Shown one piece after another: positions 1 through 64,000 of a stretch of DNA of 64,000 bases. The notes beneath the pieces are model-generated. The model worked only from the letters and a program-made list of their open reading frames with translations, searched no databases and was not told the origin of the DNA. The translations under genes and the position numbers were made by a program. Source of the DNA: a bacterium (GTDB taxonomy: Bacteria > AUK180); NCBI GenBank assembly GCA_023144005.1, contig JAGLGN010000030.1:23813-87812 (forward strand), given 5' to 3'. Each line of letters begins with the position of its first letter. Positions within the stretch are counted from its first letter, which is position 1.

Positions 1-6
1 TCTTCA

Positions 7-147
7 CTTGGAACTTTTACATCGGGACAGACGAACGCCGGCGGCGTACGACATGTCCCATATCTTGATTGGGATGCGGCGTGATATGATTGGAACAGGA
101 GAATTAAAGTGTTAAACGAAATACTTATTTTCCGGTTACGGGTGTGT
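7..147 (+). repeat. Long inverted repeat, copy A (~141 bp), matching copy B at 2775-2914 in reverse complement
   Basis: 'cttggaacttttacatcgggacagacgaacgcc.gcggcgtacgacatgtcccatatcttg..' equals the reverse complement of 2775-2914 with scattered mismatches. Confidence 0.9.
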
Positions 148-155
148 GCCTTTTT

Positions 156-206
156 CCACTTCGTACATCTCGCATCTTACATCCAGCATCGTACCTCGTT
201 CACTCG
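156..206 (+). repeat. Degenerate 7-nt array (CTTCGTA-like)
   Basis: 'ccacttcgtacatctcgcatcttacatccagcatcgtacctcgttcactcg'. Confidence 0.6.
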
Positions 207-257
207 TGAACGACAGTCATCGGATTTATGGAACAGTACACTAGGCGCACTAGGTAA

Positions 258-1244
258 GTGAAGCGTTTTTTAGAACCTATTTTACTGATAATCGTTCTCC
301 TTTTCCTTGTGAATCTACTTCTGAATTTCACCCTGAAAAAGATCGCTGTACCGGGCCGTGACGGCTACGGTTTCATATCTCCCGATGCCGAATTGGGGTT
401 TTACCATAATCCATCCTTGAGCTTCCGTACACAGGACAAAGGGCGTGTCTGGAGCGATGAAAGGGGATTCAGGCCATGCGGTACGGGCAATGCTTCCGCT
501 GATACTGTTTATGTCCTTGGCGATTCCATGATCGACCTTCTGGTGGATAATTGTAAGCTGCCCGCCGCCTTCATGGGGGGTGATTCTAAGGACAAAAGAT
601 ATATCAGCAGCGGCTGTATGTCATTCTCAACGATGCAGGAATACATTTTATTAAAGAGGATACATCAGAAGTATCATGGCAAGGAATTCCATATATATGT
701 TTACACGGGAAATGACCTCTTTCAGAATACGCAGGGCATTTCAACCCTTCCGGTGATAAGAGAGACCGATGATGGATTTGAATTGATATCACCGGAGAAA
801 ACAAGAGGCATTCCCATTACGAAAAGATTTATACTATTTTCTATCATCGAATCCTATTTTTTCGGCAAGAATGAGGATGATCCGTCATACTGGCATGATC
901 TGATGTATGGCTATACTCTCGATTCGATGGAAGAAAATCTCGATGAGATGCTGAATAAGACCGCATTCGTATTGAATCTGATAAATGAATATTCTACGGC
1001 AAATGATATCAGCGTAAGATATTACATTATCCCAACATCAATGGAAATAACTTCCCCAAATGATGAGGGGGCAGTAAAAATGGCTCGATTACGCCATGCA
1101 TTTATTGATATATTGGCATCTCATAGCGCTTCTTTTACGGATCTCACTCCGGTGATCAACAAGGTATATGAGCCGGGATTCTATGATCCTGTGAATTTCC
1201 ATCTGACCTCCGATGCGTGGAAAAAGATTTTGGGGACACATTGA
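258..1244 (+). CDS. Membrane-anchored SGNH/GDSL-like hydrolase or acyltransferase-like protein
   Basis: N-terminal TM helix, 'YVLGDSMID' block and C-terminal 'DPVNFHLT' (D-x-x-H-like block). Confidence 0.55.
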   Translation: MKRFLEPILLIIVLLFLVNLLLNFTLKKIAVPGRDGYGFISPDAELGFYHNPSLSFRTQDKGRVWSDERGFRPCGTGNASADTVYVLGDSMIDLLVDNCKLPAAFMGGDSKDKRYISSGCMSFSTMQEYILLKRIHQKYHGKEFHIYVYTGNDLFQNTQGISTLPVIRETDDGFELISPEKTRGIPITKRFILFSIIESYFFGKNEDDPSYWHDLMYGYTLDSMEENLDEMLNKTAFVLNLINEYSTANDISVRYYIIPTSMEITSPNDEGAVKMARLRHAFIDILASHSASFTDLTPVINKVYEPGFYDPVNFHLTSDAWKKILGTH

Positions 1245-1303
1245 TATTTGATTTTTCATTGATTAAGGATTAAAATATACATAGCATTCTTCTTGGAGGA
1301 GAA

Positions 1304-2317
1304 ATGAACAATTCCAAAATCGCAATTTTAATAGGCCTATTACTTGTCTCCTGCGTGATCCAGGCACGGATGACCGTCGCTGTACAGGACTTTACAGCTG
1401 AGAATTGTGAGGCCTATATCGGCGCGGTGAGCTCTCGTGAGTTCAGAAATGTACTTGTTGGGAATAAAGAGCTGACGGTTCTGGATAGAAGTTCAATGGA
1501 AATAATTCTCAAGGAGCAGGATTTTCAAATCTCCGGATGTACTTCAGCTGAATGCGCCATAGAGATGGGAAAATTGCTTGCCGCCAATTTTATCATTACA
1601 GGTACGGTATCAAAAATGGGCAATGCCTATTATATCAGCATCAATTGTATCGGCGTGGAAACAGGGGAGATCAAATACTCAAAGAGTAATTATATCGAAG
1701 GGGGAGTAGAGCTGGTCATGCCTCTATCTCACAATCTTGCCGTCGAGTTTTCAAATCAGTATTTCGGTACCAATTTCCCGATGAGGGCATTATCCAGACA
1801 GATCGCTCCTCCCACCACCAGTAATAACAATCTTCAGCTCAATCTTCAACCGCAGCTGCCCCTGATGAAAAAGGAAGGGATATATTATCTCAGAGGGAAG
1901 AAGATGAACTGGAAGGACCTGAGAAAAGTATTGCGCGGAAACCCCGCAAGCGCCCCTTATTACTCGAAACTTGACAAATTGAACAAAGCTATGATACCTG
2001 TGGGGATAATAACGATCGCAAGTGAAGTTGTTTGCGGAGTTTCCGTTATCATATGGGCGCTGTCATCCCCTGATGATCTGGGCGATTCCTGGCTCTCTGA
2101 AGATGCTCGTTCTGCCTGGGGCAATGTTGCGCTTATCACAGCGATACCATTCACTGTGGGACTGATAGTCCTCTTGGCGACGGCCGGGCCTTCGAAGAAA
2201 CTGATAGAAGATGCTGTGAGGGCTTTTAATTCAGATCAGGCATCTAATTTGAAATTGAAGGGATTCTTCACCTTGAATGAGAATGGCCCCCGAGGCGGAC
2301 TCAGTCTAGTATTTTGA
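1304..2317 (+). CDS. CsgG/LpoB-like lipoprotein-family domain protein with C-terminal TM segments
   Basis: 'MTVAVQDFTAENC...LTVLDRSSMEIILKEQDFQISGCTSAECAIEMGKLLAANFIITGTV', paralogous to 50044-51963; signal peptide; RBS 'ggagga' upstream. Confidence 0.6.
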   Translation: MNNSKIAILIGLLLVSCVIQARMTVAVQDFTAENCEAYIGAVSSREFRNVLVGNKELTVLDRSSMEIILKEQDFQISGCTSAECAIEMGKLLAANFIITGTVSKMGNAYYISINCIGVETGEIKYSKSNYIEGGVELVMPLSHNLAVEFSNQYFGTNFPMRALSRQIAPPTTSNNNLQLNLQPQLPLMKKEGIYYLRGKKMNWKDLRKVLRGNPASAPYYSKLDKLNKAMIPVGIITIASEVVCGVSVIIWALSSPDDLGDSWLSEDARSAWGNVALITAIPFTVGLIVLLATAGPSKKLIEDAVRAFNSDQASNLKLKGFFTLNENGPRGGLSLVF

Positions 2318-2320
2318 GAG

Positions 2321-2339
2321 ACAAGCTTCGCAGTGCACA
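2321..2339 (+). repeat. Dispersed 19-mer 'acaagcttcgcagtgcaca', first copy
   Basis: Identical to 26768-26786. Confidence 0.9.
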
Positions 2340-2361
2340 AGCAATGCTGAGCTTGCTCAGC

Positions 2362-2395
2362 AAGTGTGAAGTCTGAAGTGTGAAGTGTAAAGTTG
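2362..2395 (+). repeat. Degenerate 7-nt tandem array (GAAGTGT-like)
   Basis: 'aagtgtgaagtctgaagtgtgaagtgtaaagttg'. Confidence 0.7.
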
Positions 2396-2433
2396 GAAAA
2401 TAGATAGCCGGGTGAGGCTGATAAGGTGATAGG

Positions 2434-2706
2434 GTGATAGGGAAAATAGGAAAACCAACGAATGCGATCTGGCGCACTTTGATTATCTTACTTGCATTTT
2501 CTGCTATTGTATTTTCCTGTCAGTCCGGAAGTAATTGGGGTTCAGAATATCTATGTGAGGACTGTGAAAAAAGCGCATTCACTTGTGACATCGGAACATG
2601 TGCGGTTTGCGGCAGAGGTACAAGCAGCGGTGCATTTGAATTGTGTAATCATTGCGCTGATAAATTAGGTAAGTGCCAGGCATGTCAAAAAGACCTGTTT
2701 GAGTGA
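2434..2706 (+). CDS. Small Cys-rich putative lipoprotein with zinc-knuckle-like CxxC pairs
   Basis: Hydrophobic N-terminus ending 'AIVFSC', then CEDC, CAVC, CNHC, CQAC motifs; GTG start lies in a repeat. Confidence 0.5.
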   Translation: MIGKIGKPTNAIWRTLIILLAFSAIVFSCQSGSNWGSEYLCEDCEKSAFTCDIGTCAVCGRGTSSGAFELCNHCADKLGKCQACQKDLFE

Positions 2707-2774
2707 ACTAACAGCAGTGCACAAGGCACAAGTAACAAGAGCACAAGCGTCCCAGATAAAATGCAACTAATGTT

Positions 2775-2914
2775 CACATCCGTAACCGGAAAATCGTTAT
2801 TTCGTATAACCCATTATTTATCCTGTTACAATCATGTCACGCCGTACCCCAAACAAGATATGGGACATGTCGTACGCCGCAGGCGTTCGTCTGTCCCGAT
2901 GTAAAAGTTCCAAG
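2775..2914 (-). repeat. Long inverted repeat, copy B (~140 bp), inverted partner of 7-147
   Basis: Direct comparison: 'caagatatgggacatgtcgtacgccgcaggcgttcgtctgtcccgatgtaaaagttccaag' is the reverse complement of copy A. Confidence 0.9.
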
Positions 2915-3084
2915 CAAAGAGTTAACAGGAAGCGTAGCGTGTAAACTCTTTGCCCCGTTAGAATCACACGCACCTTTATTACCTATTTCATTTTGTTCTT
3001 TCTCTTCTCCAATTATTCACTGTTCATTGTTCACTTCTCTACAGGCCTCTACCCTCTGTTTAGCGGCATTCTTCATTGTATTAT

Positions 3085-3140
3085 CCCACTTTACACTTCA
3101 CACCTCACACTTGCTTTCGCACTTGCGAACCTGCGAACTT
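3085..3140 (-). repeat. Degenerate 7-8 nt tandem array (complement of GAAGTGT-like) plus 'acttgcgaacctgcgaac'
   Basis: 'cccactttacacttcacacctcacacttgc' is the reverse complement of sequence in the 63727-63802 array. Confidence 0.7.
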
Positions 3141-3146
3141 TTCCTA

Positions 3147-3175
3147 TTGACTCCGTTTGATAAATATGTTACAAT
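3147..3175 (+). promoter_or_regulatory. Sigma70-like promoter for nusA operon
   Basis: TTGACT - 17 bp - TACAAT, upstream of nusA. Confidence 0.6.
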
Positions 3176-3249
3176 TCACCTTCAATTAATCATTTATTAT
3201 AAAATAATCTATTTGTATAACCGTTTGATTGAGTAGATGGAGGTTTGAG

Positions 3250-4578
3250 ATGAACGATATCATGAAAGAACTTAAACAGATCTCTGAGATGAAGGATATT
3301 TCCTTTGAGGCAGCCAGAGAGATTTTAGAAGAGTCCATTAAACTTGGATTTATGGAGAAAAGTCAGAGGACTAAAGACAATGAGCTTTATCCGATATATA
3401 TGCAGCGGATCACGATCCGGATAAGTGAAAAGAGAAACGATATTTCAATATCTTTTCACAAGGCCGTTGTGGAAGAAGTAAAGAATAAATGGCTGGAGAT
3501 AGCGATCGATGACGAGGATCTCGCCGAGAAGAAGAGAAAATTAGGCGAAATGGTCAAGGTAACGGTAAGATTGAAGCAGGTACCGAGATCCATCGCCGCT
3601 AATATCAGAAAGATCTTCAAGAACAAGATCCTGACCAAGGAAAAAGAAGGTGTCTATAAAGATTTTGAAGATAACAGGATCGGTAAGATCGTAATGGGAA
3701 CCATCATCGGCAAAGAGAGAGAAAGCAGAGAGGTTATCGGCTTCAGGGTCGATCTTGACCGCATTTACGGATTTTTACCGAATGAAGAAGCGGTATTCTC
3801 CGATAAATACGGCATCGGCAAGAAGTATAAATTCCTCCTTGTGGAGGTGCGTGAAGATGACGGCCAGAAGAGGATCATCCTTTCCAGAAGAAGTCATGAC
3901 TTTATCAAGGAATTGCTCAGGCAGCAGATCCCTGAAGTGAAAGAGGGTTATGTTATTATCAAGAAGATCGTAAGAGAGCCCGGTATAAGAACTAAGATAT
4001 CCGTTTCTTCGGAAAATTCAAAACTTGATCCGGTAGGCGCCTGTGTCGGCCCCAGGGCTCAGAGGATCAGCGAGATCAGAAAGATCATCGGAGAGAAATT
4101 GGATGTAATACAATACTCCGATAGTTTGGATGAGTATATCAAGAACTCATTGAAGCCCGCTACCATTAAAAAGATCATCATCAATAAAAGAAAGAAGAGG
4201 GTTCTGGTCATTGTACCGGACGATACGGAGCAGCTTGGCCACGCGCTCGGAAGAAATGAATCAAACAGGACCTTGACCGGTGAATTGATCGGGATGTACG
4301 TTGAAATTAAAAAAGAAGACGATTATAAAAAACAACTCGAAAAGGAGAGAAACGCGCTCTTAGTTTCCCGCAGCGTGCTTCTGGGTATCAAAGGAATAGA
4401 TGAGGGCACCGCCCTAGGCCTTACCCAGCTATATGGGACACTTGAAGATATTTCTCTTTTGGATCCCGAGGAGATCATGGACGAATTCCCCGAGATCAAG
4501 AAACGCAAGGCTTCCAAGATCATAGAGCTCGCAAAGGCAAATATCGGCCGGCTTTATGAAGGAACCAAGGAAAAATAG
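3250..4578 (+). CDS. nusA: Transcription termination/antitermination protein NusA
   Basis: NusA N-terminal domain, S1, KH ('DPVGACVGPRAQRISEI') and C-terminal HhH; ATG with 'ggagg' upstream; next to infB. Confidence 0.95.
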   Translation: MNDIMKELKQISEMKDISFEAAREILEESIKLGFMEKSQRTKDNELYPIYMQRITIRISEKRNDISISFHKAVVEEVKNKWLEIAIDDEDLAEKKRKLGEMVKVTVRLKQVPRSIAANIRKIFKNKILTKEKEGVYKDFEDNRIGKIVMGTIIGKERESREVIGFRVDLDRIYGFLPNEEAVFSDKYGIGKKYKFLLVEVREDDGQKRIILSRRSHDFIKELLRQQIPEVKEGYVIIKKIVREPGIRTKISVSSENSKLDPVGACVGPRAQRISEIRKIIGEKLDVIQYSDSLDEYIKNSLKPATIKKIIINKRKKRVLVIVPDDTEQLGHALGRNESNRTLTGELIGMYVEIKKEDDYKKQLEKERNALLVSRSVLLGIKGIDEGTALGLTQLYGTLEDISLLDPEEIMDEFPEIKKRKASKIIELAKANIGRLYEGTKEK

Positions 4579-4587
4579 AGGTGAGGT

Positions 4588-7290
4588 ATGCGAAGACGAG
4601 ACCTAGCAAAGGAATTCAATGTAGACTATAAGGTCATTCGGGAAATAATCGAAGCGAATTTCCCGGGTGAGGATTGGAAACTTTCCGCACGGAATGTAGA
4701 AGAAAATTTAGCCAATCTATATAGAGACAAGATCAAACAAGCCATAGAGAAACAAAAACCGGTAACCAAACCGAAAGCTATCATTGGAAAAGATGAGAAG
4801 TTAAAAGAGAAGATCTTAAAGAAAAAGAAACCGGCAAAGGCCAAGAAGGAAAAGGAAAAGGAAAAGGAAGAAGGGAAAAAGACCAAAAAAGCGGCATCGA
4901 AAACTACTTCCAAGACAAAGACCAAGAAAACAAAAGCAAGTGAAGCCAAAAAAGCACCCGCGAAGAAAGCCCCGAAAAAGCCGACTAAAGAGGATAAAGA
5001 TGCGGCGTTAATGAAAAAAGAAGAACAGAAAGCCGCGAAGGCGCTTGTCATTGCAGAGAAAGCAAAGAAAGAAGAGGAAAAAGCCGCAAAGACCAAAAAA
5101 GAGAAAGAAGAAAGCGAGAAAGAGGAAAGAAAGAGAAAGATCCTTCAAAGGCAGCAGCGTGAAAAGGATAAAAAGGAAAGGGATAAAAAAGAAAGACTGA
5201 AAAAGCAGGAAATGCGGAAGAAAAAAGATCTTGAGGATAAAAGGACCGCTGAAAAGAAGGTTAACGCTACTACCGACGCCGAGCTGATCGAAGCGAAAGG
5301 TGATAAGAGGCGGCCTTCACAGAAAAAGAAATATACGAAGAAAAAGGATGATGCGGCAGCGGCGGTCACAGCCAGCAAAAGAAGAGCCAAGCGACTTATC
5401 TCAAAGGATTTCGATATTGACATTGAAACTGAACTCTATGAGCTTGAGCACAAGAATAAGAAGTCCGATTCACCCGATACTACGGTGGTATCCGCTCCCA
5501 AAGCCCCAGCCAAGAAGCCCAAACCCAAATTGAGAAAGAAGAAAGGTGATATCAAAATAGATAGACGCATACGCATACATGAGCGCAGTACAACTCTTGA
5601 AATCGCCAATTTCCTGGACATGGACGCCCTGGAGCTCATTAAGAAGATGAAAGAATTCGAGCTATGGCTTTCACCCACACAGCAATTGAGTTTCGAGGAG
5701 ATCGACCTTATATCGCAGGTTCTGGAGATCGAAAATATCAACATCATAAGATTAGCGGATGAGGAGCTCACCAAGGTTGAAGAAGATATAGAAGATGGTT
5801 TCAAAAGAGCTCCTGTAATAACAGTGATGGGACATATCGATCACGGCAAGACAACATTATTGGATGCTCTGCGCAATACCAATGTTGCCGCTAAGGAAAG
5901 CGGCGGTATAACTCAGCATATAGGCGCATCTTATGTAGAAAACGAGCATGGTGAATTCTGTATGATCGACACCCCCGGGCATAGTGCATTTACAGCGATG
6001 AGGGCACGCGGAGCAAAGGTCTGCGACATCGTGATCCTGGTGGTTGCCGCTGATGATGGTGTTAAGCCTCAAACAGTGGAAGCGATTAATCATGCAAGGA
6101 CCGCCGGTCTTCCTATAATAGTTGTAGTGAACAAGATCGATAAGAATAATGCGAAAACTGAGGTGGTAAAGACACAATTATCGTCCGAATATAATCTTCT
6201 GGATATCAATTATGGCGGTAAAACTCAATTCGTGGAGGTATCCGCTCTTAAAAAGACAAATATAGAGGCAGTTATTGATGCGATACAGCTTCAATCGATC
6301 GAATTGAATTTGAACGCGGATCCCGGCAAACCCGCTACAGGCTTTGTTCTTGAAGCGCAGGTAAAAAAGGGAATGGGTTCTGTGGCGACCGTAATTATTA
6401 CCAATGGAACTCTCAATCCAAAAGATAATTTCGTATGCGGCACAACTTACGGCAGAGTAAAAACTTTATTCGGCAGTGGGGGAAAAGCTCTTGGGAACCT
6501 TGGACCATCACGTCCCGGTCAGGTTTCGGGATTCGCGGAACTCCCCGAGCCCGGTGATGTTGTGATCGTTGTGGACGATGAAAAGGAAGCCAAAGACCTG
6601 GCACAATCCAAGAAGAGATTGATGGACGAAACAAAATTGGCATCCAATAAGAAGGTCGATATCGATTACCTTTTTGCTCAGGTCAGTGGTGACCTTAAGG
6701 AATTGAAGGTAATTGTGAAGACAGATGTCGTTGGTTCCGAAGGTGTCCTGAACGATCTTATGCAGCACTTCCAGCATAAGGATGTCAAGATAAACCTCAT
6801 TCATTCAGCCGTAGGAGATATTACGGATAATGATGTATTTCTTGCCGCATCTTCTGACGCGATGATATTCGGTTTCAAGGTGAAGATACCCAATGCTCTA
6901 AAAAAGACAATAGATAAGGAAAAGGTGCGTATCAATATGTTCTCAACTATTTTCGAGATCGAGGATTTCCTTAAAGAACTCATCGAAGGTAATATCGTGA
7001 AGGAAACAGAGGAGAAGATCAAGGGGCATGCTGAAATAAGAGCTATCTTTACGATCGGTAAAGTGAACAAGATCGCCGGATGTTACATGAAAGACGGTGT
7101 CGCTACAAGAAATTCATTTGTACGTGTGCTTAGAAAGGACGGGCTCCTTCATGAAGGCAATATCGAATCCCTGAAGCGTGAGAAAAATGATGCAAAGGAG
7201 GTCAAGCAGGGACTTGAATTCGGTTTGAAGATAAAAGACTTCAATGATATAGAAGTCGGTGATGTTCTGGAGTTTTACATCTACGAGTAA
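4588..7290 (+). CDS. infB: Translation initiation factor IF-2
   Basis: '[19 protein letters not shown]', '[16 protein letters not shown]', 'NKIDK'; long Lys/Glu/Ala-rich N-terminus. Confidence 0.97.
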
Positions 7291-7292
7291 TA

Positions 7293-7571
7293 ATGGTAGG
7301 TATTTTTCAGGTCGGGATGAAGATCCCGGGCCCAGTTTTCTCACTTAAGGAAAGAAGGAAGTATGCAAACTCCTTGAAAGATAATTTAAAGAACCGCTTC
7401 AATATTTCCCTAAGAGAAGTTCCGGACGACAAGATCTTGAATTCTATCGAGTTCACCATCGCTTATGTAGCTTTAGATTCCGGAGAAATCGAAAAATTTC
7501 AATCATCGCTTTACAGCATCCTGGGCGAAAGCACTCTTGAGACATTATATGTAAACAGGGAAGTGATATGA
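7293..7571 (+). CDS. DUF503 (YlxP-like) protein
   Basis: Size, sequence and position between infB and rbfA. Confidence 0.8.
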   Translation: MVGIFQVGMKIPGPVFSLKERRKYANSLKDNLKNRFNISLREVPDDKILNSIEFTIAYVALDSGEIEKFQSSLYSILGESTLETLYVNREVI

Positions 7572-7945
7572 CGAGAAAAGATAGAACGGTTTACAGAAAT
7601 AAATTGGGTTCACTGATAAAGAGGCGATTATACGACATCCTTTTAAACGATGCCGATGACAGAAGATTTGCCACGATAAGCGTTAAGAGACTGCAGCTTA
7701 ACAGCGATATGTCCCTTGCGACCGTTTTTGTTGAAACATATGATAATACCCTTGATAAGGCAGCCTTGATCGCGGCTTTGAATAAGGCCTGCGGATTTTT
7801 TCACATATTATTGAAGAAGAGTCTTCACTTGAAGCGTATCCCCAATCTGGAGTTCAAGTACGATCATTCCACGGATTATTATTTTCAGATAGGTGAAGTT
7901 ATTGAGGATTTAAAGGAAAATGACAGTTCAGAAATTGAAGAATGA
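7568..7945 (+). CDS. rbfA: 30S ribosome-binding factor RbfA
   Basis: RbfA-like sequence ('LKRIPNLEFKYDHSTDYYFQIGEVIEDL') in nusA-infB-rbfA-truB context. Confidence 0.9.
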   Translation: MTRKDRTVYRNKLGSLIKRRLYDILLNDADDRRFATISVKRLQLNSDMSLATVFVETYDNTLDKAALIAALNKACGFFHILLKKSLHLKRIPNLEFKYDHSTDYYFQIGEVIEDLKENDSSEIEE

Positions 7946-8861
7946 AATAGAAAAGAGCCGCAGTGTTCTGGTTACGGCTCACCGGAATCCGGATGCTGAT
8001 GCCGTATCTTCGCTGGCATTCGTGCTAGCCCTTTTACAAAAGAAAGGAAAGGTGCTGTACTATCACTTGGCCGGAGAAATAAATTTGAAGTGGAAAAATA
8101 TCGTTTCAGGATTGCCGGGCAAACCCTATGAAGGGGAAGATGTGGATATTTCCATTTGTCTGGACTCTACTTCGCCTGAGCGTTTCGGAGAAGGGATAAT
8201 CAAGGGCGTGATCATCAATATTGATCATCATGTTTCCAACCGGCAGTATGGCGATATCAACCATGTGATGCCGGATATGTCATCGACAGCGGAAATAGTG
8301 TATTACCTTTTCAAGGATGAGATCGGCCTTTTTGATGATTTCATGAAGGAAATGATCCTTTTAGGCATTCTTGGCGATACTGGATTTCTCAAGTTTGATA
8401 ATGCGACCGAAAGTACCTTTCAAGTGGTCTCCGCTTTAATGTCAAGTGTGCCGTTGTTCAACATATATCAGAAGTATTATCAAGTCCTTACAATGGAGCA
8501 CTTTGATTATTTCAGTTTTCTTATTTCCAAAATGCAGAAAGGACAGGACGGGATCTACTATATTTCTTTGGACTTTGAGGAACTTGAATCTTCCTCTTTG
8601 AATTACGACGAGATATCGGAGCTCTTCGCATGGTTCAGGCCTTTGAAAGACGCCGAAGTACTGCTTTTCTTCCGGGAGTTCCAAAAAGGCACCTTCAGGA
8701 TAAATTTTCGTGGAAACAATAATATCGATCTGAACAAAATCGCGAGATTATATGGAGGCGGCGGGCACAGGAACGCTGCTGCGGCGAGCATAGAAGGAGA
8801 TCTTGACGATATTCTTCCGGATGTATTTCAGTCGATCTCGGATGGAATGAAAGATGAATAA
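7920..8861 (+). CDS. DHH/DHHA1 phosphoesterase (NrnA-like oligoribonuclease/pAp phosphatase)
   Basis: 'AHRNPDADAVSSL', 'NIDHHVSNRQYGD', 'GGGGHRNAAAA'. Confidence 0.9.
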   Translation: MTVQKLKNEIEKSRSVLVTAHRNPDADAVSSLAFVLALLQKKGKVLYYHLAGEINLKWKNIVSGLPGKPYEGEDVDISICLDSTSPERFGEGIIKGVIINIDHHVSNRQYGDINHVMPDMSSTAEIVYYLFKDEIGLFDDFMKEMILLGILGDTGFLKFDNATESTFQVVSALMSSVPLFNIYQKYYQVLTMEHFDYFSFLISKMQKGQDGIYYISLDFEELESSSLNYDEISELFAWFRPLKDAEVLLFFREFQKGTFRINFRGNNNIDLNKIARLYGGGGHRNAAAASIEGDLDDILPDVFQSISDGMKDE

Positions 8862-9702
8862 AGACATACACGGTTTTCTTTCGGTCGACAAACCCAAGGG
8901 GATGACCTCGTTTGATGTCTGCAATGTGATCAAAAAGAAATTCAAGATCCCCAAGGTGGGCCATAGCGGTACATTAGACCCTCAGGCTACAGGCTTACTT
9001 ATTATCGCTTTGAATAAGGCTACAAGGGCCATTCGCTTTCTGCCTTCCACACAGAAAATATATTCAGTTGCCATTGAATGGGGACTTGAAACAGATTCGT
9101 GGGATCTTGAAGGAAAGGTGGTAAGAAGAGAGAACAAAGTTCCCGACCCTGCCGAAGTCGCGAAGGCAATTCCCGATCTGATCGGGGATCCGATCCTTCC
9201 CGTGCCTTATTTTTCAGCCAAGAAACTTAACGGCCAGAGGATGTATAAATTGGCCAGAGAAGGGGATTACAGAAAGATCGAAAAAGCAATGAGAGTGGAC
9301 AAGATAGAGATAACAGGAGATGATTCGCTCAAGATAACATGTGCTTCAGGGACATATGTGCGGAGTATCGTTTATCAAATAGGCGAGATGGTGGGCTGTC
9401 CAGCGACCACAGCTGAATTGACTCGGCTTCAAAATAACGGTTTTGACCTGAAAGACGCGCTTACCTTGGATCATCTATTGCAATGTGAAACGATTTATGA
9501 TAAAATGGTTGACTTAAATGATGCTTTAAAAGAAATAAAGCCCGTTTACATCGACAGGAAGACCTACGATGCCTTGAGCTTGGGAAATATGCCTCCGAGG
9601 GCAGTTTTCAACGGCAGCGGCCTCTTCCGGCTTGTGTATAACGGTAAATTGGCGGCAGTGACCGAGGTCGGTGCTAAGATCAAGATAACAAACTTTACCT
9701 AA
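8854..9702 (+). CDS. truB: tRNA pseudouridine synthase B
   Basis: 'FLSVDKPKGMTSFDV...KVGHSGTLDPQATGLLIIALNKATR'. Confidence 0.95.
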   Translation: MNKDIHGFLSVDKPKGMTSFDVCNVIKKKFKIPKVGHSGTLDPQATGLLIIALNKATRAIRFLPSTQKIYSVAIEWGLETDSWDLEGKVVRRENKVPDPAEVAKAIPDLIGDPILPVPYFSAKKLNGQRMYKLAREGDYRKIEKAMRVDKIEITGDDSLKITCASGTYVRSIVYQIGEMVGCPATTAELTRLQNNGFDLKDALTLDHLLQCETIYDKMVDLNDALKEIKPVYIDRKTYDALSLGNMPPRAVFNGSGLFRLVYNGKLAAVTEVGAKIKITNFT

Positions 9703-9757
9703 GGCTTGATCTCACACTTCAATGTGATGGTTCGGTTTTAGGCGGATGGAGGATATT

Positions 9758-10024
9758 ATGATAGGAAAAGAAGCTACAAAAAAAATTATTGAGCATTACG
9801 GTGCTACGGATAAGGACTCCGGTTCTGTACAGGTACAGATCGCGATCCTTACTGAAAGGATAGTCAATCTATCCGGGCATCTGAAAGAGAACAAAAGGGA
9901 TTTTAGTTCAAGAAGAGGACTTCTCAAGCTGATCGCAAGGCGAAAAAGCTTATTGAGATATCTTCAGAGAAAAGATTATGAGGGTTTTACCAAGCTGGTA
10001 AAAGACCTGAAACTGAAATTCTAA
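9758..10024 (+). CDS. rpsO: 30S ribosomal protein S15
   Basis: 'DSGSVQVQIAILTERIVNLSGHLKENKRDFSSRRGLLKLIARRKSLLRYL'. Confidence 0.96.
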   Translation: MIGKEATKKIIEHYGATDKDSGSVQVQIAILTERIVNLSGHLKENKRDFSSRRGLLKLIARRKSLLRYLQRKDYEGFTKLVKDLKLKF

Positions 10025-10039
10025 TCCGAGGAGGATGAT

Positions 10040-12142
10040 TTGAAAAAATACAATTTGAATTTAGGAAGCGAACAAGAACTAATTATAAAAACGGACTATT
10101 TCGCAAAACAAGCAAACGGATCAGTACTGGTCCAAATGGGAGGAACCGTGGTCCTGGCGACGGCGGTAATGTCAGACAAGGATAAGAAGGGTCTGTCATT
10201 TTTTCCGTTAAGTGTTGAATATAGAGAAAAAACATATGCCGCGGGCAAGATCCCCGGTGGATTCTTTAAGAGAGAAGGTCGGCCTCACGAAGGTGAGATA
10301 CTGGCTTGCAGAGAGATCGACAGGCCGATAAGGCCGTTGTTTCCGGACTGGCTGAAGAGAGAAGTGCAGATAAGTGTATTTGTACTTTCCTATGATGGCA
10401 TCAATGCTGCGGATACACTGGGAATGATCGGAGCGTCATTAGCTCTGAGTATCTCGGATATCCCCTTTGACGGTCCCGTATCCGGTGTAAAACTGGTTCT
10501 GAAAGACGGCAATTGGGTAGTGAATCCCACATTCACTCTGGAAGATGTCAGCACGATTATTAATATGGTCGGAAAGGACGAAAATGTCGTGATGCTCGAG
10601 GGAAAACTCGAAGAGATATCAGATGACAAATTCCTTGAGGGTTTTGATGAGGCATCAAAAGCCATTAAGAAACTCAATGAGTTCCAGCAGCAGATCAAAG
10701 ATGAGATCGGAAAAGAGAAGATGGCAGCTCCTGAAGCCGCCCCTGATCCGCTTTCAGATGAACTTCGCTCCAAGATAGAGAATACGGTCAATGAAAAATT
10801 CATGGGCGTTTATGACGCTCCCGGTAAATTTGAGAAGATGGACTACTTGAAAGCCATTAAGACCGGATTGATCGAAGGAATGGATGAAGAGGAAGAAGTC
10901 GACCTGATCAAGGCGACAAAGAATTTCGCGGAAGAACTCTTTAAAAAGAAGATGCGTAAAAGAATACTCACTGACAAGATCCGTCTGGACAACAGGTCTC
11001 CGGAAGACATCAGAAAAATTACTCTGGAAGTCGGAGTGCTGCCGAGAGTTCATGGAAGCGCGCTTTTTACCAGAGGTGAGACTCAGGCATTGGTCACAGC
11101 GACTTTAGGCACCTCTTATGACGAGCAGATCGTTGACAATATTGCCGGTGATGTGAGAAAGAGCTTTATGCTGCATTATAATTTCCCTCCATTCTCTGTC
11201 GGTGAAGTAGGATTTTACCGTTCTGTATCAAGAAGAGAGATCGGCCACGGACATCTTGCCGAGATATCTTTCAATTCCATACTTCCGAAGAATGAGGAAT
11301 TCCCGTACACTCTCAGGATCGTTTCCGAGATCCTTGAGTCAAACGGTTCGTCATCCATGGCATCTGTTTGCGGTGGAACGATGGCAATGCTGGATGCGGG
11401 CGTGCCCCTGAAGAAGCCGGTTGCCGGTGTGGCACTTGGCCTTGTTTCATGCGGAGACGATTATCAGATACTTACCGATATTCTGGGTGAAGAAGATCAT
11501 TGGGGAGATATGGACCTCAAGGTTACCGGAACACGAGACGGTATTACCGCTATTCAAATGGACCTTAAGATCGAAGGAGTGTCGAAAAAAATATTCTTCG
11601 AGGCCCTGGGACGCGCGAAAAAAGGAAGGATCCATATTCTTGACTTGATATCACAAACGATCTCAGGCCCAAGAACGGATGTTTCAGAATTCGCTCCCAA
11701 GATAGTTACCATCAAAATAAATCCTGATAAGATCGGCGGTATCATAGGATCCGGCGGCAAGACGATCAAAGCGATCCAGGAAGAGACGGACTCCACTATT
11801 ACCATAGCGGAAGACGGCCTGGTTAAGATATTCGGTTACGATAAAGAGAAATTGAATAGCGCAAAAGCTTATGTTAAACTCATCGCCTTCGGCCCGCGCA
11901 ATGGAGAGATCTATACCGGTCCGGTAATGAGAATTGAAAAATACGGTGTATTTGTTGAGTTAGCCCCCGGGGTAAAGGGACTTCTTCATGTCTCTCAATT
12001 CGAAGAGAAGGGATATCCCGAAAAACTTTTCAAGATGGGTCAGCAGATCACTGCAAAGATCAAATATGTAAATTCCCGCGAAGGAAAGATCGACCTTACG
12101 CAGAAGGATATGAATGGAGAAAAGAGACCGGATCAAGGTTAG
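10040..12142 (+). CDS. pnp: Polyribonucleotide nucleotidyltransferase
   Basis: Two RNase PH domains, KH 'IGGIIGSGGKTIKAIQEET', S1 domain; follows rpsO. Confidence 0.97.
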   Translation: MKKYNLNLGSEQELIIKTDYFAKQANGSVLVQMGGTVVLATAVMSDKDKKGLSFFPLSVEYREKTYAAGKIPGGFFKREGRPHEGEILACREIDRPIRPLFPDWLKREVQISVFVLSYDGINAADTLGMIGASLALSISDIPFDGPVSGVKLVLKDGNWVVNPTFTLEDVSTIINMVGKDENVVMLEGKLEEISDDKFLEGFDEASKAIKKLNEFQQQIKDEIGKEKMAAPEAAPDPLSDELRSKIENTVNEKFMGVYDAPGKFEKMDYLKAIKTGLIEGMDEEEEVDLIKATKNFAEELFKKKMRKRILTDKIRLDNRSPEDIRKITLEVGVLPRVHGSALFTRGETQALVTATLGTSYDEQIVDNIAGDVRKSFMLHYNFPPFSVGEVGFYRSVSRREIGHGHLAEISFNSILPKNEEFPYTLRIVSEILESNGSSSMASVCGGTMAMLDAGVPLKKPVAGVALGLVSCGDDYQILTDILGEEDHWGDMDLKVTGTRDGITAIQMDLKIEGVSKKIFFEALGRAKKGRIHILDLISQTISGPRTDVSEFAPKIVTIKINPDKIGGIIGSGGKTIKAIQEETDSTITIAEDGLVKIFGYDKEKLNSAKAYVKLIAFGPRNGEIYTGPVMRIEKYGVFVELAPGVKGLLHVSQFEEKGYPEKLFKMGQQITAKIKYVNSREGKIDLTQKDMNGEKRPDQG

Positions 12143-12575
12143 GATCCAGCTTTTAGAACACGGTAAGGAACTTCCCTTACCGCAATATGAGACCCCCGGT
12201 TCATCGGGGGTCGATCTGGCTGCTGCGATATATGATGACATTATCATTGAGCCGGGCAAGCGTGAGATCATCCCAACAGGAATGAAGATGCAGATTCCAT
12301 TAGGATGGGAGATGCAGGTACGCCCGCGCTCCGGCCTCGCCTTCAAAAGCGGCCTTACAGTATTAAATACACCGGGTACGGTGGATTCCGATTACAGGGG
12401 CGAGGTCAAGGTGATACTTTATAATTCATCCGAGCTGCCCTTTACGGTTATCAGAGGAATGCGCATAGCCCAAGGAGTATTTTCACAGGTAATTCAGGTA
12501 GAGATGGAGATATCTGAAGAGGAATTGGAGCAAACGCAAAGGGGGAGCGGTGGATTTGGACATACAGGCCATTGA
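12114..12575 (+). CDS. dut: dUTP diphosphatase
   Basis: 'PGSSGVDLAAA', 'VRPRSGLAFKSGLTVLNTPGTVDSDYRGEVKV', 'RGSGGFGHTGH'. Confidence 0.95.
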   Translation: MEKRDRIKVRIQLLEHGKELPLPQYETPGSSGVDLAAAIYDDIIIEPGKREIIPTGMKMQIPLGWEMQVRPRSGLAFKSGLTVLNTPGTVDSDYRGEVKVILYNSSELPFTVIRGMRIAQGVFSQVIQVEMEISEEELEQTQRGSGGFGHTGH

Positions 12576-13170
12576 CAACATCCTTTTTCTTGACACATCT
12601 TTGCCGTATTTTTCGGCATCCTTCAGAAGAAACGGAAAAATACATTCCATAAGAGAGTCCTTGGACTCATCACATTCGATAGGTTTGGAGGGCAGGCTGA
12701 ACCGCTTCCTTGCCGATGCGGATACTTCTCTCGATGATATTGAGAACCTTGTTTATAATATGGGCCCCGGGTCCTTTACAGGGCTCAGGATCGGCGCGGC
12801 ATTTCTTTCCGGATTAAGTGCGTCGACAAATGCCGTACTTTACGGCGTAGATCTGTATTCGGTCGTCATGTCCAACCTTCTGGGCGAGGATGATGCGGTG
12901 TATATCAGAAATTCAAAGAAGAGGGAATTCTACATGCTTACACGGGAAATGGCGGACTTTCAGCTGATCTCCCTTCAGAAACTGACAGATGACCCCGCAT
13001 TCAGGGATAGAACAATAATGTATGAAGGGACATTTTCATATCCCGAACTGCCACTTACGCCCGTTGCGATCCACCCTAAAATGTTTTTCACGGATGGAGT
13101 TATTATAAAAAAGGTTGAAAAAGGAAGGATAATCTTTTATTATATTAATGACCCCGACATAAGGAAGTAA
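12550..13170 (+). CDS. tsaB: tRNA t6A biosynthesis protein TsaB (start codon uncertain)
   Basis: 'ILFLDTSLPYFSASF', 'VYNMGPGSFTGLRIGAAFLSGLS'. Confidence 0.85.
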   Translation: MDLDIQAIDNILFLDTSLPYFSASFRRNGKIHSIRESLDSSHSIGLEGRLNRFLADADTSLDDIENLVYNMGPGSFTGLRIGAAFLSGLSASTNAVLYGVDLYSVVMSNLLGEDDAVYIRNSKKREFYMLTREMADFQLISLQKLTDDPAFRDRTIMYEGTFSYPELPLTPVAIHPKMFFTDGVIIKKVEKGRIIFYYINDPDIRK

Positions 13171-13171
13171 T

Positions 13172-13930
13172 ATGAAAAGATCCTTTATTCTCTTATTGAT
13201 CGTATTATTCTCAGTAAATCTTTTATCACAGGAATGCACTATCCGGAAGAACCCGTATTTTTCCGGTAGCCTATCCTGGTATTATCCCGGACTAGGGCAG
13301 GCATATAATGGAAAACTCCTGAAAGGCGCCCTGTTTCTGACACTTGAGCTGGGCTCCCTTTACACTGCGATCAATTTGGTCAGCGACCTGACATTCAGAT
13401 TGGAGGAAGGTGTAATAGTAAATCCTCATAGTGATATCACGCGCGGCAACAGAAATATTGCCATCGGCCTCGCCGTAGGCGCGACATTGCTCCATATATA
13501 CAATATCTACGATGCTATTAGTGATTCAATGAAATTCAATCTGAGGAACGCCTCTTCATTAAAGAGTGAGAGCCCGGACCCGTTCTTTCTGGCTGTTTCT
13601 TCCTATTTGATGCCGGGTACGGGGCAGATGTTCAACGGCAGCTTCAGAAAAGGTTCTGAACTTCTCTTTTATCAGCTTCTATTCAAGGTTTGGAAGGTAT
13701 ATATCGACTACGATCTTCGGAATCGATACTCTCCTGAAGATAGCGCTTTGAATTGGCTTGATTTGAATCAAAATGATCGAGTTACCATAATCGCATATTA
13801 CGCAATGAACTCTTTCTTCAGGATCTATTCAGCGTACGATGCGTATATCGGCGGTCACAAAAAAGTGGAGATCCTGATGATGGAGGACTCGAGGAAGAAT
13901 CTTCTTCTGGGGCTCGGAGTTAAATTTTGA
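13172..13930 (+). CDS. Membrane protein, DUF5683-like, with two 'PGxGQxxNG' modules
   Basis: 'SWYYPGLGQAYNGKLLKGALFL' and 'SYLMPGTGQMFNGSFRKGSELL'. Confidence 0.5.
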   Translation: MKRSFILLLIVLFSVNLLSQECTIRKNPYFSGSLSWYYPGLGQAYNGKLLKGALFLTLELGSLYTAINLVSDLTFRLEEGVIVNPHSDITRGNRNIAIGLAVGATLLHIYNIYDAISDSMKFNLRNASSLKSESPDPFFLAVSSYLMPGTGQMFNGSFRKGSELLFYQLLFKVWKVYIDYDLRNRYSPEDSALNWLDLNQNDRVTIIAYYAMNSFFRIYSAYDAYIGGHKKVEILMMEDSRKNLLLGLGVKF

Positions 13931-14421
13931 AAAGTCTCCTTGCGGCCTTCCTTCTGCTTCTGGCGGTTTCGATCTTTTCTGCGGAGGCCTCTGTAATGAT
14001 CTCTCCGTATGATGACCACATCGAAATATCCGTTACATTACAAGATTTTATTTCTCAGGATATCGAGGCCTCATTGCAGGCAGGAGAAGGGGTTATCATC
14101 ACATATGAGTTCTTCAAGAAGGGTTTTCTTTCTAAAAAAGTGTACAGCACTCAAAAAGTAGAGTTCAAATACGATATTCTCAATAATAAATTCTCACTCA
14201 AGACCGGAGGTGAGGTGCTTTACTTCAAGAATTTCGATGACCTGGTGGATGAAGTGGCTACTTTCCAGGCATCCTTTGACCGCGAGATATTTGAAAAGGA
14301 ACGTATATTCTGCCGTGTTCATGTAAAGGGAATGTCCGTGGTAGGGGTATTCGCTATTATTTATAAGGTATTCTTTGACCTGAATTACTCTATGGAATTT
14401 CTTCTGGAGAAAAAGCTTTGA
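13927..14421 (+). CDS. DUF4390-like periplasmic protein
   Basis: Signal peptide; sequence pattern and position immediately upstream of an NtrY-like kinase. Confidence 0.5.
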   Translation: MKSLLAAFLLLLAVSIFSAEASVMISPYDDHIEISVTLQDFISQDIEASLQAGEGVIITYEFFKKGFLSKKVYSTQKVEFKYDILNNKFSLKTGGEVLYFKNFDDLVDEVATFQASFDREIFEKERIFCRVHVKGMSVVGVFAIIYKVFFDLNYSMEFLLEKKL

Positions 14422-16331
14422 AAGGAACACGAAGAAATCTGATATATCTCATTTTCATAATTGTCATGTTCGCGGTCTTCATCGTATTTTCTCTCAGAAC
14501 CTTATCTGAGCTGCAGGGAGAGAGCCGGATCACTACCGTTTACATAGTATTTCAGCTTCTAGCCCTCTTCGTTTTCATCTTCTCATTTCTATTTGTTGCT
14601 CTGAAGGGCGCATTGTACTTTTTTAATGAAAAAAGCAAAAAATCATTTAAAGACAGAAGCATACGCTCTAAATTCTTTGTAATAATCTTAATGGTCGTTA
14701 TATTCATCTCCGTTCCTCAAATAATCTTTAATGTTCTATTCACAAATAATCTTCTGAATCAATGGGGAGGGAAATTGTTTCGAGATACTATCGATGCGGG
14801 TGTTGAGTATTCCAGGTATGTGATATCACAGAAAGTCCGCACGGCTCACATCTGGATCGATAAATTGCCCGAAGAGGATCTCAAAGAGCTGGAGATCAGA
14901 AAGAACGCGGGAGAAGAGGAATTAAAAGCGGGTGAAAGCCTTTACCTTGAGGACCGCATACTCTTCAATAAGGGCGGTATTGTCTGGGAGATCACTCTTT
15001 CTGAGGAGGAGAAGAATTTCTTATACAATGTAAATGAAACGCATAACCGATTTTTCAAGGATTCACTTTTTCGCAAAAAGGCCTCTCAGATCTTTGCGAT
15101 AATCTCCATCTTCATCATCTCTGTGTTTATTTTTGTGCTTTCCTTCTGGATCGCGGGATTTCTGGGGAAGGACCTTATTCTGCCCATTGAAAATCTCATG
15201 TTGGGCACGGAAGAGCTCAAAAGGGGAAATTACCGTTTCAAGATACAGAAAACTTCTGAAGACGAGCTTGGGGTCTTGATAGATAATTTCAATAAGATGT
15301 CATCAATAATTCAAACCGCGAGGGACGAGCAGAGCAAGTTAAATGAAAATCTGCAGACGGAGCGGGATTTCCAGAATGCCATCCTTACTTCTGTCACAAC
15401 CGGTATCGGCATTATTTCCGCTAAAGGGGACATGATCTTCAAGAATCCTTCTTTGGAAGCAATTCTGCAGGAATTGGAATCGCCGGAAGAACTTGAGAAG
15501 TCCATTTCCAAGATGCTTTCCGACAAGGATGAAACCCTGCTCAAGAAACGGATAAGGATAGGAGATATTTTTCTTTCGATCAATATCTTGAATTTTCGAT
15601 CTGGCAAGTCGGAGAAACTGCTTATAGTCGATGATTTCACCGAGATACTCAATCTTCGCCGCGCCGAGATATGGCAGGCAATGGCGAGGAAATTAATGCA
15701 TGAACTGAAGAACCCGCTCACTCCAATATCGCTGGCCATTGACCGTTTGCGCCGAAAGCGCTCACAGGATCCGGATGGTTTTGAGAAGATCTTTGACGAG
15801 AATACCGCTATTATCAAGGAAGAAATAGACAGATTATCGAAACTGCTGAAACACTTCAATGATTTCGCGAAACTTCCCGCGCCTCATCTCAAGAAAATGT
15901 CGCTTGACAAATTATTGGGAGATCTTATTAAACTCTATTCGGATAAGGAAGACAAAAATGTCTCTATTCACCTCCGTACAGAGGCTGATGATGCGATGAT
16001 AGAAGGTGATCAGATCCTTCTTAAGCAGCTTTTTGTGAATCTGCTCAATAATTCCCTTGATTCCTTTAAGGGGGGAAAGGGGGCGATCAATATTATCATC
16101 AAGGGCGATGAGAGAACTGTGTATGTTGAATTTTCTGATAATGGCATAGGAATAGCTAAAAAAGACCTTGATAAGATCTGGGATATATATTTTTCAGGAA
16201 AAAAATCGGGCACCGGCCTTGGCTTAACAATGGTGCAAAGGATCATTGAAGATCATAGCGGCAGGATCAGTGTAAGATCATCGCTGAAGACCGGCACCGT
16301 ATTCGATATCGAATTCAGGAGAAGGCAGTGA
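14418..16331 (+). CDS. NtrY-like sensor histidine kinase (TM, HAMP, PAS-like, HisKA, HATPase)
   Basis: 'LMHELKNPLTPISLAIDRLRRK', 'LLNNSLDSF', 'DNGIGIAKKDLDKIWDIYFSGKKSGTGLGL'. Confidence 0.9.
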   Translation: MKGTRRNLIYLIFIIVMFAVFIVFSLRTLSELQGESRITTVYIVFQLLALFVFIFSFLFVALKGALYFFNEKSKKSFKDRSIRSKFFVIILMVVIFISVPQIIFNVLFTNNLLNQWGGKLFRDTIDAGVEYSRYVISQKVRTAHIWIDKLPEEDLKELEIRKNAGEEELKAGESLYLEDRILFNKGGIVWEITLSEEEKNFLYNVNETHNRFFKDSLFRKKASQIFAIISIFIISVFIFVLSFWIAGFLGKDLILPIENLMLGTEELKRGNYRFKIQKTSEDELGVLIDNFNKMSSIIQTARDEQSKLNENLQTERDFQNAILTSVTTGIGIISAKGDMIFKNPSLEAILQELESPEELEKSISKMLSDKDETLLKKRIRIGDIFLSINILNFRSGKSEKLLIVDDFTEILNLRRAEIWQAMARKLMHELKNPLTPISLAIDRLRRKRSQDPDGFEKIFDENTAIIKEEIDRLSKLLKHFNDFAKLPAPHLKKMSLDKLLGDLIKLYSDKEDKNVSIHLRTEADDAMIEGDQILLKQLFVNLLNNSLDSFKGGKGAINIIIKGDERTVYVEFSDNGIGIAKKDLDKIWDIYFSGKKSGTGLGLTMVQRIIEDHSGRISVRSSLKTGTVFDIEFRRRQ

Positions 16332-16981
16332 AATGCGCCCTTTGCGGCAAGAAAATGAAGATAAGATCTCCGTTTTGCCCTTCATGCAGCTCAAGATTGC
16401 TGCGTTCTCCGATATCCGCCTGTGAAAAATGTCATTGCGCGCTTTCTGGAAGAAGGAGGCTGTGTGAACAATGCAGGGGGCGGAAGAATTACTTCGACGG
16501 ATTTTACAATCTCGGTTATTACGCCAAGGGAATGGGAGAAATAATCAGGAAGGTAAAATTCAGAGAGGAGCGAAAACTTGCTTTGGGATTGGGACGAATG
16601 ATGGGGAAAATTCTAAAAAGAGAAAATAGAGAATACACTTATATAATTCCCATACCAATGTCACCGAAACGCTTTCATGAAAGGGGATTCAATCAGGCAT
16701 ATGAGATCGCGAAAGGAGTAGCGAAAACCATGGGAGTGAAGCTCCGGGCAGATCTTCTGGAGAAGCGTGACACGATCGCCTTTGAGAAATTGAATAGAGT
16801 TCAGCGCCGAAGGGAAGTAAAGAAAGCCTTCAAGAGCACAAAGAAGATAGACAAGGCCAAGGGAGCTTCTATCCTGCTTGTGGATGATGTATTTACGACG
16901 GGAACTACGGTAAATGCTGTGGCGCATCTTCTAAAAACGGGTGGCGCCTTAATAGTTGACGCTGGAGTGATCGCAAGATGA
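16328..16981 (+). CDS. ComF family protein (zinc ribbon + phosphoribosyltransferase)
   Basis: Paired Cys motifs CALCGKK/CPSC/CEKCHC/CEQC and PRPP motif 'ILLVDDVFTTGTTVNAVA'. Confidence 0.9.
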   Translation: MKCALCGKKMKIRSPFCPSCSSRLLRSPISACEKCHCALSGRRRLCEQCRGRKNYFDGFYNLGYYAKGMGEIIRKVKFREERKLALGLGRMMGKILKRENREYTYIIPIPMSPKRFHERGFNQAYEIAKGVAKTMGVKLRADLLEKRDTIAFEKLNRVQRRREVKKAFKSTKKIDKAKGASILLVDDVFTTGTTVNAVAHLLKTGGALIVDAGVIAR

Positions 16982-18105
16982 AAAAACGTATCTATGTGAT
17001 ATATGCTTCCTCTGAATGGCGTTCGGAAGGACTTCTAAATGTTCATCATTACTCAAGATGCCTCTCAAAAAGAGGCGCGGATGTGATATTTGTCGAAAGT
17101 ATAGGATTACGAAAACCGTCGATATCCAGAAGCGGACATGACAAGAAGAGGGTATTTTCACGCCTTCTGCGGCTTCTCTTTCATCCATTACGGAGAGAAG
17201 GCAATATACGCATCTTGACACCGCTTTATTATCCCGGCCCTCTTCAGGGTATTTTCTTTTCGCTTCTTAGATCAAGACTTGCGGCAATGACAAGGGGATA
17301 CGAAAGGATCGACTGGGTATTTCTTCCTTCCTTCGCTCCCGTCATACGCAAGGCCGGCGCGATCATTTATCATGCTGTGGATAATTATTCAGCGAATCCC
17401 GGGGTCATACCGGAAGATGTAATGAATGTAGAGAGGCATATGTGTGCCAAGGCGGATCTTATTTTCTGTACATGCTCAAAGATCAAAGACCTTTTAATAA
17501 AACGATACGGAGCCACGGATATAACTGTACTTGCGAACGATGTTGTGGATAGTGCAAGCCGGGATAAATGTGATTTGAACGATGAGTTCCTTCATCCCTC
17601 ACTTGTTTATGCCGGCAATATCGCGAAATATAAGATCGATATTGACCTCATCATTGAGCTTTCCCGAAAAAATCCGGGGACGCATTTCTATTTTGCCGGC
17701 CCACGCGGTAAAGGGGAAGAGGACGCTCAGATGAATGGGCTGGAGCCAGCAGAGAATATTCATTTTCTTCCGTCCGTACCTCATGGGCAGTTGACGGGCT
17801 TTCTGCGCAAATTCAATGCCGGCTTCCTTCCTTATCTATTGAACGAGAGCACATCATATTCTTTTCCGATGAAATACATGGAGTATATCAAGGCCGGCCT
17901 TCCGGTCTGGTCGACCGCTATGCCTTGTCTTTTAAAAATGCCGTTCATCTCTTATATCGGCTCTGAGCCGATCAAGATCAAAGAACCGGATAATGAGCTC
18001 AAGCGCGAGATGGAAGAATATTGCAGCGACAGAAGCTGGACATCCCGTATAGATGATCTTGTGAGTATCATAGATTCCCACCTCGATAAGAGGTATGCGG
18101 AATGA
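16978..18105 (+). CDS. Glycosyltransferase (GT-B, group 1-like)
   Basis: 'HPSLVYAGNIAKYKIDIDLIIEL...HFYFAGPRG', 'FNAGFLPYLLNESTSYSFPMKYMEYIKAGLPVWSTAMP'. Confidence 0.75.
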   Translation: MKKRIYVIYASSEWRSEGLLNVHHYSRCLSKRGADVIFVESIGLRKPSISRSGHDKKRVFSRLLRLLFHPLRREGNIRILTPLYYPGPLQGIFFSLLRSRLAAMTRGYERIDWVFLPSFAPVIRKAGAIIYHAVDNYSANPGVIPEDVMNVERHMCAKADLIFCTCSKIKDLLIKRYGATDITVLANDVVDSASRDKCDLNDEFLHPSLVYAGNIAKYKIDIDLIIELSRKNPGTHFYFAGPRGKGEEDAQMNGLEPAENIHFLPSVPHGQLTGFLRKFNAGFLPYLLNESTSYSFPMKYMEYIKAGLPVWSTAMPCLLKMPFISYIGSEPIKIKEPDNELKREMEEYCSDRSWTSRIDDLVSIIDSHLDKRYAE

Positions 18106-18887
18106 TCCTTCACTGCGGTTCTATTCTCTGGGGCGCAATAATCGGTTTTGCTTTGACCGGAGGTAATATTATCGGCGGTATTGTGGGAGGCATCATCGGC
18201 GGGAGTCTTGACGGATATGCGAGCCGCCGAAAACAAAGTAATTACTCCGGTTCATCTTTTGATTCGGGGAAGAGAATAATCGCGATAAATTCGCTGACGG
18301 ACCTGATGATGATAATTGCCGGTGCAGACAATGTGTATCATGAAGCCGAAATGGCCTCATTTATCTCATTTATGGTAAATTCCGGATTTACTCCGCAGGA
18401 AATGGTGATGATACGGCAGCGGATAGAGGAATTCAAGAGATTTCCAAAGGAGATCGACCAGGTATGCCGTTTAGTTAATTCTACCTTCAATTACACAATG
18501 CGCCTGGTAATCCTGGAGATGCTGTTCGGTGTTGCTCTTGCTGACGGAAGTATTTCTGATGTAGAATTGAAAAAGATACGGCAGGCAGCGAGCCTCATGG
18601 GCATCAGGCGGGATGATTACTTCAGGGCGAAGGGACAATTCATCCGCGGTTCGTATCAGGGCGGCTCACAGAGCACTTATAAGAAGCGAACCGATTTCGA
18701 CCCATATGCGGAATTCGGCCTTGCTCCCGGTGCTTCAATAGCAGAGATCAAATCAACTTACAGGAAACTGGTGAAAAAGTACCATCCTGATAAGGTCTCT
18801 CATCTTGGGGAAGAATTCCGAAAAAGGGCCGAGGAAAGGATGAAAAGAATAAATCAGGCATATATCCTTCTCGGGGGCCGCAATTGA
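18102..18887 (+). CDS. DjlA-like protein: glycine-zipper TM, TerB-like domain, C-terminal J domain
   Basis: 'GGNIIGGIVGGIIGGSLDGY', acidic TerB-like helices, 'YRKLVKKYHPDKVSHLG'. Confidence 0.8.
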   Translation: MILHCGSILWGAIIGFALTGGNIIGGIVGGIIGGSLDGYASRRKQSNYSGSSFDSGKRIIAINSLTDLMMIIAGADNVYHEAEMASFISFMVNSGFTPQEMVMIRQRIEEFKRFPKEIDQVCRLVNSTFNYTMRLVILEMLFGVALADGSISDVELKKIRQAASLMGIRRDDYFRAKGQFIRGSYQGGSQSTYKKRTDFDPYAEFGLAPGASIAEIKSTYRKLVKKYHPDKVSHLGEEFRKRAEERMKRINQAYILLGGRN

Positions 18888-19021
18888 TCAAAGGCAATCA
18901 AAAGGCCTATATTTTGAGTGTTCAGCTCCATAAATCCGATGATAATGGAAAGAATAAATAAGGCCGATATACTTCTCGGAGGTCACAATTGATCAAAGGC
19001 AATCAAAAGGCCTATGTTCTG
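18840..19021 (+). repeat. Tandem duplication (~77-bp unit, 105-bp offset) across the djlA-like/DMT gene junction
   Basis: 18840 'atgaaaagaataaatcaggcatatatccttctcgggggccgcaattgatcaaaggcaatcaaaaggcctat' vs 18945 'atggaaagaataaataaggccgatatacttctcggaggtcacaattgatcaaaggcaatcaaaaggcctat'. Confidence 0.95.
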
Positions 19022-19861
19022 GCGTTTATTGCTGTAATATTCTGGTCAACCGCAGCCACGGCATTCAAATTGACCTTGATCCACATGACACCCGAAGGAA
19101 TCCTTTTTATCGCATCCTCGGCATCTGCGCTCGTCATGTTCATCATCGTGCTGCTCAAGGGGCATTTCCTCAGTTTATTCGACAGGAAATACCTGATGAG
19201 GTCACTTCTGGCGGGAGCCATAAACCCCTTTTTTTACTATTTGATCCTTTTTAAGGCCTATGACATGCTTCCTGCTCAGACCGCATTGGTGTTGAACTAT
19301 ACCTGGCCGATGGTCATAGCTCTGCTTTCCATACCTTTTCTGAAACAGAAATTACCCTTCAGGACCCTGATCGCGCTGACGGCTGGACTGATCGGAGTGG
19401 GTACGGTAGTAGGAGGTATCTCATTTACCGGCGGTTTCAAACCGGTCCTTCTTCTGCCGATATTATCAAGCGTATTCTGGGGAGTGTATTGGATGTTGAA
19501 CATCCGCGATAAAAGGCCCGATTCAGTGAAATTGTTCATGGGATTTTTCATGGGAAGCATTCTTTCCCTCTTGTATCTTCTTTTTTCAGGCGGAATGAAA
19601 GGGTTTACATTGCCAGGTATATTGGGAAGTTGTTATATAGGCATCTTCGAAATGGGATTGGCTTTTTTTATATGGCTGAAGGCCTTGAAAACAGCGGACC
19701 GCACTTCCAGGGTGTCTTCGGTCGTTTACCTGGCGCCATTGATATCTCTGCTGATCATTAATACGGTGTTGGGCGAAAGGATAAAAAGTTACACATTGAT
19801 AGGATTATTGCTTATTGTCGGTGGAATTTTATTGGATAGCAAGGTGTGTTCTGATTCATAA
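18989..19861 (+). CDS. EamA/DMT-family transporter
   Basis: About 10 TM helices, two EamA-like halves, 'LNYTWPMVIALLSIPFL', 'APLISLLIINTVLGE'. Confidence 0.85.
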   Translation: MIKGNQKAYVLAFIAVIFWSTAATAFKLTLIHMTPEGILFIASSASALVMFIIVLLKGHFLSLFDRKYLMRSLLAGAINPFFYYLILFKAYDMLPAQTALVLNYTWPMVIALLSIPFLKQKLPFRTLIALTAGLIGVGTVVGGISFTGGFKPVLLLPILSSVFWGVYWMLNIRDKRPDSVKLFMGFFMGSILSLLYLLFSGGMKGFTLPGILGSCYIGIFEMGLAFFIWLKALKTADRTSRVSSVVYLAPLISLLIINTVLGERIKSYTLIGLLLIVGGILLDSKVCSDS

Positions 19862-19879
19862 ACACGATAGGAGGACGGA

Positions 19880-20260
19880 ATGAAGATGTTAATGCTGAGA
19901 TTTGAGAAGTACGCATATTGGAAGGATGCTGATGACGGCCGTTTCGAAAAGGGGATAATAATATTTACTCATGCCGAGGAAAAGGATGAGGAAAATCTCG
20001 CTAAGGCCGTAACGAAGTATGTGAAGAATGTAAAATGGTTCGCCAGGAAATGGGAGAGCAATAGCGTCATCCTTCATTCTTTCTCACATCTATCATCCTC
20101 GAAAGCGAGCTTTGAAACAGCCTGTGAGATAATCGACAAGGGAGCTCAGCGTTTGTCCGATGTCGGTATGGAAGTTATGAAAACACCGTATGGAAAAGTA
20201 CTTAATTTCCAGATCGAATTGGATGATACGCCAATGGCTAGGGTTTTCAAGGAGTTCTGA
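19880..20260 (+). CDS. Free-standing archaeal-type threonyl-tRNA synthetase editing domain (DTD-like fold)
   Basis: 'SVILHSFSHLSSSKASFETACEIIDKGAQRLSDVGMEVMKTPYGKVLNFQIELDDTPMARVFKEF' matches the remembered archaeal ThrRS N-terminal editing domain pattern; no synthetase core attached. Confidence 0.75.
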   Translation: MKMLMLRFEKYAYWKDADDGRFEKGIIIFTHAEEKDEENLAKAVTKYVKNVKWFARKWESNSVILHSFSHLSSSKASFETACEIIDKGAQRLSDVGMEVMKTPYGKVLNFQIELDDTPMARVFKEF

Positions 20261-20275
20261 AAATAAAGAAAATAG

Positions 20276-20304
20276 TTGAAAAAACCAGCGATATTTGTTA
20301 TAAA
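20276..20304 (+). promoter_or_regulatory. Sigma70-like promoter with -10 box 5 bp before the ATG of 20310
   Basis: TTGAAA - 17 bp - TATAAA; no Shine-Dalgarno between -10 and ATG. Confidence 0.55.
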
Positions 20305-20309
20305 AGTAT

Positions 20310-20672
20310 ATGAGTTACAATACTACCGAAAACAATAAGAAAATTAGCGAGCTCGACCATCGTATCGAGAATATTGAAAAGACCGTGGATAAGATCTATG
20401 GCCTCTTGAAAGGCGCTGATATAAATAAATTGAACAAGCTGATCTCTATGGTGCTTTATGACTATGAACAGAAAATGCGTTCGGAGGAGAAGGCCGACCG
20501 TATTATTAAATCATTCTTTAAGGGGCGTTTTCAAACCTGTCAGATATGCGGCAAATTCAAGTTTATCGAGGAATTAACCGATGGGCACGCAGTTTGCGAG
20601 GCCTGTCATCATAAATATCTGGATAAGGATATTCCACTGGAAAAAGCGAAGCAATTAGAAAAAAATAAATAA
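20310..20672 (+). CDS. Small coiled-coil protein with C-terminal zinc-finger-like motif
   Basis: 'CQICGKFKFIEELTDGHAVCEACHHKYL'. Confidence 0.6.
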   Translation: MSYNTTENNKKISELDHRIENIEKTVDKIYGLLKGADINKLNKLISMVLYDYEQKMRSEEKADRIIKSFFKGRFQTCQICGKFKFIEELTDGHAVCEACHHKYLDKDIPLEKAKQLEKNK

Positions 20673-20690
20673 TTACTTTAAGGAGGTCTT

Positions 20691-21914
20691 ATGATCGACT
20701 GGGTGAAAAACTATTCAATAAATGCGAGACGGCTGAAAAAATCCGCTATCAGAGAGATCTTGAAGCTTACCAACCGGCCTGAGATAATCTCATTTGCCGG
20801 CGGGCTTCCTGCTCCTGAAACCTTTCCGATCGATGAGGTGATCGATATTGTAGATACCGTTATGAAGAGAGAAGGGCACAAAGCCCTTCAATACGGCCCT
20901 ACAGATGGATACCCCGCCTTCGTTGATCAATTGCTCAAATGGGAAAAGAGGATGAACGGCCTTGATCTCACAGCTGCCAACATTCTTCCTACCACTTCAT
21001 CACAACAGGCCCTGGATCTTATAGGTAAGATCCTTATCGACCCCTCTGACCCCGTTCTTGTGGAGCGACCCACCTATCTGGGAGGACTTTCCGCTTTCAA
21101 TCAATACGGCGCTCGTTTTGTCGGTGTACCGATGGATGAGGACGGCACCGGGCTGAATGTTTCAGATCTGGAAGGGAAGCTTCAGGAACTCAGAGAGGAC
21201 GGCGAGCATTATAAATTTGTGTATGTGGTGCCAGATTTCCAGAATCCTTCGGGTATCACCATTTCTCAGGAAAAGAGAAAACGCATATTAGAACTTTCCG
21301 ATGAATATTCATTCATTCTTCTTGAGGACTCTCCATACAGAGAACTGAGATTTGAAGGTACCGCTCCCGATATGATGTATAAAATGGACACTTCTGGCAA
21401 TGTCGTAACATTGCATACGATGAGTAAGACCTTTGCTCCGGGATTCCGCATCGGATGGGTCGTCGGGCCGGAAGAGTTCATTGATAAATTGAATACCGCC
21501 AAGCAGGCTTCAGACCTGTGTACTCCGTCATTTACGCAATCGATCATGGCTGAATTCATGGCAAGGGGACTTCTTGAGAAGAATATTGAAAGAGCGAAGG
21601 TATTATATAAAAAGAAAAAGCATTTGATGATAGATGCCCTGGAACAATTTATGCCTCAACATGAGCATATCAATTGGACAAATCCTGAAGGCGGACTCTT
21701 CCTCTGGATAACCCTGCCTGAGTATTTCGATACCGACAAGATGTTCTTTGAAGCGATAGATAAAAAAGTTGCGTATATCAAAGGCAGCGCGTTCGACTGT
21801 TATCATAAGATGAAGAACACGATCCGCATGAATTTCTCATATCCTTCAGAGGGACAGATAGAAGATGGCATAAAGAGGCTTGCTGCTTTAATTAAGTCAA
21901 AGCTCAAGGACTGA
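20691..21914 (+). CDS. PLP-dependent aminotransferase (class I/II, LysN/MocR-like fold)
   Basis: 'ISFAGGLPAPETFP', 'YVVPDFQNPSGITIS', 'TMSKTFAPGFRIGWVVGP'; RBS 'aaggagg'. Confidence 0.92.
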   Translation: MIDWVKNYSINARRLKKSAIREILKLTNRPEIISFAGGLPAPETFPIDEVIDIVDTVMKREGHKALQYGPTDGYPAFVDQLLKWEKRMNGLDLTAANILPTTSSQQALDLIGKILIDPSDPVLVERPTYLGGLSAFNQYGARFVGVPMDEDGTGLNVSDLEGKLQELREDGEHYKFVYVVPDFQNPSGITISQEKRKRILELSDEYSFILLEDSPYRELRFEGTAPDMMYKMDTSGNVVTLHTMSKTFAPGFRIGWVVGPEEFIDKLNTAKQASDLCTPSFTQSIMAEFMARGLLEKNIERAKVLYKKKKHLMIDALEQFMPQHEHINWTNPEGGLFLWITLPEYFDTDKMFFEAIDKKVAYIKGSAFDCYHKMKNTIRMNFSYPSEGQIEDGIKRLAALIKSKLKD

Positions 21915-21916
21915 TC

Positions 21917-23362
21917 ATGAAGGATCTGGCCCGTTTCGCTCTTGATGAAATCGAGGTTGGAGGCGCATCTTACGGAGATATCCGTATCGTGCAGAGGACG
22001 GATCAGAACATGAGCGCGAAGAATGGGATCCTTGAATCGAATTCCTATTCTGAGAGTCTCGGTTTTGGTGTCCGTGTAATAGTCGATGGCGCCTGGGGTT
22101 TCGCCTCTTCTGGAGAACTCAACAAGGAAAAGATATCACAATTGGTAAAGAAGGCGGTCGGCATTGCCAGAGACAGCGCTCGATACAACTCTGAGAAGAT
22201 CAAATTATCTGCTGTCGAGAAGGTAGAAAGTGAGTATATCTCCCCATATTTGATAGACCCTTTCGAGATATCAGAAGAGGAGAAGATAGAAAAACTGCTA
22301 TCCTACTCAAAATTGCAGATGACGGACAAGCGGATCATCATAGCCAACTCATCCTTTTCCTTCAGAAGAGAGATCAAGACCTTTGCTTCAACGGAAGGAA
22401 GCATGATAAAGCAGACATTCATACAAACCGGAGGCGCTATCGGCTGCTTTGCCTTTGAGAACGGTGAATTAGCCGCACGGTCTTATCCCGCTTCCTTTGG
22501 CGGCGACTTTAGAAATGCCGGTTGGGAATTCATTCAGGAAATGGATTTTGAGAAGCATGCGCCTCGGATCTCGGAAGAAGCGGTCCTATTGCTGTCGGCT
22601 CCCCAACTTCCTCACGGAAGGAAAACCTTGATAATAGGTGAATCACAGCTTGCCCTGCAGATACATGAATCCGTGGGCCATCCTACCGAGCTGGACAGGG
22701 TACTTGGGTATGAACGCTCCCTTGCCGGCGCAAGTTTTGTTACTTTGGATAAATTGTATCACTTAAAATACGGCTCTCCTATTGTAAATCTCACAGCGGA
22801 CGCTACGGTGCATTCTGCCTTGGGGGGATTTCAATATGATGATGAAGGCGTACCCGCCCAATCCTCTTATTTGGTGAAAGACGGCCTTTTCGTGGGTTAT
22901 CAGACCTCTCGTGAAACAGCTCCTGTCATAGGGCAGGTATCTAATGGCTGTATGAGGGCGGACGGATTTTCAAATATACCGCTCGTGAGAATGACCAGTA
23001 TTAATTTATTACCGGGGACGCATTCACTGGATCAGATGATCTCCGAGGTCGATGACGGCTACCTTTTTGATGTTAACCGCTCCTGGTCTATCGATGATAA
23101 GCGTTTGAACTTCCAATTCGGATGTGAACTGGCAAGGGAAATAAAGAACGGTAAACTCGGAAAGATATTCAGAAATCCCACCTATACGGGGATCTCACCG
23201 AAATTCTGGGGCAGTTGCGATGCCATTGCCTCTAAAGAGCATTACAGGTTCTGGGGGATACCGAATTGCGGTAAAGGCGAGCCCGTTCAGACAGCCCGTG
23301 TATCTCACGGAGCATCCTTTGCCAGATTCCGCGATGTGGAAGTAGGAGTCGGGAAATGGTAA
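21917..23362 (+). CDS. tldD: TldD metalloprotease
   Basis: 'IHESVGHPTELDRVLGYE' (HExxxH-type) and C-terminal TldD sequence; followed by TldE. Confidence 0.93.
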   Translation: MKDLARFALDEIEVGGASYGDIRIVQRTDQNMSAKNGILESNSYSESLGFGVRVIVDGAWGFASSGELNKEKISQLVKKAVGIARDSARYNSEKIKLSAVEKVESEYISPYLIDPFEISEEEKIEKLLSYSKLQMTDKRIIIANSSFSFRREIKTFASTEGSMIKQTFIQTGGAIGCFAFENGELAARSYPASFGGDFRNAGWEFIQEMDFEKHAPRISEEAVLLLSAPQLPHGRKTLIIGESQLALQIHESVGHPTELDRVLGYERSLAGASFVTLDKLYHLKYGSPIVNLTADATVHSALGGFQYDDEGVPAQSSYLVKDGLFVGYQTSRETAPVIGQVSNGCMRADGFSNIPLVRMTSINLLPGTHSLDQMISEVDDGYLFDVNRSWSIDDKRLNFQFGCELAREIKNGKLGKIFRNPTYTGISPKFWGSCDAIASKEHYRFWGIPNCGKGEPVQTARVSHGASFARFRDVEVGVGKW

Positions 23363-24687
23363 GGGACAGATTAGAACACTTTGCAGACCTACTCATCGGA
23401 TATTCCGACGCCGATTATTGCCGTGTAAATGTGAGCATAAGCGAGAACAGCCTTACGAGGTTCGCCAATTCGCAAATACATCAGAATCTGGAGCAGGAAC
23501 AATTCGGTATTGTTCTGGAACTTGTGTACGGCAAAAAGCATGGTATCTCATCAATGAATATTTCAGATGAAGAGGCCTTGAAAAGGATGCATGACAGATT
23601 GAAGACATTTGTCCTTTCCTATCCGGACGATGATACATTCGTACACTATCCCGAAGGTGGAAATTTTTCAAATTCAAGTAAATGGGATGATGCGACAGGG
23701 GAGTCCGGTTCAAGTGAAAGAGCGGCCCTCGTGGGTACGGCTATCAATGAGGCAAAAAAGATAGATGCGCTTGTTTTCGGCTCATTAAATGTTAAAAAGT
23801 CATTTAATATTGTGGCGAATAAATATGGTAATAAAGGGTATAATCAGAACACATATGTAGACCTTCAAGTGATTCCGGCGCATGGGGATAATACCACTTA
23901 TCTGCATCAATTCTCCCATGAATTGGGAGGTATTAATATCCTGGATTCCCTTGCTGAACCCTTAAGCAGATTGTCCCTTTACAAGGATCATGGTGAATTT
24001 CCATCCGGCGAGCAGACCGTTATTCTGGAGCCCAATGCCGCAGGTGACATGATGAGATTTCTCAATTATATGGTCTTCTCGGGAAAGGCATATAATGAGA
24101 AGCAGAGTTATATCTCGGATAAATTGGGAACTCAGGTCACGGGAAGCAATATCTTTTTCTACGATGATCACGCGCACCCTCTCACGATGGGTGCCCCTTT
24201 TGACCCTGAATTGACGGAAAGGAAAAAGCTGTCGCTTCTGGAAGGAGGGAAGGCGATTGAAGTGGCTCATGACACGAAAAGTGCCTCTATAGCGGGCACG
24301 GCCTCTACAGGACACGCATTATTCGGGCATTCAATGCCCATTTGTCTGAACCCGGTGCTTCAGGGCGGTGATGTTTCAAGGGATGAGATGATCAAAGGCA
24401 CGGAGAACGGCCTCTTGATAACACGGTTCAATTATACGAATATCGTTAACAGGAAGAAGACGATGTTCACAGGTATGACAAGGAACGGCGTGTATAGGGT
24501 CAAGGACGGGAAGATCGTGGGGACCGCTAATAATATGAGGTTTACCGTTAATATTATGGAGACATTGAAAAAGGTCGCTGCACTTGAGAATAAGCAGCAT
24601 TTCATCGGCGGCGGCTGGTTCGGAGGAATAGTGGTTCCGAGCATGAAGATCGAGGGCTTCAATTTCACGGGGACTACGGCTTTTTGA
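23356..24687 (+). CDS. TldE/PmbA-like subunit
   Basis: PmbA/TldE-like C-terminus ('GLLITRFNYTNIVNRKKTMFTGMTRNGVYRVKDGKI'); overlaps tldD. Confidence 0.9.
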   Translation: MVRDRLEHFADLLIGYSDADYCRVNVSISENSLTRFANSQIHQNLEQEQFGIVLELVYGKKHGISSMNISDEEALKRMHDRLKTFVLSYPDDDTFVHYPEGGNFSNSSKWDDATGESGSSERAALVGTAINEAKKIDALVFGSLNVKKSFNIVANKYGNKGYNQNTYVDLQVIPAHGDNTTYLHQFSHELGGINILDSLAEPLSRLSLYKDHGEFPSGEQTVILEPNAAGDMMRFLNYMVFSGKAYNEKQSYISDKLGTQVTGSNIFFYDDHAHPLTMGAPFDPELTERKKLSLLEGGKAIEVAHDTKSASIAGTASTGHALFGHSMPICLNPVLQGGDVSRDEMIKGTENGLLITRFNYTNIVNRKKTMFTGMTRNGVYRVKDGKIVGTANNMRFTVNIMETLKKVAALENKQHFIGGGWFGGIVVPSMKIEGFNFTGTTAF

Positions 24688-25580
24688 TGATGGAACTGTT
24701 TTATCCCGAATCCATTAATGAACTGCTGACGAATGCTGTTTTCTTCAAGATAATCCAATCCCTGCTCGTCCTTATTGTCCTATGGTTTCTCTCAAAGATC
24801 GTCAATAGTATGATCAATAGGAGCGTTAAGCAGAAAAGAAAGAGCTATACGATGAAAAAGCTCAATGCCTATATCACAACTACTGTCACGATCATACTTA
24901 TACTTATGATATGGTTTTCGATGGTGAAATCCCTTGCGATCATGATCTCTATCATTTCTGCGGGAATCGCGCTTGCGTTGCAGGAAGTGATACTCGCGAT
25001 CGCGGGGTGGTTCTTTATAATATTTAAAAAACCCTATGAGGTCGGAGACCGTATAGAGATCAACGGGAACAAGGGTGACATCATCGATATAGATGTGTAC
25101 AATACCACTATTTTGGAGATAGAGAACTGGGTGAAATCCGATCAGGCGACCGGCCGTATCGCGAAGATACCAAACTCGGAAGTCTTCAGATACCCCATAT
25201 TCAATTACAATAAAGGTTGGAAATTCATCTGGGATGAGGTTTCCGTAAACATAACCTTTGAAAGCGATTATAAAGCTGCTGAAAAGATCCTTTTGTCCAT
25301 CATTGAGGAATACTCCGCGTCCATACAGGATGATGTGGAGAAATCCGTCCGAAAATTGAATAGAAAATACCTTGTTCACTTCTCGATATTCACGCCAAAG
25401 GTCTATGTTACGATTCAGGATTCAGGTATTGAATTGACCTTGAGATTTCTTGTCGTTGTTAAGGCTCGAAGGGATCTGGAGGAGATGGTGTTCAGGCAAT
25501 TCCTCGATAAGATAAAGGGTAAAAAGAATGTGACCCTGGCTTACAATACCTTCCGAGTAACTGGAGAGAGAGATCACTAA
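24684..25580 (+). CDS. MscS-family mechanosensitive channel
   Basis: 'AGIALALQEVILAIAGWFFIIFKKPYEVGDRIEINGNKGDIIDI'. Confidence 0.9.
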   Translation: MMMELFYPESINELLTNAVFFKIIQSLLVLIVLWFLSKIVNSMINRSVKQKRKSYTMKKLNAYITTTVTIILILMIWFSMVKSLAIMISIISAGIALALQEVILAIAGWFFIIFKKPYEVGDRIEINGNKGDIIDIDVYNTTILEIENWVKSDQATGRIAKIPNSEVFRYPIFNYNKGWKFIWDEVSVNITFESDYKAAEKILLSIIEEYSASIQDDVEKSVRKLNRKYLVHFSIFTPKVYVTIQDSGIELTLRFLVVVKARRDLEEMVFRQFLDKIKGKKNVTLAYNTFRVTGERDH

Positions 25581-25629
25581 TGTTTTCGTTTCTCCGGTCT
25601 CATCTGACCTGAGAAACAAATTCAAGCGT

Positions 25630-26790
25630 TTGCTCCTGACTCAGGCCTTTCTGGAAGGTTTCATACACGGCATATTCTTTTTAAAAGAGACGATAGCTAA
25701 AAAGAGCTTCGGTGCAGGCGCGGGCTATATTACTGCCATCGCTATCCTGGTTCACGCCGTCATGGTTTTTTCCATATTCTTCGGATACAAGACGCGCGGC
25801 AGATCAAAAGCCGGCTACTATTTCGTGGCAATGCTGCTTGGACGGGCAGTACTCTTCACCTCCTTCCTTATTACGGACATTCGCATCTTCATTGTTTATA
25901 TTTTCCTTTTTTTCAGCTTCAACTCCATTGTATCTCCCGGTGTCAACGCGATCATGCAATCCTTATTCGATGATTCTAATAGGGGAAAGTTCTTCTCAAA
26001 AATGAGAATGGCAGCTTCATTTACTGCTATGCTTGTGTCGTATGGTACGGGAAGGCTGCTTGATATTTCACATTCCTGGTTCCTTCCGCTTTTCATTGCC
26101 GCCGGACTTCTGGGCAGTATTTCCTTCGGGATATTGATCTACATAGATAAAAAGATAAAATACCGCCCCTTCAAGGTGAAGGAACGAAAATTCGGGCTTG
26201 TGGTGAGTATTTTCAAGAAGAATCGCGAATTTCTGAAATTCGAGTCCTTATTCATGGTATATGGATTCGGCTTCATGGCAATGCTTCCCCTGGTGCCGGA
26301 ATATCTTATCGGGGTTATGGGCTTTTCCTACTCTCAGATGGGTTTTGTGAAAGGCCCCTTGACGCAGATATTTATCGTCCTCTTCATCCCATTGGCTGGT
26401 GCGATCTACGATAGGACAGACCCTTGGTATATCTTCCGCTACTCGCTGATATTCCTGCTCTTTTATCCGCTTTCATTTCTTTTGGTCGATCTGGGCATTG
26501 GCGGGGAAATGTTGATATATGCGGGTTTTCTGTCACTTTCTCTCGGCCTTGCGGGGATAACTCTGGTCTGGAGTCTGGGATCGATATTCTTTGCCAAGGA
26601 TGAGGATTCAACGATGTATCAATCAATTCATGTAGCGTTAACAGGGATCAGGGGGCTTTTCGGGCCGATCCTTTCCTTTCTGCTGCTGAGACTTTTCGGT
26701 TTCCGCGTCGCCTTCGGTTTCTCCTTTCTCATGTTCCTGCTCGCCTTCATCGGAGCAAGCGTGCACCACAAGCTTCGCAGTGCACAGTGA
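25630..26790 (+). CDS. MFS transporter (start uncertain; C-terminus runs into a dispersed repeat)
   Basis: 12-TM-like hydrophobicity; the frame is open upstream of the TTG start; tail 'HHKLRSAQ' coincides with the shared 19-mer at 26768-26786. Confidence 0.8.
   Translation: MLLTQAFLEGFIHGIFFLKETIAKKSFGAGAGYITAIAILVHAVMVFSIFFGYKTRGRSKAGYYFVAMLLGRAVLFTSFLITDIRIFIVYIFLFFSFNSIVSPGVNAIMQSLFDDSNRGKFFSKMRMAASFTAMLVSYGTGRLLDISHSWFLPLFIAAGLLGSISFGILIYIDKKIKYRPFKVKERKFGLVVSIFKKNREFLKFESLFMVYGFGFMAMLPLVPEYLIGVMGFSYSQMGFVKGPLTQIFIVLFIPLAGAIYDRTDPWYIFRYSLIFLLFYPLSFLLVDLGIGGEMLIYAGFLSLSLGLAGITLVWSLGSIFFAKDEDSTMYQSIHVALTGIRGLFGPILSFLLLRLFGFRVAFGFSFLMFLLAFIGASVHHKLRSAQ
26768..26786 (+). repeat. Dispersed 19-mer 'acaagcttcgcagtgcaca', second copy
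   Basis: Identical to 2321-2339. Confidence 0.9.
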
Positions 26791-26886
26791 CCCAGGGACA
26801 AGTGGAACAGGGGACAAGTGAATAAATACAATGAACAATTACAAGATAGAATACAGAAAAATCATATCTCATACGATTTATCTCCA

Positions 26887-26960
26887 CCTACAAACCTATC
26901 ACCCTATCATTCTATAACCTTGCATCTATTTCTCAACCTTGAACCTTTGAACCTTTGACC
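26887..26960 (+). repeat. Degenerate 7-8 nt arrays (TATCACC/CTATCATT; TTGAACC/TTTGAACC)
   Basis: 'cctatcaccctatcattctataacc' and 'caaccttgaacctttgaacctttgacc'. Confidence 0.65.
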
Positions 26961-26984
26961 GCTTCGGTCCTGCGATGCAGATAT

Positions 26985-27014
26985 TTGCGTTTTATATAAA
27001 TGCTGTGATATAAT
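26985..27014 (+). promoter_or_regulatory. Possible sigma70-like promoter for TPR gene
   Basis: TTGCGT - 18 bp - TATAAT. Confidence 0.4.
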
Positions 27015-27100
27015 GGATCGTGTGAAGATGAGAGGGCAAAAAAATATGAGAAGTAGAAAATTACAGATGCTAAGGAGAAGGTGGAGTTTACGGTAGATCT

Positions 27101-28141
27101 ATGGATGCTGATGTAAATAGAACTTTCTCTGATCTCATTGTTTCTGCTTACCTGATGCGGGGAGAAGTCCACAGTCTCATAGGCAACACCGACCAGTCAC
27201 TCATTGACTTTGACTCAGGATTGAAAAAGGCAAAGAAATATAAAAAACTATGCAGTCAGGGTGTGATATATCTCGGTATGGCCCGTGTATATGTCTCGAT
27301 CGGAAGTTTGCTAAATGGGAATGAGGCAGCTCGGAAGGCAGCAATAATATTTAGAAAGCTCGGCGATGATGTGCAATTGGCAAGATGTTATATCAATTTG
27401 GGCCAAGCGGAGAATGTCAGAGGGCACTGGGAAAAAGCCCTTGAATACTATGAAAAAGCTGAAAAGATACAGATACGGGAAAATGACCGTTTCGGTCTGG
27501 CGGCGACTCTTAATAATATAGGCAGAGTATATGGGCGTTTAGAGGAGTTTGAGCCCGCAATGGACCATCAGCAGCGATCGCTGAAGATCTTCAGGGAACT
27601 GAATCTATACCGTGAGCAGGCCGTATGTCTTAATAATATCGGTCTGCTGAACAATGTGCATGGAAATATGTCAACCGCCATTAAATGCTACAAAGAGGCA
27701 TACCGCCTGAGGCTCAGAGTGGGGGACATGGCTGGGCAGGCCACAACCCTAATCAACATTGGAGTGACTTATAAGGATTTGGGCGAAAACAAGAAAGCTC
27801 TGGAATACTTCAACAGGGCAAAAGAGAACAGCATACTGCGCAGAGACCTTCCATCCGAAGCCAATGCCCTAAACAATATAGGCGCTGTACAGAAGGTGAT
27901 AAAGAAATATCCGGAAGCCCTCTCCCGCTTCAAAGAGGCTCTCAGTATCTGTGAGCGTACCAATGAGGCCTATGGTATTGTGTTCTGTAATCTGAATGTG
28001 GGTAGCATTTACTCACTGACAAAAAGAAAAGTTAAGGCTGAGCGATATTTTAACGCAGCCTTGGAGATGTGCCGAAAATTTAATAATCCCAATCTGGAGA
28101 AAAACATCGTCTCCATCATCGAGAAATACAGAAAAGAATAA
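27101..28141 (+). CDS. TPR-repeat protein
   Basis: Repeated TPR units, e.g. 'GDMAGQATTLINIGVTYKDLGENKKALEYFNRAKE'. Confidence 0.85.
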   Translation: MDADVNRTFSDLIVSAYLMRGEVHSLIGNTDQSLIDFDSGLKKAKKYKKLCSQGVIYLGMARVYVSIGSLLNGNEAARKAAIIFRKLGDDVQLARCYINLGQAENVRGHWEKALEYYEKAEKIQIRENDRFGLAATLNNIGRVYGRLEEFEPAMDHQQRSLKIFRELNLYREQAVCLNNIGLLNNVHGNMSTAIKCYKEAYRLRLRVGDMAGQATTLINIGVTYKDLGENKKALEYFNRAKENSILRRDLPSEANALNNIGAVQKVIKKYPEALSRFKEALSICERTNEAYGIVFCNLNVGSIYSLTKRKVKAERYFNAALEMCRKFNNPNLEKNIVSIIEKYRKE

Positions 28142-28291
28142 GGCGTCTGGTCTTTATTTTACCTGAAATCTTCTTAAGAGAACAGGTTTACACGCTATAA
28201 TCTCAATTGTTCCAGACAATTATCCATTATTCTATAACTTCTCAACCTGTGAACCCTCCCCACGTGACACGTTATACGGCACACGCACAGG

Positions 28292-28307
28292 CCACTGGGC
28301 CCAGTGG
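28292..28307. repeat. 16-bp perfect palindrome CCACTGGGCCCAGTGG
   Basis: Read directly. Confidence 0.9.
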
Positions 28308-28380
28308 AACAGGGGGGAGTATGAGGAGATCCCGTTTCTATTTCTCCACATTTTATATTTGAACTTTTGCGCAATCTTCT

Positions 28381-28422
28381 CCACTTCGTACTTCGTACCC
28401 CGTACCTCGCACTTACATCGCC
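28381..28422 (+). repeat. Degenerate 7-nt array (CTTCGTA-like)
   Basis: 'ccacttcgtacttcgtaccccgtacctcgcacttacatcgcc', similar to 156-206. Confidence 0.7.
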
Positions 28423-28427
28423 CATAC

Positions 28428-28456
28428 TTGAAAAAAAGGTCAGATTAATTTATAAT
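28428..28456 (+). promoter_or_regulatory. Sigma70-like promoter for 5'-nucleotidase gene
   Basis: TTGAAA - 17 bp - TATAAT. Confidence 0.65.
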
Positions 28457-28474
28457 AATGAACAGGAGAAATAT

Positions 28475-30229
28475 ATGTTCAAGAGGTTATTTTACACCTT
28501 AGTTATTATTCTATCCGTTGTTTCATTTGCCTTCGCGTCAAATACTCAGATAACCATTCTTCATACCAATGATATTCACGGAAATATCGGGGAGTCCACC
28601 GCATTCTGGATGAACCCGGAATTCCCCCCGCCGCTTGGCGGCGCGGCATCACTCGCATCCTTGATCAAAGAGGTGCGCACAAATATAGCCAAAGAAGAAG
28701 ACAACCATCTGATAGTTATCGATGCCGGTGATTTCTGGCAGGGAACTCCGGTAGGGGAGAAATCGCAAGGCCGCGCTGTATTGGATTATTTCGAATTGGC
28801 CGAATATGACATGATCGTTCTTGGCAATCATGATTTTGACAAGGGGGTCGCTGCCATCAAGGAAATGGTCGCATATTCAAAAATACCCTTCGTTACCGCA
28901 AATCTAAGAGATCCGGCAACCGGCGAATACCCCGAATGGGAAAATCTCCAGCCCTATATGATAATGGAGAAAGGCGGCATAAAGGTAGGTATCATCGGCA
29001 TCATTACAGATGATATGCCGACATTGCTTCCTGCGGCATCGCTCGAAGGTATTGAATTCCTGCTTTCCGGCACCACTATTATGAAGTTCAGGGACCTCTT
29101 AAAAAATGAGATGGGTTGTGATCTCATTGTCGTTGCAGCCCATACCGGTATTTCATATAATGTTGACAATAAGTACAAGGAGAATATTGAGCTTCAGAAA
29201 CTCGCGATTGCTGAAGGCCTTCAATACGGAACGACGCAATATGTCGAATATGTTTACGAGAAGAAGGGATTCGGACTGCAGGATCATGATCTTACGGCTT
29301 TGATACCGGGGATAGATGTGCTTGTAGGCGGACATTCCCATCAGGGGCTTTATCCGCCGTATGAAGATCCCAGGAATCATACACTCGTGATCCAGGCTTA
29401 TTCCAAGAGTTCCGCTCTCGGCCGGCTGGATCTTGTGGTGGATGACGAGCATAAACAGATTATCGGATATAAATCGACGAATTATACACCATTTACAGAT
29501 AACACCGCCCCTGACAAGGTGGTCAAGAAGAAGGTGGATGAATACATCTGGGAAGCCGAGAAAGACCTGAGAAATATTGTCGCTGTTTCCGCAACTCCCA
29601 TCACAAGAGGTAACGATGAGACACTTCTGGGCTCGCTCATTGCCGATGCGATGAAGGAAGAGTACCGTGTGGACTTCGTTCTCTTCAACAGAGGCGGCAT
29701 GAGAGCCGACCTTCCCGCGGGGCAGATCTCAGGAAAGGATGTTTATCAGACACTTCCGTTCGGCAATACCGCGGTCGTGATCGATATCTCCGGCCGTGAC
29801 ATTATCAGGATACTTCAGATCGGTTTCTCCGGACGCAGGAGGGATACTCAGATCTCCGGCGCGCGTGTCATCTATAATCCCGACCTTGAAACAAAGAATA
29901 AACTATGTTGGATCGCCATGGATGATGGAACACCTATCGATCTCGATAAGACATATAAGATGGCTACATCAAATTATCTCTCCGCCGGAGCGGTGGGGTA
30001 TCAATTGCTCACAAAACTCCCGCAGAATGACAGCTTCACTCCCTTGAGAGATGTTCTTTCGATCTATTTGAAGAAGCTAACCCCGCTTGCAAGGAAGCTG
30101 GACGGCAGGATAAAAAGGGACAGAAGTGCTGAGATGGACCCCGATTTCCAGATACAGCTGGATCATCTTAACGATGACCTTACAGCGGAAGAAACCCCAG
30201 AAAAGAAGAAGGAGATATTCACTCAATAA
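28475..30229 (+). CDS. 5'-nucleotidase/UshA-like metallophosphatase, secreted
   Basis: Signal peptide; 'ITILHTNDIHGNIG', 'DAGDFWQGTP', 'VLGNHDFDKG', 'GGHSHQGL', 'FNRGGMRADLPAGQIS'. Confidence 0.93.
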   Translation: MFKRLFYTLVIILSVVSFAFASNTQITILHTNDIHGNIGESTAFWMNPEFPPPLGGAASLASLIKEVRTNIAKEEDNHLIVIDAGDFWQGTPVGEKSQGRAVLDYFELAEYDMIVLGNHDFDKGVAAIKEMVAYSKIPFVTANLRDPATGEYPEWENLQPYMIMEKGGIKVGIIGIITDDMPTLLPAASLEGIEFLLSGTTIMKFRDLLKNEMGCDLIVVAAHTGISYNVDNKYKENIELQKLAIAEGLQYGTTQYVEYVYEKKGFGLQDHDLTALIPGIDVLVGGHSHQGLYPPYEDPRNHTLVIQAYSKSSALGRLDLVVDDEHKQIIGYKSTNYTPFTDNTAPDKVVKKKVDEYIWEAEKDLRNIVAVSATPITRGNDETLLGSLIADAMKEEYRVDFVLFNRGGMRADLPAGQISGKDVYQTLPFGNTAVVIDISGRDIIRILQIGFSGRRRDTQISGARVIYNPDLETKNKLCWIAMDDGTPIDLDKTYKMATSNYLSAGAVGYQLLTKLPQNDSFTPLRDVLSIYLKKLTPLARKLDGRIKRDRSAEMDPDFQIQLDHLNDDLTAEETPEKKKEIFTQ

Positions 30230-30231
30230 TT

Positions 30232-31836
30232 ATGGAAATGAAATTAGTTTACTATGACTTAAACAGCGAACTTCAGGAATTTCGTATAGAGAAGAACTAC
30301 ATTACTATAGGCCGCAAAGAAGATAATGATATCGTTTTGAAAGATATATTCGTTTCCAGGTATCATTGTAATCTCATTGAGGATCAGGACACCTTTTATA
30401 TACTTGACAAGGGGAGTAAGTACGGAACCCTTCTCAATGGGGAGCAGATCGAAAAGGCCCCCTTGAAGCCCGGCGATCAAATAAAAATAGGAAATATTAT
30501 CGTCCATTTTCTGGCGGCTGAGGAAAGCCTGAAGAAATGGGCGGAAAGCGGCAATGACCGTTTGGGATTCAATCTTGACGATGATCTTGAATTTATCCTG
30601 TCTTCACTTTCAGAGGGCGAGGATGACCTGAATTCCGAAATGCTCAAAGAGCTGCTGAATAAGATCAAGGTCAAACAGATCGAATACGGCAAGAAATTAA
30701 GAAATTACCAGATCATGTACCGTGTCGGGACGATGATAAATTCTATCTTTGATTTCGATATATTGATCAAGATGATCCTTGATCTCGCCTTGGAAGTTAC
30801 CGAAGGAGACAGGGGGTATATCATAATAAGGGATACCGAAACGAAAGAGGATAAGATCCTCTTCCATAAGAATATCGATAATCCCTCAGCTTTCCTTTCC
30901 AAAACCATGATCGCGAAGCTGGTGAAGGACAAGATACCATTCATCATCAATGAATCGGACCTTACTTCTTCAGGTTACGGCGAAAGTGCCCGGGCTTCCA
31001 ATATCAGCTCGGCGATGCTCAGCCCGCTTCTGAACAAGAATATGGACTTCGTCGGTGCTATATATATCGACCGCAACAAACGATTCACTTCCTTTTCGGA
31101 CAGCGACCTTGATCTGATGAAGATCTTTTCATCCTATGTGTCCATATCAATTGAGAACTCGCAGCTTTTCGCGAAGGTGCGAAAGGAAGAGCATATTAAA
31201 AATAATCTGAAAAGATACCTTTCTTCATCTATAGTTGATACCGTTTCCCTTGAGGCGGACCTTAAACTCGGCGGGCATGAGGAAGATATCTCGATAATGT
31301 TTATCGATATAAGGAATTTTACGCCGCTTTCCGAGAAATTATCACCGGATGAGGTTGTTTCTCTCCTGAATGGTTTCTTCAATTTCACCGCTGAGTATAT
31401 TTTTAAGTACAAAGGCACACTGGATAAATTCATAGGGGATTGCGTGATGACCATTTACGGAGCACCGATCAAGGATGAAGATCATGCCGACAATGCGGTG
31501 AAGACCGCGCTGGAGATCAGGGATTACTTCCTTAAGGATTTCAGAAAGCAGATAAAAAAGGATTTCAAGCTTGATATCGATATTGGGATCGGCATTAATT
31601 CCGGGCCTGCCATCGTGGGTAATATAGGAACAGATGACAGAATGGATTATACCGCAATCTCCGATACGGTAAATACCGCTGAGAGGATCGAGAGTAAGTC
31701 CCGGGACGGAGCGGTATATATCTCTCGTGCCACCCGTTCACGATTAAAGGGCAAGTACAAGATCATTTCAAAGGGTGAAATGACCCTTAAAGGGAAAGCA
31801 GAACCACAGGAGGTCTTCGAGGTGATCAAAAAGTGA
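30232..31836 (+). CDS. FHA-GAF-class III adenylate/guanylate cyclase
   Basis: FHA 'VSRYHCNLI', GAF-like middle, cyclase 'ISIMFIDIRNFTPLSEKLSPDEVVSLLN...TLDKFIGDCVMTIYGAP'. Confidence 0.92.
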   Translation: MEMKLVYYDLNSELQEFRIEKNYITIGRKEDNDIVLKDIFVSRYHCNLIEDQDTFYILDKGSKYGTLLNGEQIEKAPLKPGDQIKIGNIIVHFLAAEESLKKWAESGNDRLGFNLDDDLEFILSSLSEGEDDLNSEMLKELLNKIKVKQIEYGKKLRNYQIMYRVGTMINSIFDFDILIKMILDLALEVTEGDRGYIIIRDTETKEDKILFHKNIDNPSAFLSKTMIAKLVKDKIPFIINESDLTSSGYGESARASNISSAMLSPLLNKNMDFVGAIYIDRNKRFTSFSDSDLDLMKIFSSYVSISIENSQLFAKVRKEEHIKNNLKRYLSSSIVDTVSLEADLKLGGHEEDISIMFIDIRNFTPLSEKLSPDEVVSLLNGFFNFTAEYIFKYKGTLDKFIGDCVMTIYGAPIKDEDHADNAVKTALEIRDYFLKDFRKQIKKDFKLDIDIGIGINSGPAIVGNIGTDDRMDYTAISDTVNTAERIESKSRDGAVYISRATRSRLKGKYKIISKGEMTLKGKAEPQEVFEVIKK

Positions 31837-32753
31837 GCAAAAAAATACTAGTTCTCGGCAGCGAGGGCTTTGTCGGATTATATTTGAAAGAACATTTTAA
31901 GAGTAATGAGAATGTGTTTTTCAGTGATTATATTCAAAAGGGCGAGGACAAGTACATTCAATGTGATATTACCGACCCCGCTGAGACCCTGGCGCTGGTA
32001 AAACAGGTCTTGCCTGATTCGGTTCTCTATTTAACGAGCCAGAGCTCCGTGAAGCGCTCATTTGACTTCCCTCAGGAGACCTTCAAGGTCAATGTCGAAG
32101 GGCTTTTGAACATCTTAACCGCATTCCGGGATGTAGATATACAGCCGTATTTCATTTATATCTCCACGATCGAGGTTTACAAGAAGGGTAACTCCAAGAT
32201 CAATGAACGGCATACCTATGAATGTGAAAATCCTTACTCTATCTCCAAGGCGGCAGGGGAGGATATCATTACTCTTTATAAAAAGCTCGGTTTGATCAAG
32301 GGGATCATTGTTCAGCCCGTTTCACATATCGGCCCGGGACAATCCCCGCAATTTTCAATCTCCAGCTTTGCCAAGCAGATAGCTGAATTGGATAAAAAGG
32401 GCGGCACCGAGCTGCTTGTCGGCAATCTCGATGTATTTAGAGATGTATTGGATGTCCGTGATGTGGTTGAATTCTATCTACAGCTTCTGGAGACCCTTCC
32501 CACAGATTTCGAGAAGGTCATTGTTTCTTCCGGAAACGGTTACAATTTTAAGGATATCGTTGACAGATTGATCGAGATATCGGGAAATGATTCAATTAAA
32601 GTAAAGGTCGATAAAAAGCGCTTGAGGCCGATAGATAATCCCTATATTGTAGCCAGCCCCTCTTATGCCTTGTCAAAATTTCATTGGCGGAATAAGATCC
32701 CGATGGATAAAACCCTTAAAGACATCCTTGATTACTGGAGATCCAAGATTTAA
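31833..32753 (+). CDS. NAD-dependent epimerase/dehydratase (SDR extended)
   Basis: 'ILVLGSEGFVGLYL', 'YxxxK' as 'YSISKAAGE'. Confidence 0.9.
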   Translation: MSKKILVLGSEGFVGLYLKEHFKSNENVFFSDYIQKGEDKYIQCDITDPAETLALVKQVLPDSVLYLTSQSSVKRSFDFPQETFKVNVEGLLNILTAFRDVDIQPYFIYISTIEVYKKGNSKINERHTYECENPYSISKAAGEDIITLYKKLGLIKGIIVQPVSHIGPGQSPQFSISSFAKQIAELDKKGGTELLVGNLDVFRDVLDVRDVVEFYLQLLETLPTDFEKVIVSSGNGYNFKDIVDRLIEISGNDSIKVKVDKKRLRPIDNPYIVASPSYALSKFHWRNKIPMDKTLKDILDYWRSKI

Positions 32754-33811
32754 TGCGCTGTGGCGTATTCCTGGGCACCCGGCCTGATACATTAAAACAG
32801 ATTCCCGTGATATGGGAACTCCAAAAGAACAGCATTCCCCATGATATTATCGCCACCGGACAGCATACCACGCTTCTGACTTCTGTATTGGAAGAATTCA
32901 ATTTGAAGCCGGATCATAATTTTGAGATAAAGCGAAGCGGATTGAATGACCTTTCAGGCATACTTCTGCAGAAGCTTCACCATCTTTTCAATGAATACAA
33001 GTATGATCTTGTAATTGTTCAAGGAGACACCACTACCTCGTTGATATCCGCACTTGCGGGCTTTTATTCCGGAGCGAAAATAGCGCATATTGAGGCGGGG
33101 CTTAGAAGTTTTGACTGTAGAGATCCCTTTCCTGAGGAGATGAACCGAAAGCTGATAGGCCAATTGGCCGATCTTCATTTTCCTCCCGGAGCTGCGGCAA
33201 GAGATAATCTGATAAAAGAGGGGGTATCACCGACGGATATTCATCTTACAGGTAATACCATTATAGACCTGCTGCGGATCACAGCCGAAGAATATCCAAG
33301 CAAAGAGAACAATGTTCTTATCACTCTCCACCGCCGCGAGAATTGGGGGCATAAAATGGAGTGTGCCTGCAGGGTGATCGGGCGGTTTGCCGAAAAATAC
33401 CCGGATAAACAATTCATTTTTCCCGTACACCCTAATCCGAAAGTAAAGGAGACCGTATATAATATTCTGGGCGATTCTCCGGTTCAATTGATCGAGCCGC
33501 TCTCATACCATGATTTTATTAAACTGCTAAAGGGCGCCTATTTGGTGATCACCGATTCCGGTGGTGTGCAGGAAGAGGCGGCCTTTCTCGGAAAACCCGT
33601 CGCGGTGATCAGAGAGACCACGGAAAGGCCGGAGATCATCGATAGCGGTGCGGGCATCTTATGCGGTACAAATGAGCAGCGGATGTATTCGATAATAGAT
33701 AAAATATTTTCTGATCCAGCGATACATAAGCAAATGAAAAAATACCTGAAAACATATGGGGATGGATATTCATCCAAAGAGATAGTAGCGAAGATCAAAG
33801 GATATGAGTGA
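32753..33811 (+). CDS. wecB: UDP-N-acetylglucosamine 2-epimerase (non-hydrolysing)
   Basis: 'GTRPDTLKQIPV', 'VQGDTTTSL', 'HIEAGLRSFD', 'TDSGGVQEEAAFLGKPV'. Confidence 0.92.
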   Translation: MRCGVFLGTRPDTLKQIPVIWELQKNSIPHDIIATGQHTTLLTSVLEEFNLKPDHNFEIKRSGLNDLSGILLQKLHHLFNEYKYDLVIVQGDTTTSLISALAGFYSGAKIAHIEAGLRSFDCRDPFPEEMNRKLIGQLADLHFPPGAAARDNLIKEGVSPTDIHLTGNTIIDLLRITAEEYPSKENNVLITLHRRENWGHKMECACRVIGRFAEKYPDKQFIFPVHPNPKVKETVYNILGDSPVQLIEPLSYHDFIKLLKGAYLVITDSGGVQEEAAFLGKPVAVIRETTERPEIIDSGAGILCGTNEQRMYSIIDKIFSDPAIHKQMKKYLKTYGDGYSSKEIVAKIKGYE

Positions 33812-35058
33812 GTAATGTTATAGAGGAAATGAGGGATTACTTCCACAGTTTATCCCTGTTTTCAAGGAATGTCAGGCTCTTTCTCGCGGGCACTTTCTTT
33901 ATCGGGATCGGACAATCTGTCTTCATGCTCATGTTCAATCTTTACTTGAAGGAAGCCGGATACGCTGAAGGTTTTATCGGCAGCACGCTCTCGATATCAT
34001 CATTAGGCCAGGCCCTCTTTTCGATCCCTCTCGCATTGATCATGGCAAAGATGAAGTTGAGAAAAATACTTCTGATAATCCCATTCCTCCTTATGATGAG
34101 CTTCCTCGCTCTGACATTCGGCACGACTAAGTCCGTTATCATGACCGCTTCATTTTTCAGAGGAATATTTTTTGCTGTGATCATGGTAGTAGGCCCGCCC
34201 TTTTTTATGAGGAACTCCGGTGAAAAGGAGCGTACACACATCTTTTCCATCTCCTTCGCATTGGCACTTGCTTCCGGCATCCTCGGAAATGTAATGAGCG
34301 GTTTGCTATACGGCTACGCCGCAAAATTCGTATCATTGGAGCTGCATCAGTACCGGGTGACATTGACAGCAGGTTCGGTGATCGCGTTCCTGGCTGTACT
34401 TGCCTTCGTTTTACTTGATACAAGATCAATGGACCCCGAAAAGGACAAAGACAAGAAGATCGTCCTGAAGAATTTCCCCTTCGGCTTTATGGCGAAGATC
34501 GCATTGCCGCAACTGGTTGTTGGATTAGGAGCCGGGCTGGTCATTCCATTTTTGAATCTGTATTTCAGGGATGTGTGGGAACTCACGCCAAAGCAGATCG
34601 CACCTATATTCGGAGTATCACAGGCATTCATGTTCGTGGGTATATCCCTGGGGCCAGTGCTGAAAAAGCACATGGGAATGGTGAAAGCCGTTGTACTGAC
34701 ACAATTGCTTTCCATGCCGTTCATGTTCATTCTGGGTTTTTCCCAGGTATTCTGGCTGGTAGTGATCTCATTCTTTCTAAGGGCGACTCTTATGAACATG
34801 TCACAGCCGTTGATAACAAATTTTACGATGGAGAATGTCCCGAAGGAGTTCCAATTTACAGCCACCGCGATACTTTCATCCGCCTGGACAGGCGCATGGG
34901 TCATCTCTTCCTGGCTCGGCGGCAATATTATTGAGAGATACGGCTTTAATATCGTGTTCCTCTCCGCTATTGTCTTTTATTTCATTTCCTCGTTCCTATA
35001 TATCATTTTCTTTCTGAAATCTAAAAGGAGTAAAGAATATGTCGGATGTACGAATTGA
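33808..35058 (+). CDS. MFS transporter
   Basis: About 12 TM helices, MFS pattern. Confidence 0.85.
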   Translation: MSNVIEEMRDYFHSLSLFSRNVRLFLAGTFFIGIGQSVFMLMFNLYLKEAGYAEGFIGSTLSISSLGQALFSIPLALIMAKMKLRKILLIIPFLLMMSFLALTFGTTKSVIMTASFFRGIFFAVIMVVGPPFFMRNSGEKERTHIFSISFALALASGILGNVMSGLLYGYAAKFVSLELHQYRVTLTAGSVIAFLAVLAFVLLDTRSMDPEKDKDKKIVLKNFPFGFMAKIALPQLVVGLGAGLVIPFLNLYFRDVWELTPKQIAPIFGVSQAFMFVGISLGPVLKKHMGMVKAVVLTQLLSMPFMFILGFSQVFWLVVISFFLRATLMNMSQPLITNFTMENVPKEFQFTATAILSSAWTGAWVISSWLGGNIIERYGFNIVFLSAIVFYFISSFLYIIFFLKSKRSKEYVGCTN

Positions 35059-35188
35059 TCGTAGCGCTCTGATTCATAAATACGGTTACAATGGAATACT
35101 CAGATCTGAGTCAATTCCAACTAACAATGAGTGCGGCGTTCCTCACTTCTCTCATGCTGAACAAAATAGCATCAGACATTGTCATTGA
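35039..35188 (+). CDS. Small ORF (49 aa) with its own Shine-Dalgarno, function unknown
   Basis: 'aaaaggagtaaagaatATG' ; MSDVRIDRSALIHKYGYNGILRSESIPTNNECGVPHFSHAEQNSIRHCH. Confidence 0.3.
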   Translation: MSDVRIDRSALIHKYGYNGILRSESIPTNNECGVPHFSHAEQNSIRHCH

Positions 35189-35347
35189 ATCTTTTGATTA
35201 GAACAATTAATATCGCTAAAAAAGCAAAATTAGAAAATATCCGAGGCGATCGTGTCAAAACCGGACTTCCCAAAAAGCCCTCGGCCGAGAACATTGATAT
35301 TGCTGATGACGGAAATATTTACGGATTATTTTAATAGTGGTAATCTG

Positions 35348-35376
35348 TTGAAATATTGGACATTATGTGGTAAAAT
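35348..35376 (+). promoter_or_regulatory. Sigma70-like promoter of the HhH/pseudohelicase cluster
   Basis: TTGAAA - 17 bp - TAAAAT; RBS 'aggtgg' before ATG 35402. Confidence 0.55.
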
Positions 35377-35401
35377 AATACAGATTTAGGTGGATCAATA
35401 A

Positions 35402-36475
35402 ATGAGCAGAAAACAGACCCTTATCGTCTTATTTGAAATTTTACTTCTTATTCTAGGTATATTCCTCTATTTCGCCGGTGATTCTCTCTTCTCAGGCAAG
35501 TTCTCTGAAGAAGAAGAGATACTGAGAAAGGAGATTCTCGGACTTTCAGAAAAAATAGATGTGTACGAGGACTCTGACAGCAGAGAACTTTTCACCAAGA
35601 ACTTCCTTGAGATCCGTAAAAGTTACAATCAACTCAGTATCACATTTGTTGAAAAGGACTATACAAATGCTCTTTCCGCATACACGGAGTTCGTTCAAGA
35701 ATTAGAATCACTAAAAAGTGAAGTGGACTCCCATTATGCCGACTTGAAGGCAAAAAGAGAGCAGGCGGCTGTGGAGGACGAACTTGCGCAGCTGAAGAAG
35801 GATCAGGAGATGAAAATCGCCCAGGCGGTTTCCAAGGCAAAAAAGGAACAGGCGGTGGCTGTCGCTGCTGCGAAGAAAGAAGCGAAAACTACCGAGACAA
35901 CTCCCTCTGGATCGTATACATATGCTCCTTTGAAGAAGGTATCTTCCGAACCTGCTGCTGCCGAACCGGTTAAGGCCGCTGCCACGCAAGCCGTAAGTGC
36001 GGATAATTCTGGAAAAGTTGACATAAATAACGCATCCATCGCGGAATTAGACAAATTACCGCGCATCGGGCCTGTTAAGGCGAATGCGATTTACGATTAT
36101 CGGATGGCAAACGGCGGTTTTACTTCAATTGAGGACATCGTTAGTGTAAGCGGTATCGGAGAGAAGACATATGCCTTATTGAAACCCCTGATATACTGCG
36201 GCAAATTTGGAACGGCTTCTTCCCCCGCGGTAAGCACCAGTTCTCCCGCGGCATCTCAAACATCCGCCGCGGACAAGGTCAATATAAACACCGCGGATCA
36301 GACGCAATTAGAGACATTACCCCGAATCGGCCCCGCGACCGCCCGTAATATCATTAATTACCGTGATGAGAACGGGCCCTTTAAAACATATGAGGATATC
36401 ATGAATGTTCCCCGGATAGGCGAGAAGACCTTGGCGAACATTAAACCATTTATAAAATTAGGAGATGGCGAATGA
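35402..36475 (+). CDS. Membrane-anchored protein with two ComEA-like helix-hairpin-helix modules
   Basis: N-terminal TM, coiled-coil/Ala-Lys linker, 'VDINNASIAELDKLPRIGPVKANAIYDYR' and 'VNINTADQTQLETLPRIGPATARNIINYRDENGPF'. Confidence 0.85.
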   Translation: MSRKQTLIVLFEILLLILGIFLYFAGDSLFSGKFSEEEEILRKEILGLSEKIDVYEDSDSRELFTKNFLEIRKSYNQLSITFVEKDYTNALSAYTEFVQELESLKSEVDSHYADLKAKREQAAVEDELAQLKKDQEMKIAQAVSKAKKEQAVAVAAAKKEAKTTETTPSGSYTYAPLKKVSSEPAAAEPVKAAATQAVSADNSGKVDINNASIAELDKLPRIGPVKANAIYDYRMANGGFTSIEDIVSVSGIGEKTYALLKPLIYCGKFGTASSPAVSTSSPAASQTSAADKVNINTADQTQLETLPRIGPATARNIINYRDENGPFKTYEDIMNVPRIGEKTLANIKPFIKLGDGE

Positions 36476-38442
36476 ACATAAGCAACCTGATCGAGAAACT
36501 CCCTGAAAAAGAACAGAAGTATTTCATCTATCTTATCAAAGACCTCAAGGATGAAGAAAAGGAAAGATTTATCAGGGAAGTGTATGAACTTTCGGAAGTT
36601 GAACAGGATCTTATCCTGAAGATGCTTCTGAGGATGTCACCGGAACAGATCACGGGCATTATTTATAATTCCAATGATGAGGGGCCTTTGATGATACTTG
36701 GAGACGAGATATCGATGAAGCGTACCCTTCTGGCCAATAGAATAGCGTATCATCTGATCACCCGCAATATCAAGGTGGATGAGGTTCTGGGGTTATGCTT
36801 TTCGAATCTAAATGCCGGAAGTATAATCGACATGATCGGTAATTCTCTGCCGGAAAAGATGATCTTCCGTATGGATATCGATACTTTCAATTCGATCTCA
36901 TTGCAGATACTGAGAGATTATGTTCTGGGAAGCCTGAATATCGAGAAGATCGGTTATAAAACATCTCCGAAATTCAGGGTATTAGTGGCAAGAGAGCAAT
37001 TACTTCTTTTGAAAAGGGCTTTGGAGGAATCGAAGATACCTTCCTCAGAGCTTGGCTTCTCACAGCTTGTCGGCAGCATCATAGGATTGAAAAGAGAATT
37101 GGTCTCGCCCGAAGACGCGGTGAAGCAGGCAAAGGATGACGAGGCGGTAAAGGTGGCGAAGGTATATACGATTTATCAGGACCTTCTGATAAAGAACAAT
37201 ACCTGTGATATCAATGATCTTGTTCGGCTTACGATCCAATTGTTCAATACATCTTCAGAGGTTCTCGAATACTACAGAGGCAAATACAAGATGATCTTTA
37301 TTGACGACTATCATTATTCGAGTTTTGCCCAATACCAGATGATCAAGGTACTGACCGAGGGCAAGAAGAACCTGACCTTTACATCAGGGCATAAGATAAA
37401 CACATATAAATGGTCCGCGAACGCGGTAAATTATTCCAATGAATTTGTAAAAGATTTTAAAGGCAAAACGGTTGAATATGATAGAAGCGCGATAGATGTT
37501 GAGGAGATCCTCAAGCGTGAGATCTTTATTGAGACCGGCGAGAGCGTGGAAGAGATAGAGCCTGCCGAGACAGCTGACTTCAACGAATATATTGAAGGAG
37601 AGGCCCTGATCAGGCTTGAAGAGGAAGATGAGGTAAATGAATCTTCACTTGTTATCAACTCCATCATCAGAAAAACTCAGGAAGGCACTCCTTTCGGTAA
37701 GATCGCTATCGTGGTGAGGACTAACCGCCAGATCGAAGTCCTGAAGAAAGTATTGAAAGGCGCGAATATACCTTTCTTTATTACAGGAGATAGATTGCTT
37801 GCCCGTGATGAGATCAATGATGTTATGTCATTGCTGAAAACAGTTTATTATGTTTCGGAGATGAATAGCAAGAAAAAACTTACTCCTGATGAACTGCATG
37901 ACCTGAACGAATCGCTTAAAGCCATTTTCCTGAACATTATTCCGCTTCAATTGGAATTCAACACATATGTTCAATTAGAGAAAATGGCATTAGAGGCGCA
38001 AACGGATATATATTCAATACTACTGGATGACGAGAAGGAGACCGACAGATTCAAGACACGGTTCCCGCTTAAGGACAGAGAGATCGTAGGGTTTTTCAAA
38101 GACCTTATTCAGACGGTATCCAAAGAGATCGAAGAGTTCGATGTCGCCATTTTGATAGAGCTTCTCACCAATGAGACCAAATTCCTTGATTCTCTGGTCG
38201 CGGAGGGGAAAACCATAGGTAGAATAAAGGCCGAAAACATCAAATACCTCTACCTTTATGCTACTGAGTTCATGAAGAACAATAGCAAAAAAGGCAAGGC
38301 CGGACTGAAGGATTTTGTCATGGATATCGTGGCGAAGAAGAAAAAGCAAGACGAAGAATTGAAATTACATGAAGATGATGTTAAGGTTATCACTCTTAAT
38401 GCCATTGAAGATATTTCTTATCAGATCTATTATCTGATCTAG
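36472..38442 (+). CDS. UvrD/PcrA-like SF1 protein with degenerate motifs, ending at the motif V-like region (probable pseudo-helicase)
   Basis: 'MSPEQITGIIYNSNDEGPLMILGDEISMKRTLLANRIAYHLI' aligns to the UvrD Q/Walker A region without GKT; 'MIFIDDYHYSSFAQYQMI' at motif II; 'AIVVRTNRQIEVLKKVLKGANIPFFITG' at motif IV; ends 'VKVITLNAIEDISYQIYYLI*'. Confidence 0.75.
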   Translation: MNISNLIEKLPEKEQKYFIYLIKDLKDEEKERFIREVYELSEVEQDLILKMLLRMSPEQITGIIYNSNDEGPLMILGDEISMKRTLLANRIAYHLITRNIKVDEVLGLCFSNLNAGSIIDMIGNSLPEKMIFRMDIDTFNSISLQILRDYVLGSLNIEKIGYKTSPKFRVLVAREQLLLLKRALEESKIPSSELGFSQLVGSIIGLKRELVSPEDAVKQAKDDEAVKVAKVYTIYQDLLIKNNTCDINDLVRLTIQLFNTSSEVLEYYRGKYKMIFIDDYHYSSFAQYQMIKVLTEGKKNLTFTSGHKINTYKWSANAVNYSNEFVKDFKGKTVEYDRSAIDVEEILKREIFIETGESVEEIEPAETADFNEYIEGEALIRLEEEDEVNESSLVINSIIRKTQEGTPFGKIAIVVRTNRQIEVLKKVLKGANIPFFITGDRLLARDEINDVMSLLKTVYYVSEMNSKKKLTPDELHDLNESLKAIFLNIIPLQLEFNTYVQLEKMALEAQTDIYSILLDDEKETDRFKTRFPLKDREIVGFFKDLIQTVSKEIEEFDVAILIELLTNETKFLDSLVAEGKTIGRIKAENIKYLYLYATEFMKNNSKKGKAGLKDFVMDIVAKKKKQDEELKLHEDDVKVITLNAIEDISYQIYYLI

Positions 38443-38452
38443 GAGGACGATT

Positions 38453-38680
38453 ATGGGAAAGTATGACAAGTACAAAAAAACGACAGAATCCACTAACCTG
38501 GATAAATACAAGAAGCAGAGCGGGAAGAGTTTTGACGAGATCGATAAAAAACTGGATGCTCAGCCTGAAACTGCTGCTGCGCAGGAGAATAAAGCATCAA
38601 TGGGTGGAAATGTGCTAATAGTTGTTCTCGGTATAGCCACTGCCATTGTCTGGGTTCTGGCGATCGGAAAACTGATCTGA
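38453..38680 (+). CDS. Small protein with C-terminal TM helix
   Basis: 'NVLIVVLGIATAIVWVLAIGKLI'; RBS 'taggagga'. Confidence 0.6.
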   Translation: MGKYDKYKKTTESTNLDKYKKQSGKSFDEIDKKLDAQPETAAAQENKASMGGNVLIVVLGIATAIVWVLAIGKLI

Positions 38681-38687
38681 TAGACCG

Positions 38688-40775
38688 GTGATCATGAAAA
38701 AATTCATTTTATCTTTATTACTTCTTGTATGCATATTTGCGTTTGCCGGCGAGTTGAAGATAGCTTTCATCAATGTTAACCAGGGCGACGCAATGCTTAT
38801 TTCAACTCCTGAAGGCAAGCATTATATTGTCGATGGGGGACAGCCCGCATATTATGACCCCGTAAAGGATATTTATTACTCGAGATTTGACGCGGGAAGA
38901 GATGTGATCCTGCCGTACCTCAAATCGCAGGGCATCGAGAAATTGGATGGTATCCTCGCGACGCATCCTGATGCCGACCATATAGGCGGACTGGTACATT
39001 TGCTTAAGAATATGCCCGTTGATACCGTTTATTACACCGGCAGGCTCCACACCTCCAATATTTTTCAGGTATTTTTAACCCTCTCGAAGGAAAAGGGCGC
39101 CAAATATATCGAAGTGAGGGACGGTGATATATTGAAATGGTCTCCTGCAATGCTGGTAAATGTTCTTGCCCCGACCGATAAAGAGATGGATTATGCCAAG
39201 AATAATAACAATACCTCTATTGTGCTCTTTATCAAATATGGGGAAACTTCGTTCATTCTCTCGGGAGATGCGGAGAAAGAGCAGGAGGACAGAATGTCTT
39301 CGGACTACGGGCAGAATCTGAAGGCGGATCTTCTTAAATTCGGACATCATGGTTCAAAATCTTCTTCGATGACGCGCTATCTGAATCTGATCGCCCCCAA
39401 ATACGGCATAATATCCTGCGGGAAGAACAATAAATTCGGTTTTCCCCATAAGGATGCCCTTGATAGATATTATCATGCAAATTCTGATATGCTCATAGGG
39501 CGTACGGATTATAACGGACATATCGTTGCCGTCAGTGACGGCAGTAAGATCAGTTTTGAAGTCCAGAAGGGAGAGATGTACACCATGGAAGAGGTTTTTG
39601 CACAGGAAAACCTTACTATTCCCGGAAAAGCAGCGAAAACCACTACGGTGCAGAAATCCGGAAATAATGACAGCCCTCTCGTGTCATCCGGTGACCTGGT
39701 GAATATCAATACTGCTTCACAGAGTCAGCTTGAGACATTGCACAGGGTTGGTCCCGCGACCGCCCGCAATATTATAAATTACCGCGATGAGAACGGGCCT
39801 TTCAAAAGGATAGAGGATATTCAAAATGTTCCGAGGATCGGACCAAAGACATTTGAGAATCTGAAAGCCCATATTACCGTCGGTGACAGCGCCGCGGCAC
39901 CCTCCAGCGGAACACAGAAAAAAACCACAACCACTGTTTCTTCAGGGGCTCTGGTGAATATCAATACTGCTTCACAGAGTCAGCTTGAGACATTGCACAG
40001 GGTTGGTCCCGCGACCGCCCGCAATATTATAAATTACCGCAATGAGAACGGGCCTTTCAAAAAGATAGAGGATATTCAAAATGTTCCGAGGATCGGGCCG
40101 AAAACATTTGAGAATCTGAAAGCCAATATCACAGTAGGCGACGGCGCCTCTACCTCTTCTCCTGAAGCGAAGAAGAAAGTTGAAGCAAGTGTTTCATCCG
40201 ATGAGCTTGTGAATATCAATACTGCTTCTCAGAGCCGGCTTGAGACATTACACAGGGTAGGGCCGAAAACCGCACAGAATATCATTAATTATCGTAATGA
40301 GAACGGGCCGTTCAAAAGGATAGAGGATATTCAAAATGTCCCGAGGATCGGACCGAAGACATTTGAGAATCTGATGCCGTATATTACGGTCGGGCAGATC
40401 AGTTCAAAGAAAACCGACACCATTGAAGTGCAGGAAAGCGATGAATCCGAGGATGTCTTGAAAGAGGAAGCGATCGAGAAGGAGAAGTCAGACAACACCG
40501 TGGAAATAGAAGAAGAAAAGGAAGCAGAGCCCATCAAAGAAATTGCAAAGGTCGGCGGCTGTAATGCTGCTCTCACTATAAGTCCTGTGAATATCAACAC
40601 CGCTTCGGAGAAAGAATTGGATGCTATTCCCAGCGTCTGCCGAAATGCCGCTGTTAAGATATTTAATTACAGGCAGAAAAACGGCAAATTCAAGGACCTA
40701 TCCGAAGTACAGAAAGCGGCTTCCATCTCGGATCGTAATTTCAAAAAGATCAAGAAGTACATTATATTGGAGTGA
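38688..40775 (+). CDS. Secreted ComEC-like metallo-beta-lactamase domain fused to four ComEA-like HhH modules
   Basis: Signal peptide; 'HPDADHIGG', 'LKFGHHGSKSSS'; HhH units at 39696, 39951, 40206 and a divergent one at 40584. Confidence 0.9.
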   Translation: MIMKKFILSLLLLVCIFAFAGELKIAFINVNQGDAMLISTPEGKHYIVDGGQPAYYDPVKDIYYSRFDAGRDVILPYLKSQGIEKLDGILATHPDADHIGGLVHLLKNMPVDTVYYTGRLHTSNIFQVFLTLSKEKGAKYIEVRDGDILKWSPAMLVNVLAPTDKEMDYAKNNNNTSIVLFIKYGETSFILSGDAEKEQEDRMSSDYGQNLKADLLKFGHHGSKSSSMTRYLNLIAPKYGIISCGKNNKFGFPHKDALDRYYHANSDMLIGRTDYNGHIVAVSDGSKISFEVQKGEMYTMEEVFAQENLTIPGKAAKTTTVQKSGNNDSPLVSSGDLVNINTASQSQLETLHRVGPATARNIINYRDENGPFKRIEDIQNVPRIGPKTFENLKAHITVGDSAAAPSSGTQKKTTTTVSSGALVNINTASQSQLETLHRVGPATARNIINYRNENGPFKKIEDIQNVPRIGPKTFENLKANITVGDGASTSSPEAKKKVEASVSSDELVNINTASQSRLETLHRVGPKTAQNIINYRNENGPFKRIEDIQNVPRIGPKTFENLMPYITVGQISSKKTDTIEVQESDESEDVLKEEAIEKEKSDNTVEIEEEKEAEPIKEIAKVGGCNAALTISPVNINTASEKELDAIPSVCRNAAVKIFNYRQKNGKFKDLSEVQKAASISDRNFKKIKKYIILE
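39696..40397 (+). repeat. Three in-frame 64-codon HhH repeats, nearly identical at DNA level
   Basis: Units 39696-39887, 39951-40142, 40206-40397, spaced exactly 255 bp. Confidence 0.95.
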
Positions 40776-40777
40776 GC

Positions 40778-41782
40778 ATGACTCAAATTGCCAAGTTGAA
40801 AAATGAAGCATTGGAATTATTGGAGAAAGCCTCAACCCTTGAGGAGATCGAAGAGTTAAAGATCCGCTTTCTGAGTAGAAAGGGAGAATTGGCCGGCCTC
40901 TTTTCAGAAATTCCAAAATTGGACCCCGCCGAAAGAAAGCAATTCGGACAGGGGATAAATGAATTAAAAATTCTTTTAACAGAGGGCTTGGAAGAGAAGG
41001 AAGCTACCCTGAAGCGAAGCAAAAGGGATCTGCCTCCGGTAGATATCACCCGCGACCCGTTTCCTTTCAGAAAGGGATCTGTTCATCCTCTAAGCGCCAC
41101 TTATATCGAGATAATCAATATTTTTAAATACCTTGGATTTATCGTTGTCGAAGGTCCTGAAATAGAAGAGGATTTCTATAATTTCGAAGGGCTTAATTTC
41201 CCTCCCGACCATCCAGCTAGGGATGAGCAGGATTCGTTCTTTATGCAGAATGGCAAACTCCTGCGTACACATACTTCGCCTGTTCAGGTGCGCGTGATGG
41301 AATCACAGGAGCCGCCTCTTGCTGTCGTATCCCCGGGAAAGTGCTATCGAAGAGATACGATAGATGCTTCGCACTCATCCATGTTCAATCAATTGGAAGG
41401 ATTCCTCGTGGACGAGAATATCTCTGTGGCGGAGCTCAAGGGCACTATCAAATATTTTATTAAAGAACTCTTCGGAGAAAAGAAGACACGCTTTCGGCCG
41501 CATTATTTCCCCTTCACAGAACCCTCAATGGAGGTTGATGTAGAATGTGTTTTCTGCGGCGGTAAGGGCTGTAATGTATGTAAAAAGACCGGCTGGCTCG
41601 AGATAATGGGTGCCGGAATGATAGACCCGAATGTTTTTATTAAGGCAGGCCTTGATCCTGTTAAGTATTCCGGATTTGCTTTTGGAATGGGTATTGAGAG
41701 GATCGCAATGCTCCGATATGACATAAATGATATGCGTCTCTTCTTCGAGAATGACATCGAATTCCTCGATCAGTTCAGGTAA
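40778..41782 (+). CDS. pheS: Phenylalanyl-tRNA synthetase alpha subunit
   Basis: 'SRKGELAGLF', 'FEGLNFPPDHPARDEQDSFF', 'GFAFGMGIERIAMLRY'. Confidence 0.95.
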   Translation: MTQIAKLKNEALELLEKASTLEEIEELKIRFLSRKGELAGLFSEIPKLDPAERKQFGQGINELKILLTEGLEEKEATLKRSKRDLPPVDITRDPFPFRKGSVHPLSATYIEIINIFKYLGFIVVEGPEIEEDFYNFEGLNFPPDHPARDEQDSFFMQNGKLLRTHTSPVQVRVMESQEPPLAVVSPGKCYRRDTIDASHSSMFNQLEGFLVDENISVAELKGTIKYFIKELFGEKKTRFRPHYFPFTEPSMEVDVECVFCGGKGCNVCKKTGWLEIMGAGMIDPNVFIKAGLDPVKYSGFAFGMGIERIAMLRYDINDMRLFFENDIEFLDQFR

Positions 41783-41785
41783 TAT

Positions 41786-44134
41786 ATGAAATACAGTTTA
41801 AATTGGATCAAAAAATATATTGACATTGAGCTCTCCGAAGACGAACTCTATAAGAAACTTACAATGAGCGGCTCCGAAGTAGAGGGCTGCCATATGCTGC
41901 TTGAGGACATTTCGGATATTGTGATCTCAAAGATAAATAAGATAGAGCCCCACCCGCAGGCAGATAAACTTCAAATATGCACCGTCACCGACGGGAAAGA
42001 GACTTATTCGGTCGTTTGCGGAGCGACTAATATACAAAAAGGTCAGATAGTCCCATTGGCAAAGATCGGAGCTTCTCTACCCGGGAATATGAAGATAAAA
42101 AGATCCAAGATCAGAGGAATTGAATCTGAGGGGATGCTCTGCTCGACAAAGGAATTGGGGCTGGGTACCGACCATGAAGGCATTTTCATCCTCAAAAGTG
42201 ATCTTAAAAAGGGAAAGAGTTTCAAAGATTATTTCGACGATACGGTATTTGAGATCGAAATTACTCCAAACCGTCCCGATCTTCTGTCACATTACGGCCT
42301 CTCCAGAGAGATAGCCGCTATCACCGGCAAAAGAGCGAGGCCTCTGGAAATTGTTGATTCTATTGTAGGAAATACCGAATCTCCGATAAGGGTCGAGATA
42401 AGGGACCTTGACGCATGTCCCAAATACCTTCTTCTTTATGTTAAGAATATTGAGAATCCTTCATCACCACAAGATATCAAGAATGCCTTGATAGCTATGG
42501 ATACAAATCCGAAAAGCCTTTTGGTGGACCTTTCGAATTATAATCTTTTTGAAACCGGACATCCCACACATTTCTTTGACGCGGATAAGATACAAGGCAA
42601 TATCATCGTGCGTTTTGCGAGAAAGGGCGAGAAGACAATTACCCTTGACGGGGAAGAGAGGGTCTTGCAATCTACGGACCTCGTAATTGCTGATGAGAAG
42701 AAGATACTCGCCATAGCGGGAGTGATCGGCTGCGCTAACAGTGAAGTAAGCGACAGCACGAAGAATATTGCTATCGAGAGCGCTGTTTTTAAACCTGCAT
42801 TGATCAGAAAGACCAAGAATCGTCTTGGAATAAAATCAGATGCCGCATACCGATATGAAAGGGGAGTGGATATCAATGCTCCTGAGACTTCATTGAAGCG
42901 GATAATGAAGCATTTCAGGGAATATACAACCTTCGAAGCGAACTCCAATGTGATAGATGTTTCAGCCCCCGTTCCGGCTGTCAGGGATATCGTATTAAAG
43001 GAGCAGACCATAAAGAGCATACTCGGTGTTTCGCTGGAGAGCAGTGAGATAACTAACATCCTTTTACGTCTGGGGTTCAAGATAGAAAAACTCCTCGAGT
43101 CATCAATGAAGGTTACCGTTCCGACATTCAGATATCATGATATTGAAAGGGAGATCGATCTGGTAGAAGAGGTCGGCAGGATATATTCTTTTGAACGCAT
43201 ACCCGCCGCCCGCCCGTATATTCGCGGACCCCTTGTACTCAATAAATACAGGGATTTCAAGGATGACCTGAAACATGTGATTGCCGGAAGGGGATTTCAT
43301 GAAACTGTTACACTTACAGTATCCGAAGACAAATTGTATCAGTCTTACGGGTATCAGGAAGATATGCTCCAAATAACCAATCCATTGAATATAAGTCAGA
43401 ATGTTTTTGCGCCGCTCATATTCCCCAGATTGATAAATGTACTTATCAGAAACCTTAAATACCGGCCAGAGCAGCTCGGATTCTTTGAGATCGGCAATGT
43501 TTTCTCAGGCGAGGAAAAAGAGCGCATATCCATATTGATGTACGGAAAAAGATGGGGAAATAACTGGATCACCGGCAGCGAAGAAAAGATCGCAGGCCTC
43601 TTTGACCTGAAAGGTGAATTATCCGCGATATTCAATTATTTGGACATTAAAGACAAGATCGAGTATCAGAATGTTGATATGCCGTATTTCGTACCCGGCA
43701 GATCCGGCGAGATCCTTCTTGATGGTGCGCATATCGGTTGGCTGGGACAGGTAGAGCCCGATAATATCCCTTCAAAGCGTATCAAATACCCTGTGCTTTC
43801 GGCAGAATTCGATCTTAAAGCGCTTTATAGCGATGAGATAATTACTTATGAACACTTTTCCATGTTCCCTGAGATAGAAAGGGATCTGGCAGTCGTTTTT
43901 CCTAATCAACCGGTCAATGCCGAGGTGATTTCAGCGATCAGCTCCGCCGCGGGAGAAATGCTCACAAGTATTGAACTGAAGGATGTTTATAAATTGAAAA
44001 CCAAGGCATTTTCGATGATGTACCGGCTCACATTCCAATCCGGGAAGAAAACCCTGAAGGATAAGCAGGTAGATTACTTCATGACTCAGATAATTAAAAG
44101 GATAGAGGGGGATTTTGATGCCAAACTCAGATAG
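41786..44134 (+). CDS. pheT: Phenylalanyl-tRNA synthetase beta subunit
   Basis: 'MKYSLNWIKKYIDI', tRNA-binding domain 'HPQADKLQICTV', C-terminal FDX-ACB. Confidence 0.96.
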   Translation: MKYSLNWIKKYIDIELSEDELYKKLTMSGSEVEGCHMLLEDISDIVISKINKIEPHPQADKLQICTVTDGKETYSVVCGATNIQKGQIVPLAKIGASLPGNMKIKRSKIRGIESEGMLCSTKELGLGTDHEGIFILKSDLKKGKSFKDYFDDTVFEIEITPNRPDLLSHYGLSREIAAITGKRARPLEIVDSIVGNTESPIRVEIRDLDACPKYLLLYVKNIENPSSPQDIKNALIAMDTNPKSLLVDLSNYNLFETGHPTHFFDADKIQGNIIVRFARKGEKTITLDGEERVLQSTDLVIADEKKILAIAGVIGCANSEVSDSTKNIAIESAVFKPALIRKTKNRLGIKSDAAYRYERGVDINAPETSLKRIMKHFREYTTFEANSNVIDVSAPVPAVRDIVLKEQTIKSILGVSLESSEITNILLRLGFKIEKLLESSMKVTVPTFRYHDIEREIDLVEEVGRIYSFERIPAARPYIRGPLVLNKYRDFKDDLKHVIAGRGFHETVTLTVSEDKLYQSYGYQEDMLQITNPLNISQNVFAPLIFPRLINVLIRNLKYRPEQLGFFEIGNVFSGEEKERISILMYGKRWGNNWITGSEEKIAGLFDLKGELSAIFNYLDIKDKIEYQNVDMPYFVPGRSGEILLDGAHIGWLGQVEPDNIPSKRIKYPVLSAEFDLKALYSDEIITYEHFSMFPEIERDLAVVFPNQPVNAEVISAISSAAGEMLTSIELKDVYKLKTKAFSMMYRLTFQSGKKTLKDKQVDYFMTQIIKRIEGDFDAKLR

Positions 44135-44318
44135 ATCTGAAATGGAGATAGAGATCGCCGAACTTGTAAAGAATCTCTATAAGTATTTTAAAAAGGTCGA
44201 AAAACTCAAAATAAGTCATATTGAAATGAAAGACGATCTGAAAGGGATCAGAGATGAATTAGTGGAGATCAGGGATCAGATCTCCGAATACAGGAAGATC
44301 GAAGATGCAAAAAATTAG
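44118..44318 (+). CDS. Small coiled-coil protein between pheT and zapA
   Basis: Overlaps the pheT end; heptad-like composition. Confidence 0.5.
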   Translation: MPNSDRSEMEIEIAELVKNLYKYFKKVEKLKISHIEMKDDLKGIRDELVEIRDQISEYRKIEDAKN

Positions 44319-44610
44319 AATAAACATCGGGGGCGAGCAGTTTACATTAGAGACTGATACACCTGAAAAGGTCAAGAATATAGAAAAATTCATACACGAA
44401 AAGATCGAGAACGCTTCTAAGGCGACCGGCCTGAACGACACCAGGAAGAATCTTACCTTTGCATTTCTTTCTGTTGTAGTCGAGATGTGGGACAATGTTA
44501 AAGAGACCTTTGGTGTGGATGATGGTCAGGAAACTGCCAAGTACAGGATAGAAGTACTGAATACGAAGATAAAAGAGAAGATAGAGGAGTTAAATGATGG
44601 ATTGGATTAG
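44305..44610 (+). CDS. zapA: Cell division protein ZapA-like
   Basis: 'IRINIGGEQFTLETDTPEKVKNIEKFIHEKIE'; pheT-zapA neighbourhood. Confidence 0.8.
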   Translation: MQKIRINIGGEQFTLETDTPEKVKNIEKFIHEKIENASKATGLNDTRKNLTFAFLSVVVEMWDNVKETFGVDDGQETAKYRIEVLNTKIKEKIEELNDGLD

Positions 44611-46051
44611 TTCAAAGAAAATAGACACCTTCAGGACCTGCGGATACCGGTATCATGAGATGTATTTGAATAAGAGCAGGGAGAAGGGCAAGTGGGAGCC
44701 GAATTCAAATTATCAGAACCTCGAGAAGAATATTAAGAAGGGATTTGAAGAGAGGTCCAAGATATTTCGCGGCAGGATCCCCGCCCTCGAATACGGCCTG
44801 GATTTCACCCGCCCGGATAAATTTAATGAGGAGGCGATAAAGTATTGTGAAGAGAAATTCAATGAATTCTTCGAGAACAATAAGATCGCGAAGTTCGAAA
44901 ACAGGTCCAAACCTGCATTTTCCCGATATGACTCTAATTACGGCTTCTTTTCACCTGTATCGTTCACAGCGGTTCTAAATGGAGTCAGCACCGCGTTTTA
45001 TGTCAATATGAGCGGTTCCGTAAAGAGTGCCGAAAACCTTCCGTGGGATACCGAGTACATCATCAATTGCTGGATACTTTCCAGAGAGCTGAAAGATATA
45101 AAAGGTATTGCGTTCATTTATCCCTTCTCAGGTGAGATATTTTCGGCTGAGATCACCCGTGAGCATGTTGATGCCGGGTTAAGCGCGGCACAGAAATTTC
45201 TGCACGATCTGTCAGTTTCAGACAAAAAATCCCGGCGCAATCCTTTTTGTGACTGGTGTGATTTTCAAGGGGAATGCCCTGCATGGAAGGATTATCCAAT
45301 GACGATGAAGAAGGAAGACCGTCGCCAGCTGTTTCGGCTCTCATATTCGAAGCTAGATGTATACAAGCGCTGCCCCTTCCTTTTTGAAAAGATATATGTG
45401 AAAAAGATCGCTCAGAAGCCCCGTGATTTCTTTTCTGTGGGAAGCACGATCCATAGCGTAATGGAAGAATTAGAGACAATGGATACTCCGCCGCCGATGG
45501 AGGAGATCAGACAGCTCTATAATAAGATGTGGCTTTCAGCGGGATTCTCAACAAAGGAAGATGAAGATAGGGTTAAAGAGGAGACATGGGCGTGGTTCAA
45601 GGAATATCTGGAGAAAATAGCGTTAAATCCTTTTATAAAGGCAGATAAAATAGAGTTGTATTTTCAATTCCCCATCAAAGGCAAATTGGTAGTGAATGGT
45701 TTTATCGACCGTATCGACAAATTGGAAAACGGTAAATATGAGATAATCGATTACAAGACAGAAACATCAATGCGAACACAAGAAGATGTTGATGAGGATA
45801 TGCAGCTGACCGCATATTTCTGGGCATGTTCCAAGCTGGGATACGATGTTGAGAAAATGAGCCTGCATTTCAACAGATTTCAAAAGAATATATCCACCAC
45901 AAGAACCTCTGAGGATATCGAGAAATTCGAAAATGAAATACTTGAATGGTATTCGAAGATAGAGAATGAGACCGAATACAAACCGTCAGAAAATAAGTAT
46001 TGCGACAATTGCGACTTCAGACCGGAGTGTCCGATCTTCGCTGATAAATAA
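44594..46051 (+). CDS. Tandem PD-(D/E)XK (RecB/Cas4/AddB-type) protein with two 4-Cys modules
   Basis: C-module 'VGSTIHSVMEE', 'GFIDRIDKLENGKYEIIDYKTE', 'MQLTAYFWAC', C + 'YCDNCDFRPECPIF'; N-module 'DTFRTCGYRYHEMYL' + 'CDWCDFQGECPAW'. Confidence 0.85.
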   Translation: MMDWISSKKIDTFRTCGYRYHEMYLNKSREKGKWEPNSNYQNLEKNIKKGFEERSKIFRGRIPALEYGLDFTRPDKFNEEAIKYCEEKFNEFFENNKIAKFENRSKPAFSRYDSNYGFFSPVSFTAVLNGVSTAFYVNMSGSVKSAENLPWDTEYIINCWILSRELKDIKGIAFIYPFSGEIFSAEITREHVDAGLSAAQKFLHDLSVSDKKSRRNPFCDWCDFQGECPAWKDYPMTMKKEDRRQLFRLSYSKLDVYKRCPFLFEKIYVKKIAQKPRDFFSVGSTIHSVMEELETMDTPPPMEEIRQLYNKMWLSAGFSTKEDEDRVKEETWAWFKEYLEKIALNPFIKADKIELYFQFPIKGKLVVNGFIDRIDKLENGKYEIIDYKTETSMRTQEDVDEDMQLTAYFWACSKLGYDVEKMSLHFNRFQKNISTTRTSEDIEKFENEILEWYSKIENETEYKPSENKYCDNCDFRPECPIFADK

Positions 46052-46078
46052 GCAGAGCACTGTAGCCCTGAGTGAAAT

Positions 46079-48199
46079 ATGAGACATTATTCCATGAAAA
46101 ATGCGGGTATTCTTGTGATCGTACTTTTTTTATCCTGTGCCGGAAGCGATACGGAACCGATTTTGAATAGAACAGAGACAATTCCTAAAGCTCAACGAAA
46201 ATCGCATTCTATCAAAGCTTTTTCAAAGACATATTCGGATGAGTATTTCTGGATGAAAGATAAAAGCAGGTGTAACGAAGAGGTACTATCGTACATAAAG
46301 GAAGAGAACAGGTACACGGAAGCTGTTGTTGAACCATGTAAAGAAAAGATAGAGCAACTCTATGAGGAAATGAGAGCCCGGCTGACTGAGGATGATCTGC
46401 ATGTTCCTGAGAAGATCGATGATTATTACTATTACAGCAAGGATTTGAAAGGCAACGAGTATCCTGTCTATTGCAGGAAGAAGGGATCTCTGGAATCAAT
46501 CGAAGAGGTGATCCTCGATGTCAATCTTCTTGCCGCGGATCAGGGATATTTGGAGGTTGCTGATATTTCGATCAGCCCCGATCATAAAATGCTGGCGTAT
46601 CTTGCTGATACTGAAGGAAATGAATTTTACCGTTTATTTATCAAGGACCTTTCTACCGGACATTTGCTTAATGATAATGCCTATCCGGTCGGGGATATGG
46701 AGTGGGGTGAGGACAATAAAAGCATTTACTTCTCACTTATGGATATGGAATCTAATCGATCCGATAAAGTATTTGTACATGTATTGGGAGAAGAAAAAAA
46801 TAAACTCTTATTTGTAGAAGAGGATGAAGGATTCAACGCGGGGATATCGAAGTCCAGAGATAAGAAATACCTTTTCATATCCTCATTCAGCCATACGGCC
46901 TCTGAAGTGTTTTATGCTCCCTCGACGGGAGGGGAATTCAAGGTGTTCACAGCTCGTATCCCGGGGCATATCTATTATCCCGAGAGCCGTAACGGGGAGT
47001 TCTATATCTGGACAAATTGTGACGGAGCAAAGGATTTCAAGGTAATGAAGTGTCAGCAGGAAGAAACCTCTTCCAGCAATTGGAGAAGCTTTATAGATGG
47101 TGAGGATGGGATACATAAGGATTTTGTAATTTTCAAAGACCACTTTGTCCTTTCCGAAACTAAAGAATCTGATGAGACATTGAAAGTACTGAATTTCTCT
47201 TCAGGAAAATGGCATGAGATTCCCCTGGGCGACCCGCCATATGCTGTCTATCTGCACAACAATCCTGAATTTACTTCGAAAATATTTCGTTATTCTTTCG
47301 TTTCTATGATAGATCCTTACTCGGTGATCGATCACGATATGAACACGAAACATGATCTGGTGAAAAAGGTTCAGAAGATAATAGGCGGATATTCACGAAA
47401 GAAGTATCATCAAGAGCGTATCTACGCTCAAGCGGAAGATGGAACAAAGGTGCCGATATCTCTTGTATATAAGCGCTCGCTTTTTAAGGGTGACGGTTCC
47501 AATCCGCTTTGGTTATACGGCTATGGCGCTTACGGGGACAGTAATACGGATTACTTCTCTTCTGCAAGGTTAACACTTTTGGACCGGGGCTGGGTCTACG
47601 CCATTGCCCATGTGAGAGGCGGCGGAGAGCTTGGAAAGAAATGGCATGAACAGGGGAGCATGCTCAATAAAAAGAACACCTTCACAGATTTCATATCCTG
47701 CGCCGAATCTCTTTACGAAAACAAATATTCCTCAGCAGACAAGGCCGTTATCAATGGCGTGTCCGCAGGGGGAATGTTAATCGGAGCTGTTTTGAATATC
47801 AGGCCGGAAATCGCCCGCATGGCGATTCTTGAGGTCCCCTTTGTTGATGTTCTCAATACGATGATGGATCCGACGCTTTCTGCGGTTGTTTCTGAATACG
47901 AGGAATGGGGTAATCCGAATATCCGTGAAGAGTTTAATTATATAGCCTCCTACTGCCCATATACTAATCTCAAACAAGGGAAATACCCTGATATTCTGAT
48001 CACTGCCGGCATGAATGATATGAGGGTGAACTATTGGGAAGGATTGAAGTATACCGCGAAACTCAGGCAAGTTAAGACAGGTGACTCGCTTGTATTGCTG
48101 AAGATGAATATGTCAGGTCATTTTGGCGATTCAGGCCGGTATGAGTATTATAAGGACCTTGCCTTTATCTACGGTTACGCCATTTCTACAATAAGGTAA
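46079..48199 (+). CDS. Prolyl oligopeptidase family (S9A/oligopeptidase B-like) putative lipoprotein
   Basis: Lipobox-like 'VLFLSCAG'; 'YGAYGDSNTDYFSSARLTLLDRGWVYAIAHVRGGGELGKKWHEQG', 'INGVSAGGML'. Confidence 0.92.
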   Translation: MRHYSMKNAGILVIVLFLSCAGSDTEPILNRTETIPKAQRKSHSIKAFSKTYSDEYFWMKDKSRCNEEVLSYIKEENRYTEAVVEPCKEKIEQLYEEMRARLTEDDLHVPEKIDDYYYYSKDLKGNEYPVYCRKKGSLESIEEVILDVNLLAADQGYLEVADISISPDHKMLAYLADTEGNEFYRLFIKDLSTGHLLNDNAYPVGDMEWGEDNKSIYFSLMDMESNRSDKVFVHVLGEEKNKLLFVEEDEGFNAGISKSRDKKYLFISSFSHTASEVFYAPSTGGEFKVFTARIPGHIYYPESRNGEFYIWTNCDGAKDFKVMKCQQEETSSSNWRSFIDGEDGIHKDFVIFKDHFVLSETKESDETLKVLNFSSGKWHEIPLGDPPYAVYLHNNPEFTSKIFRYSFVSMIDPYSVIDHDMNTKHDLVKKVQKIIGGYSRKKYHQERIYAQAEDGTKVPISLVYKRSLFKGDGSNPLWLYGYGAYGDSNTDYFSSARLTLLDRGWVYAIAHVRGGGELGKKWHEQGSMLNKKNTFTDFISCAESLYENKYSSADKAVINGVSAGGMLIGAVLNIRPEIARMAILEVPFVDVLNTMMDPTLSAVVSEYEEWGNPNIREEFNYIASYCPYTNLKQGKYPDILITAGMNDMRVNYWEGLKYTAKLRQVKTGDSLVLLKMNMSGHFGDSGRYEYYKDLAFIYGYAISTIR

Positions 48200-48214
48200 C
48201 AAACACAAAGGTAC

Positions 48215-49081
48215 CTAGTATTTATCCGGGAAAAAGATCTGATATTTTGCTTTGATCTTCGGATCGTTCCAGTCTATCTTTGACGCCGCGGTCTGTACCG
48301 AACCCTCAAGGGTGTGATGACAGGCGCAATCCTGTGCAGGATCAAGATTGTCAATGATATGTGTCAGGATCTTCTTTGCGTTCACGACATTCGCCGCTGC
48401 ATTTGCCAGAACAGTTTTCACTGAAACCTCTTCACCCTCTTTCCACACATCGTAATCGGTGGAGAGAGCCAGGGTAACATAACACATTCCAGCTTCTCTG
48501 GCGAGCTTAGCTTCAGGAATCGCGGTCATTCCAATGATATCGACTCCCCATGATCTGTATATGCGTGATTCCGCTTTTGTTGAGAACTGGGGTCCGTCAA
48601 TACATATATATGTTCCTTTCTTATGATGTTTGATATTAAGGTCGTCACAGGCATTGTTCGCCAGAGTTCTCATTCCTTCGCAAAAAGGTGTGGCAAAGGG
48701 GATATGGACGACGATTCCGTCACCGAACATCGTATTGACCCTGTTCTTGCTTCTGTCGAAGATCTGATCAGGAATAACTATATCTCTAGGAGCGATCTCT
48801 TCTTTCATTGAACCGACTGCGGATACAGCGACGAGTTTTCTGACTCCGGCTGATTTAAGTGCCCAGATATTCGCTCTTACATTGATCTCATTGGGATGTA
48901 TCACATGTCCGGCACCGTGACGGGGGATGAAGACGATCGTCTTTCCGTTAAGATCGCCGAAAGTGAGCTCCGCAGAGGGCGCCCCAAAGGGTGTATCGAC
49001 TTTTATCTTCTCAACATTCTCCAATCCATCGATGCTCTGAACACCGCTGCCGCCAATGACTCCGATCTGTGCTTGTCTCAT
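48215..49081 (-). CDS. mtnP: S-methyl-5'-thioadenosine phosphorylase
   Basis: 'IGVIGGSGVQSIDGLENVEKIKVDTPFGAPS', 'FIPRHGAGH', 'IDGPQFSTKAESRIYRSWGVDIIGMTAIPEAKLAREA'. Confidence 0.93.
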   Translation of the reverse strand: MRQAQIGVIGGSGVQSIDGLENVEKIKVDTPFGAPSAELTFGDLNGKTIVFIPRHGAGHVIHPNEINVRANIWALKSAGVRKLVAVSAVGSMKEEIAPRDIVIPDQIFDRSKNRVNTMFGDGIVVHIPFATPFCEGMRTLANNACDDLNIKHHKKGTYICIDGPQFSTKAESRIYRSWGVDIIGMTAIPEAKLAREAGMCYVTLALSTDYDVWKEGEEVSVKTVLANAAANVVNAKKILTHIIDNLDPAQDCACHHTLEGSVQTAASKIDWNDPKIKAKYQIFFPDKY

Positions 49082-49165
49082 AATTTCTCCTATTCTGTGA
49101 AAAATTATGATAATGGATTTTACGAAAAATTGCAAGTTGATTGGCTAAATTTGAATAGAGAGGAT

Positions 49166-49182
49166 ATTATGGTATGATACCA
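49166..49182. promoter_or_regulatory. Perfect 8-1-8 palindrome TATGGTAT-g-ATACCATA in the mtnP/49199 divergent region
   Basis: Read directly. Confidence 0.6.
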
Positions 49183-49198
49183 TACAGAGGGAGTCAAG

Positions 49199-49816
49199 AT
49201 GTTAATAGACAGACACAGCGCACCTGATCATGTTATGAAACATATTGCCGATCTGGATCCTTTATTTGTTGTCAGGACCTCACGAATAGGGTTTTTGGAA
49301 CCCTTGCTTGCGCTTCTGGTCTGCCTCACCGGGGTCGGAATCAGTTTAAATGTCCTTTGGAGACTTGTGGCACCGTTGACAAGGGGACAGGAAGTGGTCT
49401 TGGAGACAACGCCGGATCTCATTGTGGTATACCCGAATGACTGGAGCCCGCTCACATTTTATTTTGTTGTTTTCGGTCTTGTGATATTCATTGGCCTCAT
49501 CTTGGCCGTTATTTCGATAAGGTGGTTTATGGACAGGGTACCCTGGGTTGTCGGGACCAAAGATGAAGTGATCTTCATCTACAGAAGGCGTATTACCTCA
49601 TGGACATGGGAACATTTTAACGCCAATCATGTATTTAAGAACAGGGGAGTAAAGGGCTCGCTGACCCTATGGATGAAAACCTCCATGTATCGTGATATAG
49701 AGGGACCTAAATACAAAAAGGACCATATCAAACTGATCGGCTTACCCTTTCCCGAAAAGATCAAAAACATCTGTCTGGAAAGAATTGATGCCTGCACCGA
49801 AGAGGCGAAGGAATGA
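49199..49816 (+). CDS. Two-TM membrane protein, possibly bacterial PH-like
   Basis: Two hydrophobic segments and a 'YPNDWSPLTFYFVVF' block. Confidence 0.5.
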   Translation: MLIDRHSAPDHVMKHIADLDPLFVVRTSRIGFLEPLLALLVCLTGVGISLNVLWRLVAPLTRGQEVVLETTPDLIVVYPNDWSPLTFYFVVFGLVIFIGLILAVISIRWFMDRVPWVVGTKDEVIFIYRRRITSWTWEHFNANHVFKNRGVKGSLTLWMKTSMYRDIEGPKYKKDHIKLIGLPFPEKIKNICLERIDACTEEAKE

Positions 49817-49979
49817 TGGGGCCGGTGGTTGAATGTGTTGAATAAAAGAGAGAGGATCCTCTCTAGCGCCGGATTCGAAAAGCTTCACTGATTATTTATA
49901 CACCCTCCGGTATTTCTAAAATCCCATTCATCGGGTAAAATGTAGCCGTTAATTCAACACATTCAACCACCGTCCCCAT
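49816..49979. repeat. 164-bp element bounded by 28-bp inverted repeats (27/28 match), with internal 16-bp palindrome
   Basis: Left 'atggggccggtggttgaatgtgttgaat', right 'attcaacacattcaaccaccgtccccat'; internal AGAGAGGATCCTCTCT at 49849-49864. Confidence 0.9.
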
Positions 49980-49985
49980 TCTTGT

Positions 49986-50013
49986 TTGACTCTATTTGAG
50001 AGAGTGGTATAAT
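49986..50013 (+). promoter_or_regulatory. Sigma70-like promoter for CsgG-MORN gene
   Basis: TTGACT - 16 bp - TATAAT. Confidence 0.6.
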
Positions 50014-50043
50014 AGAGGAGAGATATTAAGAAAAGGGGGTAAC

Positions 50044-51963
50044 ATGAAAAAAGTCCTATGTTTATTCATTCTAATGTGCTTGATCTTGGTCTCGGGAAAT
50101 ATATTTTCTGAAAAAATAGTACGGGTAACCGCGGCTGTCGCTGAATTTCAACCGAGCAATACCGTTTCCGAAAACCTTGCTGCTACAATAACAGAGTATT
50201 TCAGGACCCATCTTTTCGGTAAGGATAAATACATCCTTGTTACCCGGGAGAATATGGAAGAGATATTGAAGGAGCAGGATTTCCAGGTATCCGGATGTAT
50301 GAGTGATCAATGTGTTGTTGAAATGGGAAAAGTGTTAGGTGTGTCAAAGGTATTTACCGGGACATTGGGGACCGTCGGCAGTATATATTTGCTGAGCATC
50401 AAGATATTGGATGTTGAGACGGGTCAGATCGAAATGGCGAAATCGCAAAAAGCCAATAAGGAAGAAGATCTATTGGGAGCTGTGGAAAGGCTTGTAATGA
50501 ACATGCTGAATATTACCCCGTCACAGAGAAGAAGGATCCCTAATTCATCTACCGTAGTTCGCGAAGGCTTGGTTTACTGCACTGATGAGATCAATCCGTA
50601 CACTGGCGTTCTTACTTTTCAGGATGAGTCAGGCCTGCTCCTAGGCGAGGAAAATTATGTTGACGGTATTATTAATGGAGAATTGATCGCATATTACGCA
50701 AATGGGAATGCAAGCTCCAGGAGCACTTGGAAGAACGACAAACTCGAAGGCCTGTGCAATTATTATTATGAGAATGGGAATGTAAGCTCCATGAGCAATT
50801 ATCGAAACGGCAAGCTTGAGGGCGAGTGCATACTGTATTATGAAAATGGGGTGATTAAGCTCAAGTGTTATTACAAGAACGATAAGTTTGAGGGTGAGGG
50901 CTTTGAGTATGATACGAACGGGACTGTAACCTCCAAAGGCAATTACCGCAATGGGCTGCTTGATGGCGAGTATGCTACATATTATGATGGAAAGATATTA
51001 ACCAAGGCGAATTACAGAGCCGGCAGGCGTTATGGTGAATCCATACAATATTTTGAAAATGGAAATATAAGCTCCACAGGTATTTATAAGGATGAGAAGC
51101 TTGAAGGCGAATGCGTTGATTACTATGAAAACGGGAATGTAAGCTCCAAATACAATTACAAGAACGATCTGCTTGACGGCAAGTATACATGGTATTATGA
51201 GAATGGGGATGTGAGCTCGAAATGCGATTACAAGAATGGGCTGCGGGACGGTGAGTCTGTTGTCTATTATGAGAATAGGGGCATCAGTTCCAAGTGTTAT
51301 TACAAGAGCGATAAGCTTGACGGTGAGTATGTATGGTATTACGAAAACGGAAAATTGAAGAAGAAAAAGAGTTTCAAAGCCGATCTGCCGATCGGGAAAT
51401 GGATCCTTTGTGATGACAACGGAACTGTGATCAAAGAAGACAGAAGCGGGAAAATCAAATTTATCACCCATTTCAAGGATGGAAAGAAAGAGTCAGAGAG
51501 TAATTACAGGCACGGCAAGCTTGACGGCGGGTGGATCGAATATTATGAAGACGGCAAAGTATGGTCAAAGAAAAATTACAAAAAAGACAATCTCCATGGT
51601 GAGTACGCATCGTATTATAAAAACGGGAATCTGAACTACAAGAGCAGTTGGAAGGATCACATGCTTGAAGGCGAGTATTTATCGTATTATGAAAGCGGGG
51701 AGATAAGTTCTAAGGAGATGTACGAATTTGACAAACTCGAGGGTGTGGCTATAGACTATTACGAAGACGGTACGATCGGTGCCAAGACCAATTACTTAAA
51801 CGGTAAATTCGAGGGTGAAGCGTTTACATATTATAAAAACGGAAAACTCGAATCCAAAAGCATTTACAAAAACGGCCTGCGTGAAGGCGAGTCAATATTA
51901 TATGATGAAGATGGAAAGGAAATTCTCCGGCAGAACTATCAGGCCGGGGAAGCAATAGAGTAA
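50044..51963 (+). CDS. CsgG/LpoB-like domain fused to ~17 MORN_2/YwqK-type repeats, secreted
   Basis: Signal peptide; 'RENMEEILKEQDFQVSGCMSDQCVVEMGKVLGVSKVFTGTL'; repeats of type 'L(D/E)GEYxxYYENGxxSSKxxYKN'. Confidence 0.85.
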   Translation: MKKVLCLFILMCLILVSGNIFSEKIVRVTAAVAEFQPSNTVSENLAATITEYFRTHLFGKDKYILVTRENMEEILKEQDFQVSGCMSDQCVVEMGKVLGVSKVFTGTLGTVGSIYLLSIKILDVETGQIEMAKSQKANKEEDLLGAVERLVMNMLNITPSQRRRIPNSSTVVREGLVYCTDEINPYTGVLTFQDESGLLLGEENYVDGIINGELIAYYANGNASSRSTWKNDKLEGLCNYYYENGNVSSMSNYRNGKLEGECILYYENGVIKLKCYYKNDKFEGEGFEYDTNGTVTSKGNYRNGLLDGEYATYYDGKILTKANYRAGRRYGESIQYFENGNISSTGIYKDEKLEGECVDYYENGNVSSKYNYKNDLLDGKYTWYYENGDVSSKCDYKNGLRDGESVVYYENRGISSKCYYKSDKLDGEYVWYYENGKLKKKKSFKADLPIGKWILCDDNGTVIKEDRSGKIKFITHFKDGKKESESNYRHGKLDGGWIEYYEDGKVWSKKNYKKDNLHGEYASYYKNGNLNYKSSWKDHMLEGEYLSYYESGEISSKEMYEFDKLEGVAIDYYEDGTIGAKTNYLNGKFEGEAFTYYKNGKLESKSIYKNGLREGESILYDEDGKEILRQNYQAGEAIE

Positions 51964-51968
51964 AAAAA

Positions 51969-52000
51969 AGAGGTTAGAGGCTAGAGGTCTGAGGTTAGCG
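51969..52000 (+). repeat. Degenerate 7-nt array (GAGGTTA-like)
   Basis: 'agaggttagaggctagaggtctgaggttagcg'. Confidence 0.75.
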
Positions 52001-52101
52001 CAGAATGGAAGGGGAAATATACTAGAACTAGAAACAGAAGAATCGTGATTTGCGTTTGATTTTTGAAATGTTATAATAAAGTGAAGGGAAGGGGGATTCA
52101 T

Positions 52102-55100
52102 ATGAACCCGAAGAACATTCATCTGATGATTATACTGGTGGCTGTATTTGCGATTGCTTCGCTGAACACATATTGCGATTCTTTGAATGTTGATCTGGTC
52201 GGTAAGCTTGCCGGCGGAGCTCCACAGAGAGTAGAAGTCGTGGGGGACTATGCTTATGTTGGCTCTGGCTATATGTTTACCGTATTTGATGTATCAGACA
52301 AGGGGAATCCAGTACAGATTGCATATCTTGATATAGAAGCCAGAGATTTAAGAGTAATAGGTGACTATGCCTACATCGCTGGAAGCTGGAAGGGCTTCAG
52401 TATCGTTGATGTGTCGGATCCGGTAAATCCTTCAGAAGTAGGATGGTGTGACATATTCGGTTATTCTACTGGGATTGATGTCGTAGGCGATCATGCCTAT
52501 CTTGCAGCTAATGCCGGGGGTTTGAGGATCATTGATGTTTCCGATCCGGCAAATCCCACTGAAGTAGGTTACTGCGATGCTCCTGATTATGCTTACGAAA
52601 TCAGTGTCTCGAGTGGATATGCCTATATTGCAGATCGGTGGAATGGTTTAAGTATCATTGATGTTTCCGATCCAACATCTCCTATGGAGGTCGGGTACTT
52701 CGAAACACCAGGTGTAGCTGAGGATGTTTGTGTCACCGGTGATCACGCTTATATTGCCGATGGGGTCTGTATGAGGATCATCGATATCACTGATCCCGCA
52801 AATCCTACTGAAACAGGGCGGTATCCTACCCCGGGGAGTGCTACGAGTATTTGTCATTCAGACACCTATGTGTATGTTGCTGATGGTGATCGTGGTTTAA
52901 CTATTATTGATATCTCTGATCCGGAATATCCATCAGAGACAGGATCGTGTGATACATCCGGATGGTCTAGAGGTGTCTATCTCTTAAGTGGATATGCTTA
53001 TGTGGCTGATGCTGGAGGGGGACTAAGGATCATTGATGTATCAGATCCCTCAGCTCCGGTAGAAAGCGGATTTTACAGAGCTCCTGCACATGCTGAATAT
53101 ATACATGTATCCGGGAGTTACGCTTACATGACAAGAAGCGGTTTGGAGATCCTTGACATCTCTGATCCCACAAATCCTGTTTCAGTCGGCACATGGACCA
53201 CTCCAGGGTCTGCTCGCGGAGCTTGGGTTTCTAACAGTTATGCCTACGTAACGAACGGGGAAGATGACGTAAGGATCATCGATGTCACCGATCCCGCGAA
53301 TCCCTACGAACCAGGCTTCTGTACCACTCCTGGATTTGCGCTCGATGTTCACGTAGTCGGCGATTATGCTTATGTTGCGGACAGAACCTGGGGATTGAGG
53401 ATACTCGATGTTTCAGGTTCTCCTACTGCTTTTACAGTGGGTTCCCACGATGGGTACTGGGCTGTTGCGGTCTATACTGTCGGGGATTATACATACCTTG
53501 CTGATGATGAAGTGGGTTTGAGAATATTTGATGTCTCCGATCCTTATAATCCAACGCAAGTCGGCCTTTTCAGTACTGCTCCTTATGGTCCATATGATGT
53601 TCATGTCTTAGAAGGCTATGCCTATGTTGCTGATGGGGGAGATGGATTATGGGTCGTTGATGTGTCGGATCCCGCGAACCCGGTTGGAGTCGGCTCTTTT
53701 AGTGATTCGTTATTTGCTGAATCGATCTGTGTTTCGGGCTGCTATGCCGTTGTCGGTGACAATAGAATGAGGGTTCTTGATATCTCGGATCCATCGAAAC
53801 CGACAGAAGTCGGGTTCTTTGACCTGCCCGGGGGTGTAACCGATGTTCATGTTGTCGGGAATCACATTCATGTTGCGAATCGAGGTTCAGGACTCTGGAT
53901 ACTGGAGTACACAAAAGCACTGATACGAGGCACCATCGCCAATAGTGCTGGATACCTCATTCAAGGTGTAACAGTTTCCATCGAGAAGGACGGAATCCCT
54001 ATGGATTCAACGATCACTGATGCCTCAGGAAGATATGTGTTTCACAGTCTGGACAAAGGATCTACTTATACTATCACACCGTCATATGCGCATTGTACCG
54101 GATTTACCCCGCTTGAATGGATTTGCTCCGATCTGAATACCGATATCATCGATGCTGATTTCACAGGGGTACTGAACCAGTGGGCTATTAGTGGTACCGT
54201 CATCGACAGTTACGCTGCTCCGATTTCTGGTATCGCCGTTTCCCTTTCAGGTGACTCGACTGCAAGTACCGCTACAGATGGTTCCGGCTACTATACATTC
54301 AGTGGCCTTTATGCCGGTGCTACATATACAGTAACAGCTTCGAGGACACATTACACATTCACGCCTAGTGGAATTGAGTGCCCTGACCTTGGAGCTGACA
54401 ACACAAGTGCAGACTTCACGGGGACATGGAACCTGTGGTCCATATGCGGCACCATAACGGATGGGGGTGCTCCAATACAAGATACTACCGTCGATCTTTC
54501 AGGTGCGGCAGCGGCATCATTAACGACATCCTCCACCGGATATTTCATATTCAGCGACCTGGCTGCCGGGGCGACATATTCCGTTACACCGTCTAAAACC
54601 CATTACACATTTTTACCTGCAGACAGAACATACTCGAATCTGGGTGCTGACATAGCCGATAGCGACTTCACCTGCTCGTGGAACTATTGGACTATCAGCG
54701 GCACGATCACGGACAGTTTTGCTGTTCTGATCTCAGGGGTGACAGTAGCTCTTTCGGGAGATACTCCAGCAGTGACGGTTACAGATAACTTTGGGTATTA
54801 TGTGTTCAATAACATCACTGCAGGTGCTACATACACAGTGACTCCCAGCAAGGGCAATCTGTATATCTTCAATCCGCAGAATGCAGGATTAACAGATCTT
54901 GCCGGGGACGTGATGCAGGATTTCACTGGATCGAAGAATTTTGCAGAGGATCTTGAAAATGTGACGATATATCCAAATCCATGGAAAAGGGATTCGAAAA
55001 GAGATATCATCAGCATTGACAACTTGACCGAGAATGTGATAATCCGGATCTACACAGTATCTGGGGACATGGTGATAAGTACTATTCCCGAAATGATAGC

Positions 55101-55218
55101 TTACGAGTGGGATCTGAAGAACGACTTGGGAGCTCCTGTCACCTCAGGGATCTATTTCTGTGTTATTACAAATGACCAAGGTGATAAGAAGATAAAGAAG
55201 ATTGCGATCATCAATTGA
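52102..55218 (+). CDS. Secreted LVIVD beta-propeller-like repeat protein with carboxypeptidase-regulatory-like repeats and FlgD/T9SS-like C-terminal domain
   Basis: Signal peptide; repeated 'GDYAYVADG..GLRIIDVSDPxNPxEVG'; repeated 'SGTITD..I.GVTVxLSG..T.T...GYY.F..L.AGATYTVTPS'; 'VTIYPNPWK...IYTVSGDMV...WDLKNDLGAPVTSGIYFCVITND'. Confidence 0.88.
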   Translation: MNPKNIHLMIILVAVFAIASLNTYCDSLNVDLVGKLAGGAPQRVEVVGDYAYVGSGYMFTVFDVSDKGNPVQIAYLDIEARDLRVIGDYAYIAGSWKGFSIVDVSDPVNPSEVGWCDIFGYSTGIDVVGDHAYLAANAGGLRIIDVSDPANPTEVGYCDAPDYAYEISVSSGYAYIADRWNGLSIIDVSDPTSPMEVGYFETPGVAEDVCVTGDHAYIADGVCMRIIDITDPANPTETGRYPTPGSATSICHSDTYVYVADGDRGLTIIDISDPEYPSETGSCDTSGWSRGVYLLSGYAYVADAGGGLRIIDVSDPSAPVESGFYRAPAHAEYIHVSGSYAYMTRSGLEILDISDPTNPVSVGTWTTPGSARGAWVSNSYAYVTNGEDDVRIIDVTDPANPYEPGFCTTPGFALDVHVVGDYAYVADRTWGLRILDVSGSPTAFTVGSHDGYWAVAVYTVGDYTYLADDEVGLRIFDVSDPYNPTQVGLFSTAPYGPYDVHVLEGYAYVADGGDGLWVVDVSDPANPVGVGSFSDSLFAESICVSGCYAVVGDNRMRVLDISDPSKPTEVGFFDLPGGVTDVHVVGNHIHVANRGSGLWILEYTKALIRGTIANSAGYLIQGVTVSIEKDGIPMDSTITDASGRYVFHSLDKGSTYTITPSYAHCTGFTPLEWICSDLNTDIIDADFTGVLNQWAISGTVIDSYAAPISGIAVSLSGDSTASTATDGSGYYTFSGLYAGATYTVTASRTHYTFTPSGIECPDLGADNTSADFTGTWNLWSICGTITDGGAPIQDTTVDLSGAAAASLTTSSTGYFIFSDLAAGATYSVTPSKTHYTFLPADRTYSNLGADIADSDFTCSWNYWTISGTITDSFAVLISGVTVALSGDTPAVTVTDNFGYYVFNNITAGATYTVTPSKGNLYIFNPQNAGLTDLAGDVMQDFTGSKNFAEDLENVTIYPNPWKRDSKRDIISIDNLTENVIIRIYTVSGDMVISTIPEMIAYEWDLKNDLGAPVTSGIYFCVITNDQGDKKIKKIAIIN

Positions 55219-55493
55219 ATACCTGCTAGAATCCTTCCAATTTCCCGCCTCACTTTCTTACTTCTCCCCAATCCACGAAGTGTAAATATTTAAAGAATTC
55301 ATAAGGGTTCGAAGAGTTTTAAAGGGTAATTCTTTAATAAAATTGTAAGGCTTTCCTGTAACTGGTCGCTGGTATCTGAGAAGCTTTGCTTCGCGGGTTT
55401 TCTGTTCTCTGGTCGCCGCACTGAAAGTGCATAATTTGCCTTTCAGTTGGGATATGCTCTAATAATTTGAATGCAGATGGGATGCTCTAAAAA

Positions 55494-55826
55494 TTGAACA
55501 CTGAAAATGCAACAAAACTCAATTTATCCCGTAGCTGCTTGCATGGTAGCGGGACGACCGTCCCGGTTGATCTGAATTTTATTAAGTTTGAAGATGTTTC
55601 GGATTCTTCTCCTGATCTGCTTTTTTATAGAGATCGGGTGAAAATGTTTTTTGAAGAGGGAGAAATTATTATGGTACTGGATCTGAAAAAGAGGAAAACA
55701 CACTCATTATAAGCTGGATACCCTGCGTTTTGCTATGCCATTCCAAAGATCGATCCTGAAACAGTTGAGGAAATAAAAAAGATCAACGGTACAAACGAAT
55801 TTGAGGCACCTCGAGTAAAAAACTAA
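55494..55826 (+). pseudogene. Possible disrupted gene: ORF with an in-frame TAA at 55710 followed by 37 open codons
   Basis: '...VLDLKKRKTHSL*AGYPAFCYAIPKIDPETVEEIKKINGTNEFEAPRVKN*' in a single frame. Confidence 0.4.
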
Positions 55827-55907
55827 ATCAGGTTCCAATTTTGGAAGTGAAAGAAGTGAACCACTGTTACTATTTGTATAGTTCAATTTTTAATTATTCA
55901 TTTCCCA

Positions 55908-55940
55908 ACCAACCTCCATCCTCTAACCTCTAACCTCCAT
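55908..55940 (+). repeat. Degenerate 7-nt array (CCTCTAA-like)
   Basis: 'accaacctccatcctctaacctctaacctccat'; reverse-complement sense of the 51969 array. Confidence 0.75.
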
Positions 55941-55977
55941 TTCCCTGCATTGGCGTGCTTGCCTTTTCCCTTCTATT

Positions 55978-57843
55978 GTGATAAAATTACGCATGTTCCT
56001 CGTAAAGATAATAATATTCCTTATCTTGGCATTTATCTACCTCTTTTTCTTTGAAAAAAGGGGCAAGAAGAAAAATGACATCTTTCTATTTCTTTACCTT
56101 GGCATTCTCTTTGTTATCTTTACTTCATTATGGCGGGTTACACTCCCGGAATTCTACTTTCTACTGACCTTTACATTGCTTATAGCGGTCTTCCGGGCAG
56201 GATTATATTCACTCGCGCTCTTGATCTTCCAACTGGGATACTCCGCGCTTTTCCTCGGATCGGTAATATCGTTCCCCGCTTACGGGGTTATTATCGTCGG
56301 TACCGTGGCGACCATCGGCTTTATCCGGATATTTTCTTATGACCATAGTGAAAAAACCTACGGCAAGCCGGGAGATGACGGGAGTGAGGTTTCAGGGGAT
56401 TATGAAGAGACCTTTCTGAAGAAGATCGAAATGAACGTCAAATCCAAGATGGATCTGGTTTCAACTATGGACGAGGAGATACTCTTCTTCCATTACCTTC
56501 TGAAGAAAAACCGTTTGGTCATCGGGTATTCCAATCACAAATCTCTTATGAAGAGCGATATCCCCTGGGAAAGCGTGCCTTTTCTGAAGGAATTGATACT
56601 TTCCGCTAAGATCTCCATGGTTGACCACCCGGAGGAAAATATACGCAAATACGGTCTCTTTCTGAAGGATGTTATCATCAATGGAATGATAATAAAGCCC
56701 TTTCTGAACGGTGATCGTGTTGAAGGGATCATGGGTTTCGCGACATCTCACAGCAAAAGATTCCAGCAGTATCTTCCTTTTTACGAGAGATATCTGGATG
56801 ATATGGCGGAATACTTCCAAAGCCGCCGCATTTACCGCAAGCTCTTAAAAGAAAAGAATGAGTTCCACTTCTTTTATAATGCTCTGAGCAAGATGAATCA
56901 GAGCCGCAGCCTGAACGATATCTCCGACAATTTCCTTAATTCATTCAAGAAGATGTTCTCAGTGAACATATACTCCTTTCTCGAGGTGGCTGAGGACAGC
57001 TATCGTGTGATCAGCTCTACTTCTAAGGAATGCATTACGGACAAGTGGTTCGCTGTTCCCCAAGGCAGCTATCTGCTCCCTCTGATGAAAAAGCCGGAAT
57101 TGCGCATTGTAAACATCGGCGACGAAAGAAGGATCAAGTTGAATATTTCCGGATCGGTGGAGAGTATGTTCAATTCGGGCATCTTCATAGCCATACCGAT
57201 TCAGACATCCGTATCAAATCCATATGTGATATTACTGGAGCTGAAAAGTAAGCATCTGACTTCCAATGAAAAGAAGATGATATCCATCCTGTCCGATAAT
57301 CTGCAGCATATTATCGAGAATATGGCGCTTTTAGAGAGATTCAGCAATCTCGCTAACTATGACGGTTTGACCGAGATCTACAATCACAAGAAGTTCCAGG
57401 AACTCTTTCAGGAAACATTAGACCATTCCAAGAGCCCCCGTAGGGACCTATGTGTGGTGATGCTGGACATAGACCATTTCAAACAGTTCAATGACACATA
57501 CGGCCATAAAACAGGTGATCTCGTTTTGAAAAAGGTCGCCCGCTCAATGGAAAAGTCCATTAAAGATAATGATGTGGTGGCCCGTTACGGCGGAGAGGAG
57601 TTCATCGTATTGATAAGGGATTCCGATATTGAGACCGGGATGTCTGTGGCGGAAAGGATACGCAAGAACATTGAAAGTATCAGATTGGATATAGGGAGCG
57701 AGGTCATACGCATTACAATAAGCGGAGGACTTTCACATTACCCGTCGATGGGCCTTGACCGGTCGACATTGATCGAGAAAGCCGATAAGGCCCTGTATGC
57801 CTCCAAGGAAAAGGGGCGAAATCAGGTCAGCATATTTGATTAA
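55978..57843 (+). CDS. Membrane GAF-GGDEF diguanylate cyclase
   Basis: N-terminal TM helices; 'VARYGGEEFIVLI'. Confidence 0.92.
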   Translation: MIKLRMFLVKIIIFLILAFIYLFFFEKRGKKKNDIFLFLYLGILFVIFTSLWRVTLPEFYFLLTFTLLIAVFRAGLYSLALLIFQLGYSALFLGSVISFPAYGVIIVGTVATIGFIRIFSYDHSEKTYGKPGDDGSEVSGDYEETFLKKIEMNVKSKMDLVSTMDEEILFFHYLLKKNRLVIGYSNHKSLMKSDIPWESVPFLKELILSAKISMVDHPEENIRKYGLFLKDVIINGMIIKPFLNGDRVEGIMGFATSHSKRFQQYLPFYERYLDDMAEYFQSRRIYRKLLKEKNEFHFFYNALSKMNQSRSLNDISDNFLNSFKKMFSVNIYSFLEVAEDSYRVISSTSKECITDKWFAVPQGSYLLPLMKKPELRIVNIGDERRIKLNISGSVESMFNSGIFIAIPIQTSVSNPYVILLELKSKHLTSNEKKMISILSDNLQHIIENMALLERFSNLANYDGLTEIYNHKKFQELFQETLDHSKSPRRDLCVVMLDIDHFKQFNDTYGHKTGDLVLKKVARSMEKSIKDNDVVARYGGEEFIVLIRDSDIETGMSVAERIRKNIESIRLDIGSEVIRITISGGLSHYPSMGLDRSTLIEKADKALYASKEKGRNQVSIFD

Positions 57844-57853
57844 GGAGTAAATA

Positions 57854-59203
57854 ATGATAGATGATCTTCATCCAAAAAAGATAGTAGAAGAATTGGATAA
57901 ATATATCGTGGGACAGAATGAGGCGAAGAAGGTCGTATCGCTTGCCTTGAGAAGCCGCTGGCGGCGAAAACAATTGGATAAGGATATGCAGAATGATATC
58001 TTCCCTAAGAATATTATCCTAATGGGCCCTACCGGTGTCGGGAAAACCGAGATCGCCAGAAGACTTTCCAGCATTTCAACCGCGCCTTTTCTTAAGATAG
58101 AGGCCACTAAGTTCACTGAGGTCGGCTATATGGGCAGAGATGTCGAGTCGATGATCAGAGACCTTGTTGAGATAGCTATAAATCTGGTAAAGAGTGAAAA
58201 AGCGCTTAAGGTTGAAAAACGGGCTGCAACCCGTGCCAGAAAGCGTATCCTTGACCTTCTTGCCGGCCAGCCCAAGAAACAAGATAACGAAGACACTGAA
58301 GAAAAGGATGATCAGGGCCGCACCAGGGCCTTTATTGAAGCCAAATTCGAGAAGGGTGAATTCGATGAGAAAGAGATCGAGATCGAGGTTCAGGAGCTCC
58401 GCCCCATGCCGAAGCTCGAATATTTCTCAAATCAGGGCGCGGAAGAGATAGATATGTCTTTCTCCGATATATTTAAAGGGCTTCTTCCCAAGGGGAAAAA
58501 GAAGAAAAGACGCATCAAGGTGAAGGAGGCCTTTGATATCTTCTGTGAGGAAGAGCAGGCAAAGATGATCAGCACCGAGGATGTGATAAGCGAGGCGAAG
58601 GAAAGGGTACAGAACGATGGAATGGTCTTTGTCGATGAGATCGATAAGATCGCCGGAAGTTATTCCAAGGCAAGCGGTCCGGATGTTTCCAGAGAGGGTG
58701 TGCAGCGTGACCTGCTTCCTTTGGTAGAGGGCACCCGTGTGAATACGAGGTACGGAGTGATCGACACCGCGCATATCCTCTTCATAGGCGCGGGCGCTTT
58801 TAATGTTTCAAAGCCGTCCGACCTTATCCCCGAATTACAGGGCCGTTTCCCCCTCAGGGTTGAATTACACGCCTTGACCAAGAAGGACTTTGCAAGGATA
58901 CTTATAGAGCCGAAAAACGCGCTTATCAAACAGTATAAGGCATTGATGGGAGTTGAGAATCTGAAGCTCGAATTTACGGACGATGCGATAAAGGAATTGG
59001 CGGACTCCGCATTTCGGCTTAATCAGACCTCGGAGAATATCGGCGCACGCCGGCTTTTTACGATCATGGAATTCCTTTTGGAAGAAATTTCCTTTGAATC
59101 TCCATATAAGAAGGGTGAAAAGAAAAAGATCACCGCTGCTTTTGTGCGCGATAGACTTGAAAAATTCACGAATGATGAGGATTTGACAAATTATATTCTC
59201 TGA
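57854..59203 (+). CDS. hslU: ATP-dependent protease ATPase subunit HslU
   Basis: 'PKKIVEELDKYIVGQNEAKK', 'MGPTGVGKTEIARRL', 'VFVDEIDKIA', 'ELQGRFPLRVEL'. Confidence 0.95.
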   Translation: MIDDLHPKKIVEELDKYIVGQNEAKKVVSLALRSRWRRKQLDKDMQNDIFPKNIILMGPTGVGKTEIARRLSSISTAPFLKIEATKFTEVGYMGRDVESMIRDLVEIAINLVKSEKALKVEKRAATRARKRILDLLAGQPKKQDNEDTEEKDDQGRTRAFIEAKFEKGEFDEKEIEIEVQELRPMPKLEYFSNQGAEEIDMSFSDIFKGLLPKGKKKKRRIKVKEAFDIFCEEEQAKMISTEDVISEAKERVQNDGMVFVDEIDKIAGSYSKASGPDVSREGVQRDLLPLVEGTRVNTRYGVIDTAHILFIGAGAFNVSKPSDLIPELQGRFPLRVELHALTKKDFARILIEPKNALIKQYKALMGVENLKLEFTDDAIKELADSAFRLNQTSENIGARRLFTIMEFLLEEISFESPYKKGEKKKITAAFVRDRLEKFTNDEDLTNYIL

Positions 59204-59646
59204 TGCGCTTCTATATAGACGGGTATAACCTTACGCATAAGATCTCCGATGAAAATATCAAGGAAATGAGAGTGGAACTCCTTGAGATGTTCGCGAAATT
59301 CGCCGCATTGCGGGCGAGGCATTTCTTTGTAATAGTTTGGGACGGAAAAGAAGAGGTGGAAAGAACAAAAGAGCTTTCTAAAAATCTATCCGAGGTCTTT
59401 ACCGAGGACGGTGCCTCAGCGGATGCCTATTTGATAGCCCAGGCCCGGGAGGATGAGGATGTATGCATCGTTTCCTCCGATTCCAAGGTCTTTGCAAAAT
59501 CCGCAAATCATGGTGCTGTATGTGTATTCGCGGAAGAGTTCCTTGCTGTAGTTAATAGCGTGATAACGGGAGATGCATATAGGCCGAGATTCCGGAATAA
59601 AAAGAATGAATCTTTGAGGCAAAAAGTGATTGAGGAATTGATATGA
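59203..59646 (+). CDS. NYN-domain (YacP-like) putative ribonuclease
   Basis: 'MRFYIDGYNLTHKI', 'SADAYLIAQAR', 'CIVSSDSKVFAKSANHGA'. Confidence 0.8.
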   Translation: MRFYIDGYNLTHKISDENIKEMRVELLEMFAKFAALRARHFFVIVWDGKEEVERTKELSKNLSEVFTEDGASADAYLIAQAREDEDVCIVSSDSKVFAKSANHGAVCVFAEEFLAVVNSVITGDAYRPRFRNKKNESLRQKVIEELI

Positions 59647-60914
59647 GCGATTTTCTGGATTTTGTAGAATTATACGTGACTTCCGGTAATGGAGGTAATG
59701 GAACCGTTGCATTTTTAAGGGATGCCTTGAATGCTAAAGGCGGCCCGGCTGGCGGTAAAGGCGGCAATGGGGGAGATGTTATCATGAAAAGTGATTCTTC
59801 CTTACGCTCGCTGTATAAATTGAGATTTACACATCATCTTGGCGCGGGCCATGGCGGTAACGGTGGAAATAACAATAAAACCGGCGCTGGAGGCGATGAT
59901 CTAGAGATCACCGTCCCGGTGGGCACTACTGTCTGCGACGAAGAGGGGAATCTCGTCTATGATTTTAAATATAACGGTGAATCCATCAAACTTCAGCGCG
60001 GCGGCCGGGGAGGGCTGGGGAACGCATCCTTTAAATCTTCCCGCATGCAGAAGCCCCGTTTCGCCTTGAAAGGCGAGAAGGGGAATGAAAAGAAATATAC
60101 TTTAGAGCTGAAACTATTGGCGGATATCGCGATCGTCGGATTTCCAAATGCGGGGAAATCCACCTTTATTTCAGCAGTTTCAAATGCTAAACCCAAGATC
60201 GCCGATTATCCGTTCACCACTCTGATCCCTCATCAGGGGATAGTTTATCTTAAAAACGGAGTGGATTACATTTTGGCGGATATTCCCGGACTGATCGAGG
60301 GCGCGCATGAGGGAAAAGGGCTGGGGCATAAATTCCTGAAGCATGTGGAAAGATGCCGGATAATCCTGTATATGATCGACCCTGATAACTTGGAAGCAGG
60401 GGAGCCGAGCGAACAATTTGAAAAGCTCAAATTCGAACTCAACCAATTCAAGAAGGAGCTTACCGAAAGGCCATACCTTATCGCGGTCAATAAAAGCGAT
60501 CTTATCGACGATGAGATCCGCGATGAGATCAAGGAACAATTTCCCGGAGAGAAGATCCACTTCATCTCAGCGCGCGGAAAGCTGGATCTGAAGGGAATCT
60601 CTTTCGCCCTTGGACAATTGATAGAGGATAACCCGCCAAAAGTGGAGGAAGCCAAAGGCATTACGCTGAAGGTCTTTGAAGAGGAACCTGTTATTTCAGA
60701 TGTTAAAGAGGTCGAACCCGGATATTTCAGGATCACAGGTACCATTGAATCATCCGTCGCTCAGATCGATTTTAATCAATTTGATGCCGTGTATTTTTTC
60801 CATCGGTTCTTAAAGAAGCAGGGCCTGATCAAACTCATTAAACAATATGGTGTGAAACAAGGGGATATCATTATTATCGGGGAAACCGAATTTGAATTCG
60901 CCGAAGGAGATTGA
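59643..60914 (+). CDS. obg: Obg family GTPase
   Basis: Gly-rich Obg fold 'GGPAGGKGGNGGDVI', 'VGFPNAGKSTFISAVSNAKPKIADYPFTTLIPHQG'. Confidence 0.96.
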   Translation: MSDFLDFVELYVTSGNGGNGTVAFLRDALNAKGGPAGGKGGNGGDVIMKSDSSLRSLYKLRFTHHLGAGHGGNGGNNNKTGAGGDDLEITVPVGTTVCDEEGNLVYDFKYNGESIKLQRGGRGGLGNASFKSSRMQKPRFALKGEKGNEKKYTLELKLLADIAIVGFPNAGKSTFISAVSNAKPKIADYPFTTLIPHQGIVYLKNGVDYILADIPGLIEGAHEGKGLGHKFLKHVERCRIILYMIDPDNLEAGEPSEQFEKLKFELNQFKKELTERPYLIAVNKSDLIDDEIRDEIKEQFPGEKIHFISARGKLDLKGISFALGQLIEDNPPKVEEAKGITLKVFEEEPVISDVKEVEPGYFRITGTIESSVAQIDFNQFDAVYFFHRFLKKQGLIKLIKQYGVKQGDIIIIGETEFEFAEGD

Positions 60915-60917
60915 TAT

Positions 60918-62390
60918 ATGCAATATATATTTAGTTCCGAAGAAATGAGAAGATGTGATTCTAAAGCTATAAATGAATTTGGCATTCACGGCGCGATCCT
61001 GATGGAGAATGCCGCCAGATTTTCAGCAGATGCGATAGGGCAGATCAATGAATATGACTCCGCTGTCATCTTCTGTGGAAAGGGCAATAACGGTGGTGAC
61101 GGATGGGCTCTGGCCCGCCATATGAAATCGGCTTTAAAGGATGTCCTTGTAGTTTATACGGATATCCCGTCTTCAGATGAGGCCCGGGCGAATATGGATG
61201 TCTGTGTGAATCTGGATATCTCCATGCTTCCCGCAGACGAGATCTCGCTGGATGCTCTTGAACATTATGATATCCTGATCGACGCGATCTTCGGCATCGG
61301 CCTGAATTCGGCACCTGAGGGAAGATATGCCGAATTGATAGAAATGATAAATCTATTGGCGACCGCTTCTCCCATATTCTCTCTCGATATGCCGTCCGGC
61401 CTGGATTCTGATACAGGCTTGACACCTGGAGCTTATGTGGAGGCCGACGCTGTGTTGACATTCGGCGGATTGAAAAGAGGCTTCTTTCAGCATACCGGCG
61501 CGAGATTCTTCGATAAAGTGTACGGAGACCCGATATCCATGCCTCCGGAGGTGCTCCACTCTACGGTCGAGCTATTCCAGCGCCCGGTTCTGATGGCAAG
61601 AAAAGCCGATTCACATAAGTATTCAAATGGAGTAATAACCGTGATAGGCGGCTCCGAAAAATATCCCGCTGCCCCCGGTATTTCAGCATACGGCGCTTTG
61701 AAAAGCGGAGCGGGAATGGTGTACTGCCTCACTCCTGACGGCGAAAGAATATCGTCTCCAGAGATCATTTACGGCAAATTGGAGCAAAAGCGCGGACATC
61801 TCACCGGTGAATTGGGTAAATGGAAGGAATCGGTATTAAAGAGCGATGTGATCGTACTAGGCCCGGGCATCGGCTCTGCCGCAGCCGCGAAGGCTTTTAT
61901 AGAGGCATTGAAAGAGATAAAATACAGCGGAACCGTGATTTGTGATGCTGAAGCGGTAAAGGCGGGAGCAAAGGCAAAAAACACTTCCTACGAGATCGTT
62001 CTTACTCCCCATCCCGGAGAATTCAAAGGCATAGGCGGTCACAATGACGGCGATATGTTCAAGAGCTTGAAAGAGGTATTCTCCAAGGTAAAAAAACCGA
62101 TATTATTAAAGAACAGCTATCCGTTCTTTATCGACAATGACGGCCAGACATATGTTTCTCAATACACTTCGGCATATCTGAGTAAAGCCGGCACCGGGGA
62201 CCTTTTGTCCGGGGTGATCGCGTCCTTCATCGCTCAGGGCTATTCCTTCTATGATGCCCTGAACATTTCTCTCTTTCTGACAGGAGTTACGGCGATAAAA
62301 TTAGAGCAGAGGCATTCCCATCTGGGCATTACCGCTACCCTTCTTGCGGATAATTTCAATCTGGCTTTGGAGTCATTGGATGAAGAATGA
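60918..62390 (+). CDS. Bifunctional NAD(P)H-hydrate epimerase / ADP-dependent dehydratase
   Basis: 'FCGKGNNGGDGWALARHM' and 'LTPHPGEF', 'KAGTGDLLSGVIASFIAQG'. Confidence 0.93.
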   Translation: MQYIFSSEEMRRCDSKAINEFGIHGAILMENAARFSADAIGQINEYDSAVIFCGKGNNGGDGWALARHMKSALKDVLVVYTDIPSSDEARANMDVCVNLDISMLPADEISLDALEHYDILIDAIFGIGLNSAPEGRYAELIEMINLLATASPIFSLDMPSGLDSDTGLTPGAYVEADAVLTFGGLKRGFFQHTGARFFDKVYGDPISMPPEVLHSTVELFQRPVLMARKADSHKYSNGVITVIGGSEKYPAAPGISAYGALKSGAGMVYCLTPDGERISSPEIIYGKLEQKRGHLTGELGKWKESVLKSDVIVLGPGIGSAAAAKAFIEALKEIKYSGTVICDAEAVKAGAKAKNTSYEIVLTPHPGEFKGIGGHNDGDMFKSLKEVFSKVKKPILLKNSYPFFIDNDGQTYVSQYTSAYLSKAGTGDLLSGVIASFIAQGYSFYDALNISLFLTGVTAIKLEQRHSHLGITATLLADNFNLALESLDEE

Positions 62391-63303
62391 AGAAGAGCTT
62401 GTAAGCTCTTTGATGGACAAGTTTAATACGGAAGACCCTCTTGTTCTTCAGGGGATAGGAGATGATTGCGCAGTATTCGCGGGACACGGTGATCCCTATC
62501 TGATAACGACGGATAGTATTGTAGAGGGGTCTCATTTCCTGCCGTCGGAGAAATACGATTCCATAGTTTCAAAACTATTTATCAGAAATATCTCGGATAT
62601 TTACGCTATGGGCGGGGTGCCGAAATTCGCTTTGGTGAACGCGGTGATACCAAAGGCGGATTTTCAGGATCTTGTTATACAGCTGGAAGTATTCGCGAAG
62701 AAGTACTCCATCGGACTGATAGGAGGAGATTCGTCCGCTTTATCGGGAAATAGTCACAGATATTTGACGATGACGCTTATCGGGACCGCTCCTGATGGCC
62801 GATATTACAAGCGTTCCGGTGCATTGCAGGGAGACGGTATATATTTATCCGGCCCGGTAGGCCTTGCGGCCGCGGGTCTGTATGCCATAGAGAAGCGTAT
62901 CAAAGGGTACGAAGGGCTTAAAGAAAGATACTGGCAATTTTCTTTGCCGCCCGAGGATTTTATCAGGGGATTTTCCGGCCGCAGCGACATTCATAGCGCA
63001 ATAGATATATCCGACGGCCTGATAAAAGACCTTCAACGGCTGCTGCATGCCTCCCGCAAAGGTGCTTTACTGATGTCTGATAAGATAATCCAGGACAGCG
63101 AATTGCTCGAGCTTTGTAATGAGACCGAGAAGAACCCCCGGGACTTTACTTTTTTCGGCGGCGACGATTATCAGATCCTTTTCACGACGCAGGATGGCTA
63201 TGACGGGCCCGGGTATCGAATAGGTGATATTACAGCGGCCTCCGGTATAAACCTGGAGAGCGGTGAGAAAGTAGATGTGGAGGGTTATGACCATTTCAAA
63301 TGA
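62380..63303 (+). CDS. thiL: Thiamine-monophosphate kinase
   Basis: 'GIGDDCAVFAG', 'TTDSIVEGSHFLP', 'IGGDSSALSG', 'AIDISDGLIKDL'. Confidence 0.93.
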   Translation: MKNEEELVSSLMDKFNTEDPLVLQGIGDDCAVFAGHGDPYLITTDSIVEGSHFLPSEKYDSIVSKLFIRNISDIYAMGGVPKFALVNAVIPKADFQDLVIQLEVFAKKYSIGLIGGDSSALSGNSHRYLTMTLIGTAPDGRYYKRSGALQGDGIYLSGPVGLAAAGLYAIEKRIKGYEGLKERYWQFSLPPEDFIRGFSGRSDIHSAIDISDGLIKDLQRLLHASRKGALLMSDKIIQDSELLELCNETEKNPRDFTFFGGDDYQILFTTQDGYDGPGYRIGDITAASGINLESGEKVDVEGYDHFK

Positions 63304-63721
63304 TCCCGTCAAATATGTTTCCTCTTCTCCTGAAGAGACCATGGCTATCGGGCGCAAAATTGCCGCTATGTCTGCTAAGCGTATCGGCCTGATAGGGGAT
63401 CTTGGTGCGGGGAAAACCGTTTTTTCCAAGGGGTACTTCTCATTCTTCGGTATTCCGGAAGATCAGATAAACTCTCCTTCCTTTGTTATAGTGAATACAT
63501 ACACTTTGAAGAAGGAAGAATATTTTCATATTGACCTATACAGGTATCCGGTATTCAATGATGATTTCGGATTTTGGGAAATTCTCCATTCCGGCCGGCC
63601 GGTGCTTATAGAGTGGGCAGATCGATTGAAGGATGATATTAAGGAATTGGAGCTCATCGTATCCTTGGAAGGCGCCGGTGATAAACGCTCTATTTCATTA
63701 CTTAAGTACTCTGATTCATAA
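63287..63721 (+). CDS. tsaE: tRNA t6A biosynthesis ATPase TsaE
   Basis: 'IGLIGDLGAGKTVFSKGYF', 'SPSFVIVNTY', 'HIDLYRY', 'LIEWADRL'. Confidence 0.92.
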   Translation: MTISNDPVKYVSSSPEETMAIGRKIAAMSAKRIGLIGDLGAGKTVFSKGYFSFFGIPEDQINSPSFVIVNTYTLKKEEYFHIDLYRYPVFNDDFGFWEILHSGRPVLIEWADRLKDDIKELELIVSLEGAGDKRSISLLKYSDS

Positions 63722-63726
63722 ATAAG

Positions 63727-63802
63727 GGTACAAGTGCACAAGAGCACACGAGCACAAGTGCAGAAGAAAGTGTGAGGTGTGAAGTGTGAAGTGTAAAGTG
63801 GG
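63727..63802 (+). repeat. Degenerate 7-8 nt arrays (GCACAAG-like then GAAGTGT-like)
   Basis: 'gtacaagtgcacaagagcacacgagcacaagtgcagaagaaagtgtgaggtgtgaagtgtgaagtgtaaagtggga'. Confidence 0.75.
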
Positions 63803-64000
63803 AACCAAACAGGATGAAATAGAACTGGAGCCCACGGTCGCCAACTCCCTCTGAATGACACTTTCCTCTTCTTTATTTCCTTCCCGAATCCGCTCAACGG
63901 GAGCCCGGCAGCGCCGGGCGACCAACCCAAAAGAGGTTTGAACCATTTAAGCGACATTGACATGGTTAACGGCAAGAATGAATGGTGGCAAAGCCGAAAA

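Follow-up and report, generated by a model that had tools for sequence, protein, structure and literature searches.

A stand-alone ComEC-type metallo-β-lactamase accompanies nuclease-dead ComEC proteins and may belong to a split DNA-uptake machine

The ComEC proteins of B. subtilis, M. thermoacetica, and M. glycerini carry a carboxyl-terminal nuclease domain of the metallo-β-lactamase (MBL) family, with motifs HxDxDH, GD, and HHGS, on the exported side. Of the metal ligands mutated in the M. glycerini domain, the majority (H598, D602, H603, and D700) leave it virtually inactive when changed, and D600A brings an approximately 5-fold loss (PMC12455585). Both in vitro nuclease activity of ComEC and transformation depend on the corresponding ligands (PMC12455585, PMC8579336). 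About half of bacterial ComEC proteins lack a recognisable nuclease domain, and removal of the non-transforming strand there has been called an open question (PMC8579336). Streptococcus pneumoniae provides a precedent: the carboxyl-terminal domain of its ComEC is partly degenerate (ligands absent), and a separate nuclease, EndA, degrades the strand (PMC8579336, PMC12455585).

The window analysed here by purely computational means, a 64,000-nucleotide stretch of bacterial contig JAGLGN010000030.1 (positions 23,813 to 87,812; assembly GCA_023144005.1), encodes relatives of the ComEC nuclease, of ComEA, and of the SF1A helicase PcrA in a single cluster (Table 1). All four open reading frames of the original prediction are present at their coordinates, and the tight packing that it described holds: the first two genes overlap at ATGA, and 10 nt separate pseudo-UvrD from TM75. 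Pfam bears out its domain reading as well: two HHH_3 modules (E 3e-45), UvrD-helicase (1.5e-31), Lactamase_B (7e-16), and four HHH_3 modules (1.8e-86). The promoter that it had placed upstream is there, with an extended-10-like form, but promoter-like sites in this region are about as frequent as in shuffled sequence (12 found, 11.3 expected). The original prediction covered four genes; the run continues gapless through pheS, pheT, a coiled-coil frame, and zapA to a PD-(D/E)XK nuclease gene.

Table 1. Features of the cluster, its surroundings, and one further gene of the window
Feature	Position	Strand	Description
Candidate promoter	35348-35376	+	TTGAAA-17-TAAAAT; TG before -10 (extended-10-like)
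HhH2	35402-36475	+	357 aa; membrane anchor at the N terminus, a coiled region, and a pair of ComEA-like HhH modules (36017-36202, 36278-36463)
pseudo-UvrD	36472-38442	+	656 aa; SF1A fold of the PcrA kind that has lost the ATPase motifs and has no motif VI
TM75	38453-38680	+	75 aa; tail-anchored small protein, DKYKK motifs
MBL-HhH4	38688-40775	+	695 aa from GTG 38688, 693 aa from ATG 38694 (the more likely start); signal peptide; ComEC-CTD-like MBL (motif II 38964-38981, GD 39264-39269, HHGS 39345-39356); four HhH modules (starting at 39699, 39954, 40209, 40587)
pheS and pheT	40772-44134	+	Co-directional; pheS start overlaps MBL stop
Coiled-coil ORF (44115-44318) and zapA (44305-44610)	44115-44610	+	Both kept in G002 and G003
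PDDEXK_1/Cas4-like nuclease	44594-46051	+	Tandem PD-(D/E)XK; two CxxC...C motifs; conserved end of run after zapA
ComF-family/GntX-like phosphoribosyltransferase gene	16328-16981		TIGR00201, below cut-off

The closest solved relatives of the MBL domain are ComEC nuclease domains (PDB 9ic4, E 5e-44; 30bt, 1e-42); Pce reaches only 1e-11. A residue-level alignment with the M. glycerini domain (9ic4) shows that the protein retains HxDxDH, GD, HHGS, and FPH, including the residues that match the M. glycerini metal ligands, so the doubt attached to these ligands in the original prediction falls away. Across seven stand-alone proteins the ligand motifs are intact, with two exceptions: one protein is cut by a contig end (G006), and one has FPN for FPH (G005). 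MBL-HhH4 can thus be described as a predicted ComEC-type nuclease. What distinguishes it from the ComEC domain is its placement on its own polypeptide, with a signal peptide and four ComEA-like HhH modules but, as had been proposed, no channel (PF03772 is absent; TIGR00361 scores 152.7 against a cut-off of 190). The first three HhH modules (39699-40394) are nearly identical and module number varies among relatives, which suggests recent duplication. A second exported ComEC-like MBL (593-719 aa), with an intact HxHxDH, a long carboxyl-terminal part, and a sorting-signal-like carboxyl terminus, is encoded in four genomes of the family (G000, G001, G002, and G004; L068:3061-5142, L069, L070, and L071).

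The original prediction took the cluster for a candidate undescribed system and asked whether a full ComEC exists elsewhere. One does: a different contig of the same genome encodes a ComEC of 966 aa. The cluster is no free-standing system without ComEC, and its MBL looks like the nuclease that this ComEC lacks, provided in trans. Pfam recognises the DUF4131 and channel domains of this ComEC but not its MBL domain. The carboxyl-terminal domain nevertheless aligns with MBL in six genomes of the window's class. In these, motif II, THPDADHIGG, has become TDYSQDNNSA, TDNSVDNSSA, TDYSTDNFSA, TDLSDENASA, TNLNKENTSG, or TNLSRENISG, and HHGS has given way to other residues. The best match to an AF2 model of the domain (mean pLDDT 79) is nevertheless the 9ic4 crystal structure of a ComEC nuclease (TM 0.79 on target, E 3e-11). 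With motifs lost and fold kept, the domain is a pseudo-nuclease. Motif II is missing from all 17 available carboxyl-terminal domains of this kind of ComEC, here termed type D, whose channel domains form a single clade (100/100); its sister is the ComEC of G199 (94/76).

The genome also contains DprA, a PilT-family (type IV pilus) ATPase, and a ComF-like gene, consistent with transformation. Directly upstream of the type-D ComEC gene lie two conserved exported proteins (L028:6440-9906 in G000:C6; also L060, L061, and L063). The first (492 aa) is outer-membrane-barrel-like, with two carboxyl-terminal HhH modules; the second (663 aa) has a weak HhH match and a barrel-like tail. Both may contribute to the outer-membrane section of the path by which DNA is taken up.

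The distribution of the two proteins was surveyed in 290 genomes that are at least 90% complete. A type-D profile, most of whose seed sequences came from genomes already seen to encode a stand-alone MBL, matched ComEC in 14 genomes from nine families (E 1e-100 or better; the next match, at 7.5e-88, is partial). Stand-alone MBLs (E 5e-30 or better), judged as such by open-frame length with the DNA checked for a subset, occur in all 14 type-D genomes (13 with intact motif II) and in 23 of 275 others. The association holds by genome (Fisher p 3e-14), by family (9/9 versus 20/216, p 3e-9), and with the window's own family set aside and only intact motif II counted (7/8 families, p 1e-6), although type D is one clade, so its families are not independent and these p-values are optimistic. 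Five ordinary ComEC proteins that a strict motif search had labelled dead (G026, G037, G038, G062, and G168) were left out of the dead count, as they vary only at the third motif position. Alanine there slows the M. glycerini domain only about 5-fold (PMC12455585).

Operons of unrelated lineages place these genes side by side. In G035 a dead ComEC is followed by HhH2, an anchored MBL, and an HhH protein; G118 and G083 have dead ComEC, HhH2, and MBL; G210, G163, and G024 have HhH-MBL pairs. The HhH2 and MBL of the window are therefore genes kept beside ComEC elsewhere; in the window, pseudo-UvrD and TM75 set the two apart. A related solution appears in G199 and G275 (L191, G199:C39; L212, G275:C14), where an intact MBL gene of its own comes immediately after a channel-only ComEC; these ComECs have no carboxyl-terminal domain, whereas type D retains a pseudo-domain. 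A further locus (L200, G097:C2) holds two stand-alone MBLs, five HhH proteins, and one ComEC within about 9 kb.

These findings favour a split competence machine, in which an exported MBL-HhH nuclease would act in trans on a pseudo-nuclease ComEC. We hold this explanation to be somewhat probable. Several observations count against it. ComEC and MBL genes are unlinked in the window's class and non-adjacent in its family. A dead MBL lies near ComEC in G024, G078, and G204, which have intact copies elsewhere (a dead nearest MBL is recorded for families f20 and f74), and in G072, which has the order HhH, MBL, ComEC, the MBL lacks its motif II region. A single common ancestor of all type-D partner MBLs finds no support in the MBL tree, where the window's class forms its own clade (100/99) and is not united with the other partners; either recruitment of partners happened repeatedly or the tree lacks resolution. 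The window's lineage is uncultured, and we know of no competence in it.

Some of the same observations would suit a general periplasmic or surface DNase, serving nutrient scavenging or extracellular DNA turnover uncoupled from ComEC, with HhH2 concentrating DNA. A protein with a signal peptide, an intact site, and modules that bind DNA has no need of ComEC, the family has its second exported MBL, and the MBL and ComEC genes are unlinked in the class. However, such a DNase would leave unexplained why stand-alone MBLs track dead-domain ComECs, why ComEC-HhH-MBL operons exist elsewhere, and why pseudo-UvrD is conserved, and we judge it unlikely.

The original prediction could be checked by gene order in other genomes, and here it fares well: HhH2, pseudo-UvrD, TM75, and MBL are arranged identically throughout the family's five genomes (the window's and four others). 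In G001 and G004 the contigs stop inside the MBL gene; in G002 and G003 the order continues as pheS, pheT, coil, zapA, nuclease. In G005, from another family of the class, TM75 is followed by MBL-HhH3 and then pheS, which brings MBL-pheS linkage to four genomes (with G000, G002, and G003) and extends the cluster into the pheS-pheT-zapA-nuclease run. G006, from the same family as G005, has MBL, a contig-broken pseudo-UvrD (39%), and an HhH2-like gene; the contig edge beside the latter was considered as encoding the start of pseudo-UvrD, but the frame tried did not support this. No pseudo-UvrD was found in G005, whose genome is 80% complete.

This fixed order bears on the choice between uptake and defence that the original prediction had left open. 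Its central notion, an envelope set of DNA-handling proteins, is supported, and uptake is favoured because competence genes are present and MBL and HhH relatives occur in ComEC operons elsewhere. An envelope barrier that degrades invading DNA, with pseudo-UvrD as sensor and the downstream PD-(D/E)XK nuclease perhaps as cytoplasmic arm, would draw on that nuclease gene and on the MBL and UvrD-like proteins of anti-phage systems (Avs1a, Lmu, and Gabija, with weak PADLOC and NCBIfam matches). Yet the scores fall far under curated cut-offs (Avs1a, 47.6 versus 420; 6A-MBL, 39.8 versus 220), PADLOC defence models yield generic domain matches only, and partner genes of Avs1, Lmu, 6A-MBL, and Gabija were not found in the conserved neighbourhood. 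Unlike mobile defence islands, the cluster has a fixed order in the family and is tied to pheS across the class. We give the barrier little credence.

If the cluster instead belongs to a split competence machine, its remaining proteins are candidate parts of it. HhH2 resembles ComEA, which is also membrane-anchored with two HhH_3 modules: its tandem modules stand behind an anchor, as read from sequence. It differs in having a long coiled region and no SLBB domain match, and it scores below the threshold for full-length ComEA (TIGR01259, 146.2 versus 152.35). Orthologues in the four other family genomes are 44-98% identical.

TM75 resembles a membrane anchor that has become detached from the MBL. 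A pattern written after seeing the sequences (F/Y-[DES]-x-[YF]-[KR]-[KR] near the amino terminus, then a TM segment) occurs in nine of 4865 distinct open reading frames from the loci retrieved. Six of these are TM75 homologues; in the other three, it lies in the amino-terminal tail of a stand-alone MBL (G035, G024, and G163, all type-D genomes). The G005 TM75 (36% identity, E 5e-13), which directly precedes its MBL, is an out-of-sample case. The reading as a split-off anchor rests on this rare motif, shared with type-D MBL anchor tails, and on the G005 protein.

The UvrD-like protein was predicted to be degenerate, and alignment to PcrA (1pjr, E 2e-68) bears this out. Homology to PcrA, UvrD, and Rep is detectable over residues 57-459 and the motif V region, but the P-loop glycines, the catalytic Glu, the motif III Gln, and motif VI are gone. 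The P-loop GAGSGKT has become DEISxKR (Walker A, GxGxGKT to GDEISxKR), DExx reads IDDYH or IDAYH, and the motif III Gln is replaced; the protein ends at a degenerate motif V, hence the missing motif VI (Arg). By sequence, this is no working helicase. Its AF2 model has low confidence (pLDDT 64), so only a family-level fold match, to PcrA/UvrD/Rep, is used. The motif III aromatic pair is kept as YxW in four of five family members and as FxW in the fifth. In PcrA these residues stack on single-stranded DNA, and DNA binding without ATP hydrolysis is therefore plausible.

Pseudo-UvrD is also the most conserved member of the four-gene set: identity to the G002 protein is 72%, compared with 62% for pheS and 53% for MBL, and dN/dS between two congeners is 0.021, compared with 0.12-0.14 for the other three. 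It is confirmed only within the window's class; in type-D genomes outside the class none was recognised, the matches there resembling ordinary UvrD. This absence and the slower evolution would suit a view of the genes as unrelated housekeeping neighbours, in which MBL-HhH and HhH2 act in transformation and pseudo-UvrD and TM75 are passengers with other functions (DNA repair or replication, for example) co-transcribed with pheST. This is quite improbable given that pseudo-UvrD, whose start overlaps HhH2, separates the latter from TM75-MBL in an order fixed across five genomes.

A model for the split competence machine would then run as follows. The cluster would represent the outer half, now detached, of a machine for natural transformation. 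The channel of that machine is ComEC, whose carboxyl-terminal MBL domain retains its fold without the metal site. HhH2 would be the ComEA-like receptor for incoming DNA. The exported MBL-HhH would supply the missing activity in trans: its HhH modules would hold incoming DNA in the periplasm, while its Mn-type MBL site would degrade the non-transported strand next to ComEC. TM75 probably keeps the MBL, or a partner, at the inner membrane, and pseudo-UvrD may be an ATP-independent DNA-binding or adaptor protein on the cytoplasmic, receiving side, where it would handle or sense single-stranded DNA. Of this model, sequence and fold show the domain set, the intact MBL site, the dead ComEC site, the constant gene order, and the co-occurrence; nuclease activity, joint action with ComEC, degradation of the strand, and what TM75 and pseudo-UvrD do are inferred. 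The cluster is best filed as a variant of the ComEC uptake machine. The logic is that of S. pneumoniae, except that EndA is an unrelated nuclease, whereas the trans nuclease here would be a ComEC-type MBL with HhH modules. A bolder version, which we consider doubtful, posits an ancient pseudo-nuclease ComEC clade obligatorily paired with a trans, HhH-equipped MBL on a detachable anchor; the window's class would then have added a catalytically dead UvrD, which takes over the single strand in the cytoplasm as a substitute for a ComFA-type motor. A literature search, though not exhaustive, found no trans-acting or stand-alone ComEC-type MBL with HhH modules, and no UvrD-type pseudohelicase in competence.

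A stand-alone ComEC-type nuclease that tracks dead-domain ComECs offers a concrete and testable answer, for one large clade, to the question of how the non-transforming strand is removed. It suggests a possible route by which bacteria with nuclease-dead channels still process incoming DNA. The small anchor protein and the pseudo-helicase become candidates for new components of DNA import, through which much horizontal gene transfer takes place; and the obligate trans-nuclease and dead UvrD, if true, would constitute a new architecture of bacterial DNA import.

Follow-up and report, generated by a model that had tools for sequence, protein, structure and literature searches.

A conserved PcrA/UvrD-like pseudo-helicase with degenerate ATPase motifs, encoded beside ComEA-like and ComEC-type genes in the AUK180 phylum

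The most familiar inactivated SF1 helicases are domains within AddB and RecC, in which loss of the motor gave rise to a DNA reader. To our knowledge, no pseudo-helicase of the UvrD family is a component of the Com system, and we know of no report of natural transformation in the uncultured AUK180 phylum. In AddB and RecC, it is an inactivated helicase domain, its SF1 core dead, that reads Chi (PMC4824097), and the ComEC of Streptococcus pneumoniae, whose metallo-beta-lactamase (MBL) domain is substituted, works alongside a separate nuclease (PMC8579336). AUK180 names a GTDB phylum termed Ca. Uvuciota (PMC11382960), and one carrier of the gene described here is isolate AUK180; the window is assigned to this phylum because its genome shares a family with that isolate.

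This gene lies at 36472-38442 (forward strand, as are its motifs and the genes of its operon and string given below) of the window, by which we mean the whole 64,000-nucleotide stretch of DNA analysed, and it encodes a PcrA-like SF1A protein of 656 amino acids without working ATPase motifs, referred to as the pseudo-helicase. A preliminary description, made from the letters alone, had aligned the ORF with UvrD/PcrA and reported an intact frame of 656 codons. Both statements held: there are zero internal stops at these exact coordinates, and the protein matches the Pfam families UvrD-helicase (1.5e-31; 110.5 bits, cut-off 23) and UvrD_C (1.4e-14; 54.7 bits, cut-off 25.6), both of which are matched by 5/5 pseudo-helicase orthologues. 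A PcrA profile spans residues 68-656 (2.6e-52), and the sequence of a PcrA crystal structure gives 8.1e-40. Judged from these matches, the pseudo-helicase is a genuine homologue of the UvrD/PcrA family, well beyond chance. Its score against the PcrA equivalog TIGR01073, 178.1 bits for a threshold of 911.2, does not discriminate here, because the class's own intact PcrA also falls below that cut-off, with just 577 bits.

The orthologues were compared residue by residue with 29 canonical PcrA/UvrD proteins. All of these references (29/29) are intact at each core position of the ATP site, whereas the ATP-site residues are lost in every orthologue that covers those positions. Walker A reads DEISMKR (residues 78-84, 36703-36723), the canonical G32/G34/G36-K37-T38 having become D/I-V/M-S-K-R. 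Thus, the earlier remark that GKT is lacking stands for the glycines and the Thr, but not for the Lys, which survives as K83 in 4/4 copies; the Walker B Asp, D278, survives in 5/5. The other substitutions read by eye were recovered in the alignment, namely, TFHS to TFNS in motif Ib, where His becomes Asn (residues 138-141, 36883-36894); DEYQDT to DDYHYS in Walker B (residues 278-283, 37303-37320), where D223 is kept, E224 becomes Asp or Ala, D227 (motif II) becomes Tyr, and the Y-H-Y is invariant across 5/5 orthologues; and an altered GDxxQSIYxWRGA in motif III (residues 305-317, 37384-37422), where Q254 becomes Ile or Leu and R260 becomes Ser, His or Asn, while the ssDNA-stacking Tyr and Trp are kept. 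Neither the Walker A GxGxGKT nor the Walker B DE that define the enzyme is therefore found in the pseudo-helicase.

At the C-terminus, motifs V and VI had both been described as missing, which is correct for motif VI only. Motif V is present in degenerate form (TLNAIEDISYQIYYLI), its Gly replaced, and the stop codon comes directly after it, so that what is truly missing is motif VI and the C-terminal tail. The motif V remnant and the conserved C-terminus (ITLNAIEDISYQIYYLI) occupy 38389-38439, and the protein terminates upstream of the position of motif VI, leaving it devoid of the arginine finger. At the opposite end, ahead of the Q motif, there is a predicted helical extension (residues 1-58, 36472-36645) that canonical PcrA does not have and that the preliminary description had overlooked; it is about 55 residues long and is conserved within the family. 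Since the P-loop and the arginine finger are gone, ATP turnover is not expected, and the sequence makes it very probable that the pseudo-helicase does not hydrolyse ATP. The equivalents of PcrA F64, N66 and Y257 are retained (Tyr or Phe at the latter), as is that of W259 in all same-family copies; in PcrA, the W259A mutation lowers ssDNA binding by about 200-fold (PMC10709652). These kept aromatic residues suggest a working ssDNA groove, and we consider it fairly probable that ssDNA binding has been retained.

Structure prediction points in the same direction as the sequence profiles. An AlphaFold model obtained from 21 sequences, including canonical PcrAs, had a mean pLDDT of 79.5, and its best Foldseek match was PcrA (2pjr, E 8e-23) at a TM of about 0.4, a low value that is perhaps due to domain orientation. 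The model built from the family's own five sequences was poor (mean pLDDT 62.3), with domain 1A unconfident, and PcrA remained its top Foldseek match (1.5e-14); this match is only partly independent, because Foldseek uses sequence besides structure. Thus, the SF1 assignment made at the outset agrees with the PcrA/UvrD hits returned by both sequence profiles and Foldseek, though the family-only model is of low confidence.

Motif loss and truncation, taken alone, favoured a decaying pseudogene, against which the preliminary description had argued for a maintained gene. To evaluate this, we sampled five genomes of one AUK180 family and two genomes of a second family. Full-length orthologues sharing the lost residues occur in 5/5 same-family genomes, and in these five we found zero orthologues with intact motifs or with the length of a complete helicase. 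Identities to the four same-family relatives are 100, 72, 68 and 65%, and all these proteins are of equal length, free of internal stops and end in YYLI. The copy found in the second family, whose N-terminus is cut by a contig edge, shares 39% identity, carries DDYHYA and terminates at the equivalent point of motif V; no copy was found in the other second-family genome, which is about 80% complete. With a same-genus genome, a simple Nei-Gojobori estimate gives a dN/dS of 0.022 (36 synonymous and 3 non-synonymous changes; Fisher p 3.6e-21), which speaks against a recent pseudogene and is slightly lower than that of active PcrA (0.028) and lower than that of every measured neighbour. Between genera, the pseudo-helicase is 63-72% identical, versus 52-58% for the intact PcrA paralogue that these genomes carry; the neighbours PheS (60-63%) and PheT (48-56%) also fall below it. 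Together, the dN/dS and an identity above that of the paralogue argue for strong purifying selection, and being conserved more tightly than the working PcrA of the same cells, the pseudo-helicase has probably taken on a new role in DNA handling that needs no motor. Decay into a pseudogene, or an error of assembly, can be practically dismissed, given this dN/dS and a frame that is intact in six genomes (five of the same family and one of the other); the conserved C-terminus, ribosome sites and synteny also count against it.

In the phylogenetic tree, the five pseudo-helicases form a single clade (SH-aLRT 100), and the AU test does not reject a clade in which they join the PcrA copies belonging to the class (p-AU 0.909). 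A lineage-specific duplication is thus possible, long branches preventing a firmer claim. A PcrA-family paralogue accompanies the pseudo-helicase in every genome that carries the latter, the two genes being unlinked. As part of our best explanation, the pseudo-helicase would be a catalytically dead PcrA/UvrD paralogue that was fixed before the two families of the class split. In an alignment-based search of 290 genomes, members of the family scored at least 883 bits and all others at most 215 bits, the score of the best non-member; hence no comparable relative was found beyond the phylum among these genomes, which gave canonical-type scores only. When 84,980 species genomes were scanned with two peptide patterns only, the same members and no further relative were retrieved; the other matches were ordinary PcrAs, sharing about 30% or less along extended stretches. 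A phage origin was considered and set aside, as a single-sequence scan of IMG/VR gave no relative. In the second family, the sole PcrA-type gene found (L100:1589-3766, L101:366-2546) has an intact Walker A, eroded motifs Ia, Ib, III and V, and a very basic pI of 9.4-9.7; motif VI is eroded too in G005. A fragment of the latter genome (C36), taken at first for a missing N-terminus, belongs to an AddA-like gene.

Directly upstream of the pseudo-helicase, at 35402-36475, is the gene of a ComEA-like protein with one N-terminal membrane segment, a coiled linker and two helix-hairpin-helix (HhH) domains (Pfam HHH_3, 3.2e-45; NCBIfam comE, 4.2e-43). Its stop overlaps the pseudo-helicase start as ATGA in the window, G002 and G003, a feature absent from the preliminary description, and in G004 the two genes are one base apart. 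Downstream, the ribosome-binding site and adjoining gene that had been reported are there: an AGGAGG follows the pseudo-helicase stop directly and precedes an ORF of 75 amino acids (38453-38680), conserved beside the pseudo-helicase and encoding a C-terminal membrane segment. This small protein bears a repeated DKYKK motif, and a Pfam search assigned it to no family. Next comes a gene (38688-40775) for a secreted protein in which a ComEC-type MBL domain (HPDADH) is fused to four HhH domains; both its secretion signal and the ComEA-like membrane segment were called from sequence. The same string, 6 kb downstream of the pseudo-helicase, includes a class-conserved gene (44594-46051) for a tandem PD-(D/E)XK protein, whose first domain is degenerate and whose second, intact domain has a Cys cluster and is Cas4/AddB-like. 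The order ComEA-like HhH, pseudo-helicase, 75-amino-acid protein, MBL-HhH, pheS, pheT, zapA and PD-(D/E)XK holds in all same-family genomes, the string having been pieced from two contigs each in G001 and G004, and RecJ comes next in two genomes. In the second family, the pseudo-helicase does not adjoin HhH/MBL genes downstream, and MBL-HhH lies beside pheS without the pseudo-helicase, so that the link to uptake is observed in just one family.

Other Com-like genes accompany the pseudo-helicase. The MBL-HhH protein matches the MBL region and profile of ComEC at 1e-44, with HPDADH present, and in 5/5 genomes read ComEC is without the MBL metal motif H-x-[DH]-x-D-H. The ComEC genes (L156:3391-6291, which is G000 C6; L124, L125, L127 and L128) encode a C-terminal MBL-like region without the motif. 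ComEC, DprA and ComF-like genes are present in the pseudo-helicase genomes; a ComF-like phosphoribosyltransferase ORF in the window (16328-16981) scores 84 bits, under the curated cut-off.

Building on the homology, motif loss, conservation, purifying selection and operon computed here, we propose, with a probability of roughly 40%, that the pseudo-helicase is a passive ssDNA-binding scaffold, made together with the membrane HhH receptor and the MBL-HhH protein, that holds cytoplasmic ssDNA for uptake or nuclease processing. Such a protein would have kept its 1A/1B/2B layout and the residues that stack on bases in the ssDNA groove, while losing those responsible for binding and hydrolysing ATP. 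That it is translationally coupled to a membrane DNA receptor suggests that it is a stoichiometric partner at the membrane, and co-production with this anchored receptor and with the secreted ComEC-type protein would place it to receive or hold ssDNA at the cytoplasmic side. However, the acidic pI of the pseudo-helicase (5.05) disfavours strong DNA binding, the equivalent of PcrA F626 falls within the lost region, the second family has lost the linkage to the HhH/MBL genes, and a good AlphaFold model requires canonical PcrAs in the alignment (79.5 versus 62.3). A role in DNA uptake, suggested by gene context, is tentative, and we hold it to be somewhat doubtful. The fuller scenario, in which a PcrA motor turned into a motorless ssDNA receiver of a membrane uptake complex whose dead ComEC nuclease domain is replaced from the same operon, seems unlikely.

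The pseudo-helicase could instead be a regulatory partner of active PcrA, that is, a dead subunit that tunes unwinding either by forming a heterodimer with PcrA or by competing for the substrates and partners of PcrA. The paralogue in each genome, the joint clade left standing by the AU test, the solved dimers of the related UvrD1 (9dci) and the conservation of the 2B region and C-terminus would all fit, but the C-terminal hub of PcrA is missing from the pseudo-helicase, which is linked to the HhH/MBL genes and not to PcrA; we regard this option as rather unlikely. Less probable still is a split AddB-like subunit, with the pseudo-helicase as inactivated helicase half and the PD-(D/E)XK protein as nuclease half. 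The ssDNA-reading inactivated SF1 domains of AddB and RecC (PMC4824097) offer a precedent, and the PD-(D/E)XK protein, with one Cas4/AddB-like active and one degenerate domain, belongs to the same conserved string, followed by RecJ in two genomes. Against it, several genes intervene, the two genes are on different contigs in the second family, the closest sequence is PcrA and not AddB, and an AddA-like/AddB-like pair is encoded separately in the genome.

That K83 (4/4) and D278 (5/5) persist might indicate a nucleotide switch without hydrolysis, or an unusual active enzyme, which we deem highly improbable because the P-loop glycines, the Mg-binding Thr, the Walker B Glu, the motif III Gln and all of motif VI are gone. 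Identity as an AddB orthologue is ruled out by the separate AddB-like gene, and Gabija or another defence role was rejected, since it had profile matches only and partner genes were not found nearby.

When compared with PcrA/UvrD/Rep, the pseudo-helicase shares the domain order 1A-1B-2A-2B (residues 68-656), the PcrA fold match and the ssDNA-stacking aromatics, but differs in being without a functional Walker A, the catalytic Glu, motif VI and the C-terminal tail, in its degenerate motifs III and V, and in its added helical N-terminus. It would allow one to ask which parts of an SF1 helicase merit keeping without ATP. Its resemblance to GajB of Gabija (UvrD-like profile, 4.4e-29) reflects shared SF1A ancestry, as no GajA is among its neighbours. 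With the Com machinery (ComEA, ComEC, ComFA) it shares ComEA-like and ComEC-MBL-like neighbours, although a UvrD-family pseudo-helicase is not among the components known to us and membership is judged from gene context; if the link to uptake is true, it would be a new kind of part in natural transformation. Finally, it resembles the AddB N-terminal domain and RecC in its SF1 topology, in the loss of ATPase motifs and in an ssDNA site that may remain. Unlike them, it is free-standing and PcrA-derived, with no fused C-terminal nuclease or nuclease-like domain, and it coexists with separate AddA-like and AddB-like genes; for these reasons we do not count it as a member of that group, and its inactivation appears to have been independent. 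A free-standing, PcrA-derived protein under more constraint than the active motor would represent a second, apparently independent, conversion from motor to scaffold.
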